DNA of 64,000 nt, from the NCBI GenBank assembly GCA_010015675.1, contig ML976993.1, positions 869,063-933,062 on the forward strand, written 5' to 3'. The first letter of the stretch is position 1; every line of letters begins with the position of its first letter. Shown here one piece after another: positions 1 through 64,000 of the stretch. Below the pieces are notes generated by a model. The model saw only the letters and a list, made by a program, of their open reading frames with translations. It was not told the origin of the DNA and searched no databases. Source of the DNA: Byssothecium circinans. Taxonomy: Eukaryota > Ascomycota > Dothideomycetes > Pleosporales > Massarinaceae. The translations under genes were made by a program, and so were the position numbers.

Positions 1-647
1 ACTAGTATAAATGCCTGCAGCGAGATCGCTGATAGCTGATTGTATAGCTACCTCACGGGCGTCCATATTGATGAGCGTTGTGTTGAGAAATCGCGTGTTT
101 TGTTAAGGTGTCGCGTTTTGGTGGGGTGGCCCGGAACCACAGGTGGCCCGGAACTATATGCGCTAGCTTAACTCAAATGAGACTCCCCCCGTTATTGTCA
201 GATCATCCCAACCGATATCAACGCAATGCAACTCTGCGCAGAGAAGTACGGTCCAACGGCAAAGCTGTATTAGCCTCACAATGTTTTGCATGTCGCATTT
301 GCAAAGCGGCTTGCCATACTTGAACTACGACAATTGAGTATAAACTTCTGAATCGCCAGCTTCATCTGTCGACAGCGAACAGTAGTGACAGCCTAGAAGT
401 GTGGCAACCGTACTCTCCTTTTCGCTTCGTTTTCAACTGTCTCCAGCTTCACGACGACCTCTCCGAGGGTTTTCCAAATTGAATATGGCTTGACAGCGTC
501 GTACTGTTTTGTGACTTCCCGAGGTCAATCGTTACCTTCAGAGTGTTGGCGCTTCGTGCCTGTAAGATCAAATGAGCTATTAGAAGAGATAGCAAAAGAG
601 TAAAACGAGATTCCTAAGGGTAGTCCGGTCTTCCGCAGAAAAATAAA

Positions 648-787
648 CTCGGGAAATAAGCTGTTATAACTCGCGGTTCTACTGAAGCTCCGTAATTGGG
701 GTGAGCATAAGCGACTGAATCACCTTTCAATGAGTTTTACGAAGCATGGTTGTTTGCTTATTTCCCAACATTTTGCTACTGCGAGAG
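648..787 (+). repeat. short inverted-repeat element, copy A
   Basis: About 140 bp, opening with ctcgggaaataagctgtta and closing with ttttgctactgcgagag. The inner left end gggaaataagc is matched in inverted orientation by gcttatttccc at 755-765. The same left and right ends occur at 19601-19739 and 20308-20443. It has no coding capacity. A MITE-like, non-autonomous element is the simplest reading. I saw no clear target-site duplication. Confidence 0.6.
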
Positions 788-1160
788 CCCAGTGTCTGAC
801 CGTCTAAAAGCTTGTAGATTGTAATTCAACGTAGTTTCACGTCACAAGTCTAGTTACGCTCTTCATTGTTTTCAGGGCTAGAAAACCACAAAGTTTTCCT
901 CCTGCATAAAATGATGTACACCAACTCAAAAGAGTCACCTGCAAAACACAACAACACTGCTGCAGCATATGCCAAGACGCCTTACAACAACGACAGCGAC
1001 GGTAACAAGACCCAGGAATACCTTATAGCTGCATCACATGTCACGACAACCCAAGACAACAGGATATACTAGCTCGCCATGACAGTCCATTTCCTGGACG
1101 TTGCGCACTCGAGACTTCTACATATAACAACATCAATAGCGGCAACTGCCACCCAAATGA

Positions 1161-1860
1161 TTATACCTCAGAAGCTGCAAGTGCTGAAGAGCCTTTCGAG
1201 GCGTTGAAAAAGTCATCCGGAACAGTCTTTGCCGGAACTTTGGCAGAGCTATGCAATATCCCAGAGCGCTTCAACCTCGCATATCCCCACCGCCTATTTG
1301 CAGTCCTCGACAATATCGACAAGAATATTAGAGGGAGGCAGTACGCACAATGTAGCCGTCGAGTATCTGACGTTTTAGTCCTCAAACGTGCGACAAAGAT
1401 GTTGTCGCTAGACGCTATCGCGGCAGCTACCTTCTCCGCCGCAGATATGGCGTAGATACTGAAGAAGGACCTCCTAAAGCATAGTAATGCAATCTCAAGC
1501 CAGCTACGCATTGAGAATTATACCCCTGCTTGGGTTAGGAACGGTAAGGCTGAGCGTTAGGGTGTCTGGACCTCTCGCTACTATGTAAGCTTATTACCTA
1601 TTGCTATGTTATAACTTAGGTTATAAATTTGAGCTCATAATTTATAGGTCGCCGACAGCCTTGATGCGGTGCGGGTAGAGCTGGGACCGACTACAGTATA
1701 AGCGTCGCGTAGCCGAGGTTGCGTAGGACAATGTAGTTGAGGAGGTGGTGGATTACCTTGAGAATAACTAGGAGGAGTTTGACGCCTAGGCTGCGATATT
1801 GTAGCATTTTAGTCTCATTAAAAGTCGGGAATAGTAAGTCCCTAAATCAAATTATAACAA
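1161..1860 (+). pseudogene. possible decayed coding sequence, unidentified
   Basis: An 83-codon plus-strand frame (1204-1455) continues past its stop as protein-like sequence with further stops at about 1556 and beyond, while the composition becomes AT-rich. This pattern suits an old, mutated gene or transposon. I recognise no domain, so identity is open and even coding origin is uncertain. Confidence 0.2.
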
Positions 1861-2289
1861 AATATCCTACAACTGATCTTGACTTGGAATTGATTTTTTT
1901 ATCCTAAACGAACCCGGTAAAAGCACACTCTACGTGGATAAGTCGGGGCTGAAGTACCAAGTGAGCGAGCATGGTGCTGAGTCTAGGCGGCGCCTTCGGT
2001 TTAACGTGCACCATGCTAGCCATGGGACGAATGTCGGAAAAGTGCTAAAAGAAGGTGAACATAACAAAACAGATTACGCTGCGCAAGGTTTCAACGCTGG
2101 GTATTCCCAGGGTATCTTGTGCGCCAAAAGGTTCTGAAGTCTAAAGCTTAACGAGGGTGACGCATCCAATTGATATAACTTACAACTATCATCTATTCGA
2201 GACGTTCGAGCCTTCTGAACTTGATACAGTGTGGTTCCATGGGCGAATCACGAACGACTCCACTGATCAGCTCCAGCAGGGCCCGACTC

Positions 2290-3961
2290 TCAATGCCTCT
2301 CCTCCAACCTCCTCCTCACATAAAACCACGCCAACCCAACCGCCCAGATCCCAACTAATACCCCCGCCTGTACCGGCGCAAATACCGCCCCTCTCACGAC
2401 CACGAACCCACTGATGACCGCAAAGACAATCGGAACGAGGATGAATGGCTTAACCGGCCTCTCCAGCCCCGGCTGTTTCCACCTCAGGATGATCGCTCCC
2501 AGCACAGTGAGGAAGAAGAATGTGTACTCGGCGAGGCCGTTGAGAGTTAAAAGTATACGCATGTTGCCTAGTAGGATGTAGATGGCGGATAAAAGGGTAC
2601 TGAGGATGAGCGCATTGATGGGCGATTCGACTTGGTCGATGGCTTCTTCGACGGCGGCGTCTTCGGCTGTGGCGGCTTTGGAGATCTTGTGGGTGCCGAT
2701 TTGGCCTACTGTGCTGAAGAGGGAAGGGATCCAGCGCTTGTTGGCTGCGGCGACGGTCATGCGGCCTGCGACGAACGAGTTGCCCAGTGCAGAGCCGAGG
2801 ATGACGAGACAGATGAGTGCTGTGGCGATGTAGGCGGGCACCTTGCCGATGAAGTGGGATATGGCAGTCTAGGTTTCGGTGTGAGTATTGCTCGGATGGT
2901 CAGAGGTAGGGTGGCTTACTACTGCCGCTGCGTCGGTAGTTGAGACGACTTTCCAGGGCAGAAGGACGTAGTAAACCGCATTCGATGCAACATAGCACGC
3001 AATGATGGTTGGAATGGCGCTGTTGATGGAAAGAGGGAGCTGCTTGCGTGGGTCACGGAGTTCGGCAGCCACGTAGTTGGCCTGTATCATCCGTCAGTCC
3101 AAACGCAGTCTTGACAAAAGTCACAATGCTCACTTTATCCCATCCCGAATAAGCCCAAAGCGCTCCATAAAGCGCCGTACTGTAGAACCCCAAGCTCTCC
3201 CAAGCACCCACACCCTCCCAATCAAACAAACTTCCATCAGCTCTCGTCGTACTCCTCGCATCAAACCATCCCTTCTCGTGCCAATCACCACCACCCAAGT
3301 CCTTGCTCTTGCCACTCCCCACCCACACAAACACCACCACCAATCCCGCAATCCCCAGCAGCGCAATTGTCAAAAACTTGACCGCGACAAAGAACCCACT
3401 CAACCGCGTACTCGTCTTCGTACTAATACTATTCGCCGTGCTAACAGCTACAAGAACAAGAAGCGAAAGAAGTTTGTGCGTGATGGGTGGTTGCGGCTCA
3501 TTGATTCCCAGAGACGAATAAATCGACTCGACAAAGACTATACTCAGAATAGCAAGCGTAGCAGGCATGGTCGCCACGATCCAGGACCACGCCGCCATGT
3601 ATCCAACCACTTCACCGTACATGTACGTAAGATAGGGTTGGATCCCTCCTTCGCCAGGGAACGTGGTTCCGAGTTCGGCCATGGTGAGCGCTCCGGTCCA
3701 TGCTAGGATACCGCCTAATAACCAGACCAGCAATGCAGCTCCCGGAGACGGAACATTTGCATCGACGGGCCCCGGAGAAGAGAAAACGCCGGATCCGATG
3801 ACGATACTGATGAGGAGCGCAAAGCCATCGAGGGCGCCTAGCTGGCGCGCAAAGGTTCCACGGGGAGGAGAGTCTGAACGGTTCACTTGCTCGCGGCGCT
3901 CATTGTCTGGGGAGTCCAGCTCCGGGTCCCGGAGGAGAGGTGCTGTTTCTGACAATGTCAT
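2290..3961 (-). CDS. LAT-type amino-acid permease (APC superfamily)
   Basis: Predicted plasma-membrane amino-acid transporter of the L-type/methionine-permease branch of the APC superfamily. Three exons (3961-3134, 3081-2920, 2868-2290) join in phase to 522 residues. After a short hydrophilic N-terminus the first membrane segment carries IGSGVFSSPG, the glycine-rich substrate motif typical of APC/LAT transporters. About 12 hydrophobic segments follow, with a conserved GYMAAWSW stretch. Introns of 52 and 51 nt have GT-AG ends. The start has no competing upstream ATG in frame, and the length is normal for the family. Substrate cannot be read from sequence; methionine or other neutral amino acids are the usual cargo. 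It stands alone, with no pathway neighbours. Confidence 0.85.
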
Positions 3962-4597
3962 TGCGAGCGGAGGTGTAAAAAGTTGAAGCCATGGACGACG
4001 AGAGGTTGAGGTAGATCTTTAATTACATAAGGAGGCTAGCGAATTGCGTGACTGGGGTCTGGCGTCGGGTGATTTCGTCGGCCGTGGGAGATGTTGAATA
4101 CTGCCGGGCTGGGGGCGGACGCGAAGAAAGCAACACCAAGAATGAACGAATTTGAATGGTGAGATTAAATATTTGAACATTTGCACATGGATTCATTAGC
4201 TCTGCTCTGACGGATCGTCCCCCTTCCCCTATCCATTTCCGAATCCATCACCTACGGCATCTTGTACGCCTTAGCTAGTCCAGGCCAACAGTGTCACCAG
4301 ACTTAAGCGCGTGTTCATGCCACACTCTCTTTATCCATCATTAATCGCCACCCATTGCACTTTTGCCCCCCTTTCCACCATCCCCCAAGCACACAAACAT
4401 CCTTTCCTAACCTTCGATGCCGAGATTCGTACTGGGCAATTTGCCTGTTGTCATGCTTCGTCATGCTACATAAAGAGGGGTTACAGAAAGAAACGCTGAA
4501 ATGCTGCAAAGCAGACCGGATATGCAAAGACGAAAGAAAAGGGTATCATCAAAGGAGAATAATCCGGGAAATCGCTGCAACAAATGCGGAAGCTCGG
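3962..4597. other. intergenic, permease promoter side
   Basis: Between the start of the permease and the stop of the DUF2293 gene. I see no gene, only the presumed permease promoter and the 3' flank of the downstream gene. Confidence 0.6.
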
Positions 4598-6940
4598 TCA
4601 GTAATGACGTGCTGCACTTTTATACCTTCCATGGGCTCCATAATCAGGACTGTCCCCGAGGTCCCGATCGCGATCGGATCGGAAGGTTGGCACTTCCTCT
4701 GCAAAAGCGAGCCGGCCCTGAGGGATTCTTCCATTGTATATCCGGTCATCGGGTACATGGGCACGGGTCATCTTTCTAGGAGACTCATAATACGCATCCC
4801 TCGCCTCATGCGGTGGGGAGGTGCGAGACGGTGCCAGGACGTAGTGGTTGTTCGGTCCGCTTGGAATGCGGGGAGGCCTGCTAGGCACTCCGTTGAGTGG
4901 CCTTGTTGGGCTAGTTGGGATAATCACCTCATCCCAATGCTGCATCCTAGGTTGACGATAAGCGTCCACAAGCTCAGAAACGCGGTGACGAGGCACATTG
5001 TCCTGATGACTCTCATAGCCTGGGTACCCCTTTGCGCTGTACGCATGGCCATTGGAATTGGGGTCGCGTCCATGTTGATGCGGCAATGGAAAAGGACGAC
5101 CGGCTTCTTGTTCAATCGAAGGCAAGACCATGTCTTGTTCAGAAGTGCGCCTGGATACACTCGGACGAGGAGAGTCGATCACGGGTGCCGGTCGTTTGAG
5201 ACTAGGTGCAAGAGCGGATCTGCTGTAATAGTCACTCTCGGTAGGAAGCACTCGAGATGAATTTTGGGCAGGTTCACGCGCATGGTAACGAGGCTCTTGG
5301 ATCGGTTGGAGCTGCTCAAGGTTAGCCAACGACGACACGGGAATGGGGATACCTCTTAATCGGCCCGAGCAATGTGCTCAATTACTCACGATGTATACTC
5401 GCCCATCTGAGCCGCGCACTTGGGTAGGACGCGGGGCTCTCGCGGGCTCTCTAATGCTTCTGCCTGGATCAGATGGGGATGCGAAATGCATGACTGGCAC
5501 ATACGAATCCACATGTCTGGTAGGCGCATAGTGCACTGGGTCTGGCCCAAGTCTCGGTGGCTCATCGGCCCCAAACGGCGGCGGTGGTCGTGCATCCACT
5601 GGCGGACCTGCTACAGATGCACGAGGCGCAGCATATGTAACCGGTGAAGAAGCAAAGTAAGACGGGCGTTCAGCGGGATGTGTAAAAGGACGAGCAAGTG
5701 GAGGACGCGAATGCATCGGAGCGAGGAAGATGGTCCTTGTCGGTTCTCTACTCGAATATGGAGCATACCGCTGATGACGGTCGACCGGCTCCGGTTGAAG
5801 ATCTCGAGCAGTTGCACGACTGGACACAATCTCCATGCTGAGCTCACGTTCTTCTACATTGGGGTCCCGAGATGTCGAAGCAATAACGGAGGACTCGTCC
5901 TCGTTGTCGTCAATGACGATGATTTCACGAAACGTCTCCTCCATCTCATTGCTGTCTTCATCGTCCTCGTCTCTCCACTCTTTCAGCTTCGCAAGTGAGG
6001 GAAGTTCGACCTTTTGCCGGGCCTCGATCCACGATTCCTTTTTGAGGATCTCGTCATAATCGGTATAGGTGTGGCGAATATGGGCAACGACAGCTAGTTG
6101 TACTCGACGTGCTAGGGATAACTCGGGAGCGTTGCCCACCCGATCTGTGCCCTGGGAATTGTTAGCGCGGTATAACATGTGGAAAAAGCCCGTCAAAGCT
6201 TCCTTGCACGTGTGGTCTCACCTCTTTGAATGCGTGATTGACAATAGACGTGAGATCAGCTTGGGGTATCTTTGGAAACAATTCTCGAATGGCGCCGCTG
6301 ATGTAGCTTTTGGTCTCCGTGTCATCATCAAATCCGCTCAACTGTTGCTTTTTGTAATAGGCAGCCAAGCGGCGTTCGAAATAGTCCACGCCGTACTTTT
6401 GCGTCTGCGCCTGAGACTCGATCTTTTCGAGACCATTGTATGGAGAGAATCGGTAGCCAAACTTGCGGCAAGCGAGCTCGATGATGTCTAGCGGAAAGTG
6501 ATGGCCAATTCGATGCACATGGGATGAGATCTTTTCGGGGTCGGCACGATTGAAGTTGGCATTCTTTGGTGCGGCCTGCTGTAAGTTAGATTTGACCGCT
6601 GCTACCTGTGTCGTACACTTACCGAGACAATGTGCACCTCTTTCCCACGTTGGCGACACTGCTCCTTGCACCACTCGGTGACTTGTCCAAAACCAACGGG
6701 GATAAACCCAAAACCAAGGGGTGCCTGATCTTGAAAGGTCAACTACGGGCATGTTAGTGATGTTGGACAAGTGCCAGTCTGCTGCGGTCGGATCGGACGT
6801 ACGACGGAATGTAGTTTGCGCTTCTTCTCTGTGACGGCCTCGAGGACGACTTTGTATTCTTTCTGCTTGCGAACGGCGCGGGGGCGATTGAGCGTCGCCT
6901 CGGCAGCTCTGCGCGAACCGCCTGTAGGCACTCTGGCCAT
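4598..6940 (-). CDS. DUF2293 domain protein
   Basis: Conserved fungal protein of unknown function, modelled with five exons (6940-6803, 6742-6623, 6575-6222, 6151-5390, 5311-4598) giving 695 residues. The ATG at 6940 has a good context (gccATGG). Residues about 46-90 hold a small folded-looking segment (PLGFGFIPVGFGQVTEWC). About 175-255 is the DUF2293 core, with IRELFPKIPQAD, the HAF motif and LAVVAHIRHTYTDYDEIL followed by an Arg/Lys-rich EAR. The rest is acidic, then long Pro/Arg/Ser-rich disordered sequence. The second-exon acceptor may shift by one codon (cag/cag). The last intron (5389-5312) was chosen because only an acceptor just after ggctaacc keeps frame. Function is unknown; a nuclear role is only a guess from the basic tail. 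Confidence 0.8.
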
Positions 6941-7296
6941 GGCGACGTCTACGGTACTGCGGACTGCCAAGGTTAGTGGGTTAGTACATGGGCCTGCACT
7001 TCTACAAATGTATGTTGTGCGCAGCGACTCCAAATTGTCTGTAAAGAGCTTTAGAGAGAAGACGACGAATACTGCACGGAATCGCTACAGCCGTCAACTG
7101 GTCTTCTTGGTACGAGGGGGTTGTTACAAGAAAGAGTGCGGAGCGGCGAGACCAAAGTGAGGCGCGTGGCTATTATCTAGCGCCGGTGCGGAAGAAGATG
7201 CAGCCGCTCTTCACATGAGCCACCAATCACCGCCCTTGCACTCCCGAGAGCTCCTCGAACCAACCTTTTAGTCTTCATCCTCAACTTCTCAAGAGC
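6941..7296. other. divergent promoter region
   Basis: 356 bp between two divergently transcribed genes (DUF2293 and the LYR-like protein). It presumably holds both promoters. No TATA element or other motif stands out. Confidence 0.5.
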
Positions 7297-7757
7297 ATGT
7301 CTACACAAGAAATTGTCCACGCATATCGACACCTCTACCGACAAGGCTTGCGTGCTGTCCAATTCTCCAAGCCAGCGCGCTACACCCTTCGCGACCGCCT
7401 CCGTCTCGCTTTCCGCAAAAACCCCCCAGTCAACTACAGCTCGCAAAGGATCCAGAACACGCTCGAATTCCTCCAATATGCAACCACACAGAATGGCTTG
7501 GAGCACAAGATTGTGAAGAATCTCTTGTTCATTTGGTGGAATCAGGCAAAGGGCGGCAAAGGAAAGACGGCCTCCAAACTTCCGTGAGTGGACTCTGCAA
7601 TCTCATGTAAAGTCTAATGCTGATCGGTGGAACAAGGACGCAAGAAGAAATCCGTATTAAAACTATCACCTTTGACGCCTTCAACCACAATATTGAAATG
7701 CTCAACGAGAGCATGGACATGTGCATCCCGGCCGTGACCGTTCGCGATCCGCTCTGA
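7297..7757 (+). CDS. small LYR-like protein (DUF1763-type)
   Basis: 135-residue basic protein from two exons (7297-7583, 7637-7757); the intron splits codon 96 and has a gtgagt donor. Residues 12-20 read HLYRQGLRA, the Leu-Tyr-Arg pattern of LYR-motif proteins, followed by a basic stretch with RYTLRDRLRLAFR. LYR proteins are usually small mitochondrial assembly factors that bind acyl-carrier protein and act in complex assembly, Fe-S transfer or mitoribosome maturation. The layout resembles what I remember of the fungal DUF1763 family, but that label is from memory. There is no obvious cleavable targeting peptide, which is common for LYR proteins. The start has the only in-frame ATG near the conserved region. 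Confidence 0.78.
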
Positions 7758-7888
7758 GCCTCTCCTCCACGGAACCGCTGACACTCTTGCATCCTCTCAA
7801 TCCCCTCAAATAAGGAACACGGCGGTATTTGAGAAAAGTATTAAAAGGCGGGAAGTGGGCGGTCCTTGACGTGCCCTATGGAAGAAGG

Positions 7889-8839
7889 CTAGAAGAAGTC
7901 GTCTAGGAAATCCTCGGATCGATCTTGGTTGCTCGACTGGGCAACGGCATCTTCCGACAGGATATCGTCGTACGCATGGTCTCTCTGCCACGCCTTTTCT
8001 TTCCTCTCCTTGGCGACGCGAGCTTCTTCCTTGCGCTGTGCCGTGTTAGTCACGCCTTCTAGAGAGGCATTTGGCGTGTTACGGAACCACGTTGGGGTGA
8101 TGATTTCGAGGAAACAGGAAGGCAAAAACAGTCAGTAGTGTGAAAAAGAGACTCACCCGAGCCTGTTGCGCATCCCGATCCCTAGTCCGCAGCTCTTTGA
8201 GCCTGGCCTCCTTTTCTTGCCGCAGATCGGGAAACCTCTCCACTTTGGTCTTATTCAGGCGGTTGACAATCGGGTTCTCGCGTTGCTCCACATGTATCCG
8301 CTTGACCTTAGTCGACGTCAGTGACTTGGAATACTAGAAGAATCAAAATAATGCCTACTTTGCGTTGATCCTTGAAGCCCACCTGCCCGACCGCCATACT
8401 GCCGTCCTTTTTCAAGTTCGACCACGGCGTGTACACGATTGTGACGTTGTCTTTTTTGTTTCCTGCAATGCTCGTCAGTTTACAATGGACGGAACGCATG
8501 CGGTTTGATCGAGAAGGCATATTGATTGATAACGTACCCTCGATACTATTCGCCTTGGTCAACTGCGCGCAGTCAATCATGAGGTCCTTGTCCATGCTCT
8601 CCCAATCTTGACCCTCGGGTAACCGCACGTAGACGTGCGCCGAGGACAAGTTGTCGACGTGGAACCAGACGTCTTCGTCCCAGCCATGCTTGATCAGGTC
8701 CTCGTCTACACATTGCGGGTTAGTTCCTGTTATCACGTTGCGCGGAGTTGCAGTGTGTGCACGTACTCTCTACCTTGTCCTTTCCGACGTATATGAACGC
8801 TGAAGGTGATACCGTGTTTGAGCTGAAGTAGTACACCAT
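7889..8839 (-). CDS. CCDC25-like protein (NFACT-R domain)
   Basis: Homologue of CCDC25, a small protein built around the NFACT-R (DUF814) RNA-associated domain. Five exons (8839-8767, 8705-8538, 8462-8359, 8306-8157, 8035-7889) join in phase to 213 residues, close to the family length of about 208. The N-terminus [10 protein letters not shown] is family-typical. The domain core includes [41 protein letters not shown] and [13 protein letters not shown]. The C-terminus is a charged helix (TKVERFPDL, then Arg/Glu-rich) ending in an acidic tail. In other eukaryotes NFACT-R proteins relate to ribosome quality control, and animal CCDC25 has been described as a DNA sensor; neither role is shown here. 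All four introns have GT-AG ends. Confidence 0.9.
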
Positions 8840-9185
8840 CGCCAATAGCTATTCTGGCCAGATTCAGGATCGGAACGGTGCAGTCGTTGTGGTTTGCGGA
8901 GTCAAAAGTTGTTTCTAGTGGGGTCTAGCGGGGCTTTTTGCGCCACATATCGTGGCGTCGACTTCCGCAAGTCCACGACGACGATATAATGTATCCCGTT
9001 AATGAATTAATTTTTTATTTATTTTTGGCATGGTAGGAACTCGGTTTTACATGGTAAATCCAAAGACAGCATCACAAAAATTGAAGTGGATGTCACTCTT
9101 GCACGAACCTACGGTCCCAAGCACCAGTTTATACCATGCCGCAGCCAAATTAATATGCCTGACAAATAAACACAATTCATCTACA
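8840..9185. other. intergenic, short and AT-rich in the middle
   Basis: 346 bp between the CCDC25-like start and the stop of the next minus-strand gene. An AT-rich patch at about 9000-9030 may belong to the 3' end of the downstream gene. No gene seen. Confidence 0.5.
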
Positions 9186-9703
9186 TCACTTCGCCCCCCT
9201 CCGGTCCAGCAAATCATCCTGTCCCAATCCCTCCTCTCCCGGCGCAGCCCTAACATCATGATCCCCCTGCGCAAACCGCTCAAAGTCATTCCCCTGCCTC
9301 GCATGCTTGTAATACTGATCATGTCCCTTGGCCCTAGGATCGGTCCCCGCATCATCTATCCAAAAGAACAAAAAACTATTAGCTTTGCCCCCCTCCTTAC
9401 TCTCTTCGAGCACGGCAGAGACTTACCAAGATTCTTCTTCTCTACATTGGCTGGTAGCTGGTCTCCCGTCCCCGTGACAACCTCGTCGGTTATACCCCGA
9501 TCAGCCGGCCCTCGTGGGATGTCGAATGTATTATCCGCCGCATGGGCTGGGTTCGGGTGGGAATAGTCAGAGGGGTTGGGGTCGATTTGGTCGGGACGGG
9601 GCACGGATTTGAGGACGCGGTGCTGGCCCGCGTCACCTGGGATGGAGGTACCACTGGGAGCCATGTCCTCGAGACGGCCGCCTTGGTGAGGGTCTGGTGC
9701 CAT
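9186..9703 (-). CDS. small hydrophilic protein, unrecognised
   Basis: Two exons (9703-9427, 9355-9186) joined across a 71-nt intron with gtaagt donor and tag acceptor give 148 residues. The protein is rich in Asp, Gly, Pro and Gln, with no membrane segment, signal peptide or known motif. It is probably intrinsically disordered and could be a stress-type hydrophilic protein, but I do not recognise a family. The ATG at 9703 opens the frame. The open reading frame kept on both sides of a clean intron is the main support that it is real. It faces the mzt1 gene head to head. Confidence 0.6.
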
Positions 9704-10067
9704 GTTGGATCTTGAAGTTATGAGTTTGGACTTTGAACGGAAATATAGAAAGTGGTGGCGTTGGAATCAAGGAGGAGTGGATTTGAGTGTATGTGTGTGG
9801 CACGAAACTAGCTTCACGGTCACCATTATTATGTACTCTTCTCGAGCCTTATGAAAATGGTGTTGCGTCATAAACGTCATCATGTCGTTGAGCTGGAGCT
9901 CTTCTTGAAGCCAGACGCGGTCCGTATATTCTCCGAATCGAGCTTGGGCCACCTGGGTGGGGTTGTTGTGCAATGTTTGGAGTCGCGACCGCAGGCTTGT
10001 AAATACTGTGAGAAGAAGCTCAAAAGTCCTGCAAACACCTTGATACGCGCCGATTGACGAAGAAAAG
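9704..10067. other. divergent promoter region
   Basis: 364 bp between the small hydrophilic gene (minus) and mzt1 (plus); presumed to hold both promoters. No gene or clear motif seen. Confidence 0.5.
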
Positions 10068-10540
10068 ATGCCCGCCGACGCTCCAGCCCCGTCGCAAGAA
10101 GTCAAGCGCAGAGCGGCGCGCGAAGTCATTGACATCCTCCACGACATTGCAACCCTCCTGGTACGCGCTCAAAAGCCCTCAATATGCTGGGAAATGTCTA
10201 ACATGCTCAGAACACGCACCTCGATCGCCAGCAGCTCTCCTACTGCGTCTCTCTGATTGAGAATGGCGCACACCCCGAAGCTCTCGCCGTACGTTCCGTT
10301 CCAACCCGACTATCCTGCATATGCGCTCGAATAGCAACAGTCGGAGCCATCCAGTCTGCCTTGGGCGCCATACTCTTCACAAGAAGGCACCGTCGGGCTG
10401 GAGTCCGCTCCCATCCTCGTGCGCGTTAACCAAAACCCCAACCAAGCTAATCAAAGACACAGAACATAATACGACAACTGCGCGACGAACCAGGCGACGA
10501 ATCCGTCGACGGCGGCGCAGAGGAAGCAGGCGCACGCTGA
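10068..10540 (+). CDS. mzt1: mitotic-spindle organizing protein 1 (MOZART1)
   Basis: Three exons (10068-10160, 10211-10288, 10463-10540), each a whole number of codons, give 82 residues, the usual MOZART1 length. MOZART1 binds the N-termini of gamma-tubulin complex proteins and is needed to recruit and activate the gamma-tubulin complex at spindle pole bodies. Family features are AAREVIDILHDIATLL, the DRQQLSYCVSLIENGAHPEA stretch and the C-terminal ALANIIRQLRDE. The second intron is 174 nt, unusually long for this window. I set its acceptor at 10461-10462 because only that joins ALA to NIIRQL. A nearer acceptor would give a tail unlike the family, so a minor alternative isoform is possible. 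Confidence 0.88.
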
Positions 10541-11175
10541 TATCACATAATCGGATAACACCGAACACGAGAACCACGTTTGACCACCCCCCACCTTGGG
10601 AAATTCCGAAGAGAAAGACCACGAGATCAAACCCCCGCACTTTTTTTCCTCCATTAGACATTGCACACCCTGGCCCCCCGATCCCGTTTTCTACACCGGT
10701 ACTGTACTACACATTTTGTGGGCGTGGTTGGCGCGTCAAAGTGGTCTTATCGGGACCCAGCTGCAGTGGTTTGGGCTGAAAGGCGCTGCTCAGGTGGACA
10801 GGGTTAGTCGTCGCGGGGTGCCGCGCCAAGAGCGTGAAGTGCTGCACGGTTATCAGTTGGAGCAGAAATGCATGCATGACGCGATAAGGTGTGCTTGCAA
10901 ACTGGTTCGTTGGACTCGATGTTGGGGCCATGGCCGGGTTGTTGGGAAGCTGATTGATTGCCGTCGACGACGCATGGCAGCATGAAGTAGCAGTGGTAGA
11001 AAAAAGTACATTGAACACCTCAAACGACTAGAGCGAGGGTATCTGGGTATCTGAATCTAAAAGCTCAAGTGAGGGTATGGGTATCTTGCCGCAAAGCCAA
11101 AGTGACCTTTCCAAAGCAAATGCCTGCTCCGTAAACACCAAAAGTAGCTTCCACGAGGAGAGTCCTGTAGAGAAT
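10541..11175. other. convergent 3' region
   Basis: 635 bp between the ends of mzt1 (plus) and the acetyltransferase (minus). No coding frame with family features. Presumed 3' UTRs. Confidence 0.5.
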
Positions 11176-12446
11176 TCACCTGCTCCCCCAAGTCGGAGAC
11201 GACCGTCTCTGTCTAAAATTCCCCTTCTCATCCGCAACCTTTTCAAGCGCCTTTTCAGCCCTGGCTTCCTGCTTGTCCAAGAAGCCATTGTAAAGACCCG
11301 GGAGAACGCGCTTGGAATCTAAACGCACGATTAGTCTCCATTCCGCAGAGGCAGAGGATGAGAAAAAAAGAATAGACGTACTGGCATGCTCATCCCCAAA
11401 AACAATCCCATCCGCACCCCTCTCCCCCGCAACCTTGACAGCCTCCTCCAACAAGCCCTCCCCAATCCCCTTGCCCCGGTACTTGTACCTCACCGTCCAA
11501 GCCCGCACAACCGCCTTGCCACGTCTCCTCTTCGCATGACCCTTTTTCTTGCCCCCCTCTGCATCCGCCCATCCCAGCACCAGAGCGCCAATGATTTCCT
11601 CGCCCCATTTGACCACAATCATGCGATCCGCGCCCAGCCACTCCCGATTGATGGCCTCGGCGAGTTGGATGTAGCGCGAGGTAGCCCACCGCACGGCGAT
11701 GAGGCAGGAAAAGGTGACGCCGCCGAGGGTGGTGAAGAGCAGATAGATGGAATCAGGGTCCGTGTAGAGGTACTTGACTAAGATGCCGATGAACAGCGCG
11801 TAGATGGCTAGGTTGATCGGATGGTATATCAGCATCTTGCTCGCCGTCTGTCGTTGCTGTGCCACGGAATCCGCGACTAGTCGAAGCCCGTCGATGCAAT
11901 CATCTTCCGTCTCCGCAGTGTACGTGGTTAATTGCGGGAGCTCGTCGACTGGGGCGGCAGGCACAGGCGTTTTTGGTGTTTCGGTCAACGACATGATGGG
12001 CTCGGCGGGCGATGGGTAGGGAATATGTGTCGCGATGGTGGAGAAGGCAAGGGGAGAGGGCGGAGGGAGAAAGGCGTTGTTGGGGGTGCAAAAGGTGCGT
12101 GGGGTGCCGAGGGGGGAGGGGAGGTCGGGGTCGATGCGGAGGTTTGCTGAGAGGGATGTGAGGAAAGCTGGCATCCTGTTAGCATCTTCATCTGAAGAAA
12201 ACCGCCGCATTCGTGAACATGTCGTCATTTGAACAATGACGGAACGTAAAGAGCAGACGTACCAGCACTCGTCCTGAAGCCAGGAATCGCAGGAATCAAC
12301 TTGTCACCACTCATCCCCGAACCGCTGGCGTAATGATTCGCAGCAGCAGCAGCAACTGGAACCTCCAGAAATCTCGACTGCGGCGGCGGTCCATACAACC
12401 CCGGCGCGACCTTGAGGTGTGAAGGAGGTTGGATTTGGCGACGCAT
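11176..12446 (-). CDS. membrane-anchored GNAT-type N-acetyltransferase
   Basis: Three exons (12446-12263, 12191-11382, 11318-11176) join in phase to 378 residues. The N-terminal half is a Pro/Ala-rich, probably disordered region. Two adjacent hydrophobic segments follow (INLAIYALFIGILVKYL and IYLLFTTLGGVTFSCLIAV), forming a hairpin likely buried in a membrane. The C-terminal part is a GNAT fold with RAWTVRYKYRGKGIGEGLL, where RGKGIG is the acetyl-CoA pyrophosphate-binding motif. A basic linker (GGKKKGHAKRRRGK) interrupts the fold. It resembles NAT8/Naa60-style membrane acetyltransferases in plan, but substrate and organelle are unknown. The exon 2 acceptor (ttcag before ATGAAG) was chosen because it alone preserves frame. 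Confidence 0.78.
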
Positions 12447-14512
12447 TATATCCGTCTCTTATTTTATTTTTTTCCTTCTCCCACCAACGAATCCGAAATT
12501 ACATAAAAGCAACGCGTGTACTAGAGCAAAAGTACTAGAGCGGAAAATAAAAGTCGACTAGCGAGTCCGAAGCGAAGAAGAGAACAAAGGTAACTTAAAG
12601 AGGTAATAGTAAGGGTTGTATATTTAGTCAATGGAAGAGAAACAATGATTCGAGAAAAAATGAAGAGGAGCAACTCCCAGGCAAGAACGGAGCAACCGAG
12701 GGTATATCTATTCGCTGTGAAGCCAAGGCCCGCAAGTGCAGCAAGCAAGCCAGCAAAGAAGGAGAAAATTCTGGGGCCCTGGGCCTGTCAAAACGCCAGT
12801 CGGGGTCCACCGTTTGTGTCTCTCTGACAACCCAGACCTTGGACCAAAGACGATCGTTCAAGCCGCATTGCTCACATGTTGTGTGATTGGATGGGATGGT
12901 GGCCATGATAAGCACAGGCCGGCCAGGCCAACTGCAGGCCTTGACCATTGAGTCGGCAGGCTTTGCGTTTTCGACGCCGCAGGCCGCACGAGAGAGATAC
13001 GAGACTTTGTTGGGGCGTCCGTGGTGCATCTTTGGTTGTGGTCACACGGGCGCTGTCTGGATCGTATCTCTCTCAATCATTCTCATGACGTCCCAGCATT
13101 ATTGTTGCAATGGGTACACGGGTTCCCAAGACATGGTGACGGTCGACGTCAAGCAATGCTCCAAGCTCCATCAAAGCAGAGTGTGGAGGAGAGACTGACA
13201 AGGCATGGCAACGTGGAGCGAAAAGCAATCTATACGTAACTAAGCGAGCTGAAACTGCAAACAAAACCTCCTTGTCTCAGGCATCCCCCCTGCGCCTTAT
13301 CCCATCCCCACCATCCATTCCCTCCACATCACGCAGCACAATCAATATCTATGATAATGCACTGTTGGCCAGATCCCATCAACCTCAGGCTCTGGCGCGC
13401 ACACGGTGAATATGCACCGTGTAAGAAAGTCTGCTTCCGCGTCATCCGCACCGCAACGATGTACCCTCGCAGACGATCTCTAATGCACTCTTCCACTCTT
13501 CCATCTCACTGGCGCACAATTCCTCCTCCACCCGAAACCCTCCCCATGCAAGTGAGCACAATACTAATACAGTCTCGAACCCTCCCAAAGAAGCAATACC
13601 CGCCATCATCGTGAACTTCACGCACGCCTGTTCCCCGCCTGTCCCGTCCATCCCAGCTCCCATGTTTCATAGTTGCGTAGGCGCTGTTTCAATGCTTCGC
13701 CAGTAACACGCGAGCATCACCACCGCCTCTGCAACCACTTGAGGCGTCGTTCGAGGACCTCGGATGGGACAGGTGGGAACGGGCCAGGTTGGCGGCTTGT
13801 TGGTCGAGGAGCGCGGGCGGTCAAACATCTGCGCCTGAGGATAGATTGATCGATGAATATACTTCTCAATGTGTTACGCACATGGTTGATTGTTTGCAGA
13901 TGGTGACCCCGCTCTCTCCATTCTCATACAATATGCCCCGACGTTATACAACTAGCATGGATATACCGAGTATGTATACATGAAAGCACCTAAGAAGGGG
14001 AAGCATGTCATTGACAATGAATTATGCTCATGCTCGCGCTGCAATCGAATGCAATATCTATTTCTTTCTAATTGACCAATCCAAGGCCTCACGTCTACAT
14101 CCAGCAATACTCCCGCTGTAATCAATCCAGGTATAGTACACGAAGCTCGAAACACGTTTGCCGGTTTTCGTAGCCTCTCTATTACTCTACATCCGGCACC
14201 CTATGGCTTCCACCAACATTGCGCACAATTGCGCAAGAACAAGACGATGCAGTGCAAATTCCACCGCATCTGCCGTATATGGAACCGTCATGTATGAAAG
14301 AAAGCGCAATGTCGACTCTGAACATCAACCGTAATGACCCATGTTCTTCCAGAATCTCCCGGGCCACAGGGCTCTCCAAAATGACATTGATGAAAAGTGG
14401 GTCTGATTTGTTTTGGCCTCGAGACGATGGCGCTCTTTGCCTCCAAATGGACTATACATCATGTCAACATGATCGAACATGTAAAAGAATACAAGACGAG
14501 TGTCCCATGGGC
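12447..14512. other. 2-kb intergenic region without a convincing gene
   Basis: Between the acetyltransferase start and the stop of the kinase gene. Frames of up to about 130 codons exist on both strands, but none shows a domain, a sensible start or conserved-looking composition. Presumed promoter/5' UTR on the left and kinase 3' UTR on the right. Confidence 0.5.
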
Positions 14513-17030
14513 TCACTTCTTCTGCTGCGTAGCTGGCGCGGATGCTGACCCAGAACCAGGCTCGAGTGTGTGCTCATGGTTGGGAGCTCGGAGCACCCTT
14601 CCGCCTTCTTCCTGCGAGCAGACCGAATTGTTCTTGACCCATTTGTCGTCTAGGATTTCCTGGAGCGTCGCGCGCTTCTTGGGATCGACTTCGAGCATGC
14701 GACCGATGATGTGTCTGCTCTCCCTTGGCAATAGGCGCAACAGCCGCCATGGGCCTTGTATCACTTGAGGATGTGTTGATTCCTTTCCACGGCTGCTGGA
14801 TGCAAAAGGCTGGGATTGATCGTCGTTGGTAACAGGATCCGAGTGAGACCCAGTCTTGTGATGATGGTGATGATGGTGATGAGGCGATGTACTAGATGCA
14901 CCCGACGGCATACGAGATGCGGGTTCGGATTGCGGGCCGGATTGATGGCGATCGTCGCGAGCTGCTTCGGGGTGAAGGTCCGTGGCTGATTTGGATGAGT
15001 TCGTAATGGTCTTGGGACCATCGTTGGGCGGAGCCACAAAGAGCTTGTAGGAGTTGTCCGAGACTCGTGGTGCTTTCCATGGAAATCTTCTCAAGGTCAT
15101 GCAGCAAAAGATGATGGCCAGGGACCAGATATCCGTAGGCTGGGGGTCATATTTGGAGAGATCATATACTTCAGGCGCTAGATAGGGATCGGAGCCGACG
15201 ATTCCTGCAACCAGTCAATAAAAATCCGGGTCACGCGAAAGGGTGCAACTTACCACTAGCCAAGACGATGCCATTCTCAAAGGGATATTTAAACACAGCT
15301 GCGCTACCAAAGTCGATAATCTTCATGATACCATGCTCGTTCACAACCACATTGTCCAATTTGAGATCGCGATGTGCTAGACCCATGTTGTGAAGATAGG
15401 TAACCCCATTCAAGATTTGAAGCGTGCAGCACGCCATTTCTTCGCGGCCCATCTTGCCCGTCATGACAATGGCAAAAAGATCAAAGGGGGCATACTCCAT
15501 GACGACATAGTAATTGCCCTTTTCGCTTACGAGATCCATGGTTTCGATAATGTTGCCATGGTGCAAGGTCGACCCTATACAAAACTCTGCAGTGACCTTT
15601 TTGTTGTACTCCCTCTCCGACTCGTAGGTATGCCTTGCACGGAATTGCTTGACGGCAAAAGTCACACCGTCGCTGCTCCTCTTCATCAAACGGACGGACC
15701 CGCCGGCACCCGATCCGAGCATTTTGCCAAATTTGCCATATCTACTCTCGAGTCCGTGGTCGTCCGCAAAGGGTACAGAGGCGCCACCTCCAGTTAGCGG
15801 TGGCGTCATTGGTGTCATCTTTTTGGATTTGATCTTTTCCCTAATGGAAGGCGCGGGCGATTCGGCACGTTTTGACTTTTTCTTTTCCTTTTCCTTGTCC
15901 TTGTCCTTGTGTTTGTGACCTCCCATCTTGAAGAAGCGCTTCAGTTCCGACATGGACCCGTGATGTTGCTGTTTTCCAATGGTCGAGCGGGCGTCACTGT
16001 CTTCTGCCGTGGTTGGGCGATTGTTCTTGGATCCGCCAAAGAAACTCGACCTCTTATCTTGTGCGGAATCATTGGCTTTTGAGCAGGGCAGGTTGAAAGA
16101 CGAAGAGGACGGTGATGCCTGCTTGTTCTTGCGTCCATCTTTCCCAAAGACGAACCGAGCGTCTAGCGCATCTATATTCCTTGGTTGGGGAGGGCGCTTA
16201 CTCCGGCTGTAAGGATCGTGCTTGTTTTCTTGTGGAGTATATGGCCTGCTGTTGGCCGGTGTCGAGGTCGCGGACGAATCCTGGCCTGGAGTAGGCGTTC
16301 CGGCCGATCCGGATGGGCTTACATCTCTCGACGCCGGTAACGAGTCGCCGGTCGGACCAACTGCAAAGGACACTGGGTGCTTGGGATGTGGCCCTACGAC
16401 GCCCGACATGTTTGAAACCGAGGCAGGCCGCGAGGTTGATTGTGGACTTGACCTTGGGGAGCGTGGTACTATCAACGACTGGTGCCTCCTGTCACCACCG
16501 GATATGGCATCCATGGACGTTGGTGGAGGCTCGTGTGGGGGGGATATTTGCGGTGTCACCATGGCCGGATCTCTCCTCTGCTCTGCAACGCCAGGCTTGC
16601 CATCATAGGAAGAGGTTCCTGCGGGTGTCAATGGAGGAGAATGCATGGCTGAGATGGTGGGAGACGGGCGAGCGCCGCTCGAATGGCGGTGGGAGGAGTG
16701 ATCCGAGGGAGTTCGCGAAGTGGGCGTGGACGAGGGCGAGGGAGCCTGGTTGTGTCAGTGTGCTGCAATATATCCATGGCAAAAGTAAAAGATGCTCACT
16801 CTTGAAGGTGGCAGCGATACTGGCTCATATCGGGCCTGGCATCGCGCATTTTGAAGCGTCTTTGAGAGTTCGCGGAGATTCTCCACGGCATCTGGCTTCA
16901 AGGGCTCCTGTTCGTCCCCGCCAACCCCAGCGAGGCTTGCTATATGCTGCAACGACTTTTCTGGCTCGATTTCCTCGTTGACGTCGCTAAAGCGGACGGT
17001 TTGGGCCTGGTCGTCGGCGTTGGCAGCCAT
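14513..17030 (-). CDS. HAL4/SAT4-type serine/threonine protein kinase
   Basis: 804-residue kinase from three exons (17030-16800, 16745-15254, 15204-14513). Residues 1 to about 400 are Ser/Pro-rich and disordered with a Lys-rich patch ([16 protein letters not shown]). The kinase domain starts near residue 410, with the glycine loop [11 protein letters not shown], catalytic lysine in [23 protein letters not shown] and YLAPEVY all present, so it should be active. The C-lobe is split by an insert of about 90 residues containing eight consecutive histidines (near 14852-14875). The HAL4/SAT4/HRK1/NPR1 group is fungal-specific and controls plasma-membrane ion and nutrient transporters. Which member this is cannot be settled here. 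It is divergent from svf1 across 800 bp. Confidence 0.85.
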
Positions 17031-17830
17031 GGTGCTTGGAAAGTCGCAATCGCGGAATTGTGGATGCTGTGAATGGAAATGGATGTTTCAATCAGCTAGG
17101 TGGGTGGGCATGTGTGAATTGGTCGGATAACGGAATAGCGCCAAGGTGTATTCCGCATAAGCTGTCGTAATTGTTTCGCAGAAGCCGCGGCCGCGCACAC
17201 CGGATACGACGACGACACTGCGAACGGCGCGCGGGACAGCAATGGTGCAAGAAGTGAGCAGTGGCTGAGGATACGAGTGTTTGGGTGGTGGAGGAAGGAA
17301 AAGGATAGAGAGGCTTTTGCCCCGCGATGATGTCTGGCAGTTTAGCGTCGGTCGAAGCGTGCGGAATGTCCGGATAAGACAGTCGACGACGCAGCGAGGA
17401 AGCAACGAAGCAGAGGAGGGAAAGAGGACCTGAAGTGGATCAGCAGGCCCAGAAGCTCATTGATGTCCTGGGCGTATGGTAGATTCTCCAATGGTGGGCA
17501 AAGTAGGATCGCGGTCGCCGGTCGCATCGCAATCATCGCATCCACGCACTCAATTCCACACCTCATTCTCGCCTCGACGAGTCATATTGTGTCGGCATCG
17601 TCTCGCCAATATCCGCGGTATATCCGACAGGCACATGCATCCAAGCCGTTAGCCCTGCCGATGCTTGTCGCCTTGTCCAGCAGTACTTGTACCTGAAGCT
17701 TGGCTACAACCATCCACCCCCTACAAGAAATTTCTGAACGAGAGCAAGCCGTTTCCCTTCAGATTTTTTGCCTCTTTACTTATATCTGTTCCGGATACTA
17801 GTGCCGAGACTCTATCCCAAGACGCGCAAA
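17031..17830. other. divergent promoter region, kinase/svf1
   Basis: 800 bp between two divergent start codons. Open frames on both strands are short and feature-free. Presumed to carry both promoters and 5' UTRs; no specific element identified. Confidence 0.5.
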
Positions 17831-19145
17831 ATGTTCCGCTGGGCCCAGCAGCAGTCAGTCTTCCGCCACTCCCGCCACGCGGCCGTCGGCATCCGCAAGT
17901 AGTGAATGGCGAAGACGCGGACTGACATGCACCAGGTTGGCCAACGTCGCCGGTACGCAGGAGCCCGAGTACGGACCGGAGGCCATTCACCCAGTGGGGA
18001 AGAATGAGGGCGACCCCGCCTTTTCCGAGCTGACCAAGGCCGACCTCAGGTGGAAGACGCTGGATGTGACGAATGCGGAGACGCAGACCTTTTACATCAA
18101 CGCCGACAGTGGCCACACGTGCTTTCTGCAGGTCATTTATAGCAATGTAGCGTAAGAGGTCCCGTCTTCTTGTACTATGAAGTGCTCATTCAAACAGTGG
18201 TCTGCGCATCACCGTCCAGTTCAACTGCAAAGTCTTCTCCCCCGGCAACGAAAAGCCCATTGTCTGGTCCAGCGATCCCCTTGCCAACTATGGCTTCGAC
18301 GAGGAGCAACACTCGTTTTACGCAGACGGCGTCTCGGTCGAGCTCTCCGAGGACGGCACCTTCTACACGATCAAGTCGGCAATCAACGAGAACAGCATGG
18401 TGGACGTCAAGATATCGCGGGCGGCCCCAGGCTTCATGGGCGGCAAGGACGGGACAACCTACTATGGAACCGACCCCAAGGCTCCGTGGGGAACGATGCG
18501 GCATGCGTTCTGGCCAAGGGCCAATGTCGAGGGCAGAATCATCACAAAAGAGGGCGAGCTCAACATGAAGGGCAGGGGCATGTTTAGCCATGCGCTGCAG
18601 GGCATGAAGCCTCATCATGCTGGCAAGTCTTTATCCCAAGTAATGGTCTTCTTGACTAATCTTTTGCAGCCGCGAGATGGAATTTTGTCAACTTTCAGTC
18701 ACCAACCTACTCGGCCATCTTGATGGAGTTCACTACCCCTTCATCGTATGGCTCCACTGTCGTTAGGGTCTCGGGAATCGCGACGGACGGTAAACTCTTG
18801 TTTGCCAACACCGACTCCGGCCATGTGAAGCACCTCGAGAGCAAACAAGACGCCGACAATGAATGGCTGGCCCCGACCGCCGCAAGCTACGCCTGGGAGG
18901 GCAAGAGCGAGGACGGCAAACCAGTCTCTGCGCTTCTCGAAGGCAGCCTCGGTTCGCTTTGGGACCGTGTAGATGTCATGGCCGAGGTGCCAGCATTTGT
19001 CAAGTCCATTGTTGCAAATGCGGCCGGCACGAAGCCCTATATTTACCAATACCGGCCCAAGCTGGAGCTGGAGATCAAGGTGGGCGAGGAGACTAAAAAG
19101 GAAGAGGGAACGGCGTTTATTGAGGCGACCTTTGTCGTCTCATAG
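17831..19145 (+). CDS. svf1: Svf1 family survival/oxidative-stress protein
   Basis: Four exons (17831-17853, 17936-18151, 18198-18622, 18670-19145) give 379 residues, the normal Svf1 length. Svf1 is a lipocalin-like protein that in yeast supports survival of oxidative and cold stress and has been linked to sphingolipid/ceramide handling. Family features are the N-terminal amphipathic [68 protein letters not shown] and a C-terminal [13 protein letters not shown]. The first exon is only 23 nt with donor GTCAGT. Intron 3 (18623-18669) uses a GC donor (gcaagt) with an AG acceptor. No GT donor nearby keeps HHAAARWNF intact. Confidence 0.9.
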
Positions 19146-19496
19146 GGAGAGGAATAAGGGAAAGGAATAAGGGAAAGGAACAAGTTGGATAGACCTACGA
19201 CTATTACGCCCACCTAGCTTTAATGAACTAACTCGGGACTGGCGCTTGAGAACCTAATGACGCGATATCTTTCTTCCCTCATGGAGTGTATTATTTCATC
19301 GTGCCTCTTTGTGTAAAATTAGAGGTTGGATACGGTCAAGTGTTCAAGGTCTCGATACGCGATCCGCCATCCTAGATGTCTTGGAGCTGAAAGTGTCCCT
19401 TGGATATATCTGTAATATTGATCATCTCCTTCACCGCTCCTTCTCTTTCCGTCCCGCACCCTCTTGCTCTCGTAGAAATATGCCTCTTGCGGTAGC

Positions 19497-19595
19497 GCGA
19501 AAGTGGGTATAAGCGCACGAACCATCTCACCCAAACCTCACCAAAAAGACCTCACTTTTGGTGAGATGGTCCGTGCGCTTACTTCTCACTTTCGC
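19497..19595. repeat. 99-bp long inverted repeat (hairpin)
   Basis: The left arm (19497-19531, starting gcgaaagtgggtataagcgc) is matched by the reverse complement of the right arm (19560-19595, ending tactcactttcgc-like sequence) with only a few mismatches. Inside it, ctcaccaaaa and ttttggtgag form a second nested pair. It sits immediately left of element copy B. Confidence 0.7.
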
Positions 19596-19600
19596 ATGCT

Positions 19601-19739
19601 CTCGGGAAATAATCTGTTAGCACTCGCGTCACCGTCAAAGCCCAAAAACTCTAATAAGTATCAGGTACTCAATCCCCTTGGCATAGTTTGCAGAGTATGG
19701 TTGTTGGCCTATTTTCTGTGACTTTGCTATCGCGAGAGC
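19601..19739 (+). repeat. short inverted-repeat element, copy B
   Basis: About 139 bp, opening ctcgggaaataatctgtta and closing gactttgctatcgcgagag. Both ends match copies A (648-787) and C (20308-20443); the middle has diverged. It lies directly upstream of the H4-variant gene. Confidence 0.6.
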
Positions 19740-19926
19740 TCACCGCACCTTTACACGGGTCTCGTCCCGTCTCGTGATTGCGCGTCGCGATTTATCGCTG
19801 TCGCGTATTGGTCCGTGCGCAGTTTCACCGGAACAGGCAATCGCCACCCAGGGTTCACTTACCAACCCACTCCCCGCACTCCACAACACCACAACAACCA
19901 TCTCCTACGCTTCCCGATTTATCACC

Positions 19927-20826
19927 ATGGTCAACGAGCGCCCCCACGCGTTCAGAGGCGTTGCGCGCTTTCCGGGGAGCCAGCGCCCGAATCACACGTC
20001 TTCTGGAACAGTGTCTGGAAGCCCTCATGGCTCTCGGGCCACAATACTTGGGCTTGGGCTTGGAAAAGGCGGGTATGTATTGTAATAAGCTGACGACTTC
20101 ACGTGCAAGTGCTGACGTTTGTCCCAGCAAGGGCCTCGGGAAAGGCGGGGCTCTCAAGCGTCACAAAAAGGTGCAGCGAGACACTATTCAAGGTGTCACG
20201 AAAGGTGATATTCGGTACGTCCTGTTGTTTCATCGTCAAGGTCGACTTTGGCTTGTGTCGACTACCAACCTGTGCTGCCCGCAGGCTGTCTCTCGCGCGA
20301 AGAGAATCTCGGGAATAAGCTACTGCAACTTGCGTTCCTAGCAAAGTCCAGCAACTCGGGGGTACAACGGACTAAATTACCCGTGGATGAGTTTTGCGGA
20401 GTATGGTTGTCGGCTTGTTTCTCGAGATGTTGCTACCGCGAGGGACAGCTTGCTGCTGCCCCTCAAATATCAGTCTTGATTGTTTACTGATCCCGCTACC
20501 AGCCGACTTGCTCGCCGTGGCGGTATCAAGCGTATCTCAGCACCGATTTATGACGATGTGCGGATGGTGCTCAAGTCACGGCTAGAACTGGGAAGTATTG
20601 GCAACCGCTCAATAATGAGAGTACCTATTAACAAGAACAGCTCCTCCGGGATATCATTGCTCTGGTTGAGCACTCAGGCAGAAAGACTGTGGCGGTGACA
20701 GACGTCATATTCACTCTGAATAGGGTATGTTATACTCGCTGCTGGTTAGGAACAGTCCGCTAACTCTTACAGCTCGGTCGCCCTCTCTACGGGTTCAACC
20801 CTTCCTTTGACGGCCGCCACCGTTGA
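19927..20826 (+). CDS. histone H4 variant, N-terminally extended
   Basis: Five exons (19927-20072, 20128-20214, 20503-20594, 20636-20724, 20773-20826) join in frame without stops to 155 residues; canonical H4 has about 103. The ATG sits in a strong context (caccATGG). Residues 1-45 are a novel extension. Residues 46-64 match the H4 tail (GKGGKGLGKGG, then ALKRHKKV, with an extra Leu before the K16 equivalent). The core keeps [34 protein letters not shown], then about three extra residues, [26 protein letters not shown] and RPLYGF, with seven or so extra residues at the end. Histone H4 pairs with H3 in nucleosomes. H4 variants are known in some filamentous fungi, with unclear roles. Intron 3 is only 41 nt. 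If it is not spliced, the frame ends at 20698 and the C-terminal helix is lost, so a damaged gene is the alternative. Intron 2 holds element copy C. Confidence 0.75.
20308..20443 (+). repeat. short inverted-repeat element, copy C (inside H4-variant intron 2)
   Basis: About 136 bp with the same ends as copies A and B: it opens ctcgggaataagctactg and closes gatgttgctaccgcgag. The right half (gatgagttttgcggagtatg onward) is the best conserved part across the three copies. It makes up nearly half of the 288-nt second intron of the H4-variant gene. Confidence 0.6.
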
Positions 20827-21629
20827 TTGGAAGCGGCGTGCGTGTTTTTCAGTTTGCTGCAATCTCGATAGGCGGAGTTATGGTAACGGCGAGTCTTTCA
20901 ACATATGCTTCATCCTTTCCTACTTTCCATGTACTTGGTTTTGGTTACGCTGCAAAAGGTCAACTAGTTGGGCTAGTGAATGTAACCAAATCAAAAGCGG
21001 TTAGGCGTAGATCTTTACTGCGCCACGGCGATCGTTTGAGGCGCCACAATCTCAAACAAGGTTGAACCTGGACGGAGTTTGTTCACGTCGTCGTCTCACC
21101 AACATGCTTCAGAGTTATGAATTAAATTTATCAAGAGTGCTGTGCATGGCTCCATGAAAGAGTGGCTAACAATTATTCCAAAGCTGAGGCAGCTGTCATT
21201 ATTTGAACGAGATGAAGCCGAGTCGTCGCCTTGTCGATCCGTACAAGTGAACTACATCATCGAGCGGTTAGCGGCAAGGTAATGTCTTGGCTTGCGCCGC
21301 TCCCTGAGTAACGTGCGGAGCTTATAATCAATCACACCACGGCAACTTTCTTTACTCCTCCTGTCAGTGCCTCTGCAATACTGCTTGGATTCACGCGACT
21401 TACACGTTGCACTTTTTTTACTATTTTCCGACTTTGTGTTTGGTACCATATAAAGCGCGCCGCTTGACGCGCTGAGTTGCCGCAAAAGAATCGAGGTCAG
21501 TCAGACACGATAAAAACGAGCAGGCGCATCAATCGCGGTGACCCAACTGTTTCGCTAACCGGTCACTCATAGCTCCATACCAGTCGTGAAAACTATTCCT
21601 TTGCTTCTCCCATAATCGTAACCACGACA
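20827..21629. other. intergenic, promoter of the PhoD-like gene
   Basis: 803 bp from the H4-variant stop to the phosphatase start. No gene. The right half contains a TATA-like element and is presumed promoter and 5' UTR. Confidence 0.5.
21449..21455 (+). promoter_or_regulatory. TATA-like element before the PhoD-like gene
   Basis: TATAAAG lies about 175 nt upstream of the ATG at 21630. The spacing suits a core promoter with a long 5' UTR, but no start site can be confirmed from sequence alone. Confidence 0.25.
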
Positions 21630-23825
21630 ATGGCCGAAACCTTACATTCCCATACCGATCCCAGCGGCGCTCAGGGCGTCGGACAAGGCCCGCAGGTCGT
21701 CAGTACATCAAAGGGGCTCGAATGCATCGTCGGACCGCTCTTGAACTATCGACACATGAGCAATGAGCAGTCTGGATCGCCTATTTGGCATGGAAGCGTC
21801 CTCATTGTGACTACTCCTGGGCAACAGGATCCTCACCTCACCTTGTCTTTCGCTGGCGCCGTCAATCCTGCGCACAAAAAGGTTTCGAGTGGGGTGGAGA
21901 GCAGGACCATTGTTGGGGAGAAGTTGTACGAGGACACCAACAAGGGCTTCTGGCGCTTCATGATCAATGTGCCATTTCAGCAATTCGAGTCGAAATGGCA
22001 GTACGACATTCAAGGCTTGAGATATGCGGACGAGTCAAAGGCGAGAAAGTCGCAAGTCTTTGCAATCCCATCGGCCTCGCAATCAATGCGCATCCTCTTC
22101 CACTCCTGCAATGGCTTCAGTGTCGGGACGGACATTGACGCATGGTCGGGACCCGCCCTCTGGAACGATGTGCTGCGCATGCATGCGCAAAAACCATTTC
22201 ACGTCATGCTCGGTGGCGGTGACCAAATTTACAATGACGGTGTACGAGTGGACGGGCCATTGGCGCCATGGACCGCAATTGGGAATCCGCACAAGCGCCG
22301 CGAGTTTCCCTTTGGTGAGCAGATGCGCGACGAGTGCGACGAGTACTACTTTCAAAACTACGTCCGCTGGTACGGCCAGCCACCCTTCTCAAACGCCAAC
22401 GGCCAGATCCCGCAAGTCAACATTTGGGACGATCACGACATCATCGACGGCTTTGGATCCTACACGGACCGCTTCATGCGATGTGCTGTGTTTCGAGGCA
22501 TTGGTGGTGTTGCGCACAAGTACTATTTGCTTTTCCAACACCACCAAGCACCGCCCAAGAGCACCTACACCACGGACGCGCCTTCGACGACCAAGGTTGG
22601 ACCAGACGGAACACCCGTCGATCCAGAGCAGCTCAAAGGCACCTTTGTTAAGACCGATGATTTGGACGACCCTTCATTCATCGTTGGAAAGAAGCCCGGA
22701 CCTTATGTCGAAGAGCGTAGCCGAAGCATCTATTGCCAACTCGGCGCGCGCATCGCATTCATGGGCATCGACGCACGTACAGAGCGTACGCGGCATCAAG
22801 TCAACTACCCCGAGACGTACACATTACTCTTTGACCGCCTGCGAAAGGAATTCACCGCGAACCCAAACCTCAAGCATCTCATCCTCCTCTTGGGTGTACC
22901 CATTGCTTACCCACGTCTGCAGTGGCTCGAAAACATCTTCTCCTCGCCCCTCATTGCGCCCATCAAGTTCTTAAACAAACGGTTCGGGTTCGGTGGTAAT
23001 CTTTTCAACAAGTTTGATGGGAGTGTCGATTTGCTTGACGACTTGGACGACCATTACACTGCGCGTCAGCACAAGCACGAGCGCCGGGAACTTATTCATC
23101 TTCTCCAGCAGTTTTCACATCGGCACTCAGTCCGCGTCACCATCCTCGGTGGCGACGTCCATCTCGCCGCCGTCGGCCGCTTCTACTCCAACCCCAAGCT
23201 CGGCATCCCCGCAGAAAAAGACCACCGCTACATGCCCAATGTAGTCAGCTCCGCCATTACCAACAAGCCACCGCCACAAGCTGTCGCCAATCTACTGGCC
23301 AAGAGGAACAAGATCCACCACCTCGATCACGAGACCGACGAGACGCTTCTTGAAATCTTCGACCGCGACCCGGGCCACGGCAACAAGACCAATGGCGCAG
23401 CGAATGGCGGCGCTACAAACGGCGCAGCGACCAACGGTGATGTCAAGAAGAAGACTTCTGATACCAACCACGCGACAATGCCGTCTCGCAACTACGCCAT
23501 CATCTGCGAGTCCCATCTCGACCCCATGCCCACCACCTCCGCCGCCCCGCCGACCGCAGAAGCACCACCGACATCGACGGCGAACGGCGAAGCCGCGCCC
23601 GCACAAACTCCCGCCGCACCCAATCCAAAATCCAACCCGAGGAAGCCGATCCATATCGGCGAGCAGGGCGCCGGTACAGCGCACCCGGCGGCTAATGGCT
23701 TGGAGGCTACGGGTCTGTGTGGGACATATGGGCTGGATGTCACGCTAAGGGTGGAGATCAGCCCGAGCGATCGCGAGGGGCATACCGATGGGTATGGCTT
23801 CAGTATCCCGGGGTTGGAAGTCTGA
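21630..23825 (+). CDS. PhoD-like metallophosphatase domain protein
   Basis: Uninterrupted 731-codon gene. The central part is a PhoD-like calcineurin-fold phosphatase domain. Metal-ligand motifs are visible as GGGDQIYND (about residue 194), NIWDDHDIIDGFGSY (about 265) and GGDVHLAAVGRF (about 506). Residues about 570-690 are a low-complexity linker of Asn/Gly/Ala repeats followed by Pro/Ala/Thr-rich sequence, and the protein ends in a short beta-rich domain (LDVTLRVEIS). There is no signal peptide, so a cytosolic or membrane-associated enzyme is more likely than a secreted one. Fungal proteins of this type are uncharacterised, and substrate is unknown. The start ATG is preceded by the context acgacaATGG. 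Confidence 0.82.
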   Translation: MAETLHSHTDPSGAQGVGQGPQVVSTSKGLECIVGPLLNYRHMSNEQSGSPIWHGSVLIVTTPGQQDPHLTLSFAGAVNPAHKKVSSGVESRTIVGEKLYEDTNKGFWRFMINVPFQQFESKWQYDIQGLRYADESKARKSQVFAIPSASQSMRILFHSCNGFSVGTDIDAWSGPALWNDVLRMHAQKPFHVMLGGGDQIYNDGVRVDGPLAPWTAIGNPHKRREFPFGEQMRDECDEYYFQNYVRWYGQPPFSNANGQIPQVNIWDDHDIIDGFGSYTDRFMRCAVFRGIGGVAHKYYLLFQHHQAPPKSTYTTDAPSTTKVGPDGTPVDPEQLKGTFVKTDDLDDPSFIVGKKPGPYVEERSRSIYCQLGARIAFMGIDARTERTRHQVNYPETYTLLFDRLRKEFTANPNLKHLILLLGVPIAYPRLQWLENIFSSPLIAPIKFLNKRFGFGGNLFNKFDGSVDLLDDLDDHYTARQHKHERRELIHLLQQFSHRHSVRVTILGGDVHLAAVGRFYSNPKLGIPAEKDHRYMPNVVSSAITNKPPPQAVANLLAKRNKIHHLDHETDETLLEIFDRDPGHGNKTNGAANGGATNGAATNGDVKKKTSDTNHATMPSRNYAIICESHLDPMPTTSAAPPTAEAPPTSTANGEAAPAQTPAAPNPKSNPRKPIHIGEQGAGTAHPAANGLEATGLCGTYGLDVTLRVEISPSDREGHTDGYGFSIPGLEV

Positions 23826-24140
23826 CCTTTGTCTCCTATTCGCTTATAGCGGACGAGTGGGGTGGATGGAGCGAGATATGTAATTTTTTTGATTTAATCG
23901 GAGGGTTGCCTTTCAGAGTGTAAGATTTTTGGGGGGGTTTTCGAGTCTGGTGGCTGTGGCGGGTGGAGGAGGAGGAGATATCTGTGGTAGATTTGTGTTC
24001 TGTGTTTTTGCTTTGCTGTGCATTGCTTTGTGTTTGTTTTTTTGTTTTGGTATACCCTGTGTCTATAGCTTATCCGTATCTGTATCTATACTTAGTTAGT
24101 CTCTTAGTCTCTTCCCTTTTTCTTTCCGCATGTATATTAC

Positions 24141-24176
24141 GTAGGTAGGTAGGTAGATAGATAGATAGGTAGGTAG
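24141..24176. repeat. GTAG/ATAG tetranucleotide microsatellite
   Basis: About nine tetranucleotide units, mostly gtag with an inner run of atag. Simple repeat without coding role. Confidence 0.85.
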
Positions 24177-24390
24177 TCAAATCCCATGCCCCAGCTCAAA
24201 GCGGGTCAGGTCAGACTTAACTTGCGGGTGGTGGTACGGGTACAGGTACGCAAAATTCTCCTGTTTAGCGCTTTCTTTTCCTCCACGCTTGCCCCCCCAC
24301 GGACACACAACGACGCCTATGTTTTCTTCTTCTGTTCCACTCTACCTCGCCTCACCTCGCCTCAGTTCGTGTAGATACAGGGTCCACGCA

Positions 24391-24426
<36 letters not shown>
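24391..24426. repeat. (CAT)12 microsatellite
   Basis: Twelve uninterrupted CAT units in an intergenic stretch; a simple repeat likely to vary between strains. Confidence 0.9.
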
Positions 24427-26214
24427 ATTTCTCGCTGCAAACGTCATCGCACAAGCAAGCGTGCGGCTGCAATCCTGCAATCCTGCTAGGTATCTATGTA
24501 ATCATCTGGTAATCGCAATCGGACGCGAACTCACGGGTACCTACGGTTATGGGGTTGTGCATTTGGGGCTTGTGCTTGTGTGGCGAGGGGGTGGTTGTGC
24601 GATTGATCGTGCTTGTACCGCATCGTATCGTGGGAGATGTGGGCTGGGGATTTATGCGTGAGGGTTTGCTGCTTGCGTGGGAGGAAGGAGGAGGTGAAGC
24701 GTGGCGGGGGAAATGTATCCGTACGAGGGGAAAGAAGAGTTATATGAGCAGTCCTTTCTACTGTGTATTACTATCAAGCAAGGAACGGATCGCGCAGGAG
24801 GGGGGGTTGCGTAAAGTGCACTGCAATGCGGTGGATGGAATAGACGGATTCAGCGTACCCGTATCAGGACGTTATCATCATCTAAGCAAAAAGGGAGGAA
24901 AAAAAAAAAAAAAACCAATTTTAATTTGGCTCTGGAAAAGTAAATTTATGTTTCACCTCATCCTTGATATTTAAAGTCTAATTTATGATGAGGCTGGGAA
25001 AGAAAAGAAAAAAAACACTGCAACGAACCAGAAAGGAGCCCACCAAACCACAACGAGAACGGCAACGCAAACGACAACGACACAAGGTACCTACCCCAAA
25101 AGCGACTACATAGTACATACCGTCTCCAGTCTCTAAATCCCCTGTACCAGTACAGCCCATACATCCACACCGTTGACCGACCGACCATATGCGAACTCCC
25201 CATCACTCGAGGTGGTAGGTGTATGCGTACACACCGTCCATCTTCCGTAGCAGCGCGAGCCAACTACAGCAACCTAGACCAAGCATAAGCAGCCAAAAAA
25301 AAAAAAGGGAGCAAGGGGGCTTCTTCCATCTTCCATCCATCTATTTTTCCATCCTCCATCCCCCAATCCCTCGCTCAAGCCAACCTCCCCTCCCCTCCCA
25401 AAAGCTGCGGGAGATGTCGGGTACGGTAGCCAGGGATGGATTCAAGAATAACGAAAGAGGGAAGGAGAGAAATAACTCAAATCGCACTCTTATTGGTCCC
25501 AACAACCAGCAAGGGGTGATGGAAGGACTTCCGTCGGTGTTGGACAAAAGGGCCGATACAGTACGATACTATGCAGGTGCGCAGGTGCTCGGGTCGGGTT
25601 GGGTATAGTGTGGTGTAGTGTGGGGTGCTGTGGGGTAGTAAATCAAACTTTATTCTACACTACACGCTACAAAGCAAAGCCGGCACTTTATCTCACTCCA
25701 CCCCCATCACACTATGATCCCCTCTTTCCACAAAGCAGGAGGCGTACAATGACGAGTGAAGTGAATAGTCAAGAAAGAAGCAGAATAAATTATACACAGT
25801 GAAGAGCAAAACCTAACATGGTAATTTCCAAGACAGAAAGCCGCCCAGGCAGGCAGTAGTAGAAAAAAAGAGGTGGTGGATTCAGACAGCCTTCCCAATG
25901 GTTCGTGCAGGTCGTGCTTAATGCGAAAGGACGCCGTACTGTCGTTGTAGAAATTTGAAGTGGAGAAAAAGGACAAAGGAGAAGTTGCTTTTTTGTGGTG
26001 GGTGGATTGCATCCGCGTCGGATAAAATGGCAGCGGCGTATGTAAACGTCAAGCGGCCGTTTTCAGAAAGACGTTGTGATGCAAAAGGGCGTGTGGCGTT
26101 CCAAGAGTAGGAATGTGACGAAAACAGGTGGGTGACGATTTCGGCACACACGTATATGGAAGAAAAGTGACAGTTCCGACGACCGAGAAAGCGGAGAAGT
26201 CGCCGTGGTATGCT

Positions 26215-29200
26215 CTACATGATGCCCTTGAGACCACGGAACCCACCCGTCTTCTTCGACTCCTTGCCCTCCTTATCCTTCTTCTTAGTCCCGATATTCT
26301 GTGCCCCGCCTAATGTCACTAAGCTTGCGAAATTGAAGGGAATGGATGAGAGAAGACTCACCACGACCAAAGACGCGCACCTCTGACTTGGCCGCAACCT
26401 TATCCTTCCTCTCCCCTTTGCTGCTATTCGTCTCCAGAGAGTACGCGCTCTTGCCACTCGAGTTGACCGTTTCGGCAGGTCTCTGTGACTGGAAGTGCGC
26501 ATCGAGCTGTGCATCATAGGCGCCGGAAAAGTCCGGAGCATACCCGAGGTTGGGGTCTGTTCTGGCTCGTTGGGGTCGCTGGTTTGGTAGGGCTTCTTGT
26601 CGGAATGGTCGTGATGAGGACATGGTTGTGGACGGGGAGACTGGCGATTGGTAGTCTGAATATCGACTGTAACCTTCAGAGACTGTCAAAATGTCGGAAT
26701 AGATTGGCTGGGCAAATTTGGAGTCGGGCAGATAACTTTGTCGTGAGATGTCAAACTTTTCGCTGGAAGCGTCCTTTTCTGGTGGATACTCCACCCTTTC
26801 ATAGCTGCGCAGCCGACCGAGGATCGCCTGATGCTCGCCTTGGAGTTCGTGGTACTGCATCTCGAGCTCCGTCTTCTGATCTTGAAGGCGGTGATACATC
26901 TTCTTCATGTTTGCCAGCTTGGCATTGTTGGCGGCGAGGGCCGAGTCGAGCATTTGCTGCACGGATGACGAAAGTTGGCCTGGCCTTGGAGCCGTCTTTT
27001 GAGCGCCTTGCAGCTTTGTCTCAAGCTCCATTATCCGCCGCTCGTAGGCTTTAATCGTCCGCTGGCGCTCAAGCTCGAGACTGCTTAGTCGTAGATTGGC
27101 ACCCTCTAGCTCATTGCGCAGGTCGCTCCGTTGCTGCAATGACAGGCCAAAGTCCTTGGTCTGGCTTTCATACTCTTCAATCTTCTCCTGAGCCGCCTCC
27201 AGTTCCTGGCGCATCTTGGCATAATCTTGAAGCTCGAACTCTAGGGCTTGTGTCCGCTGCTGAGCGCGCAGGCGTTCTGCTTCTGCCTTTTCAACAATCT
27301 GCTTCAAATGCTCGCAGTCCGTCTGCGTCTTTTTGAGTTCAAAGCGGAGGCTCTCTTCGTTGCCCTGCCACGTCTTTTGATCGTCTCGAAACGCTCGCAC
27401 TTTACCACTCAGCTCACCCTCCCACTTCTTCGATTGGCTTCGGCTGGTAAGAGTCTCTTTTTTGAGCTGAGCATACTGCTCATTCATCTTGGCAAGCCTG
27501 GCCTTGAGGGTCTTGTTCGTGTTGATGAGGTTCTGAGTGTCGGCTTCGGCAGTCGCCTCCTTGATGTGCGTCCGCTGGAGCTGTCCGAGATGTGCAATGT
27601 GTTGAGACTTCATGTAGCGCTCAAAGTTGAGATCGTTGCGCAGGAGCATAATCTCTCTCTGCAATGCAGCCATGCTCTGATTCTGAAAGTCAGAATGGGT
27701 AGGTGATGATTCCGTGCTCACTATTTTCGAAAAAGTGTCCATGGTAGGAAGCCGATGAGGCATGGCCATTGGCGCTCCGAGAAAGTTCTTCTTCTTCGTG
27801 CCTTCCTTCATGGGTGGGAGCGTTGGGGATTCAATGACATCCTTGCATTTTAGCAAGGGGGATGCCGAAGTGGCTGATTTAATAGACTTGGCGCTTGATG
27901 GAATCTCCAGACTTTCGCTCATGTCTGCCTGTTCGTTGGTGGTTGACGCAAATGCCGTCGACTGCGTGTTTCGCCAGCTAGCTGTGGATTCGGCTGCGGT
28001 AGTACCGTCATCGAGTGAGTGCTCAAGAGGAGCATTGGGAACAGGCGGAAGAGGAAGATCGGGCAGCTTTGAAGTTGGGGGAGGCCCGGGGTCGTTGAGG
28101 GTTGTCGAGACTGCCACGCACAAACCCATGCATGCCATGACCACATCGGCAGGGTCGCTGTTGAGCCATCGGTTTTCCGTCAACTCGTCCTCGGCTACAG
28201 TGGTAAACATGTTTGGATGCAACAAGTGCACGCGACGATATGGCTCGGTCCTCCTATGGATCAAGTCCTGGTCCAGGTCGAAATCGTCTGCGCCGGGAAA
28301 GTTGAGCGACTTGAGAAACTTTCTAGGTTTCCGGATGAAGCTCATAAAGTTGAGCGGAAACAGGCCGTAGAGAAACGTGTAGTAATGGAGTAGTGTGGGT
28401 GGTGAAGCGTCCGTGTAGTCACTCGACTGCTCCAGCTTCTCCCAAACCGGCTCGGAATCTTCCTCGTCTTCTGCGCTCTCATCTTCATCCTCCGACGCCA
28501 CCTCTTGCCCATTATCTTCTTCCGGGATGAACTTGTCCCAACACAGTATCCTGCTGTAGATCAAAAAGAGCTTCGCAAGGTGGTGATCGGACGTGAGGCC
28601 GGCGGTAATGTGAGGTAAAAACATGACGAGTATCATCAGAGCCTGGGTCATAACGGTGGACGAAGTGTCAATCAACAGGCACTTTTCGAGATGCTGAATG
28701 AGCGACGTCTCCAACACCAGGTGGAGATGTGGCGTCTGTAACCGCACAAATGCATTGAGCAATATCAGGGCCTGGATGCGGTGTTGCTTTTGCACAAACA
28801 GACCGTCAATGGCGGCGAGCAGTTCCTTGGGCCTCCTCCGCCCAAAGGCTACCAGTATCGACTCGACCTGTTGCGCAATATACTCGTCCTGGGGCGAGGG
28901 GATTTCATCCGTCGCAGATGGTGTACGCGTCCTGGCGAGGTAAATGCCGAGCAAGTTGTCGAGAAACAGGCTCGACAGTCGCGCGCAGTCGCCGTCCTTG
29001 TCTTCGTCGGCATCAAATAGGAGAATAGCCAACACCAGCTCCTTTGCATCCTCCACTTGGTTCCTCTTGTGTCCGACACTGTCCATGGTGGGGCCGATAA
29101 CCAGATTCCACCACTCTTTCCATCGCGCTTCGCCGGTCAGGGCCGGGCGGACGGCCTTTAGGAGTCGCAAAAAGGTTGCGGCCTTGTGCGGATGCTCGGC

Positions 29201-29435
29201 GACATGTTTGGCATAGAGCGACTGCAATTCTTCGTGGAAGCGCTGCGAGTCGGCGTCGTCAATGGAGCTGTAGCGTTCGAGGAAGCTGTCAATCGTCTCC
29301 CTGATGCCGTCGGGGAGCGGGTAAGGCACGGCCGGGGCGGCAAAGGTGTTTTGGAGGCTCTTGAACGTCTCCCTCATGGATCTATCCTAGTTAGCCCCGT
29401 CTTGACGGTGGACGAAGAACCTACCCAGACGCCAT
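26215..29435 (-). CDS. tsc1: hamartin / TSC1 homologue
   Basis: Scaffold subunit of the TSC complex, which with Tsc2 (a GAP for Rheb) restrains TORC1. Three exons (29435-29425, 29381-26362, 26309-26215) give 1041 residues, the usual fungal size. Residues 1 to about 330 are a helical HEAT-like hamartin domain. A Ser/Thr/Pro-rich linker follows. About 565-865 is a long coiled coil rich in Leu/Gln/Glu that would bind Tsc2. The C-terminus ends GRGGAQNIGTKKKDKEGKES then a basic TGGFRGLKGIM, a tail I associate with fungal Tsc1. The 11-nt first coding exon (encoding MASG) is inferred from a gtaggt donor and ctaactaggatag acceptor. If it is wrong, translation would begin at 29377, five codons in. Confidence 0.85.
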
Positions 29436-31418
29436 GATGTAATGCGACACCAGAAAGCTAGTAGAGGTAGTTGGTGAGCATTGGATCTCCTAGAACAAGC
29501 TCATCAGGTAGAAAAGACGTGTGCGCTGAAAAGCTCAGGCGCAGTCGGCGTTCGCACACTGATTGACGCGGGGTGGCAAGTGAGAAGTGAGAAGTGAGGT
29601 GAACAGCGGACGAGGGAGGCAGAGGAACAGAATTGATTGGGATATCTAGATTCTAGACATCGACGCGTTTGCCCGCGACGGAAAGTCTCCGATGTAAATG
29701 GCCAGGGCCGGTAGCATCCCAGCAAGTACCTGCCAGACAGATAATGGCCCTGGAGACCTCCAGGCTCTCTCTGCCGCGGCCTCGCCTTGACGAGAAGGAC
29801 CCTGCTCGCTTGGCGCCGTTGCTCGCGCCTTCCTCTTCCTGGACAAGATCCCGGCTCCTGTGGGAATCCGCTCCCTGCGTCCATCACTCCTCACTCCCCA
29901 CACCTCACGGTCCTCATCCTTTGCGCCGACGCCTCCGCATGCAATCGCTTTTAGTCAATTCACCTGCGTATCAGTATCCGTCTTGTCCCGGTTGTGGCCA
30001 GTCTCCGTTCTCCATTGCTTCTTTGGACGGCGAGTACCCCTTTTGACAAAAGCAATCCATCCATCATTTCGGAATTTCACAGCTCACCACATTCATCGTG
30101 TCCTGTGTCCGGCAGCAGTGCAGCGTCTGCCAGGTTTATCCATTGTCAGCACCGTATTGGCAACCGTAGTCTCCATGCTTTGCTTACTTTGCTACGCTGC
30201 CTGTGTCCCCATGTCAGGGTACCTGGCAAGTACTGCTTTCTGCAGCCACCGCTCGCCGCTAGGAACAGGCATAGATGTTCGCATCGCCAACAAGAAAATT
30301 CAAGGCGGCTTGTATCTCTAAGCTCGTCTACCCAAGGCTCGACCGGTGTGCCGTCATCTTTGATCGCTCAATTCGTCGCCTCTGCCGACACCTAAGCAAG
30401 CCACGCCGTTATTCACCTCGTGTAAGTCCACCCCTCGGTGCTGACCCGTCAACGTCCCTTTCCCGTACAGTAAGCGGAGAGCGGAGATGCAGGAGAGAGT
30501 TGTATCACTCCATACGATGCCCTCGATATAGGTGCCATGCGTACCGACAGACTGGAACCTGAGCAAGACTCCAAGAGCGCATGCAGCCGGGTTCGGCTTC
30601 TCGAATCATCACACAGGCGCCTCCATAGCCGTCTGCGAGCTTCCCTCCATTCACGGCAGCTCCTGCAGCCCGAATGCATGGCTCGTCGAAGCCATTACCC
30701 ATCAACATGACAACGGTTGGCGATAACAGTCTGCAGCACCCCTGCCCCGATCGCATGGCTTGTGCACATCTCGAAATGCCTTACGGACGTCGTACTACGG
30801 TGTCCGTTGTGCTTGCTGCATGCAACATCATGTTCTTTGCGACTCGGCTTCAGCCGTGCCTTCACGCGGGCCCGGAGAAGTGGCAAGTTGCAACTGAAGA
30901 CATCTCTAGGCTTACGCGGCGCAGGCCGGCTCGGAGATGACCTCTTTATTTTGGACGTCCAGTCTGCATCGCGTGCGATGTATACAAGGTAAGATTGCTT
31001 CCGCCAATGGGATATTCTCGTACCTTATCTTATCCCTTGTCTTATTAATCTACTCGACTTACCGTGCCATCGCCTAATTATCGCAAGGCTTAGTTCGTGC
31101 GATTCCATTGTCGTGTGCAGTGGGAATGTTGGCCTCTAGCTCTGTTACCAATCAATACTGTTACTTTTGAAAATCACGTCACAAACGAGGTCTGTTTGGA
31201 ATTGATCAGTGAACTCAAAGTGCACATGTGTGGCATGCCGATGGTTTTGCAGATGGTCGCTCTAGTCTTGATACGGACTAGCCGAAAGAATCCATGGATT
31301 GCTGCCTGAACCTCAACCTCACACAGCAAGAACCACACACATGTCGTGAGATAGCACCGAAACCAGCTTTCTTCTCACTACACTCCGAGGCGCGAGGTTT
31401 AACAAAACGCCCGTAATC
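29436..31418. other. 2-kb divergent intergenic region
   Basis: Between the starts of tsc1 and the IAH1-like esterase. Several frames of 60-150 codons overlap on both strands, but none has a domain or an isolated convincing start. Presumed promoters and 5' UTRs. No repeats stand out. Confidence 0.5.
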
Positions 31419-32504
31419 ATGGGTCCCACCGTCTCCAAGAAGCTACCGCAAATAATCCTTCTCGGCGACTCTCTCACGGAATGGGGTTTCGACGAGCACA
31501 CGGAAGGCTTTGGCTGGTATCTCGAGAGCTGGTACAAGGGCAAAGCTGAGATTATCAATAAAGGTAACACACGCTCAAGTACATACATACTACATATACG
31601 AAAACACCCTCGTCCCCTGCCCGCCTCGTACTCGTACGATACACGAATCTCACTAACACACAGAAATAGGATACGCCGGGTACGTCCGCAAAATTGCACG
31701 AACTCCGACTCCACCGCGCCTGCACATCCCCCGCATGCCCTCCCCAGTAGACCAGTACCATGCAACCAATCACAAGCAATGCAAGCTAACCACCCCCATC
31801 CCAGCTACACATCCTCGCACATCCAGCACGAATTCCCCCGCCTCCTCTCCAGCATCACAGCACCCTCAGCGCCACCCACGCTCCTCCTCACCATCTTCCT
31901 CGGCGCAAACGACGCCTGCTTCGTCGGGAAGACGGAGTACGTCCCGCTGCCCAAGTTCGAGGCGAACATCCGCGAGTTCGTCGAGACGGCGTTGACGCAG
32001 GATGCGTTGCCCGACACGAAGATTGTGCTGATTACGCCGCCGCCGATCAACATCCCGGATCCCGTTGGCAAGGACGACGACGACGAAGAGGAAGAGGATC
32101 TAGATCTGGGACCCAGCATGGCCGCTGCCCTCGCAGCCGCGCGACCGAATCCCAAGGAAGAGCGTGGGTACAGAACGTACAAGAGTAAGAAGCGCTACGC
32201 GGACAAGATCCTAGAGATTGCGAAGGAGTACGAGGAGACGGGCAGGGTTGTGGGGTTGGATTACTGGACCGCGCTTGTGGATGCCGGGTTAGCTGATCAG
32301 GGGAGAGAGGGGGAGGCAGAGGCAGAGAGGTACGATGAAGATAGGTTGCCGGGGTGTGGGTTGAAGACCGCGAAGAAGTTCGAGGCCGGGTATTTCACGG
32401 ATGGTTTGCATTTGGGGAAGCGGGGGTATCAGGTGCTGAGCAAGGTGTTGGTGGAAAAGGTGGTGGGGACGTGGCCGGAGTTGGCGCCGGATAGGTTGGG
32501 TTGA
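31419..32504 (+). CDS. SGNH/GDSL esterase, IAH1-like
   Basis: Predicted isoamyl-acetate-hydrolysing esterase type SGNH hydrolase, cytosolic, 284 residues. Three exons: 31419-31563, a 10-nt micro-exon 31670-31679, and 31805-32504. Splicing gives NKGYAGYTSSHIQHEFPRL, matching the block II Gly of the family. The nucleophile Ser is in LLGDSLTEWGF (block I), Asn is in LGANDACF (block III), and the Asp/His pair is in TDGLHLGKRGY (block V), so the catalytic set is complete. An acidic insert (KDDDDEEEEDLDLG) interrupts the fold before the last third. Its end lies 73 bp from the end of the convergent tap42 gene. Confidence 0.85.
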   Translation: MGPTVSKKLPQIILLGDSLTEWGFDEHTEGFGWYLESWYKGKAEIINKGNTRSSTYILHIRKHPRPLPASYSYDTRISLTHRNRIRRVRPQNCTNSDSTAPAHPPHALPSRPVPCNQSQAMQANHPHPSYTSSHIQHEFPRLLSSITAPSAPPTLLLTIFLGANDACFVGKTEYVPLPKFEANIREFVETALTQDALPDTKIVLITPPPINIPDPVGKDDDDEEEEDLDLGPSMAAALAAARPNPKEERGYRTYKSKKRYADKILEIAKEYEETGRVVGLDYWTALVDAGLADQGREGEAEAERYDEDRLPGCGLKTAKKFEAGYFTDGLHLGKRGYQVLSKVLVEKVVGTWPELAPDRLG

Positions 32505-32577
32505 TGCTTTTTGTATCCATTCGAGTAGTATATAAGGCATCTGAAACTCGAAAGAGTCCTTGAGGGAGAGACATCGA

Positions 32578-33820
32578 TTATCCCCTATTCAACGTATTCC
32601 CGCTCCCCTTTGGATTATCCTCTTTGAACTCATCCCAAGCCCGAGCCTTCAGCGTCTCCTCATCCGCCTTGATCAGGTCATCCTCGTCAACTTCCGGCCT
32701 GATCCCAGACTGCTCGCCCCCGCCTTCAATGATCCCGCCCCTCTTCTTCTCCTCCTCCAGATACTCGTCGATACTCATCGTCGGCAGGTTATGATCCGGC
32801 CGAAACACATTCTTCCGCAACTGCGCGCGGTTATCCGTGAGCGTGAAGGGGCGCAGCGGCTTGCCCGACGAGCTGAGTATGGGCCCAGAGTACTTTTGCA
32901 GTCCGGGGAGAGCGTCGAGACGCTCAGAGTAGCCATCTCCGCGGGTACCTTCGCGGCCGTCAGAGGGAGCCGGGGAGGAGGAGGGGTCTGTGGGTTGGGG
33001 AGGGGGAGCGAGGGAGATGATGTGGAGTTCTTGGGCCATGGACTCGAGGGCGGCAAAGGTCTGGTGGATTTGGAAAGCGAGGTTTGTGAGGTGCAGGGTG
33101 CGGACGACATGGTCGTCGTTTTCGGCGAGTTTGGGGTTCGCTTGCATGTACTGCCGTCTTTCTGTTAATCTAACCGGTCTATTTTCATGGACGGGCAGTG
33201 AGTGTATCACGTGAGGACGTACGTACTTCGATCTTCTTCTTCAGCTCCTTTTCTTCCCTGAACCGCGCGATTTTCGTCTCTCGTCGCGCTGCTGCGTCCC
33301 GGGTGCTTGCTGTGGAGAATTGGTCCTTGGCTTCTAGGTAGGCTTCCCAGAGTTTTGCATCGCTCCTGGTAAGCACGTCGTACGAATCGAGCAGCTTGAA
33401 GAAGAGCTCGTAGTAATTCCGCGCGCGGAGAAGGTTCTTTTTCCGCTCTGCGATATCTGTGCTCTTGGTCTTGAGGACTAGGTCGGCTAGATAGTAGGCG
33501 ATTGACATGTACCTGCGATAGTGTGAGAAGACGGGGCTTGGCGACAGGAATGAATTTGTACAAGGCAGATGGTTCTGAGTTTAATTTGGGGTGAGTACGT
33601 ACTGTATATCAGAGGATGAGACATCATCCAAGCTCTCGTTTGGCGAAAAGAGAGAAACTTGATCGGCGAGGGTTAGACACGATTCGTAAGTGGCGATGGC
33701 GTTTGTGAGATTTTCTTGATAGGCGGGGTGGTTGGAGTCGTATGCGTTGGAGAGGTCGTTTCGTAGACGCTCGGCAGTGGTGAAGAGGGCCCGTATGCTC
33801 TTCGGCTCGTCGTCGGACAT
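32578..33820 (-). CDS. tap42: TAP42-like PP2A regulatory protein
   Basis: Homologue of yeast Tap42 / mammalian alpha-4 (IGBP1), which binds catalytic subunits of PP2A-type phosphatases and acts downstream of TORC1. Three exons (33820-33603, 33512-33227, 33150-32578) give 358 residues. The N-terminal helical repeat domain includes YYLADLVLKTKS and YYELFFKLLDSYDVL; a basic helix ends the middle exon. The C-terminal part has NVFRPDHNLPTMSIDEYLEEE, the family's conserved region, and a charged tail. I start at the ATG at 33820 (MSDDEPKS); upstream in-frame sequence begins with a non-ATG codon. tsc1, another TOR-pathway gene, ends its divergent partner region about 4.4 kb away. Confidence 0.87.
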
Positions 33821-34361
33821 GCTGGATGGTGTAGTGGAGTCGTACAGTGGTATAAAAGGTGGCGGTGCCAACGGGATCGCACGGTGAGTCGGGTAGTTGA
33901 TGCCGTGGCGATTTAGACAGTGGTGGTGGATGGCGCAGGTTAAATGTCCTTTTAATGCGATCCCAGACTCGACACGTTTACCTTGGAGAGGTGGAGGAGA
34001 GACTGGAAGGGCCAGAATCGGAATAGGAAAAGATGCCCACGTGAGTTGGCGCTGCCCCGCGCTAATTGGCGCGCTCCTTTCTCGTTTGCTCGACGCGTGC
34101 CCCGCCGCCTACCCACCGCCAGACTCACCTGGTCTCTGAAAAGCGAGACAGCAAACGCCAAATGTCTGTGAAGGTTGAAAGTTGCGGCGGTAAAGTAAAA
34201 TAGTCAGCGTGACTGCACTTGCTCATAAAACTACGTTTGCTCTCGCTACCAATCCCACAAACAATATTTATATGCTCCCTCGAGCCTCTACTCCCTCAAC
34301 CTCTTCACTCCATTCAATATTCCCCAGTCTTTGTCGTGTCGTCAATTGCTAACCTCTCACA
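33821..34361. other. divergent promoter region, tap42/dicer
   Basis: 541 bp between divergent starts. No gene; presumed promoters and 5' UTRs for tap42 and the Dicer-like gene. Confidence 0.5.
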
Positions 34362-37300
34362 ATGCCCTGGGCTCCATCGTACGAAGTCCAGGAAGAGGAC
34401 GACGACCTGGACATGTCCGACGCCGAGTCGGGGGAGCAGCCAGAGAGCAAAGAAGAGGAAGAAGAAAAGTATGCCGCATACGGTGACGACGAGGAAGACG
34501 AGCCATCCGAGCCAGTGCGCGAACAAGACGGCGACGATGACCTTGACGACATTGACGGTTCCCACGCCCCCAAAACGAGTGCCGAGAAGCGGAGAGCTCA
34601 AAACGAAATCTTTCGGGAATTCGCCGCAGTCCGAGCAGCGCAAATAACCGAAAAGGAAATCAAAGAATCCCTCAAGGACGTGCGCGATGAAGTCCTTTCG
34701 ATTCAAGATATTCTGGCCAAGCAAGAGAATAGCTCCAGAATCACCAACCCTCGCGACTATCAGACCGAGCTCTTCCAGCGGGCCAAAGACGAAAACATCA
34801 TTGCCGTCTTGGGTACTGGCTCAGGCAAGACGCACATTGCAACACTACTCCTCCGCGAGATTCTCGATCGTGAGGTTGAGGCGCGTGCTCAAGGTGTCCC
34901 TCGCAAGGTCGCCTTTTTCCTCGTAAGCAAGTCTCCATCCAGAAAGAGTTTATATTCTGACAATGCAGGTCAATTCAATCAACCTAGTCTTCCAGCAGTC
35001 CAATGTCTTGCGTTGCGGTCTCGACCACCCAGTCGAAGGCATATGCGGTGCTATGGGCGCTGGCTTGTGGCAGAGGGATACGTGGGAAAAGTACCTAACC
35101 AAAAACATGGTCATTGTGTGTACCGCAGAAGTCTTGTGGCAGTGCCTGATGCACTCCTTCATCGGCATGTCTGGAATCAGCTTGCTCATCTTCGACGAGG
35201 CTCATCACACAAAAGACAACCATCCCTACGCTCGCATCATGAAAGACTACTACATTGCCGAGCCAAATGTAGTCAAGCGCCCCCGCATCTTTGGCATGAC
35301 CGCTTCTCCCGTCGACGCCAACATCAACGTCACTGATGCCACCAAGGTCCTCGAAAAGATTCTCCACTGCAAGATTGTAACCGTGTCCGATGACACGCTC
35401 ATTGCCAACAAAATCAACAAGCCAACCGAGCACGTCGTACAATATGATGTATTGCCTGAAGGATACGAGGCTCCTCTCTATCAGCAGCTCAAGTCTCGAT
35501 ATGGCGACTTGCCCGGATTTGACAAGCTCTTTAGGACCGCCAAAATCTTCAGCTCGGAACTTGGCCGGTGGGCATCCGACAAGTATTGGTCGTTTGCCTT
35601 TAGTGAGCAAGAGAGCCGAAAGCGTGAAATCAAACACGAGTTTAGGTTCCACAAGACGCTGAAGCGTGGTAAGCTGGACCAATTGAACGAACAGATCGCT
35701 CGGCTCAAGGAAGCCGCACAACTTGTTCAACAATACGACTTTGGTGTACCGTCTCCAACCCCAGAAGACTTGAGCAGCAAGGTATTGGTTCTCTACGAAT
35801 GGCTTGCAGAGTACTACCGCCGCCAAGGGAAGCACCGGTGCATAGTCTTTGTAGAGCAGCGACAGACGGCACGTTTGCTCAACCTCATCTTTTCCCACCT
35901 CGGCGGACCGCACCTCCATTGCGACATCCTTGTTGGTGTCAGCTCCAGCAGCGGCGACTTCAACATTTCACTTCGTTCGCAGGTCCTCACCGTCGCCAAG
36001 TTTCGCAAAGGAGAGCTCAACTGCCTATTTGCGACATCGGTAGCCGAAGAAGGTCTCGACATTCCTCAGTGCAATCTAGTCGTCCGATTCGACCTTTACC
36101 GTACAATGATTGGCTACGTTCAGTCACGAGGCCGAGCACGACACCAATATTCAAGGTACCTTCACATGGTGGAACGAGGCAATGAACAGCACAAGGGAGC
36201 AGTCTGGAATGCCAAAAGCGCCGAAGCGGCCATGAAGGCCTACTGCGAGGGCCTATCCAAGGACCAATTGCTCAACAGGATTGACTTGGAGTTACAAGCA
36301 GAAGACTTGTTTGAGAGTGACCTGGGCTTTCCCACCTACACCGATCCCGAATCCGGCGCCAAGCTCACATACAAGTCGAGCTTGCCCGTGCTAGGCCATT
36401 TTGTTTCCTGTCTGCCCGCTCCCAGCTTGGAGGTGACTTTGCAGCCAACCTATATCATCAGTCATGTGAGTTCAGCTGATGATTTGGACTACAACTCTCA
36501 GGGCGCCTTCCAATGCGAGGTCATACTTCCCGAGTGCTCTCCAATCACCTCAATGGTGGGCAAACCGTGTCGGAGAAAGGCTTTTGCCAAATGTGCCGCT
36601 GCGTTTCAACTCTGTCTCGAGTTACGAAAAAAAGGCTTCTTGGATGCAAACCTGCTTCCCACGTACAAGAAGCAATTGCCGGCAATGAGGAATGCTCTAC
36701 TTGCCATTTCCGAGAAGAAAAAAGATCAATATCCAATGCGACTCAAGCCAGACTTTTGGCAAATCAACTACGACTGCATCCCGGATCGTCTCTACCTGAC
36801 CGTTTTCGACATGGAATCGGGTCTCGACCGCCCACACCAGCCGCTAGGGCTCTTGACACGCGCCCCGATTCCGCAACTGCCCAAGTTTCCCGTCTATCTC
36901 AACAATGACCGAGCGTCCAATGTGGTCTCGTTGCCACTCACGACTCCACTGAAGACGACTAGTGAAAATCTCGAGCAGTTTACGACACTCTTTCAGATTC
37001 TCTACGAGGACATTTTCAACAAAGTATACGAGCACAATGTCCCCAGGGTCCCCTACTGGCAGGTCCCGATTCGCCTCGACCTAGCCGGCTCCATTACATC
37101 TTCGTCGATTCCAGAAGATGTCATTGACATGGACCAGGTGCAACAAGTCTGCACCCAGCGCGAGTGCAGGTGGACGCCTTCAACCACGCCCGACGAGCTA
37201 ACCGACATGTACTTTGTCGACCGGGGTGACGGTGGACGGCGCTTTTATTCCATCAGCGTGGAGCCGCATCTCAGGGCGCTTGATCCCGTACCGCAAGATG

Positions 37301-39216
37301 CACCCTCGTATAAATACTGCAAGAACATTCTCGACTACTCCGTCAGCCTCTGGAAGACGGCTCGTGAGCGGGCTGTTTGGGATACATCTCAACCAGTCGT
37401 CAGGGTGGAAAAGATTCCGTTTCGCCGCAACCATCTTGCTGCCGTTGAGAGCAAGGAGGCGTCGGATATCCGTGGCCACAATATTGCATACGTGTGCCCT
37501 GAACCCTTTAGGATCTCTGCCGTATGTATCCACCCATTTTGATGGAGTCTGCTAATTGATGAAAGGTTTCTACGCGCTTCATTGCCATGTGCTACGTCTT
37601 TCCAGCCATTATCCACCGCGTCGAAGACTATCTCATCGGTCTTGAGGCGGCTCATATGCTTGGCCTGAACATCGGACCTGCCCTCTGCCTGGAAGCACTG
37701 ACAAAAGACTCTGAAAACTCAGACGAGCACGGCGAGGAAAAGATCAACTTCAAGAGCGGCATGGGCTCCAACTATGAGCGTCTTGAATTCATGGGCGACT
37801 GCTTCTTGAAAATGGCAACATCCATTTCGACCTTTGTCCTGCAGCCTGACGAAAACGAATTCGAGTTTCATGTGCGCCGCATGGTGATGCTTTGCAACAA
37901 GAATCTATTCAATACTGCCATGGACCTCAAGTTGGTAGAGTTTGTCCGAACACAGGCCTTTTCTCGGTATGTGAGCCTCCCTAGTGATATCCCCAACTAA
38001 CAATAACAGTCGCACGTGGTATCCCAAGGGCCTCAAGATGCTTAGCGGCAAAGGCCACAAGGCTGCGGGCAACGAAGTGCTCAAGCACTCCCTAGGCGAC
38101 AAATCCGTTGCCGATGTCTGCGAAGCCTTTATCGGTGCCGCCTTCATGGAGCACAACAAGCCAGGCCAGTGGAGCCCCGAAATGTGGGACCAAGCCGTGA
38201 AGGCCGTCAAAGTGCTGGTACAGAGTAAAGATCACCTCATGGAAAAGTTTTCCGACTACTACGCCGCATATGAGAAGCCAAAGTACCAGGTCGCCGAAGC
38301 CACTGCCACACAGCTCGACCTCGCCGCCAAGGTGGAGAAGCAGCACCCATATCACTTCAAATACCCCCGACTCGTACGCTCAGCCTTTATCCATCCATCT
38401 CAGGCCTTCATGTGGGAGCACATTCCCAACTATCAGCGTCTCGAATTCTTAGGCGATGCGCTCCTCGACCAAGCATTCATCATGTACCTCTTCTACCGCT
38501 ACCCGGAAAAGGATCCCCAATGGATGACAGAGCACAAGATGCCCATGGTCTGCAACAAATTCCTCGGCACCGTCTGTGTCGAGCTCGGCTTCTACCACCA
38601 CATTCGCCAAAACAACGCCATGCTGAGCAGCCAAATCTACGACTGGGTCAATGAAATCGAGGAAGCCAAAGAAGCGTCCCAAGGCGCAGTCGACTACTGG
38701 ACCAACGTCTCCGAGCCGCCCAAGTGTCTTGCCGATGTCGTAGAAGCCTACGTCGCCGCAATGTTTGTCGACTCTGAATTCAACTTCCAGGTCGTGCAAG
38801 ACTTCTTCGACATGCATCTCAAGCAATTCTTCCTCGACATGTCCCTTTACGACGACTTCGCCAACCATCATCCCGTCACGCGCCTGCGCAACCTCTTGAA
38901 GATCAACTTTGATTGCAGGGATTGGCGCATGGCAGTCCACACCACCAAGTCCATCCTTCCCGGAAAGGATCAAGTCGTCGCCATGATCATGATTCACAAC
39001 AAGGTGCGCTTCCATGGCTTCGCTGTGAGTGAGAGGTATGCGAGGGGCAAGGCGGCTCACCAAGCCTTGGAGCGCTTGGACGGCCTCCCCGAATTCCAGT
39101 ACCGCAGAGACTACGGCTGTGATTGTGAAGAATCGGTTGATGCGGACAAGAAGAGCAAAGAGGTAGCCAAGGCGGCCGAGATGGAGTTGGCGGAGAAGCT
39201 CGAGGTGAAGAATTAG
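34362..39216 (+). CDS. dcl1: Dicer-like protein (RNase III family)
   Basis: Cuts double-stranded RNA into small RNAs for silencing. Four exons (34362-34922, 34969-37521, 37566-37966, 38010-39216) give 1573 residues, full Dicer length. In order: an acidic N-terminus; a DExH helicase with [22 protein letters not shown] and the motif VI QSRGRAR; a Dicer dimerisation (DUF283) region; a PAZ-like stretch (about 950-1050); RNase IIIa with [14 protein letters not shown]; RNase IIIb with [14 protein letters not shown] and [13 protein letters not shown]; and a C-terminal dsRNA-binding domain. Acidic residues of both nuclease sites (E..D and D..E) are present, so it should be active. The acidic start resembles the DCL1 rather than DCL2 type; that choice is moderately sure. 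No Argonaute is nearby. Confidence 0.9.
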
Positions 39217-40392
39217 GGTTGCGGGCTTGTGCTGCTGCTGTGCTAAAGCTTTCCTATCGACTCTGAATCACGAGTCGAGAGGATGCTTCGGGGCTGCAGG
39301 CTTGATCAAGGGGCCGGCCGTCATGATGATACATTTCCTGGGACTTGTTTCATTGTCGTGGGCGTTTTTGGAGATGGGGAACGAGAGTTTGCATTATTTT
39401 TTATTCCCTGCATTTTAGGCGTATATATATTGATACCCTTGCCATGCACTCACTTCACGGCTCACAACTCAAATGCGTGCCGTTTAGAAGAACGTCTGCT
39501 AGATATTTATTTTCCCACGCTTAATTGAAATATTATCACGCTGTTATTGCTTCTTCAGATCCGCAAGACGTTGAAACTTGGACGTTGGCTTGGTCAGGGC
39601 ATCGTTGGACTAATTATCAACTATGGTTAACCCACCTTATGGTGATAAGTTGAACAACGAGATGCAAACGGAGTGAGATTCGAACTCGCCCCTTCCCACC
39701 TTCCCCAGTCCAAGTAACGTTACAGTGACAACACCATCAATCAGGCAGTAGCGGCCAATAAAAAAAAGGAAAGTGTCAACACGAGGTTTTGAAAACCTTC
39801 GAGCTGACTATTGTGTGCTTCTGTTAGGTAGCTATTATCCTACTCTTTCCCTCCGATAAAAAAATTAATATCGTTATCTGAGATGCAGCGGTCGTTGGAA
39901 TAGGTGTTTGCTTTTTCGTTTGCGGGGAAGCAAACTTAGCAGGGGTGATGGGGATGGGAAGTAGAGGAAGTCAGCTAGTGGGAAGTCTAGGGTGGAGTAG
40001 GAGTAGTCGCCGAAATAACAGCTCAGCGCAATTCTCTAGAAAATAAATTCTCCTAATCATCTTCCGACCCTGAGCGGGATAGAAGGAACGGTAGTTCGAT
40101 TACCAATTCACGCACCCCACCCCACAACGTCCACTCCGATCGTCATCGTACCAACGACACATCATTATTACGGGAAAGCACGAGTTGGAATATGATCTCG
40201 ATTTCATTGTCATCTCTCTCCGACTGAAACAACCCCCATATCACATGCCCATTGCAAACAGGCAGAAGCATGCATATCCCACAGTCCCAAATTCATACAG
40301 TAGTATCCTTCATCCATGCACCACCACCGCAGTACCTATTCCGTATATTCCCGTATACCCTCGCACATCACCCCATCCATCAACCGGACGAT
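39217..40392. other. 1.2-kb convergent intergenic region
   Basis: Between the ends of the Dicer-like gene and a small minus-strand gene. It contains 3' UTR sequence and, near 39670-39690 on the minus strand, a tRNA B-box-like phrase without a full cloverleaf. No gene supported. Confidence 0.5.
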
Positions 40393-40950
40393 TTATTTCC
40401 CAGTCCAACCCTATAAGCAAACACCAATCAGCACCAGCGCCAGCACCCACCGCGATCACAAGAAGCGCAAAACATAACATACCTTCTCCTTGAGCTTATC
40501 CCAATACGCTTGATCCCTCTCGCTGCCCTTGACATGGCCATCCCTCGAGTTGGGCGTCGAGTAGATGCTGCCCTTGCGGCGCTGGAACTGCGACGGCGGC
40601 ACCTTGGACGCGTCCCATTCGCGGGACTGGCGGCCGTTGCGGTTGGTGCCGTCGTCGGGGGATTGCGAGAGGCGCATGTCGTCGCTGCCGGCGATGTTTT
40701 TGAGGCTGTCGTCTGTGTGGTGTTAGGCTGGGTTGGAGGCATGGGGGAGGGGGTTAGGGGAGATGGGATGGGACGGGCGGGTACGGACCGGTGCGTTCGA
40801 TGGGGACGGCGGAGGAGGGGTTGTCGGTGGGCGTGTCGTCGACGGCTGGAGAAGTGTTAGTACGGAAGGGGCATTGAGATTGTGGAGGTGAGGTGAGGAG
40901 GATGAGTCGAGTAGGTAAAAAGGGGATGATAACGTACTGTTCGTAGCCAT
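40393..40950 (-). CDS. small conserved-looking protein, unrecognised
   Basis: Four exons (40950-40938, 40845-40789, 40712-40483, 40410-40393) join in phase to 105 residues: a 13-nt first exon, two mid exons and an 18-nt last exon encoding GWTGK. The protein is hydrophilic and polar, with SREWDASKVPPSQFQRRKGS in the middle and a charged helix DQAYWDKLKEKGW at the end. No membrane segment or known domain. The tidy splice frame and Trp-containing C-terminus suggest a real, selected protein rather than a chance frame. Function unknown. It starts a 2.8-kb intergenic stretch shared with syf1's 3' end. Confidence 0.65.
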
Positions 40951-43744
40951 GTTGTTCAGCTTCAGTTCTTTCCGTGTCGTTCAATACTCAACTCAATAGA
41001 AAAGTATTAGTTTATGAAAGAAAGAGGTGGGGCAGAGCAAAGGAGCTCAAAGGGACAAGAGTAAGGAAAGCAAAGCAAAGCAGCGGCCAAGTGACGTACA
41101 TACATATACTCTGTGCCACATCTACCCCGTCCCGTATCTATGCGGCCTCGCTTCGAATTAAGACCAAGAGCAGCTCAGCCATCCCTATCCATCCATCCAA
41201 TCCATCACATCCATGGCTTTGAACCGCGTCACACCTACCAATTAACCACCCCTCATCCCACCACACCAAACTACTCACTACCCCTGTTCTTCGCCCCCGA
41301 AGCAACCGAATCAATCACATTATCAACAAAGAAACAGAAGGCCCAGGCAACGATTCGCCACCTCGTTTCCTATTGCACAATGCAAACCAGCCTTGGCCCA
41401 GCTGTAAGCGGTTCCGAAAGGCGGGAAAGGTACGTAATTCGCTCCTACATGCTTGAAGCTTGAAGCTTGAGCGTGAGCTTGAGCTTCTGCATACGAAATT
41501 TCCGGGGGAGTGCTCGGGCGGGTTGAGGCGATCAGGTCGTTCCCGTCAGCGATTTGCGCAGTGTTCAGTATTGTGCCGTTGTTGAAGGAGTTTAGGGTCT
41601 GGAGCTAGTGGTTCGGCTACTTACGTCATATGGAGATGGTGGGGTCAGCTGGGACGCGGCGCGTTTCTGATTGGACGGAGACGGGGCTACCAGAGTACAC
41701 TGCACTGCACTGCCTCACACCAGCACAAAGCACACCATTTACGGCTTCTCTCTCTTTCAACACCAAACGCGGCGGCTTCAAACCTTGCCAATCACATCGA
41801 TGGGGTATCGGTCGCGCTGCAATTGGCGGGCGCTAACTTGGCATTGGGAAGTACTGTATGGGTATGACGTTCGAGCAGAGCAAAGGTGGGCATTTATCCT
41901 ACCGTGGGTATAGCAGTGAGTGGTACCATCTAGGATGATAGAAGGAAACTATGACCGTGACCGCCGCTCACAATCTCCTCTATACAATCTGCCTGCGCCA
42001 TTGCGAAGCTATGATGCCACACCTCCCACACCTCCCACACCACCTCCTCCCCGATAGACGAGCTGATCTACCCATAGTCACAAGCCTCCCAATCCCTGCC
42101 CCAGATCCTTCCCCAGATCCCATCCCGCTAGATCGCAGGCATGCAAGCTCGCACACATCTCCTACGCGAGGCCTTGGGGCGTTGCTGGGCGTCCCACCGT
42201 GGTATAGGCTGGTGGAATTACCTGAGAGAGAAAGCCCGAGACCAAGCTGAGATTTCGAGCTAAGAAGATGCATACTGTGGAGAGTTACAAGACGGCGGTA
42301 ATTATTGCAGTATGGCCGTGAAATACTTGGTTTCTCATCTACAGTAGTGTAGACTAACTAGTGCGAGTCCATGTGGTCTGTCGTAGGGGGTAAGAATAAG
42401 GTCCGAATCGCAGGAGTTGGGCCGACGCAACCGAAACCGAAACTTTGGGGAGAAGAAAGACGGGCGTGTCCGTGTTTAGCCGTCCTCGTTCAATCTACCG
42501 CATGATGCCTCTTTGCTGTTCTTCACATGCAAATATAGGTGGGTGGTACGAGAGCCAGAGAGGCCGTTGTTCAGGGCTGAAAGTACATACTCCAAACCCC
42601 CCGTATCATATCCCGCACGAGCATCTTTACACACGCATGCCTTCCCCACATCATGCTCGCGCGACAAGTACCTACCTACCTAGTCTAGCTAGGTAGTTCC
42701 ACCATATAGACTAGTGGAGGCGCAGCGCATGCATCCACTGAACACAAGACCGAAGACCGACCCAAGGACACCAACAGCTGAGTGAGCGATACTCCGTAGA
42801 CTAACTAACTACTACCGTAACCGACACTCCACGCCGTTCAAATGTTAGATATTAGATGCTGGCTGGATCCGACATGCACTCCGAAACGCGCTACGCACGT
42901 GTTTGGTAAATGTAAATAATGTAAATGCAAATGCAAATGAAATCCATCAAACGCTCCCGCGGATCCTCCGGTGCCCTCCACAGCGACCGATTGGTACATC
43001 CCTATCGAAGGGAAAATAAGCGCTACGGCAGCTGCTCCGATGAGGATACGATAGGACAACAGCGGACCCGAGACGAGAACACGGGACACGACGGTTTGCT
43101 GATGAAACGAAGTGAGCAGAACAGGAACGGAACCGAGACCGAAGATTGAAGTTTGAAGATGAAGGTGGTATAAACATTGTGGAGAGGGGTAAGTTATCTT
43201 TTGTGCATTTTTGCTGTATATGACAAGAAGAAAGGCAGATGAAATCTTGCGCCCAGTATGTTTTGCGTCTTGAAAGTTTGTGGTAGACGTAGGAGGAGGG
43301 GAGGCGTGGCATGGAACCGTCTATATCCAGACCAAAAAAAAGAAATGCCCCTCCTTCATCGTCCACGAGAGAAAGAAACGCATCCCTCCAAGTCACTCTA
43401 CTCTCACTTCTCCCATGCCCTCCCCTTCTTCGCAAAGTCCCGCCTCACCATCACTCCCATGTTGATGCCTCCGCCAAAGTCAGATCCGCCAAGCACAAAA
43501 AAACGCCGGGTATGCACCATCCGGGATAGCCATCCGTAGTACGAGCAAAAAAAAAGGCAGTAAATGAAGTGATAGTCAGCTTGTGCGAGCAAAGCAGAGT
43601 ATCCCGCTTTCGAGGCAGAGAAACATTTACACAGCCAAGAAGAAAGCAAAAGTGAACAGAATTGTTGTACCGATAAAACGCCGTGGTATGCAGACTTGGG
43701 TTGGGTTTTCGTGCCATGACCGCCCGAGTGAAGAGAATCGTAAA
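40951..43744. other. 2.8-kb intergenic region
   Basis: Between the start of the small gene and the end of syf1. It holds short microsatellite-like and pyrimidine-rich tracts and a small palindrome (ctacctagtctagctaggtag, about 42677-42697). No frame up to about 160 codons shows a domain. I see no gene here. Confidence 0.5.
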
Positions 43745-46312
43745 TCATAGGTCGTCGTCGAGATCGATGGCGTCGGGGTTCGCTGCGGCGGTCGCGTCTT
43801 CGGTGGGCTTGATGTGGCCGCCTTGAGGGCCTGTGCTGGCGGCAACGAAGCCCGCGGGTGCTTTTGCTTGTCGCTCGAGAGCTGCCATGGCATCTTCGCC
43901 ATCGGCCACATCGCCGTTGGTGTGCTCGACGTCTCCATTTTGCTGGCCGCGAGCGACGGCTTGAGAGGCGATAAAGTTGACATCAGTGCTGTGGTATGTT
44001 AGCATGTGCGCGATCAACGGAAAGGAATTGGGTACATACTTGTACTGAGCTTGGACACTCCGCTTGATCCGAAGCATCTCCTTGTACGTGTCTTCGTTTC
44101 CGTGCTGGACTTCAAACGACTCCCACTTCTTCCAGAAATCGGGGCTGGTCCTCGGGTCGCAAAACTGGCTCGCGTGGCCATAGATGGCTCGTGATCGGTC
44201 AATCTCACCTAGTCGCCTCTCCATCTCCGCAAACTTGAGACACATTTCCTTGGCTTCGCTGTCGGGCAGCGCAGCAATGGCGCGCTCATAAATGGATCGT
44301 GTAGATGCCAGGCCAAAATTGGAGGCCGACTTGGTAATGTAAAAGTTGAACATCTCCATGCGGTCCTCGTCGGCCACAGCACGTGTTGCGCGGTCGTAGA
44401 TGCGCATGGCATGGCGCGCAAGTCCACGGTCCTCTTCCAGGGCGCCGTACATGAGATACAGGACCTTGGCAAACTTGGGTGGGCAGCCTTCGACGGCCTG
44501 CTCAAATAAGTCTCGTAACCGCTCCATTCCAATCTTCCGGTCGACCGCTTTGGTCAGATAGAGGTTCCAAATCTCAAAAGCGACGGGATAGCTAAAGAGA
44601 TCCAGTCCGCGTTCAAAGACCTTGAAACAGTCTTCAAAGTAATTCTTCTCCTCGAGCAAATTGGCATAGTTGACAACAGTCTGTGGCGTGGCGATGCGGA
44701 GCTCAAAAATTCTCTCATACACCTTCCTCGTCTCCTCGAGCGAGCTGACACTTTCCACAAGGTCGACGTAAAAACTCCACAGCTTCCAGCTCTTGTGCAC
44801 ACGCTGCTGCGGTGTCAACGATTCATCAAAATAGTCGACAGTGGATCGCTTGGGCGCTTGCGTTGCCTTGGCCATGATTTCGACTGCTCGGTCAAAGTTT
44901 TCGTTGCGCAGCTCCATTTCAGCCCACTCGCACCACATTTCAGCCAGCTCAGAGACGGATTTGAACGGGACTTTGACGGCCTTTTCCATGATTACGCGCG
45001 CATTCTGCAAGTTCCCACCAGCCTCGTAAAACTTTGCATAGTTGGTCCAAAGCTCATGGTATTTGCCAATGGCTTTTTTGGGGTTGATGGCTGCAATGGC
45101 GTCGGTGTACGTCTGTACAACCTCTGTAGCATTGTCGCCCCACAGGGCGACGCGCTTCTCCCATTCGATGACGTTGTGCGGGTTCTGCCTTAGCATCACA
45201 TCATTTAGCAAAAAGGGCCGTCGCTGCATGAGCGATTCGAAGCGGACCATGCGGATGTCCAGATCGGCGTCGGCGTCGTGGTCGACCTTGCCCTTATCAG
45301 ACCGAGCGGCAGCTTCCTGGAGCTTGATCCCAATCAACGTTTCCTCGGCCTCGACATAGGTGTCGAAGACGACGGAAAAATCGCGGACCGTCATGACCGT
45401 GGTGATGCCCTCCTCAAAGACGTCGCGGGCTTTCTCGTACTCGAGCTTGTTCATCCAGTAGCGCGCCAGGCCGACCCAGAGAATTCCGCGCTGGTCGGGG
45501 AATTTGACGATGCCGCTCCGGATAATCTTTTCGACGTTGATGCCGCTGTCGTCGCCCGTCTCAATTTCTTGTGCGTGGTCGATGAGGAGATCAATCATCT
45601 CGGTCCAAAACTGAAACGGACCCTTTGCCTCCTTGCTCTTGAAGCGTGGGTTGTTGAGAATCTCCATGTATTTTCTGACGGCCTCGGTGTACTTGCGCAT
45701 GTCCTTGAGCAGCTCGATAAAGTCTTCCGCGTCTTCCGGATGAATCTGCATGTAGCGCCGCCATATCTTGACTGCCGTCTCGCCCGACGCCGACGTCGCA
45801 AACGGGCGGTAGAGGGCCCATATGCGGTTGTGCTGGGTGAGCGGGAGGGCGCGCAGGGCGCGGTCAAAGGTACGGCGGGTGGTGGTGACGAGGGGCTGCT
45901 CCATGAGGAAGCTGAGGTACATCTCCCAGATGCGCGGCATCTTGTTCAGGAGCACGAGAGCGCGCTCAAACAGGGCGTTGACCTTGACATAGTGCGGAGC
46001 GTACTTGGCCGGGTTCTTCTTCTCGAGATGCTTAGTGCGGAGCTCGAGGTAGAGCTTCCAGAGCTTGTAGGAGCGCGGCAACGTCGTGCAGGCGCGCTCG
46101 AGCACAAAGGCCTGCTCCAGGAGGCTCCCGCGCGACTTTTTGAAGCTGCAATAGTCCAGCCACGGCTTGACGCTGCCCGGATTGCGCTGAATATCCTGCT
46201 CGTAGGCGACGTCCTGGTCGGAGATGAGAAACAGGTCGTTTGGGCGTTCCATCTTGCGCTTGCTCGGGCGCGAGAGGCTCGCCGTCACGGTGCGGATCAG
46301 TTCGCCAGGCAT
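43745..46312 (-). CDS. syf1: pre-mRNA-splicing factor Syf1
   Basis: HAT/TPR-repeat scaffold of the NineTeen (Prp19/NTC) complex, homologous to yeast Syf1 and human XAB2. It acts in the activated spliceosome and links to transcription-coupled repair in animals. Two exons (46312-44040, 43988-43745) give 838 residues. Repeats run from about residue 20 to 770, with family phrases YEQDIQRNPGSVKPWLDY, NRIWALYRPF, ILWVGLARYWMNKL, WCEWAEMELRNENFDRAV and YNTDVNFIASQAVA. The C-terminal tail is acidic (AIDLDDDL). The intron is 51 nt, in frame and stop-free, so unspliced RNA would still read through. The start at 46312 is the first in-frame ATG. Confidence 0.9.
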   Translation of the reverse strand: MPGELIRTVTASLSRPSKRKMERPNDLFLISDQDVAYEQDIQRNPGSVKPWLDYCSFKKSRGSLLEQAFVLERACTTLPRSYKLWKLYLELRTKHLEKKNPAKYAPHYVKVNALFERALVLLNKMPRIWEMYLSFLMEQPLVTTTRRTFDRALRALPLTQHNRIWALYRPFATSASGETAVKIWRRYMQIHPEDAEDFIELLKDMRKYTEAVRKYMEILNNPRFKSKEAKGPFQFWTEMIDLLIDHAQEIETGDDSGINVEKIIRSGIVKFPDQRGILWVGLARYWMNKLEYEKARDVFEEGITTVMTVRDFSVVFDTYVEAEETLIGIKLQEAAARSDKGKVDHDADADLDIRMVRFESLMQRRPFLLNDVMLRQNPHNVIEWEKRVALWGDNATEVVQTYTDAIAAINPKKAIGKYHELWTNYAKFYEAGGNLQNARVIMEKAVKVPFKSVSELAEMWCEWAEMELRNENFDRAVEIMAKATQAPKRSTVDYFDESLTPQQRVHKSWKLWSFYVDLVESVSSLEETRKVYERIFELRIATPQTVVNYANLLEEKNYFEDCFKVFERGLDLFSYPVAFEIWNLYLTKAVDRKIGMERLRDLFEQAVEGCPPKFAKVLYLMYGALEEDRGLARHAMRIYDRATRAVADEDRMEMFNFYITKSASNFGLASTRSIYERAIAALPDSEAKEMCLKFAEMERRLGEIDRSRAIYGHASQFCDPRTSPDFWKKWESFEVQHGNEDTYKEMLRIKRSVQAQYKYVPNSFPLIAHMLTYHSTDVNFIASQAVARGQQNGDVEHTNGDVADGEDAMAALERQAKAPAGFVAASTGPQGGHIKPTEDATAAANPDAIDLDDDL

Positions 46313-46683
46313 TGTGTCGCCAGCGCAGGGGGGAGAACCCGCGGAGGGGCAAGACGAGATGAGGGCGCGATCGTGGTCGTGAGCGATGAGGTTGGAACGG
46401 CAAAGTTCGAGGAGCAGAGCGGAAGCCGTAGCGGTTATGGTAGCGGTCAAAGTGGGCTACGCCGGCCAATCACGAGCGGCTGCGGGCCAAGCCACAACAA
46501 CACTGGCGACGGCAGGCACGGGCCCCACACTGCCGGTCGTAGCTTCCCAGCGTGACGCAGCCAGCAGGAGCACCCACCAGACGTCAAACTACTCTGATTA
46601 CAGCCTTTCCCAGTCTTGCACCACTTAAAACACGTCTCCATTCGTTGCTTCCCTAAACCCTCCACTCTTCACAGCGTCTCAAC
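46313..46683. other. divergent promoter region, syf1/vma8
   Basis: 371 bp between divergent start codons of syf1 and the V-ATPase subunit gene. No gene; presumed shared promoter region. Confidence 0.5.
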
Positions 46684-47692
46684 ATGTCCGGCAGTGGGGT
46701 AAGTCGAGCTCATACGATGGTCGAGCTATGCGGCAGAATAGAGCTCTGCTGACACCACCATCAGGCGAGAGAAGCAGTCTTCCCAACCCGTCAGTCGCTC
46801 GGGTTGATGAAGAGCAAGCTCAAGGGCGCCCAGACTGGCCACGATTTGCTCAAGCGCAAGAGCGAGGCCCTCACAAAGTACGCAATTTCCCCCATTCCAT
46901 ATATTGAGACGAGCTGCTGACCATCTTATGCAGGCGATTTCGAGGTACGCCTCTTTATACCACAATCTAATCCCGTAACGGACCTGCAGCTGAAACGCTA
47001 CAGAAATCACACGCCGCATCGATGAAGCCAAGCGCAAAATGGGCCGGGTGATGCAGATTGCCGCCTTCTCGCTCGCCGAAGTCACCTATGCCGTCGGCGG
47101 CGACATTGGCTACCAGATCCAGGAGTCGGCAAAACAGGCACGATTCCGCGTCCGCACAAAGCAGGAAAACGTCTCGGGTGTGCTTTTGCCGCAGTTTGAG
47201 AGCTACACGGCCGAGAGCAACAACGACTTTGCGCTGACGGGGCTGGGCAAGGGCGGTCAGCAAGTGCAGAGGTGTCGGGAGACGTATGCACGGGCGGTGG
47301 AGACGCTGGTGGAGCTTGCCAGTCTGCAGACGGCATTTGTCATATTGGATGAAGTTATCAAAGTGGTCAATCGCCGTGTGAACGCCATGTGGGTATCCCA
47401 ACCATTAACATATCCAACCTTGCCGCTAACATGTCATAGCGAGCATGTCATTATACCCCGTACCGAAAACACCATAAAGTACATCAACTCGGAGCTGGAC
47501 GAGCTTGACCGAGAAGAGTTTTACCGACTGAAAAAGGTGTCGGGAAAGAAGCAGAGGGATGCCGCTGAGCGGGAGCAGGAGAGGGAAAGCACAAGGGCAT
47601 CAGCGCCAGAAAAAGTCACAAAGACTGCTGCCGACGCGGGAGATTCGACGGATCTGCTGGGTGACAAGGACAATGAGGATGTCATCTTTTGA
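46684..47692 (+). CDS. vma8: V-type ATPase subunit D
   Basis: Central-stalk subunit D of the V1 sector of the vacuolar proton pump; it rotates within the A3B3 head. Five exons (46684-46698, 46765-46877, 46934-46944, 47004-47388, 47440-47692) give 258 residues, the family size. Exon 3 is an 11-nt micro-exon. Family features: AVFPTRQSLGLMKSKLKGAQ, GHDLLKRKSEALTKRFREI, a long helical hairpin, and VNAIEHVIIPRTENTIKYI, with a C-terminal helix ending in an acidic tail. The donor of intron 4 is read as at|gtgggt because this restores AIEHV. It is head to head with syf1 and tail to tail with the U1A/U2B'' gene. Confidence 0.92.
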
Positions 47693-48136
47693 GCAATCAT
47701 CTCGAGTAGACGGCTTTCAAAACGGGTAGACATTGGGGGCGTTGTTGCCTCGGGAGCCCTGTGGGCGATAGGGACGCTTCCTGTCCCGGTCCTGCGGAAC
47801 TGCAGAGTCATCCTCTTTCGGTCTAACGACCCATGGCGCGTTTGGGTTGTAGGAGTTGTAGTTGTTCAACGATGCGGTTGAGCCGTGGTGGTTGTAGTTG
47901 GCCCACCACGCGGCTGGGTAGTAGTTGTGGTTATTAAAGGGCGCATCAGCCAAGCCAAGAACCCGCATGGGCAACGATTTTACCCCAGTGTTGACTTCCC
48001 TAAATGATAATAGAATGAGCATTTGTGACCATATTGTAAACATGCAACGGAGCACTGTAATTGTGTCCCAGGTATCATAAATGCAAAAATCCAGACGCGA
48101 AAAGCCACGGCGCGCAAATCCACTCGCAATAATAAC
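47693..48136. other. convergent region between vma8 and the U1A-like gene
   Basis: 444 bp. It contains one curious minus-strand frame rich in Asn, Tyr and His (47717-47968), listed separately. Otherwise presumed 3' UTRs. Confidence 0.5.
47717..47968 (-). CDS. possible small Asn/Tyr-rich ORF
   Basis: 83 codons from an ATG at 47968: MRVLGLADAPFNNHNYYPA, then further Asn/Tyr-rich sequence and a charged, Arg/Pro-rich end (DRDRKRPYRPQGSRGNN). The bias is more protein-like than neighbouring chance frames, and a tttag acceptor precedes it at about 48000, so it could also be a 3' exon. There is no family match and it lies in a convergent gap, so it may simply be UTR. Confidence 0.25.
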   Translation of the reverse strand: MRVLGLADAPFNNHNYYPAAWWANYNHHGSTASLNNYNSYNPNAPWVVRPKEDDSAVPQDRDRKRPYRPQGSRGNNAPNVYPF

Positions 48137-49034
48137 CTACTGTCTCTGGTACGTGACCTTCATCTGCCTGCCCTCGGCACCAATGGGGGTATTTGCCGTT
48201 GCCTCCTTGGCCGTAATCGCAAAGGCCTCATTCTCGAATTCGGCAAAGGCGACGCCCCTGACTTGTACATGGCGCACTTCTTTGAAGCCTTCGAAGCGGT
48301 CGAAAATGGCGGTAAGCGAATCCTCGTCGGCATCCCGAGGTAGATTCTGGAGGAAGAGTGTCTTGTTCGGTCGGACGTATTCGTCGGGTACAGCGGCGGC
48401 TCCAGTCTTGACGGTGTGTGGCTTCTTCGCCGCGGCGGGGTTGGCTTGCGCTTTTGCATCTTCCTCTGCACGCTTAAAGTCTGACCCGTGTCAGTGCTCG
48501 TCATCGTTAGACAAAGACTTGTATTACCTTTGAGCATCAACCTCTTGCGCTTGTGCTCGTCAAACAGGTCGGCCGCCTTGGCCTTGACCGTCTCGTCGCT
48601 GTGACTCTTCGCCTTGGCCACCTTCATCGCCTTGCCGTACATTTCGAACCCAGACATTTCCTCAATCGCATCGAGACAGCTCTTTTGGCTGTCAAACACG
48701 ATAAAGGCCTGGCCCTTGCGCTTCAAGCTGCTCTTGGCGATGATTTCGAGAATGGTGCCGTAGGGTTTGAAGACGACGCCGAGGGCATCTTTGAGCGTGT
48801 CAATCTTGACGCGCTCTTCGAGGTTGTTGACCTGTGGAAATTTACGAGTCAGCATGAGCCACGCTGTGCAATGTGTCAACATGCTGGGACGGGAAGGTTT
48901 ACGTAGATTCTGCAAGATTGTTAGCAAGAGTTGCGAGGGGGAAAAAGAGATGCGCACGTTTCTATCGGGACTGGGTATTTGCTCGGGTCGATGAGGGCGC
49001 TGCCGGAGACGACGCCTTCCATTTTGTCAGCCAT
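48137..49034 (-). CDS. U1A/U2B''-type snRNP protein, two RRMs
   Basis: Spliceosomal U1 snRNP A / U2 snRNP B'' family protein. Four exons: 49034-48958, a 7-nt micro-exon 48909-48903, 48831-48528 and 48480-48137, giving 243 residues. RRM1 has RNP2 as TIYVNNLEE, created only when the micro-exon is included, and RNP1 as RKGQAFIVFD. A basic linker (DEHKRKRLMLKDFKRA) and Ala-rich segment lead to RRM2 with TLFLQNLPRDAD and VRGVAFAEF. The architecture and the ending (GRQMKVTYQRQ) fit U1A/U2B''. Fungi with a single gene often use one protein for both snRNPs, so I leave the symbol blank. It is 445 bp tail to tail with vma8. Confidence 0.88.
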
Positions 49035-51954
49035 AGTGGGCGGTCTGTGGTATTGTCGATTTCGTGTCGTTAAAAGTTGGGGAAATCGGAAAGAGCTCCA
49101 AGCTCGGTCCCGAAAGTTTGGGTCGCCAAGCAGCTAGTGTAGAAGAAGACTAGCGCGAGCTTTCAGACCTCAACTCTACTTGAGCATCCAGACGTCCTTC
49201 TTCTCTCCTCCACTTCTTGTTTGTCATGATTGTCAACGCGCAGATATCAACACCTCTAGCCCGCCCCCGACTCTTCTACACCATTCTCGATGCGTTCATG
49301 GCACCTGGCAAACCTGGCTGCAGGCGAGATACGACTGGCAGGACATTTTCATTTCTCCTAGTCTCATGAAATTACCAGCATTTTGCCTGAGCATCTCCTT
49401 CTTCTGATCAATCATGATATCTTTCCGTTATTTCTGCCCAATGGGCCATGCTCATATTTTCTTCTTGTCTTCAAGTGGTGGCTGGCGTCACTGGAGCGCA
49501 GGTGCTTCCATTGCATACTGGTAAAAGTTAACCCATTATGGAGACGGGGGCCAACGGGCCACCAATCCAATACAATCCCCCACCAGACCTGGCCTACGGC
49601 TACATGATGGAACAGAGTGGCCGTGGTAAGAGATGATATGTGGTACAACGCCCTCGGATATTCCTGCACACATGTATGCGAATCAATTCCCACTCACAGC
49701 AACACCCAAGCCCATTCTCACAAGCCTGGATATTGCCCGGCGCTACTCATCTATGCTCATCCCGAAAGCTTACACATTGTCGGCCCAAGGCATGCCTCAA
49801 GTAATTCCACTGCCATTCAACGTTTCAAAGAGCTGCTCGGCATAAAATCGACAAGAGTATCTCGAACTCCTCCTTAGCGGTGTCCGCACGCCATAATTGC
49901 CTGCATCCAGCGCGCATGTTAAAATAGCAATTCTTAGCCATTGCGAACGACGTCTCCATGTTGAACAGGTTCGGCGAAAACCTCGCCAAGGCGTCGCTCA
50001 TCGAGGTTGCCTTCAACAACTCGCAAACTATTCAGACAACATCACTCATGAGCTTGCTGCACGTTGGACTACTTTGCCATGTCCTCCATCGGCTCCTGTC
50101 CAGCTTCTTGACGGAAAGCTCGTCTTCCTTTCCTGCACTTTCCTCTTTCCATTTTCACAAAGAAACGTGGGGTACATCTCTGCTGTCGAACTTGGTCGCC
50201 CCGTGCAACAGTGCAAAGGCACCAAACGCACGAAAATGAAGCCATCGCAAAGTAGGCCCCTGGATTACATTGAGTAATGAGTGTACAATGTCTACGCAGC
50301 TGGCAGCTACAGTAGGCATAGTCCGAAAATTGATCGCGTGTAAGCATACTCAGTTGCAGTTTCGAAAACGTCGTCAGCGTGCACCTGATTGACGTGGTAT
50401 GCTTTGAGATAACTCTAGGTACTGTTTACAGCAAATGGCTAGGCTTGATCGTGGGTATATTTACCGCGACTCTGCGGCCCCGATCGGGCCAGTTTTTAGA
50501 TCCAGTCCCAAGTAATATACATCGCTTACAGTGCTATATAAATGAACAAGTTCAAGCGAATAAACAGTACGCGCTGGTGTTATCCTAAACGAATGAATCA
50601 GTCCAATCTTAACGTAGCGAGCATTCTTATTCCTTGGGTCTGTAGCTACGTTGTTGAAACCAACTTCGTAATCTTGAAATGAATAGATACAGTTGACGAC
50701 GTAGTATAAGGTACTATACATCGAATGTTATACACAAATAGATATCAAAAGGCTCGCTATTCTTTCTTTTATACCTGCAAGGCTACACGCATTTACACGT
50801 CTCTAATCCAAACAAGTAACTATCGCGGAAGATTCGAATATACCGCTGGTAGAGCTGAGCTTCCTCCTATTTTACCTATCCAAGAATGCATTTAAGGATT
50901 GGAAATACTATCACTTGCATACGGTCTTTTAATAGTGGGGTAGAAACCATCAGTCGGGATTATAGCACTTTTATAAATAAACGCAATAGTTAAAAGCAGT
51001 CGCATGGCGAATTATATTCACTACAGTACATTCATTAATTAGCAATGAAACCCCTACAGGATATTTTCAGTTAATTCCTAATCTCTGCTAGTGTGGAGGG
51101 GCGGCAAGCGGCTATATAAAGTGTTGGAAATTAATATGGCGTTGTTGAAGATGGGGGTTTGATTCTCATGTAGAAAAAGCTTTTTCTAATTTGGCACTTG
51201 GAAAGATTCTATCTCGTGTGTTAATATTTAAAATACTGACATAAAATATCAAAGAATTCGTGTTCTCTCGGGCTCTATATCCGTCCTTTAATTTTCCTTC
51301 TCTTTTCTTCTTCTTGGATAGGAGGTCAGTCTTCGTCATGCATATTTCTAAAAGTCCTCGTGAATGGCGCTCACTCTGCACATACACTCCGTACATAATT
51401 AACAAACTTCAACAAGCCGCTTGAATCAAACTTAGGATCGATACAACTAGCGCGACATTATCTATGGGTTAGAGCTCCTAACTAACCTTGGATATTGTCG
51501 GCGTATAAGAAGTCAGTAGCAAATCATACTTACTCTCTGTAGCTGACTCCCCCTTAATACTGCTTGCGCAAAGCAATCCTGCTCATAATATATTTAACTA
51601 TCGATCACGCAGTTCTATACGCACGCTAGATTAATATTATAGCAGTACTGGCTGTAGAGAACTAGTTGTGAGGTGCTAGTTTACTCCCAAATAATTACTG
51701 GCGAATTGGATTGTAAGAAACAAGTCACCAGTCCTGTTGATTTCTCACTCTGTTTTGTTTCGCATCAAGCGAGAGCGACAAGAAGATTCAGAGGACATGG
51801 AAACATGGAAAGGGCTCCGTACCAACTTTCCGAATTCACCATCGCTACAAGAGAAGCTCAAGAAGAGATCGCCCGCACCTTACACCCTTCCCCCATCCCT
51901 ATTCCTCTTCGCTATAACACTACGTTTCCCTCTCCTTCCTCTTCCCACAATATT
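49035..51954. other. 2.9-kb intergenic region, AT-rich from about 50.3 kb
   Basis: The left part is ordinary promoter-like sequence of the U1A-type gene. From about 50.5 to 51.7 kb the sequence is markedly AT-rich with many stops on both strands. This could be RIP-mutated repeat sequence, but I recognise no element. No gene seen. Confidence 0.45.
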
Positions 51955-52665
51955 TTACCCCAATCTCCCATCCCTAAACGTCAACCTAACAACCTCACCA
52001 CCGCCCCTCTGCGACGCCGGTAGCGGCGGCGCATAAAACCCCCCAACGGGCTCCCGCCACGCATCCCTCGACATCTGCCTCTCCCTCATTTTCTGCTTGA
52101 CATAATCATATCGCGTCTCTGTCATAATCGCCGTATTTGCCTCAGTCCTCATCTCTGCTGCGGGGCCGACCCCAGACCTAGACCCCGACGCAGATGCAGA
52201 TGCAGCAGCCCCCTGCCGATCCCTCGAACCCGCCCGACTACTCCCCCCCGGATCCGTAAAAGGATTCTCATTCCCACCCTCTCCCGCCCTCGCCCCATCT
52301 CTAACCATCCCTTTCTTCTCTTTCCTCTTCCCCCTCATTCCCCTGACCGGATCCATCCCACCCACCCTCCTCGCCTCCGCCAACAAACTAAAGCTCTCAC
52401 TCCCACCGCCCTTCTTCCCCGTCACTACATCCCTCCCCGCCAGCCTCCTCGCCTCAGCCAGCAAATCCCTCCCCTGCAGCTCCTCCCTCGGCCTCTCTCT
52501 ATTCGCATTCGCATTCGCCCACCTCTCCTCATTCGCCGCGTTCGCGCGGTCGAAATGCGACGCGCCTGTTGAGGTGCCTGTTACGTTTTGGGGGTTGTGT
52601 GGGTGGTTGCGTTTGGAGTAGGGGTTGGGGGAGGCGTGGAGGAGTTTGCTGAGGAGGGAGGGCAT
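51955..52665 (-). CDS. basic hydrophilic protein, unrecognised
   Basis: Single-exon frame of 236 codons from ATG 52665 (MPSLLSKLLHAS). It is rich in Arg, Gly, Ala and Ser and contains two related phrases, LLAEARRLAGRDVVTGKKGG and LLAEARRVGGMDPVRGMRGK, an internal duplication. Near the C-terminus ETRYDYVKQKMRERQMSRDA looks like a charged helix. There is no membrane segment. The frame stays open upstream to 52944 but that part looks like 5' UTR. It is probably a disordered fungal-specific protein; function unknown. Confidence 0.55.
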   Translation of the reverse strand: MPSLLSKLLHASPNPYSKRNHPHNPQNVTGTSTGASHFDRANAANEERWANANANRERPREELQGRDLLAEARRLAGRDVVTGKKGGGSESFSLLAEARRVGGMDPVRGMRGKRKEKKGMVRDGARAGEGGNENPFTDPGGSSRAGSRDRQGAAASASASGSRSGVGPAAEMRTEANTAIMTETRYDYVKQKMRERQMSRDAWREPVGGFYAPPLPASQRGGGEVVRLTFRDGRLG

Positions 52666-53479
52666 TGTTGATGTTCGTGGCGATGGGAATAACGATTTGT
52701 GGTGGGGGTACGAGAGGACTTGAGACTTTTGAAGCCCGGGTTTGTAGAGGGAGAGGCGAGGAGAAAAGGTAGATATCAATGCCACGAGAGAGTCGCACGA
52801 TCTCTCCAAAGCCCCTGGATTTTTCAACAACTTCCTCTTTCGCTCTCTCGACCCTCTAACTCTTCCCCTCCGTGCCAGAAAACCTTCACGTACCCTCCCG
52901 TGGGTAGCTTTTTCACCTCTTTCGGTGTCGTACGAGAGCGGCACGGGGTGTCACGTCCGTCTTCCACTTCTTGACAGCAATTCCCTCGTACAGTTTCTGA
53001 CAGCCTTGGATATCCCTTGCAAAGGACAACCGTTCGGATCGCAGGTCCGGTGATGGTGAGGAGTTGGTTCGACGTCCATGCCGCACCGTAGGCAGCGCTT
53101 GTCCCCAACTTATACGACCCTCGTATCCAAGCGCAGATCCTTCCAAGTTCGCGGCTCGTACAAAAGCACGAACTCGCCCCGGACTAATACCTAGGCCGTG
53201 ACATTCTATTTTTTGGTAGTTGCTTTAATATTCAGCGCTTCTTGCGATTTTAGATCATTTAACGTATTATTAATTGGTCTCATTTTGGTGGTATTGTGGT
53301 GGTTTAATGTTGCAATGAACTGGGCAAAAGGCGGTGTGCAGATCATGGGGCCCGTGCACGTCAGTGGAGCATGGTTAATGAACATATTTCGCTCCATGCA
53401 CTTTAGCTCGCGTAATATCCTATCAATTTAATCATTACGTATAACTGTATGAAGGAAGAAAAATACTATAAATTTGTTT
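52666..53479. other. intergenic, becoming AT-rich
   Basis: Upstream of the hypothetical gene up to the tRNA. AT content rises after 53200. No gene seen. Confidence 0.45.
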
Positions 53480-53589
53480 GACAAGATGGCCGAGCGGTCT
53501 AAGGCGTGTGACTCAAGCGACAGCTTGCCTGATTTGTTAGGGCATTCACATGGGCGTTGCCCTCGTGGGTTCGAATCCCACTCTTGTCA
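53480..53589 (+). tRNA. tRNA-Leu (CAA), intron-containing
   Basis: The acceptor stem GACAAGA (53480-53486) pairs with TCTTGTC (53582-53588), with A as discriminator. The D-arm is GCCGAGCGGTCTAAGGC (A box) and the T-arm TGGGTTCGAATCCCA (B box). The anticodon loop CTCAAG gives CAA for leucine. About 27 nt after position 37 form an intron, after which TCACA closes the anticodon stem (TGTGA). A long variable arm (TGGGCGTTGCCCTCG) marks a class II tRNA. Followed by a T run (53598-53606) as polymerase III terminator. Confidence 0.92.
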
Positions 53590-53788
53590 CTATCTGCCTT
53601 TTTTTTTTGTCTCTAATTGGACTGTATCAATATCCCTTCGTCTATATTTATAGACTATTGGCAAAACTCTTAGTATCGCGCTAATGGCGCACGGTGGCAG
53701 GCCGACCGACGCCTCATACAAATTTGTATACATGATAGGTTAGGGCACAATTCAAATCAATAGAGATATTTAATGACATCTAGCTAGT

Positions 53789-54530
53789 CTATCTGACGGA
53801 AAGGAGTAAAGCACTGCTTACAAAGGGGCACTCGCATATAGCACACCTAAGCAGCGTCTGCGACACCTTCTTGCGCACACCCTGTCTAGACCTCAAATTA
53901 CGACAAAAAAGACAGTAAGGCAGGGTTTTCTTGCCCGTGTGCTCCTTCCTATACAGAGGAGTTTGTAGGTGATTGCCTAGGGCATGCCGGATTATAGATA
54001 GAGTATAGTCCTTGTCCACCTGTTCTCCTTGCTGCTGTGTTGCTAATTTGGGTAATACCTGATCGGACTCGTCCTTAATGAGTTGGCTGCGGATTACGCT
54101 CCGTCAAAAGCTTTCGTGTCCAATTCTCTCCAAGTTGTAAAGCTCCAGTAATAACGAGATTCCAAGCAAGGCGTACCCTGAAGCGACGCTGGTTAGTAAG
54201 AATTGGATGCTTTGAGTCCTAAAAGATGCTCCTACACATGACCCAGCACCTAAAAGAATAAGGGGTACCATACTCGCACAAAACGGAGCTAAATTGCTGT
54301 GTAGGACCGCAGCTGATCTACAACATCTATACCCCCCATATAGTAGGTATAGTCAATGGCCATCAAAAGGTGACAGCCCAAAAGCTGCTACACTCTATTT
54401 GTGCTAGGTTTCTATTTTAAGCCTACAGCGTCCCCGGAAATGGGACTAGATCCTTGCGGCGGTTTGACTTTAGTCACGCGTATGATTAGTTAGATCTATC
54501 TTCTAGTATTGCTACGCATTCAATTTTCTG
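53789..54530 (-). pseudogene. decayed piggyBac-like (DDE_Tnp_1_7) transposase, C-terminal part
   Basis: Minus-strand translation shows YYMGGIDVVDQLRSY, matching the MGGVD..DQ signature near the end of the DDE_Tnp_1_7 catalytic domain. Protein-like but stop-interrupted sequence follows, then an open 76-codon tail with CLFC and CAIC pairs (YCLFCRNLRSRQG, LRCAICECPF), the cysteine-rich domain expected at a piggyBac C-terminus. Several stops (TAG/TAA, often where TGG or CAA-type codons would fit) break the frame, consistent with RIP or neutral decay. The N-terminal and catalytic Asp regions are not found. Confidence 0.65.
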
Positions 54531-54594
54531 CTTTAGCTGCTTCTAAGGATAGTACAGGCGGGCCCGGAATTGGTCCCCATATGACGGGGATCCT

Positions 54595-54674
54595 CGTCCT
54601 AGGACGGCCGTGTTCCTGGGGCGGTCATGTTCCTGGGACGGTCGTGTTCCTAGGACGGCCGTGTTCCTAGTACG
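54595..54674. repeat. 17-bp tandem repeat, about 4.5 copies
   Basis: Units gttcctaggacggccgt, gttcctggggcggtcat, gttcctgggacggtcgt, gttcctaggacggccgt and a partial copy follow each other at 54595-54674 with a few substitutions. GC-rich against an AT-rich background. No known function. Confidence 0.85.
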
Positions 54675-55210
54675 CCCCCCGACGGCCAGTTTTCTCAAAA
54701 TGGTCATACGAACACGGTGTTCTAAAGAATGTAGCATCTTAAGATTGTCAGTTCTGAAGAATATGGCCGTCTTAAGAACGAGACTGTTTGGAGAACCTTG
54801 GTCGGCGATACCATCCCTCGTAGGCTATACTTTTCCTTCTCCCGGCAAGGTAAACACAAGCCAACGGAGCGGCCAACTGAGCCTAGGCAAACAAAACATA
54901 TTGTCGGATTCTTCTCCTAGCGCCTCGAGGCCTTGCTGAGAATCCTCTTCGCCCTTACCTGGCGGAACGACGCGACTTCTCGATCGTTTGGGTCGAGAAG
55001 GGTACATTTAACCCTCTTCGAACCCACAATATGTGGTTCCTGGTTGGACGCCAACCAGTTTCTTCTGTGCCGGAAGCATAGCACACAAAATGAGTATACA
55101 ATAAATTTGATTGAGTGATAACTACGCCTTATCACTAGGATTCTATGTTCATAGGATGCTTCAAGGAAATCTAACTTACCCGTGATTAATCTTATTCCAA
55201 ACCTATACAC

Positions 55211-55545
55211 CTATGAGACGGTACCGTGGACCTCCAAGGCATGTCGGTGCAGGTGCATCATATGTCCAAGGGAGACTTGACAAAGCTTGCATCCGAGCGA
55301 ATCACCTTCCTTGATATGCTGTAGGTGCTTTCTCTTAAAATGTTTGCTGAGGTCCCCTAGAGTGCTAAACTCCTGTATACGCTGTTCTATCGGCAGGTTC
55401 TTGCCTAGGCAAACGAAGCATATCCTCGGCCCTTTCTCCCTGTATACCGATACTCTGGCTGCTTCTAGCGCTTGTTCGTCGTGGTCTAGCTGAGAAGTAT
55501 CCTCGCGCTTGCCGGGCGGCCAACACTGGCTTCATCAGACACGAG
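55211..55545 (-). pseudogene. tail of a FluG/DUF3435-type protein with zinc fingers
   Basis: Minus-strand frame of about 110 codons ending at 55211-55213. It reads ICFVCLGKNLPIEQR, then GDLSKHFKRKHLQHI, GCKLCQVSLGHMMHLHRHA and a final HGTVS. Cys/His spacing gives two C2H2-type fingers, in the arrangement I know from the C-termini of fungal FluG/DUF3435 proteins, many of which belong to tyrosine-recombinase mobile elements. Upstream of about 55545 the frame meets stops and no recombinase core is seen, so it is a truncated relic. Confidence 0.55.
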
Positions 55546-56698
55546 CCTCAACACACACGGGGGAAGGCGCGTCGGCGGAGTTTCACCTCAGAATCAGAAA
55601 AGTTATCTAATTGTCATGTGATCAAACTGTGTGGTGTTTGCCTCAAGCTGTGGGTCTCCAGTCGGTCGAGACATCTGGGCTTAGTACTAACTCCTTTCGC
55701 TTCCTAGCAATATTTAGGTAGAATGTACGGGTCGACCTAATTATTCGTAGAGAGAGGTATACGTGTGTGTTCCTTAGTCTATAGGAAAGCATCTTAAGAT
55801 GAATCAACAGATTCCTTGACGCGTTTTTTTCTCGCGCGTACCAAATTTTTGTCACGCTAACCGGATGAAGCCGTCGTGCAAGGCAACGACATGACGGACA
55901 TCACCAGTGCCATGTGCACCCGCCACCGGCTCAATATGTAACTACATACCTTGAAGCCGGGGCGGGGAAAGACTGAAAAGGTCACGGTGCAAACTGCATG
56001 CATCAGAAAAGCAGGACATGAGGATGAAGTGATTTCAAAGGTATTATTCGCTGTACAAAGAGCTTTCTATCTGTAGCGTTCCCATTTCGACACGTAAACC
56101 CTTCCATCGGCAGTGTATCCATGTACCATGCTGCCTCATAGCCCATACGCATCATTGCAATGGGACCATGATGCAGCCAGCCAGCCCTACAACTGCAGGG
56201 CATGTAAAGTGAAAAGTGTCGTGTCGTCAAAAAAAGACCAGCGACAAAACACTCCAATCGACTGAAGAGAGAGCAAGAAAAGTGGGAGGAAATCGCAACA
56301 CGCAGACACGCGCCATTCCCCCGCAAGTTGAAAAGAAAAGAGTAAGAAACTGGTTCCAGCTCTTGTACACCAATCGAAAAAGAGGTGTTTGTGTTGGTAC
56401 AGGGCGGAAGTAAATATGCCGACGGAAAAGAAGAGGAAGAAACAGGTCGAATGAAATACAAGATACCCAAAACTGGTTGTGCGCCTGAGACCAGCTTGCC
56501 GCAATACGCCTAGATGCGGAAGCACAGACAAGCTTGTAATCGAGACTGGACGCCGTCTCCATAGATAGCGAGTGACTGCTGTTGTAGCTGCCAATACTGC
56601 TCAAGACAATACCTCGCTCATGCCATCAATCTGTATCAGGTGCGATATGCTAGCATTGCATACATGCTGGGCTAGAATCACAGACGTCTGTGAGGCTC

Positions 56699-59600
56699 TT
56701 AGTGGACTGGAGCCGTAGAAGTTGTGCGTCTGCTCCATGGTTGGCTGGTATGGGAAGGGGTGGAGCGATTGTTCGACCACACAGTGCTTGGTGAAGGACG
56801 AGGAGAGCCATTGGAAGTGTTGCCTTGGCTGGTAAAGTTCGACGGCCTGCGTGGACCTCTGTTCTGGCCATTGGAGGGTGAGTCTCCATTGGATCCATTC
56901 TGGTAGTTGTTCCTCCTAGGCTTGGGCTGTCCGGGCCCTTTCCCATTCCTGCGTCGCCTCGGCATGTTCTTCACGACCGCTTCTTGCATGTTGCCCACCT
57001 TGATGCGAACTTCGATGCTCTCCGAATTCTTCTCAAACTCGCCGGTGAATGAGGGCTTGCTGAACATTTCCTGTTCAGGCCAGCGAGGGTACCTGGAGTT
57101 TTGACGGGTGCCAGGTGGAAAGCCAACTGGCGGTTCGTTGGCTGCCAAGTGGGGTACCTTGGTCAACCTGATCGTAGGCAATGAACCGAATTCTCTATCT
57201 TCGAGCAAAGAGTCCGACCTTGTACGAGTAGTAACCTCGCTGCTTCCATCGTTGGTGAAGATCTTCTTGTTTGTAGATGCTGGCAATGACACAGTCGCCG
57301 AGGTTGAGCTTTCACGGACCTCTAGCGGAGCTTTCGACGACGCAGCTATAGCAAGTGCACCGAGCTTTGGGACTGCGGCTTGCCCTGATCCGCGAGGGTT
57401 GGTAGCCGGGACAGGTGCAGGTGCAGGCCCCCCAGTTTTGTCAAGCAGGTTATTAAACCTAGCTTGCCATTCTGCAGTAAGCGCAAGAGGACGCGATCCC
57501 ATGCCCGGCCCCATACGGCTGCGAGGTGGCATACTCACAGTGACTTCAGGCTGCACCGGAGATTGCACTGCGGCGGGAGGCAATCGCACACGTGGTGCAG
57601 GCTTTGGCATTCTCACAACGGGATGCTCGAGTTCGCCGCTGTAGACGGGATGGGATTGTGTCTCCGGGGGAGGGGGAGAATCGCCCGTGGTTGCTAGCGA
57701 TGCTTGCGGTGCCGTCTCTAAAGGCCGGGGGAAGAAACGTGAAGAACGTGCGCCTTGAGGTCCTGGGTGGGCATGAGGTCCCTGACCCAGCCCATGCGGC
57801 GGAGTGGGTCCTTCCAATACTGCTCGAGCAACCTCATCTTTTGGTTTCACCTCTTGTGCGGGGTTCGGCAACGAAGGCCTGGCATCAATGCCACCCACTT
57901 TGCTGTGCAGAGTAGTCTGGGACTTGCCTTGTTGATCAATGTACACCTCGTGAATCTCGGGTTTAAAGGTTTCGCCTCCCAATCGCTCGAGGTTTTGCTG
58001 TGCCTTCAAGGCCATGTCTCGATCATCACGGCGAATCTGCGCGTGAAAGTCACCCCAGCCTTTGGCTAGGGGTGGAGCTATGGGCGCAGGTTTAGGTGCT
58101 GCGCTAGACTGCCCGGTGGCAGGGCCTGCTCTCGAGTACATGGCCTGCTGCGCAAAGGATTGAGTAGGTGTAGCTTGTTGATGCGACGACGTAGGACGTA
58201 GTGCGGGCTTGGCTCCGATTGGTGCTTGAGCCGGCTGCGATGGCGCGCCCACTTGCTGGACAAATGTACCGTTTCCGAGGGCTCTATCCTTAGTTTGGGG
58301 CGGGCCCCACACGTTGGAAGCCCAGTTTCGCTGCTGCTGCTGCTGCTGTTGCGGGAGAGAATGGGACCAAGGGCCGGGTGCCTGGGCAGCCTGACTGGGT
58401 TTGGGGCCTTGTGGACCGGTGGGTATAGATGGGTGCGACTGCTCCGCTGGCAGCGTGTTGTCGCGAGTGAGGTTGCTTGGCGCGGGACCCTGACTAAGTA
58501 AAGGCGCAGGCTTCGGCTCCACATTATTTACCTTTACCTGCGCAGGGCTCGTCGCCAGAGGCTTCAATGGCATTGTCCCCGGAGCAGACGGCCGCTTGAC
58601 AGGTTGGGCTTGATGGACCTTCATCATACCATACTGTGCAACTTCACCTTCTGCAGAGGGGACAGGTGGCTTGGGTGGCGACTGCACCTGTACGGGTATC
58701 GCCTTCTCCTTCATTGGCGACTTCTGAGGCCGCGACGGTGATGCTTCCTTGGGCTTCTTTGACTCTTCACTGAGGCGAAGAGCTTCCATCTTTATGCGCA
58801 GGCGCTCTTTCCGCTCTTGCTCTTCCTTCTCTTCCTGTTCCTTCTCTCTCTGCTTTCTCTGCTTGATCGTCTCAATGTTGTCGTGCATCACACGCTGCTG
58901 CACCTCGACTAGGTTCTGGATGGGCGGTACACCTGGTGTCGCAGGGTCCTGTGACGTTATTGAACCAAAGGGTGAGGCGGGCTGCGCTTGCGACATGCTG
59001 GGAGAGGGCCTCGGTGCCTGAGCAGTCGGTTGCTGATCGTTCGTCAACGGCCGTGGAGGCAAACCATGTCTCGGCATGCCAGCGGCTCCAGTATCTGCTC
59101 CGTTGATGGATTGGGATTCGCGTCGTGGCATGTTCATGGAAATGGGGCCAAGTTCCGGGCCTCGAGTGTCGTACAGCATGTGACGCCCACTATCCCCGCT
59201 AACGTTTGAAGAGTTCCTTCTCCTCCCCCAACTCGGGCCGTCCGCGCTCATTCGTGAAGTTTGAAAGGCCGCAGAGGGTTCAGCGGGTCCGTCATGTAAA
59301 GGTCGCTGTAGTACCGAGGGCTGTTGGCGAAAGTTGTTGTCCCGAACAGAGCCGCGACGCATCTCGCGGACTGGTTCATAGCGCCCGCTGTGTGAGTTGA
59401 ACAATTCCCGATTGCCCCGCTCATCGCGCCACGGGCGATTGAAATCATCGGGAGCAATCTCTTTGGCAGGGGGCGGTGGCATAGCATCATATCCTTGCGA
59501 ATCTCGACGATATCGGGATGGTGGCTGGACCGGCGGATTAATATGGACAGGTGAAGCTTTCTCGACTGGTGGTAGTGGAGCCCATGGCGACTTGACTGGA

Positions 59601-60781
59601 GTGGGTGCCGACGGTTTTGCGACCAAGGTGGCCTTGTCTGTCTGTCCTTTTTGCTTTGAAAGGCTTGTCATGGTATGTGCTCCAGGTTTGAGAATCGTCT
59701 TGGTGGTACTGGATGCCAGAGTCGTCTTTTGGGGAGCTGCAGGGGGAGGTGGTGTAGATTTCGCAACGATCGTGGGCTGCAATATCGTCTTTGGCTCCTC
59801 CGGCGGGGGCGGTGGGGGCGGCTCATTCTCTACAGCTGCAACGGTAGACTTTGTTCCATCCATCCATTGTACCGTGTCTGGTGTCCAATCATCCTCGTCA
59901 TCGTCAATGTCGGCCCATTTTGCTTCTTTCCCACCCTCGTCTGCTTGCAGGCGGGTTGCGAGATGGATCCCGTATTGCTGTTTGAGCTCTTCGTCGGTAA
60001 ACTGCTTCGGCGGTGGCGGGGGGATGGGTTGGTTCTTATTCCAAACTTTGCTCGCGTCCGGACCTGTGGCGGCCCCGTTGACTTTGCCAAAAGCGCGAGG
60101 AACATTTCCGCTGCCAGATTTTGCAACAAGGCGCGGCCTCGCGGTTGGTAATGCAGACGGAGTTGCCTGTCCTGAAGCAGGAGCCTTTTCTCCGGGGCGC
60201 GTGGATGGGGCAGATACGGCCGACTTTGCTAAAAAGTTCTTGGTCACCGAGACAGATTTGAAGGACGCGGGCTTCTTGATCGAATTCGTGCGCACATGGC
60301 CGCCGGGGCGCTGGGCTTGGTCTACGCTGCCGGGGCGGCTGATGTCTGTATCCGATCCACCGCTGGCTTCGCCCATGGCCGGATGCGATTCAACCGCAGA
60401 ATTCTCGCTGACATCTCCATTCGTCAACTGCTCCTTAGTCTCTGCGGGACTGGTGTTGGACCGAGTTTGAGCATCCGTATTCGCTGCCAATGTCTGTGGC
60501 TGTTAGCTCCATGTTGTGCCCTGTTTTCGCCCACGACTTACACTTGCATCCCCTCCCGCCTTGTCCGGTGATTGTGATGTCGTAGCGGCAGGCGCATCAC
60601 TAGAGGTTGAGCTCGTCGAAATAGGGGCGTCGAAAGGTTTGGAGTCGAGAGTAGCTTTGGCCGAGGGCGCCGTGCCGTTGCCGGCGGTGGTGCTGGTAGA
60701 CGTCGCATTAACGTCGACGGGCAAGACATGACCCGCCGACTGTGCTTCCTTTACCACATCTTGGGTATTCTGCTCTGCCAT
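56699..60781 (-). CDS. large disordered protein with polyproline and basic tail
   Basis: Two exons (60781-60542, 60493-56699) joined in phase give 1344 residues. Most is Pro/Ser/Gln-rich and disordered. Recognisable parts are an acidic WADIDDDEDDWTPDTVQWMD motif (about residue 275), several proline runs (PPPPPP), a charged coiled coil (IKQRKQREKEQEEKEEQER) near residue 630, and a C-terminal basic Asn/Arg/Gly-rich tail after VKNMPRRRRNGKGPGQPKPR. The basic tail suggests RNA binding, and the WAD..DDEDDW motif is the most protein-specific part, but I cannot name the family. Start chosen at the first ATG after a stop at 60822. Confidence 0.75.
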
Positions 60782-61714
60782 AACAATTCTGGGATCTGGA
60801 GTCGGCGCGCATGGCTCCACGTCAGAAGGCTGTGCTTGATTGGGAGGGCTGCACATTGGCAGGACGAAGGCGGCCACGTGCTGCCGGTCGTCTGCGCAAT
60901 GCGCGGGAGAGGGAAAAAGCCGAAATGTATTCACCTAACGTCAGAGCTTGGGCGTCGCCACGGGGAGGAATAGACGCTTCTGTGGAAACGTCGACTTCGA
61001 GCTCCGGGTGCTTGCGCGGCGAGGCGGAGGTTCGGCTTGAAGGGGTGGAAGCGCGAGCGGTCGCTGCAAAGGGCTCACGAGTTGAGCGCTCGTAGGAGGC
61101 GGTAGAGGCTTCTCGTCGGGGAGGTCGAGTTGAAGGGGGCCGTGTGTCTGGGGCCGACGGGTGTGGGAGATGGGTTGTGAGGGGAGGTGTTGACAGCGCA
61201 GGTGTTGTGATGCGGTTGGTCAGAGGTTCGGCTTGGCAGTGAGGCATACAGCATATCAAAGAAGCTGAGTCGGTAACGACCCACCACACAAAAGATCGGT
61301 CTGCCAGTCCGACTTTAAGAGTCCAAGGCGATGAGGGCGCGATTAAATTCGTGCATTATTATAAAAGGTTTGGACTTTGCCGACCTTTCAACACGGACAC
61401 CATTTCACTTCCGCTCCCGAAAGATCGGAAGGGGGATTCAATCACGACATGCACCATTGCTTTTTCCTTCCAACATTCTTTGATGGCACCTGTCTCGCGT
61501 ACGCTAGGTACAAGCTAGGCCATGTTAACCTTCTTCCATCATCGAATGTTCCTATAAGGCTATAAGGATACCAGCAGGCGGTTTAAAACATCAAGACAAA
61601 ATACAAGAGCCGAGAGGTTTCGTGTCGAAACTGTAGATTGGAATCTGCTACACTCTATATTTACACACGCTGCTGTCCCGCTCGAACATCATTCTCCAGG
61701 CGCCAGCGGTCCGC
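60782..61714. other. intergenic with a doubtful ORF
   Basis: Between the large disordered-protein gene and the ATP synthase subunit f gene. It contains a minus-strand frame (60822-61247) listed separately; the remainder (61290-61714) shows no gene. Confidence 0.45.
60822..61247 (-). CDS. doubtful Ser/Pro-rich ORF upstream of the large protein
   Basis: 141 codons from ATG 61247, Ser/Thr/Pro/Arg-rich, ending in LTLGEYISAFSLSRALRRRP and a further basic stretch. The stop lies 40 bp before the ATG at 60781. It may be a separate small gene, an upstream ORF, or part of the same transcript: a GTTAGG donor near 60944 could join to a cccag acceptor just before 60788 in frame. The opposite strand is also open here, which weakens the case. 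Confidence 0.3.
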   Translation of the reverse strand: MPHCQAEPLTNRITTPALSTPPLTTHLPHPSAPDTRPPSTRPPRREASTASYERSTREPFAATARASTPSSRTSASPRKHPELEVDVSTEASIPPRGDAQALTLGEYISAFSLSRALRRRPAARGRLRPANVQPSQSSTAF

Positions 61715-62328
61715 TTAGTGGTGCACATTGTTCTTGTGGTGGCCTAGCACATGTGAGTCATGGTAAAAGGAAGCAGAACTCAGATGACCTACGCAAGTGG
61801 AAGTAGTAGTTTTGTGCGTAGCCAAAGGCAATCAGGGCGCCAATGACGTGGACCAGCGCTACAATCATTCATCAGTATCCGCCTCATACCAAGTATCCGC
61901 CTAGAAACGTACGCATGGCAGAGGCATTCTTGCCAAAGTACCGCTTCTGATAACGGCCCAAAAGACCCTTGGCCTGAGGCTCGGGGGCGGGGCCTCGGGG
62001 AAGCTTCTCGTAAAAGTTCACCACCTTATGCATGCGGACAGCATTTGGTGACGCTCCAATGGCCTTGTTCCTATCAGCAAACATCTTCCAGATAGTCATG
62101 TTCGTAAACGAAGCTCCAGCTCGGGCGATCGCGTTGCCGAAATATTTTGCGGTCGCACGGGCAGGACAACCGGGGTCGTCGGCTCATCGGAGAGGTTCAA
62201 AGGGGCCTTACATTGGGAGAAGCAACCTAGAAGAAGTAATTAATACGGTTGATAGCGTCGCGCAGCGCCCGGAGACGTACCTTGGGAGGGATGAGGGTGG
62301 AGAGGGCGCGCTTGGTGACGAAGCTCAT
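61715..62328 (-). CDS. atp17: mitochondrial ATP synthase subunit f
   Basis: Small subunit of the Fo sector of mitochondrial ATP synthase in the inner membrane. Five exons (62328-62281, 62226-62212, 62063-61913, 61858-61793, 61743-61715) give 102 residues, the family size. N-terminus MSFVTKRALSTLIPPK, then VASPNAIGASPNAVRM, VVNFYEKLPRGPAPE, GLLGRYQKRYFGKNASAM, a single membrane segment VHVIGALIAFGYAQNYYF and the conserved end HLRHHKNN. The acceptor of intron 2 was placed after aacaag because this alone gives the family sequence at the join. Exon 2 is just 15 nt. Head to head with the complex I gene, 241 bp apart. Confidence 0.88.
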
Positions 62329-62569
62329 CTTGACGGCTGTCGCTGAATTAGCATCAATTGGCTTCTTTCGGCGTCATAGGTGCAGTCGGGCGGCGTACCT
62401 GGGCTGGCAAGATGGGAGCGGAGATGGACTTGGGTCGGGAGTGTAGGGTGGTAGTGAAGTTGTTGGAGAAAGCTGCAACCAAGCCTGGCGCCTTGGCATC
62501 CCGGACGTCCATCTCGACATCACATTGAATCACGCCTCACACCCCTCATATACGTCCACCCCGCCCAAC
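62329..62569. promoter_or_regulatory. bidirectional promoter, atp17 / NDUFS4
   Basis: Only 241 bp separate the divergent starts of two nuclear genes for mitochondrial OXPHOS subunits, so both promoters must lie here or overlap the first exons. I could not pick out specific factor sites. Confidence 0.5.
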
Positions 62570-63327
62570 ATGTCGCTGCTCCCTAGGTCAATCGGCTCGC
62601 GACTCCTCGCGGCTTCTACCCGCCCTTGTGCTGCCAGGACCATTGGCCCCCGATACCGCACATATTCCTCCGAACCCAAGACGAGCCCCAGCGATGCGCC
62701 GGCCGTGAACCTCACCGAGTCGACCCAGATCCGCCAAGAGGGAGCATCCGAGGGGAATGTGCGGCACCAGCCCGACTACAATGTTGCCGTCGACTATCGG
62801 ACTTCGTACGTTGGCTAGAGAACATGTTGGAAGCAATTGCCTGACTTGCCGCAGCAACTTCTCTCCGGTCCCGAAACGCGTCATGGATGGGAGCGAGCCC
62901 GGCGAGAGCGTAGCTGCAGCAGTGCTGTCTGGCGCTCCCGTCGACCTCCAGGCCAGGACTGTGCGGTATGCATTCTTCTACGGGTATTTCCACAGTGCAG
63001 CGACTAATGCACCACAGCATCTACCGCCCCACCAAGGCGGCCACCCAATCCGGCGACTGGCACTCACACCACTGGCTAATGGACTGGGACGTATTGCCCA
63101 AGGGACACCGATGGGAGAACCCGCTCATGGGCTGGCAATCCTCGGCCGACTTTATGAACGGTGTCCGGATAGAATTCAAGTCCAAGGAGGATGCCATTGC
63201 TTTTGCAAACAAGCAGGGATACGAGTACTTTGTGCAGGAACCCAACGAGCGCAAGTTTGTCCCCAAGGCGTATGCGAACAACTTCACCCACAGCCCCGGA
63301 AAGTTGAAGATTATCAGGTCAAAGTAA
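62570..63327 (+). CDS. ndufs4: complex I subunit NDUFS4 (18/21-kDa)
   Basis: Accessory iron-sulfur-protein-fraction subunit of NADH:ubiquinone oxidoreductase, matrix arm. Three exons (62570-62805, 62855-62965, 63018-63327) give 218 residues. The first about 35 residues are Arg/Ser/Ala-rich with no acids (MSLLPRSIGSRLLAASTRP), a mitochondrial presequence. The NDUFS4 core includes ARTVRIYRPTKAATQSGDW, WLMDWDVLPKGHRWENPLMG, SADFMNGVRIEFKSKEDAI, YEYFVQEPNERKFVPKAY and NNFTHSPGKLKIIRSK. All match the family, and both introns have GT-AG ends. In human genetics NDUFS4 loss disrupts complex I assembly. Promoter shared with atp17. Confidence 0.93.
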
Positions 63328-64000
63328 AGGTTGGGTGTGAAATGGCTAGCCAGACGCGCCAGTGTACATACAGGTCAATGGTTTCTTTTCGCTCCTTGCA
63401 TATTCTCAATTTCTTCCTCTTCTTTGGTTTGGGATGGTCCAGCTGTCTCCATGTTGCTGTTACTGGTGACCCCAAATGTGCATGTGAAGTCCGCACGAGC
63501 TCATTCCCTATTATTCGCCAGATGCCACTGACGGGATGATTCCCTTCAGCACGGTAGTCTATGAACACCCACTCTATACGCTCTGAATATGTTTTCAAGG
63601 TTGTATTGAGATCTTGTATACTCGTCGCTCTTGTCCCTTTCAATCCAGCTCCAGCGTGGCATCCACTCCCAATTGCTGATCTAGTGAACAGACCCTTCTA
63701 CATGTTTTCAATCGTTGTACAGACCCATCACGACTCGAAGCTCTCATGCAGCAATTTTGGAATAAGCACATATTTTGGCCTTTGTCTGATACGGCACCAG
63801 TTGCCCCAGACGAGCTTTCAGGAAAGATACGAACAGGTCCGACGAGCTGTTTCAACGGCGACAGTCTCATTCCCGCAAAAAGAGTTATTTGTCCCGATAT
63901 CAAAGCACGTCGGACGACAGTTGTCTGCTCTCTTCTCTACCCCATTCGTTACTACGACCGAGCTGTGAAGCTCATCACGATGTCCATCTCTTCTTCCATC
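63328..64000. other. right-end flank without a supported gene
   Basis: 3' region of the NDUFS4 gene, then sequence up to the window edge. A plus-strand frame (63561-63968) has no domain or convincing start. A gene could begin beyond the edge; I see none complete here. Confidence 0.45.

Follow-up and report, generated by a model that had tools for sequence, protein, structure and literature searches.

The window (the whole stretch of 64,000 nucleotides that was analysed) carries on its forward strand a gene for an H4-like histone, whose coding sequence runs from an ATG at 19927 to a stop codon at 20824–20826 and is divided into five exons. The parts of the gene and its two neighbours are:

17937..19145 (outer limit approximate), + strand: Svf1 orthologue, the upstream neighbour (PF08622, PF17187)
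19927..20072, + strand: exon 1, N-terminal extension and beginning of the H4-like tail
20073..20127, + strand: intron 1, 55 nt, phase 2, GTATGT..CAG
20128..20214, + strand: exon 2, 87 nt, KGLGKGG..GDIR
20215..20502, + strand: intron 2, 288 nt, phase 2, equivalent to the published i3, GTACGT..CAG, contains a MITE-like repeat
20290..20444, unstranded: core of the MITE-like repeat in intron 2 (20285–20451), with boundaries taken from other copies
20503..20590, + strand: exon 3, 88 nt, matching the published H4E exon 4 in length and intron phases
20591..20640, + strand: intron 3, at the published i4 position, 50 nt, phase 0, GGAAGT..CAG, branch motif TTAAC
20595..20635, + strand: intron 3 as placed by the sequence-only reading of this DNA, 41 nt, GTATTG..AAG, with its branch A 4 nt from the end and GKQ as extra residues in the protein
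20641..20724, + strand: exon 4, 84 nt
20725..20772, + strand: intron 4 (the last), 48 nt, phase 0, GTATGT..CAG
20773..20826, + strand: exon 5, H4E-type C-terminus and stop codon
21630..23825, + strand: PhoD-related phosphatase, 731 aa, the downstream neighbour

The reading frames and exon translations bear out the five exons of the sequence-only reading and the lack of a single frame spanning the gene. Of the four frame-preserving joins that it proposed, three hold: introns 1, 2, and 4 are GT-AG introns with a CTRAY branch motif 9–12 nt before the intron end, and their joins match the orthologue proteins in the alignment. The join between exons 3 and 4 also keeps the frame, but it conceals a missing conserved donor. 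Among the orthologue rows that include an N-terminus, 13 of 14 start at the same methionine as the one encoded at 19927; the 14th (P0134) has this methionine inside a longer gene model. Both ends of the protein are extended relative to canonical H4, as had been stated, but the sizes differ from the 45 and about 8 residues given: the N-terminal extension has approximately 40–43 residues, with 5 arginines and no lysine in residues 1–43, and the C-terminus is longer by approximately 7. A shorter version of intron 2, spliced to an earlier CAG acceptor at 20284 (70 nt into the intron and just before the repeat), was rejected: it would end translation at codon 89, and we identified no branch motif for it.

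The length of intron 2 is accounted for by the MITE-like repeat within it. This repeat has 40 scored matches across the genome, including itself, among 49 candidates. Imperfect terminal inverted repeats lie just outside the core, and their 13-nt ends pair at 12 of 13 positions (by eye). A related copy is found upstream of the gene (approximately 19596–19738), where a hairpin-like element of about 116 nt (19480–19595) either adjoins it or breaks into it; this element has a few copies, at 81%–83%, on contigs C13, C7, and C4. Elsewhere in the window, the open frames at 34362–39216 resemble, on visual inspection of their translations, a Dicer-like gene with a helicase followed by an RNase III-like part. 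A tRNA gene lies at 53480–53589 (+ strand), and nothing else in the window reaches the Rfam gathering score.

The protein has a clear H4 core, as had been reported: residues 44–147 of the query match solved H4 chains with a best E-value of 8.8e-33. The Pfam search of the window protein gave no family that reaches its cut-off, and a relation to CENP-T was discarded because the match to PF15511 is weak (19.8 bits for a cut-off of 28.1). A first protein search was dominated by canonical H4, with the orthologues P0001, P0003, and P0115 among the best 120 of 6,059 matches. The C-terminal stretch was a more selective query, H4E accounting for 4 of 5 candidates in one search and 13 of 14 in another. 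The sequence-only reading had proposed a search for orthologues in other Pleosporales, and among the matches listed we aligned 17 distinct H4E proteins from this order with the window protein, at 61%–82% identity. We then inferred a tree from 14 of the 17 orthologues, the window protein, and one canonical H4; P0126, P0127, and P0131 are partial or gapped and were left out of the tree and of the count of invariant positions. The window protein groups with those of Trematosphaeria, Lentithecium, and Massarina with a support of 87/87, which is below the level that the tool marks with a star, and this placement is consistent with Pleosporales. In describing a diverged H4 variant, rich in introns and with a long tail at its N-terminus, from a Pleosporales-type fungus, the initial account was right.

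These results place the gene in a family that has been described before. The H4v protein (hH4v) of Neurospora crassa is reportedly the subject of Hays et al. 2002, and it is mentioned in PMC6703697. Excerpts of a study of the 'enigmatic' histone H4 variant H4E, encoded by hheA in Aspergillus nidulans, name the N. crassa H4v as its orthologue, report H4E throughout Pezizomycotina, and describe its tails as longer and diverged and its introns as patterned differently from those of canonical H4 (PMC10878826). They give a gene model with seven introns, in which an 88-nt exon 4 stands between a phase-2 i3 and a phase-0 i4, and they list svf1 and nudA as neighbours of hheA (PMC10878826). The window gene has the longer diverged tails, in common with its Pleosporales orthologues, and the 88-nt exon between introns of the same phases (20503–20590). 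The full set of seven introns is absent, with four introns here; it is no requirement for membership in the family because the same excerpts report that introns have been both gained and lost, including specific gains in Dothideomycetes (PMC10878826). A nudA-type dynein heavy chain (match at C17:64862–65881, with an open frame of 4,251 aa) is on the same contig as the H4E gene but about 0.82 Mb away, so that the svf1-hheA-nudA order of the published account is kept on the svf1 side only. The protein is the known H4E of filamentous ascomycetes and not a new one, and the locus is almost certainly the single H4E (hheA/H4v) gene of Byssothecium circinans, orthologous to those of other species. The initial description of a remarkable copy of H4 was overstated, since long tails and many introns are already in the published account of H4E (PMC10878826, in excerpts).

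Two other origins were considered. The gene is not a copy of canonical H4: two ordinary H4 loci exist in the genome, on C63 (beside a divergent H3) and on C12 (the H3 gene and the C12 locus were read by eye), and the near-identity over 102–103 residues expected of such a copy was not found. With 62 identities over 102 aligned residues, the protein has diverged from the canonical H4 encoded elsewhere in this genome, which could instead point to a new, unrelated variant that arose within the lineage, but this reading has almost no chance of being correct given the 17 orthologues and the start, tails, exon length, and neighbour shared with them. The orthologues likewise rule out a new H4 family.

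The anomaly of the gene lies at the intron that separates exon 3 from exon 4. With its limits set by the conserved boundary (20591–20640), this intron begins with GGAAGT instead of GT. The other nine introns that we delimited in the H4, H3, and H4E genes of this genome (two each in the H4 genes on C63 and C12 and in the H3 gene, and three in the H4E gene, some of them with limits set by eye) all begin with GTRNGT. Joining CTG to CTC across the conserved boundary (20590/20641), as orthology indicates, results in a protein of 152 aa. The length of 155 residues given by the sequence-only reading requires the 41-nt intron at 20595–20635, and the resulting protein reads RLELGKQLLRD where that of Lentithecium reads RLELLLRD. 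The GKQ insertion is present in none of the 17 orthologues, and we regard it as the product of a forced join, in which the frame is kept by a GTATTG 4 nt downstream of the conserved boundary and by an AAG acceptor whose distance from the branch A is 4 nt. It would be placed inside helix alpha-2, which in the predicted model of P0001 spans residues 90–118, with the site at 106/107. This model was built from 13 rows (mean pLDDT 60.8; 79–89 over alpha-2) and was used for the helix limits only; it matches H4 in nucleosomes with an E-value of 2.1e-7 but with a low TM-score (0.35 by query) and an rmsd of 17 Å.

We searched 20503–20724 for frame-keeping GT/GC..AG routes and found 54, of which two retain the whole fold region: the 41-nt intron and a 35-nt GC route, so that only the former has at least 40 nt. 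Joins that preserve the frame can thus by themselves create a false insertion, and gene models with short exons should be checked against the intron positions of orthologues. If the intron is retained, translation reaches a stop at codon 143, and if the GTATTG donor is joined to the conserved acceptor, the stop is at codon 118. Neither product includes alpha-3.

Apart from the donor, we found no sign that the gene is decaying. The window copy is changed at none of the 57 columns that are conserved without exception across the other 14 H4E rows, and the other 13 full rows break between 0 and 6 of their own 57–63 such columns. The end branch of the window protein is ordinary (0.14, versus 0.10 for each of its two nearest full rows). 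Within the H4E coding sequence, invariant positions and tree branch showed no decay apart from the donor. The protein was therefore under constraint until very recently, or is so to this day, and the lack of coding decay also fits a working gene. The decaying copy named at the outset as the alternative to a working variant is a live one, although the coding sequence shows no decay.

The lost GT admits several readings, in some of which H4E is still made, either with a working GG-AG intron or as a GKQ isoform; together these two have a limited but appreciable chance of being right. Removal of a rare GG-AG intron would result in a normally working gene and a 152-aa H4E. The protein then matches the orthologues throughout, the 57 invariant positions are all unchanged, and the intron keeps AAGT at positions +3 to +6, a TTAAC branch motif, and its CAG acceptor. 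Yet among 2,022 Fusarium introns the second position is T in 99% and C in 1%, according to the excerpts of that survey (PMC5677156), a survey of fungal noncanonical splice sites (PMC7072748) nowhere has the string GG-AG in its main text, and all nine of the other histone-gene introns in this genome begin with GT. We consider such an intron improbable. The 155-aa protein with GKQ in alpha-2 is more doubtful still, and we regard it as very unlikely. Its intron is the sole route of at least 40 nt, among the 54, that spares the whole fold region, and if it were used, the isoform would have an H4 fold altered within the main dimer helix. But a length of 41 nt falls below the 42–529 nt of the Fusarium introns, its GTATTG has T at the fifth position where these have G in 93% (PMC5677156, in excerpts), its branch A is 4 nt from the end instead of the 9–12 nt of the three intact introns, and the insertion, absent from all orthologues, would interrupt a predicted helix.

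The GG could also be a base error of the assembly, or an allele that is rare in the species but carried by the sequenced strain, in which case the H4E gene of the species would be a normal one. In favour of this, we see no further lesion in the gene; against it, long frames are intact elsewhere (4,251 aa for the dynein match, and 731, 1,030, and 1,263 aa in the window). The assembly is therefore not visibly rich in errors, although a single one is still compatible with these frames; we judge this reading unlikely, if worth keeping in mind. Given the orthology to H4E, the most likely case is a known variant with one splice-site lesion, that is, a very recent loss allele, and we favour it with a confidence slightly above even. 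A working H4E would pair with H3 through its H4 fold and may enter some nucleosomes, by analogy with A. nidulans (PMC10878826, in excerpts), and the protein encoded here would carry a long lysine-free extension before its tail. The conserved intron interrupting the coding sequence of alpha-2 has no GT donor in the assembly, and most transcripts would either retain it or be spliced from the GT 4 nt further on to the conserved acceptor. Because both products reach a stop before alpha-3, little or no normal H4E would be made. The lesion would be very recent, since no other damage is visible. A fresh loss is plausible because, in the excerpts of the published study, H4E is dispensable in A. nidulans, where deletion of hheA has no detectable phenotype and the function of the gene is not known, and is missing in Penicillium, Ophiostomatales, and Botryosphaeriales (PMC10878826). 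We found no mention of a GG-donor lesion in H4E in the literature that we searched on H4E/hheA and on histone H4 variants in Pleosporales. A gene that has kept its coding sequence unspoilt and lost a single donor would be a natural case of loss at an early stage, or of unusual splicing.

The comparison with known systems separates what is shared from what is particular to this locus. Nuclear localisation and interaction with H3 have been demonstrated for H4E in A. nidulans only, according to the excerpts of its description (PMC10878826). In that species, nitrogen-starved mycelium expresses hheA well. The gene studied here resembles hheA of that species in its histone fold, its longer diverged tails, its 88-nt exon with the same intron phases, the adjoining svf1, and a genome with two separate loci for canonical H4. 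It differs from hheA in that the phase-0 intron after the 88-nt exon begins with GG, nudA is not adjoining, and there are five exons instead of the published seven introns. The proteins of Trematosphaeria pertusa (P0001, 80% identity) and Lentithecium fluviatile (P0003, 82%) have the same tails as the window protein; both read RLELLL over the intron position, without the GKQ that the sequence-only reading introduces there. The canonical H4 on C63 shares the H4 histone fold and the 62 identical residues of the alignment, but it lacks the extensions, has its two introns elsewhere in the gene, and lies next to the divergent H3 gene identified by eye.
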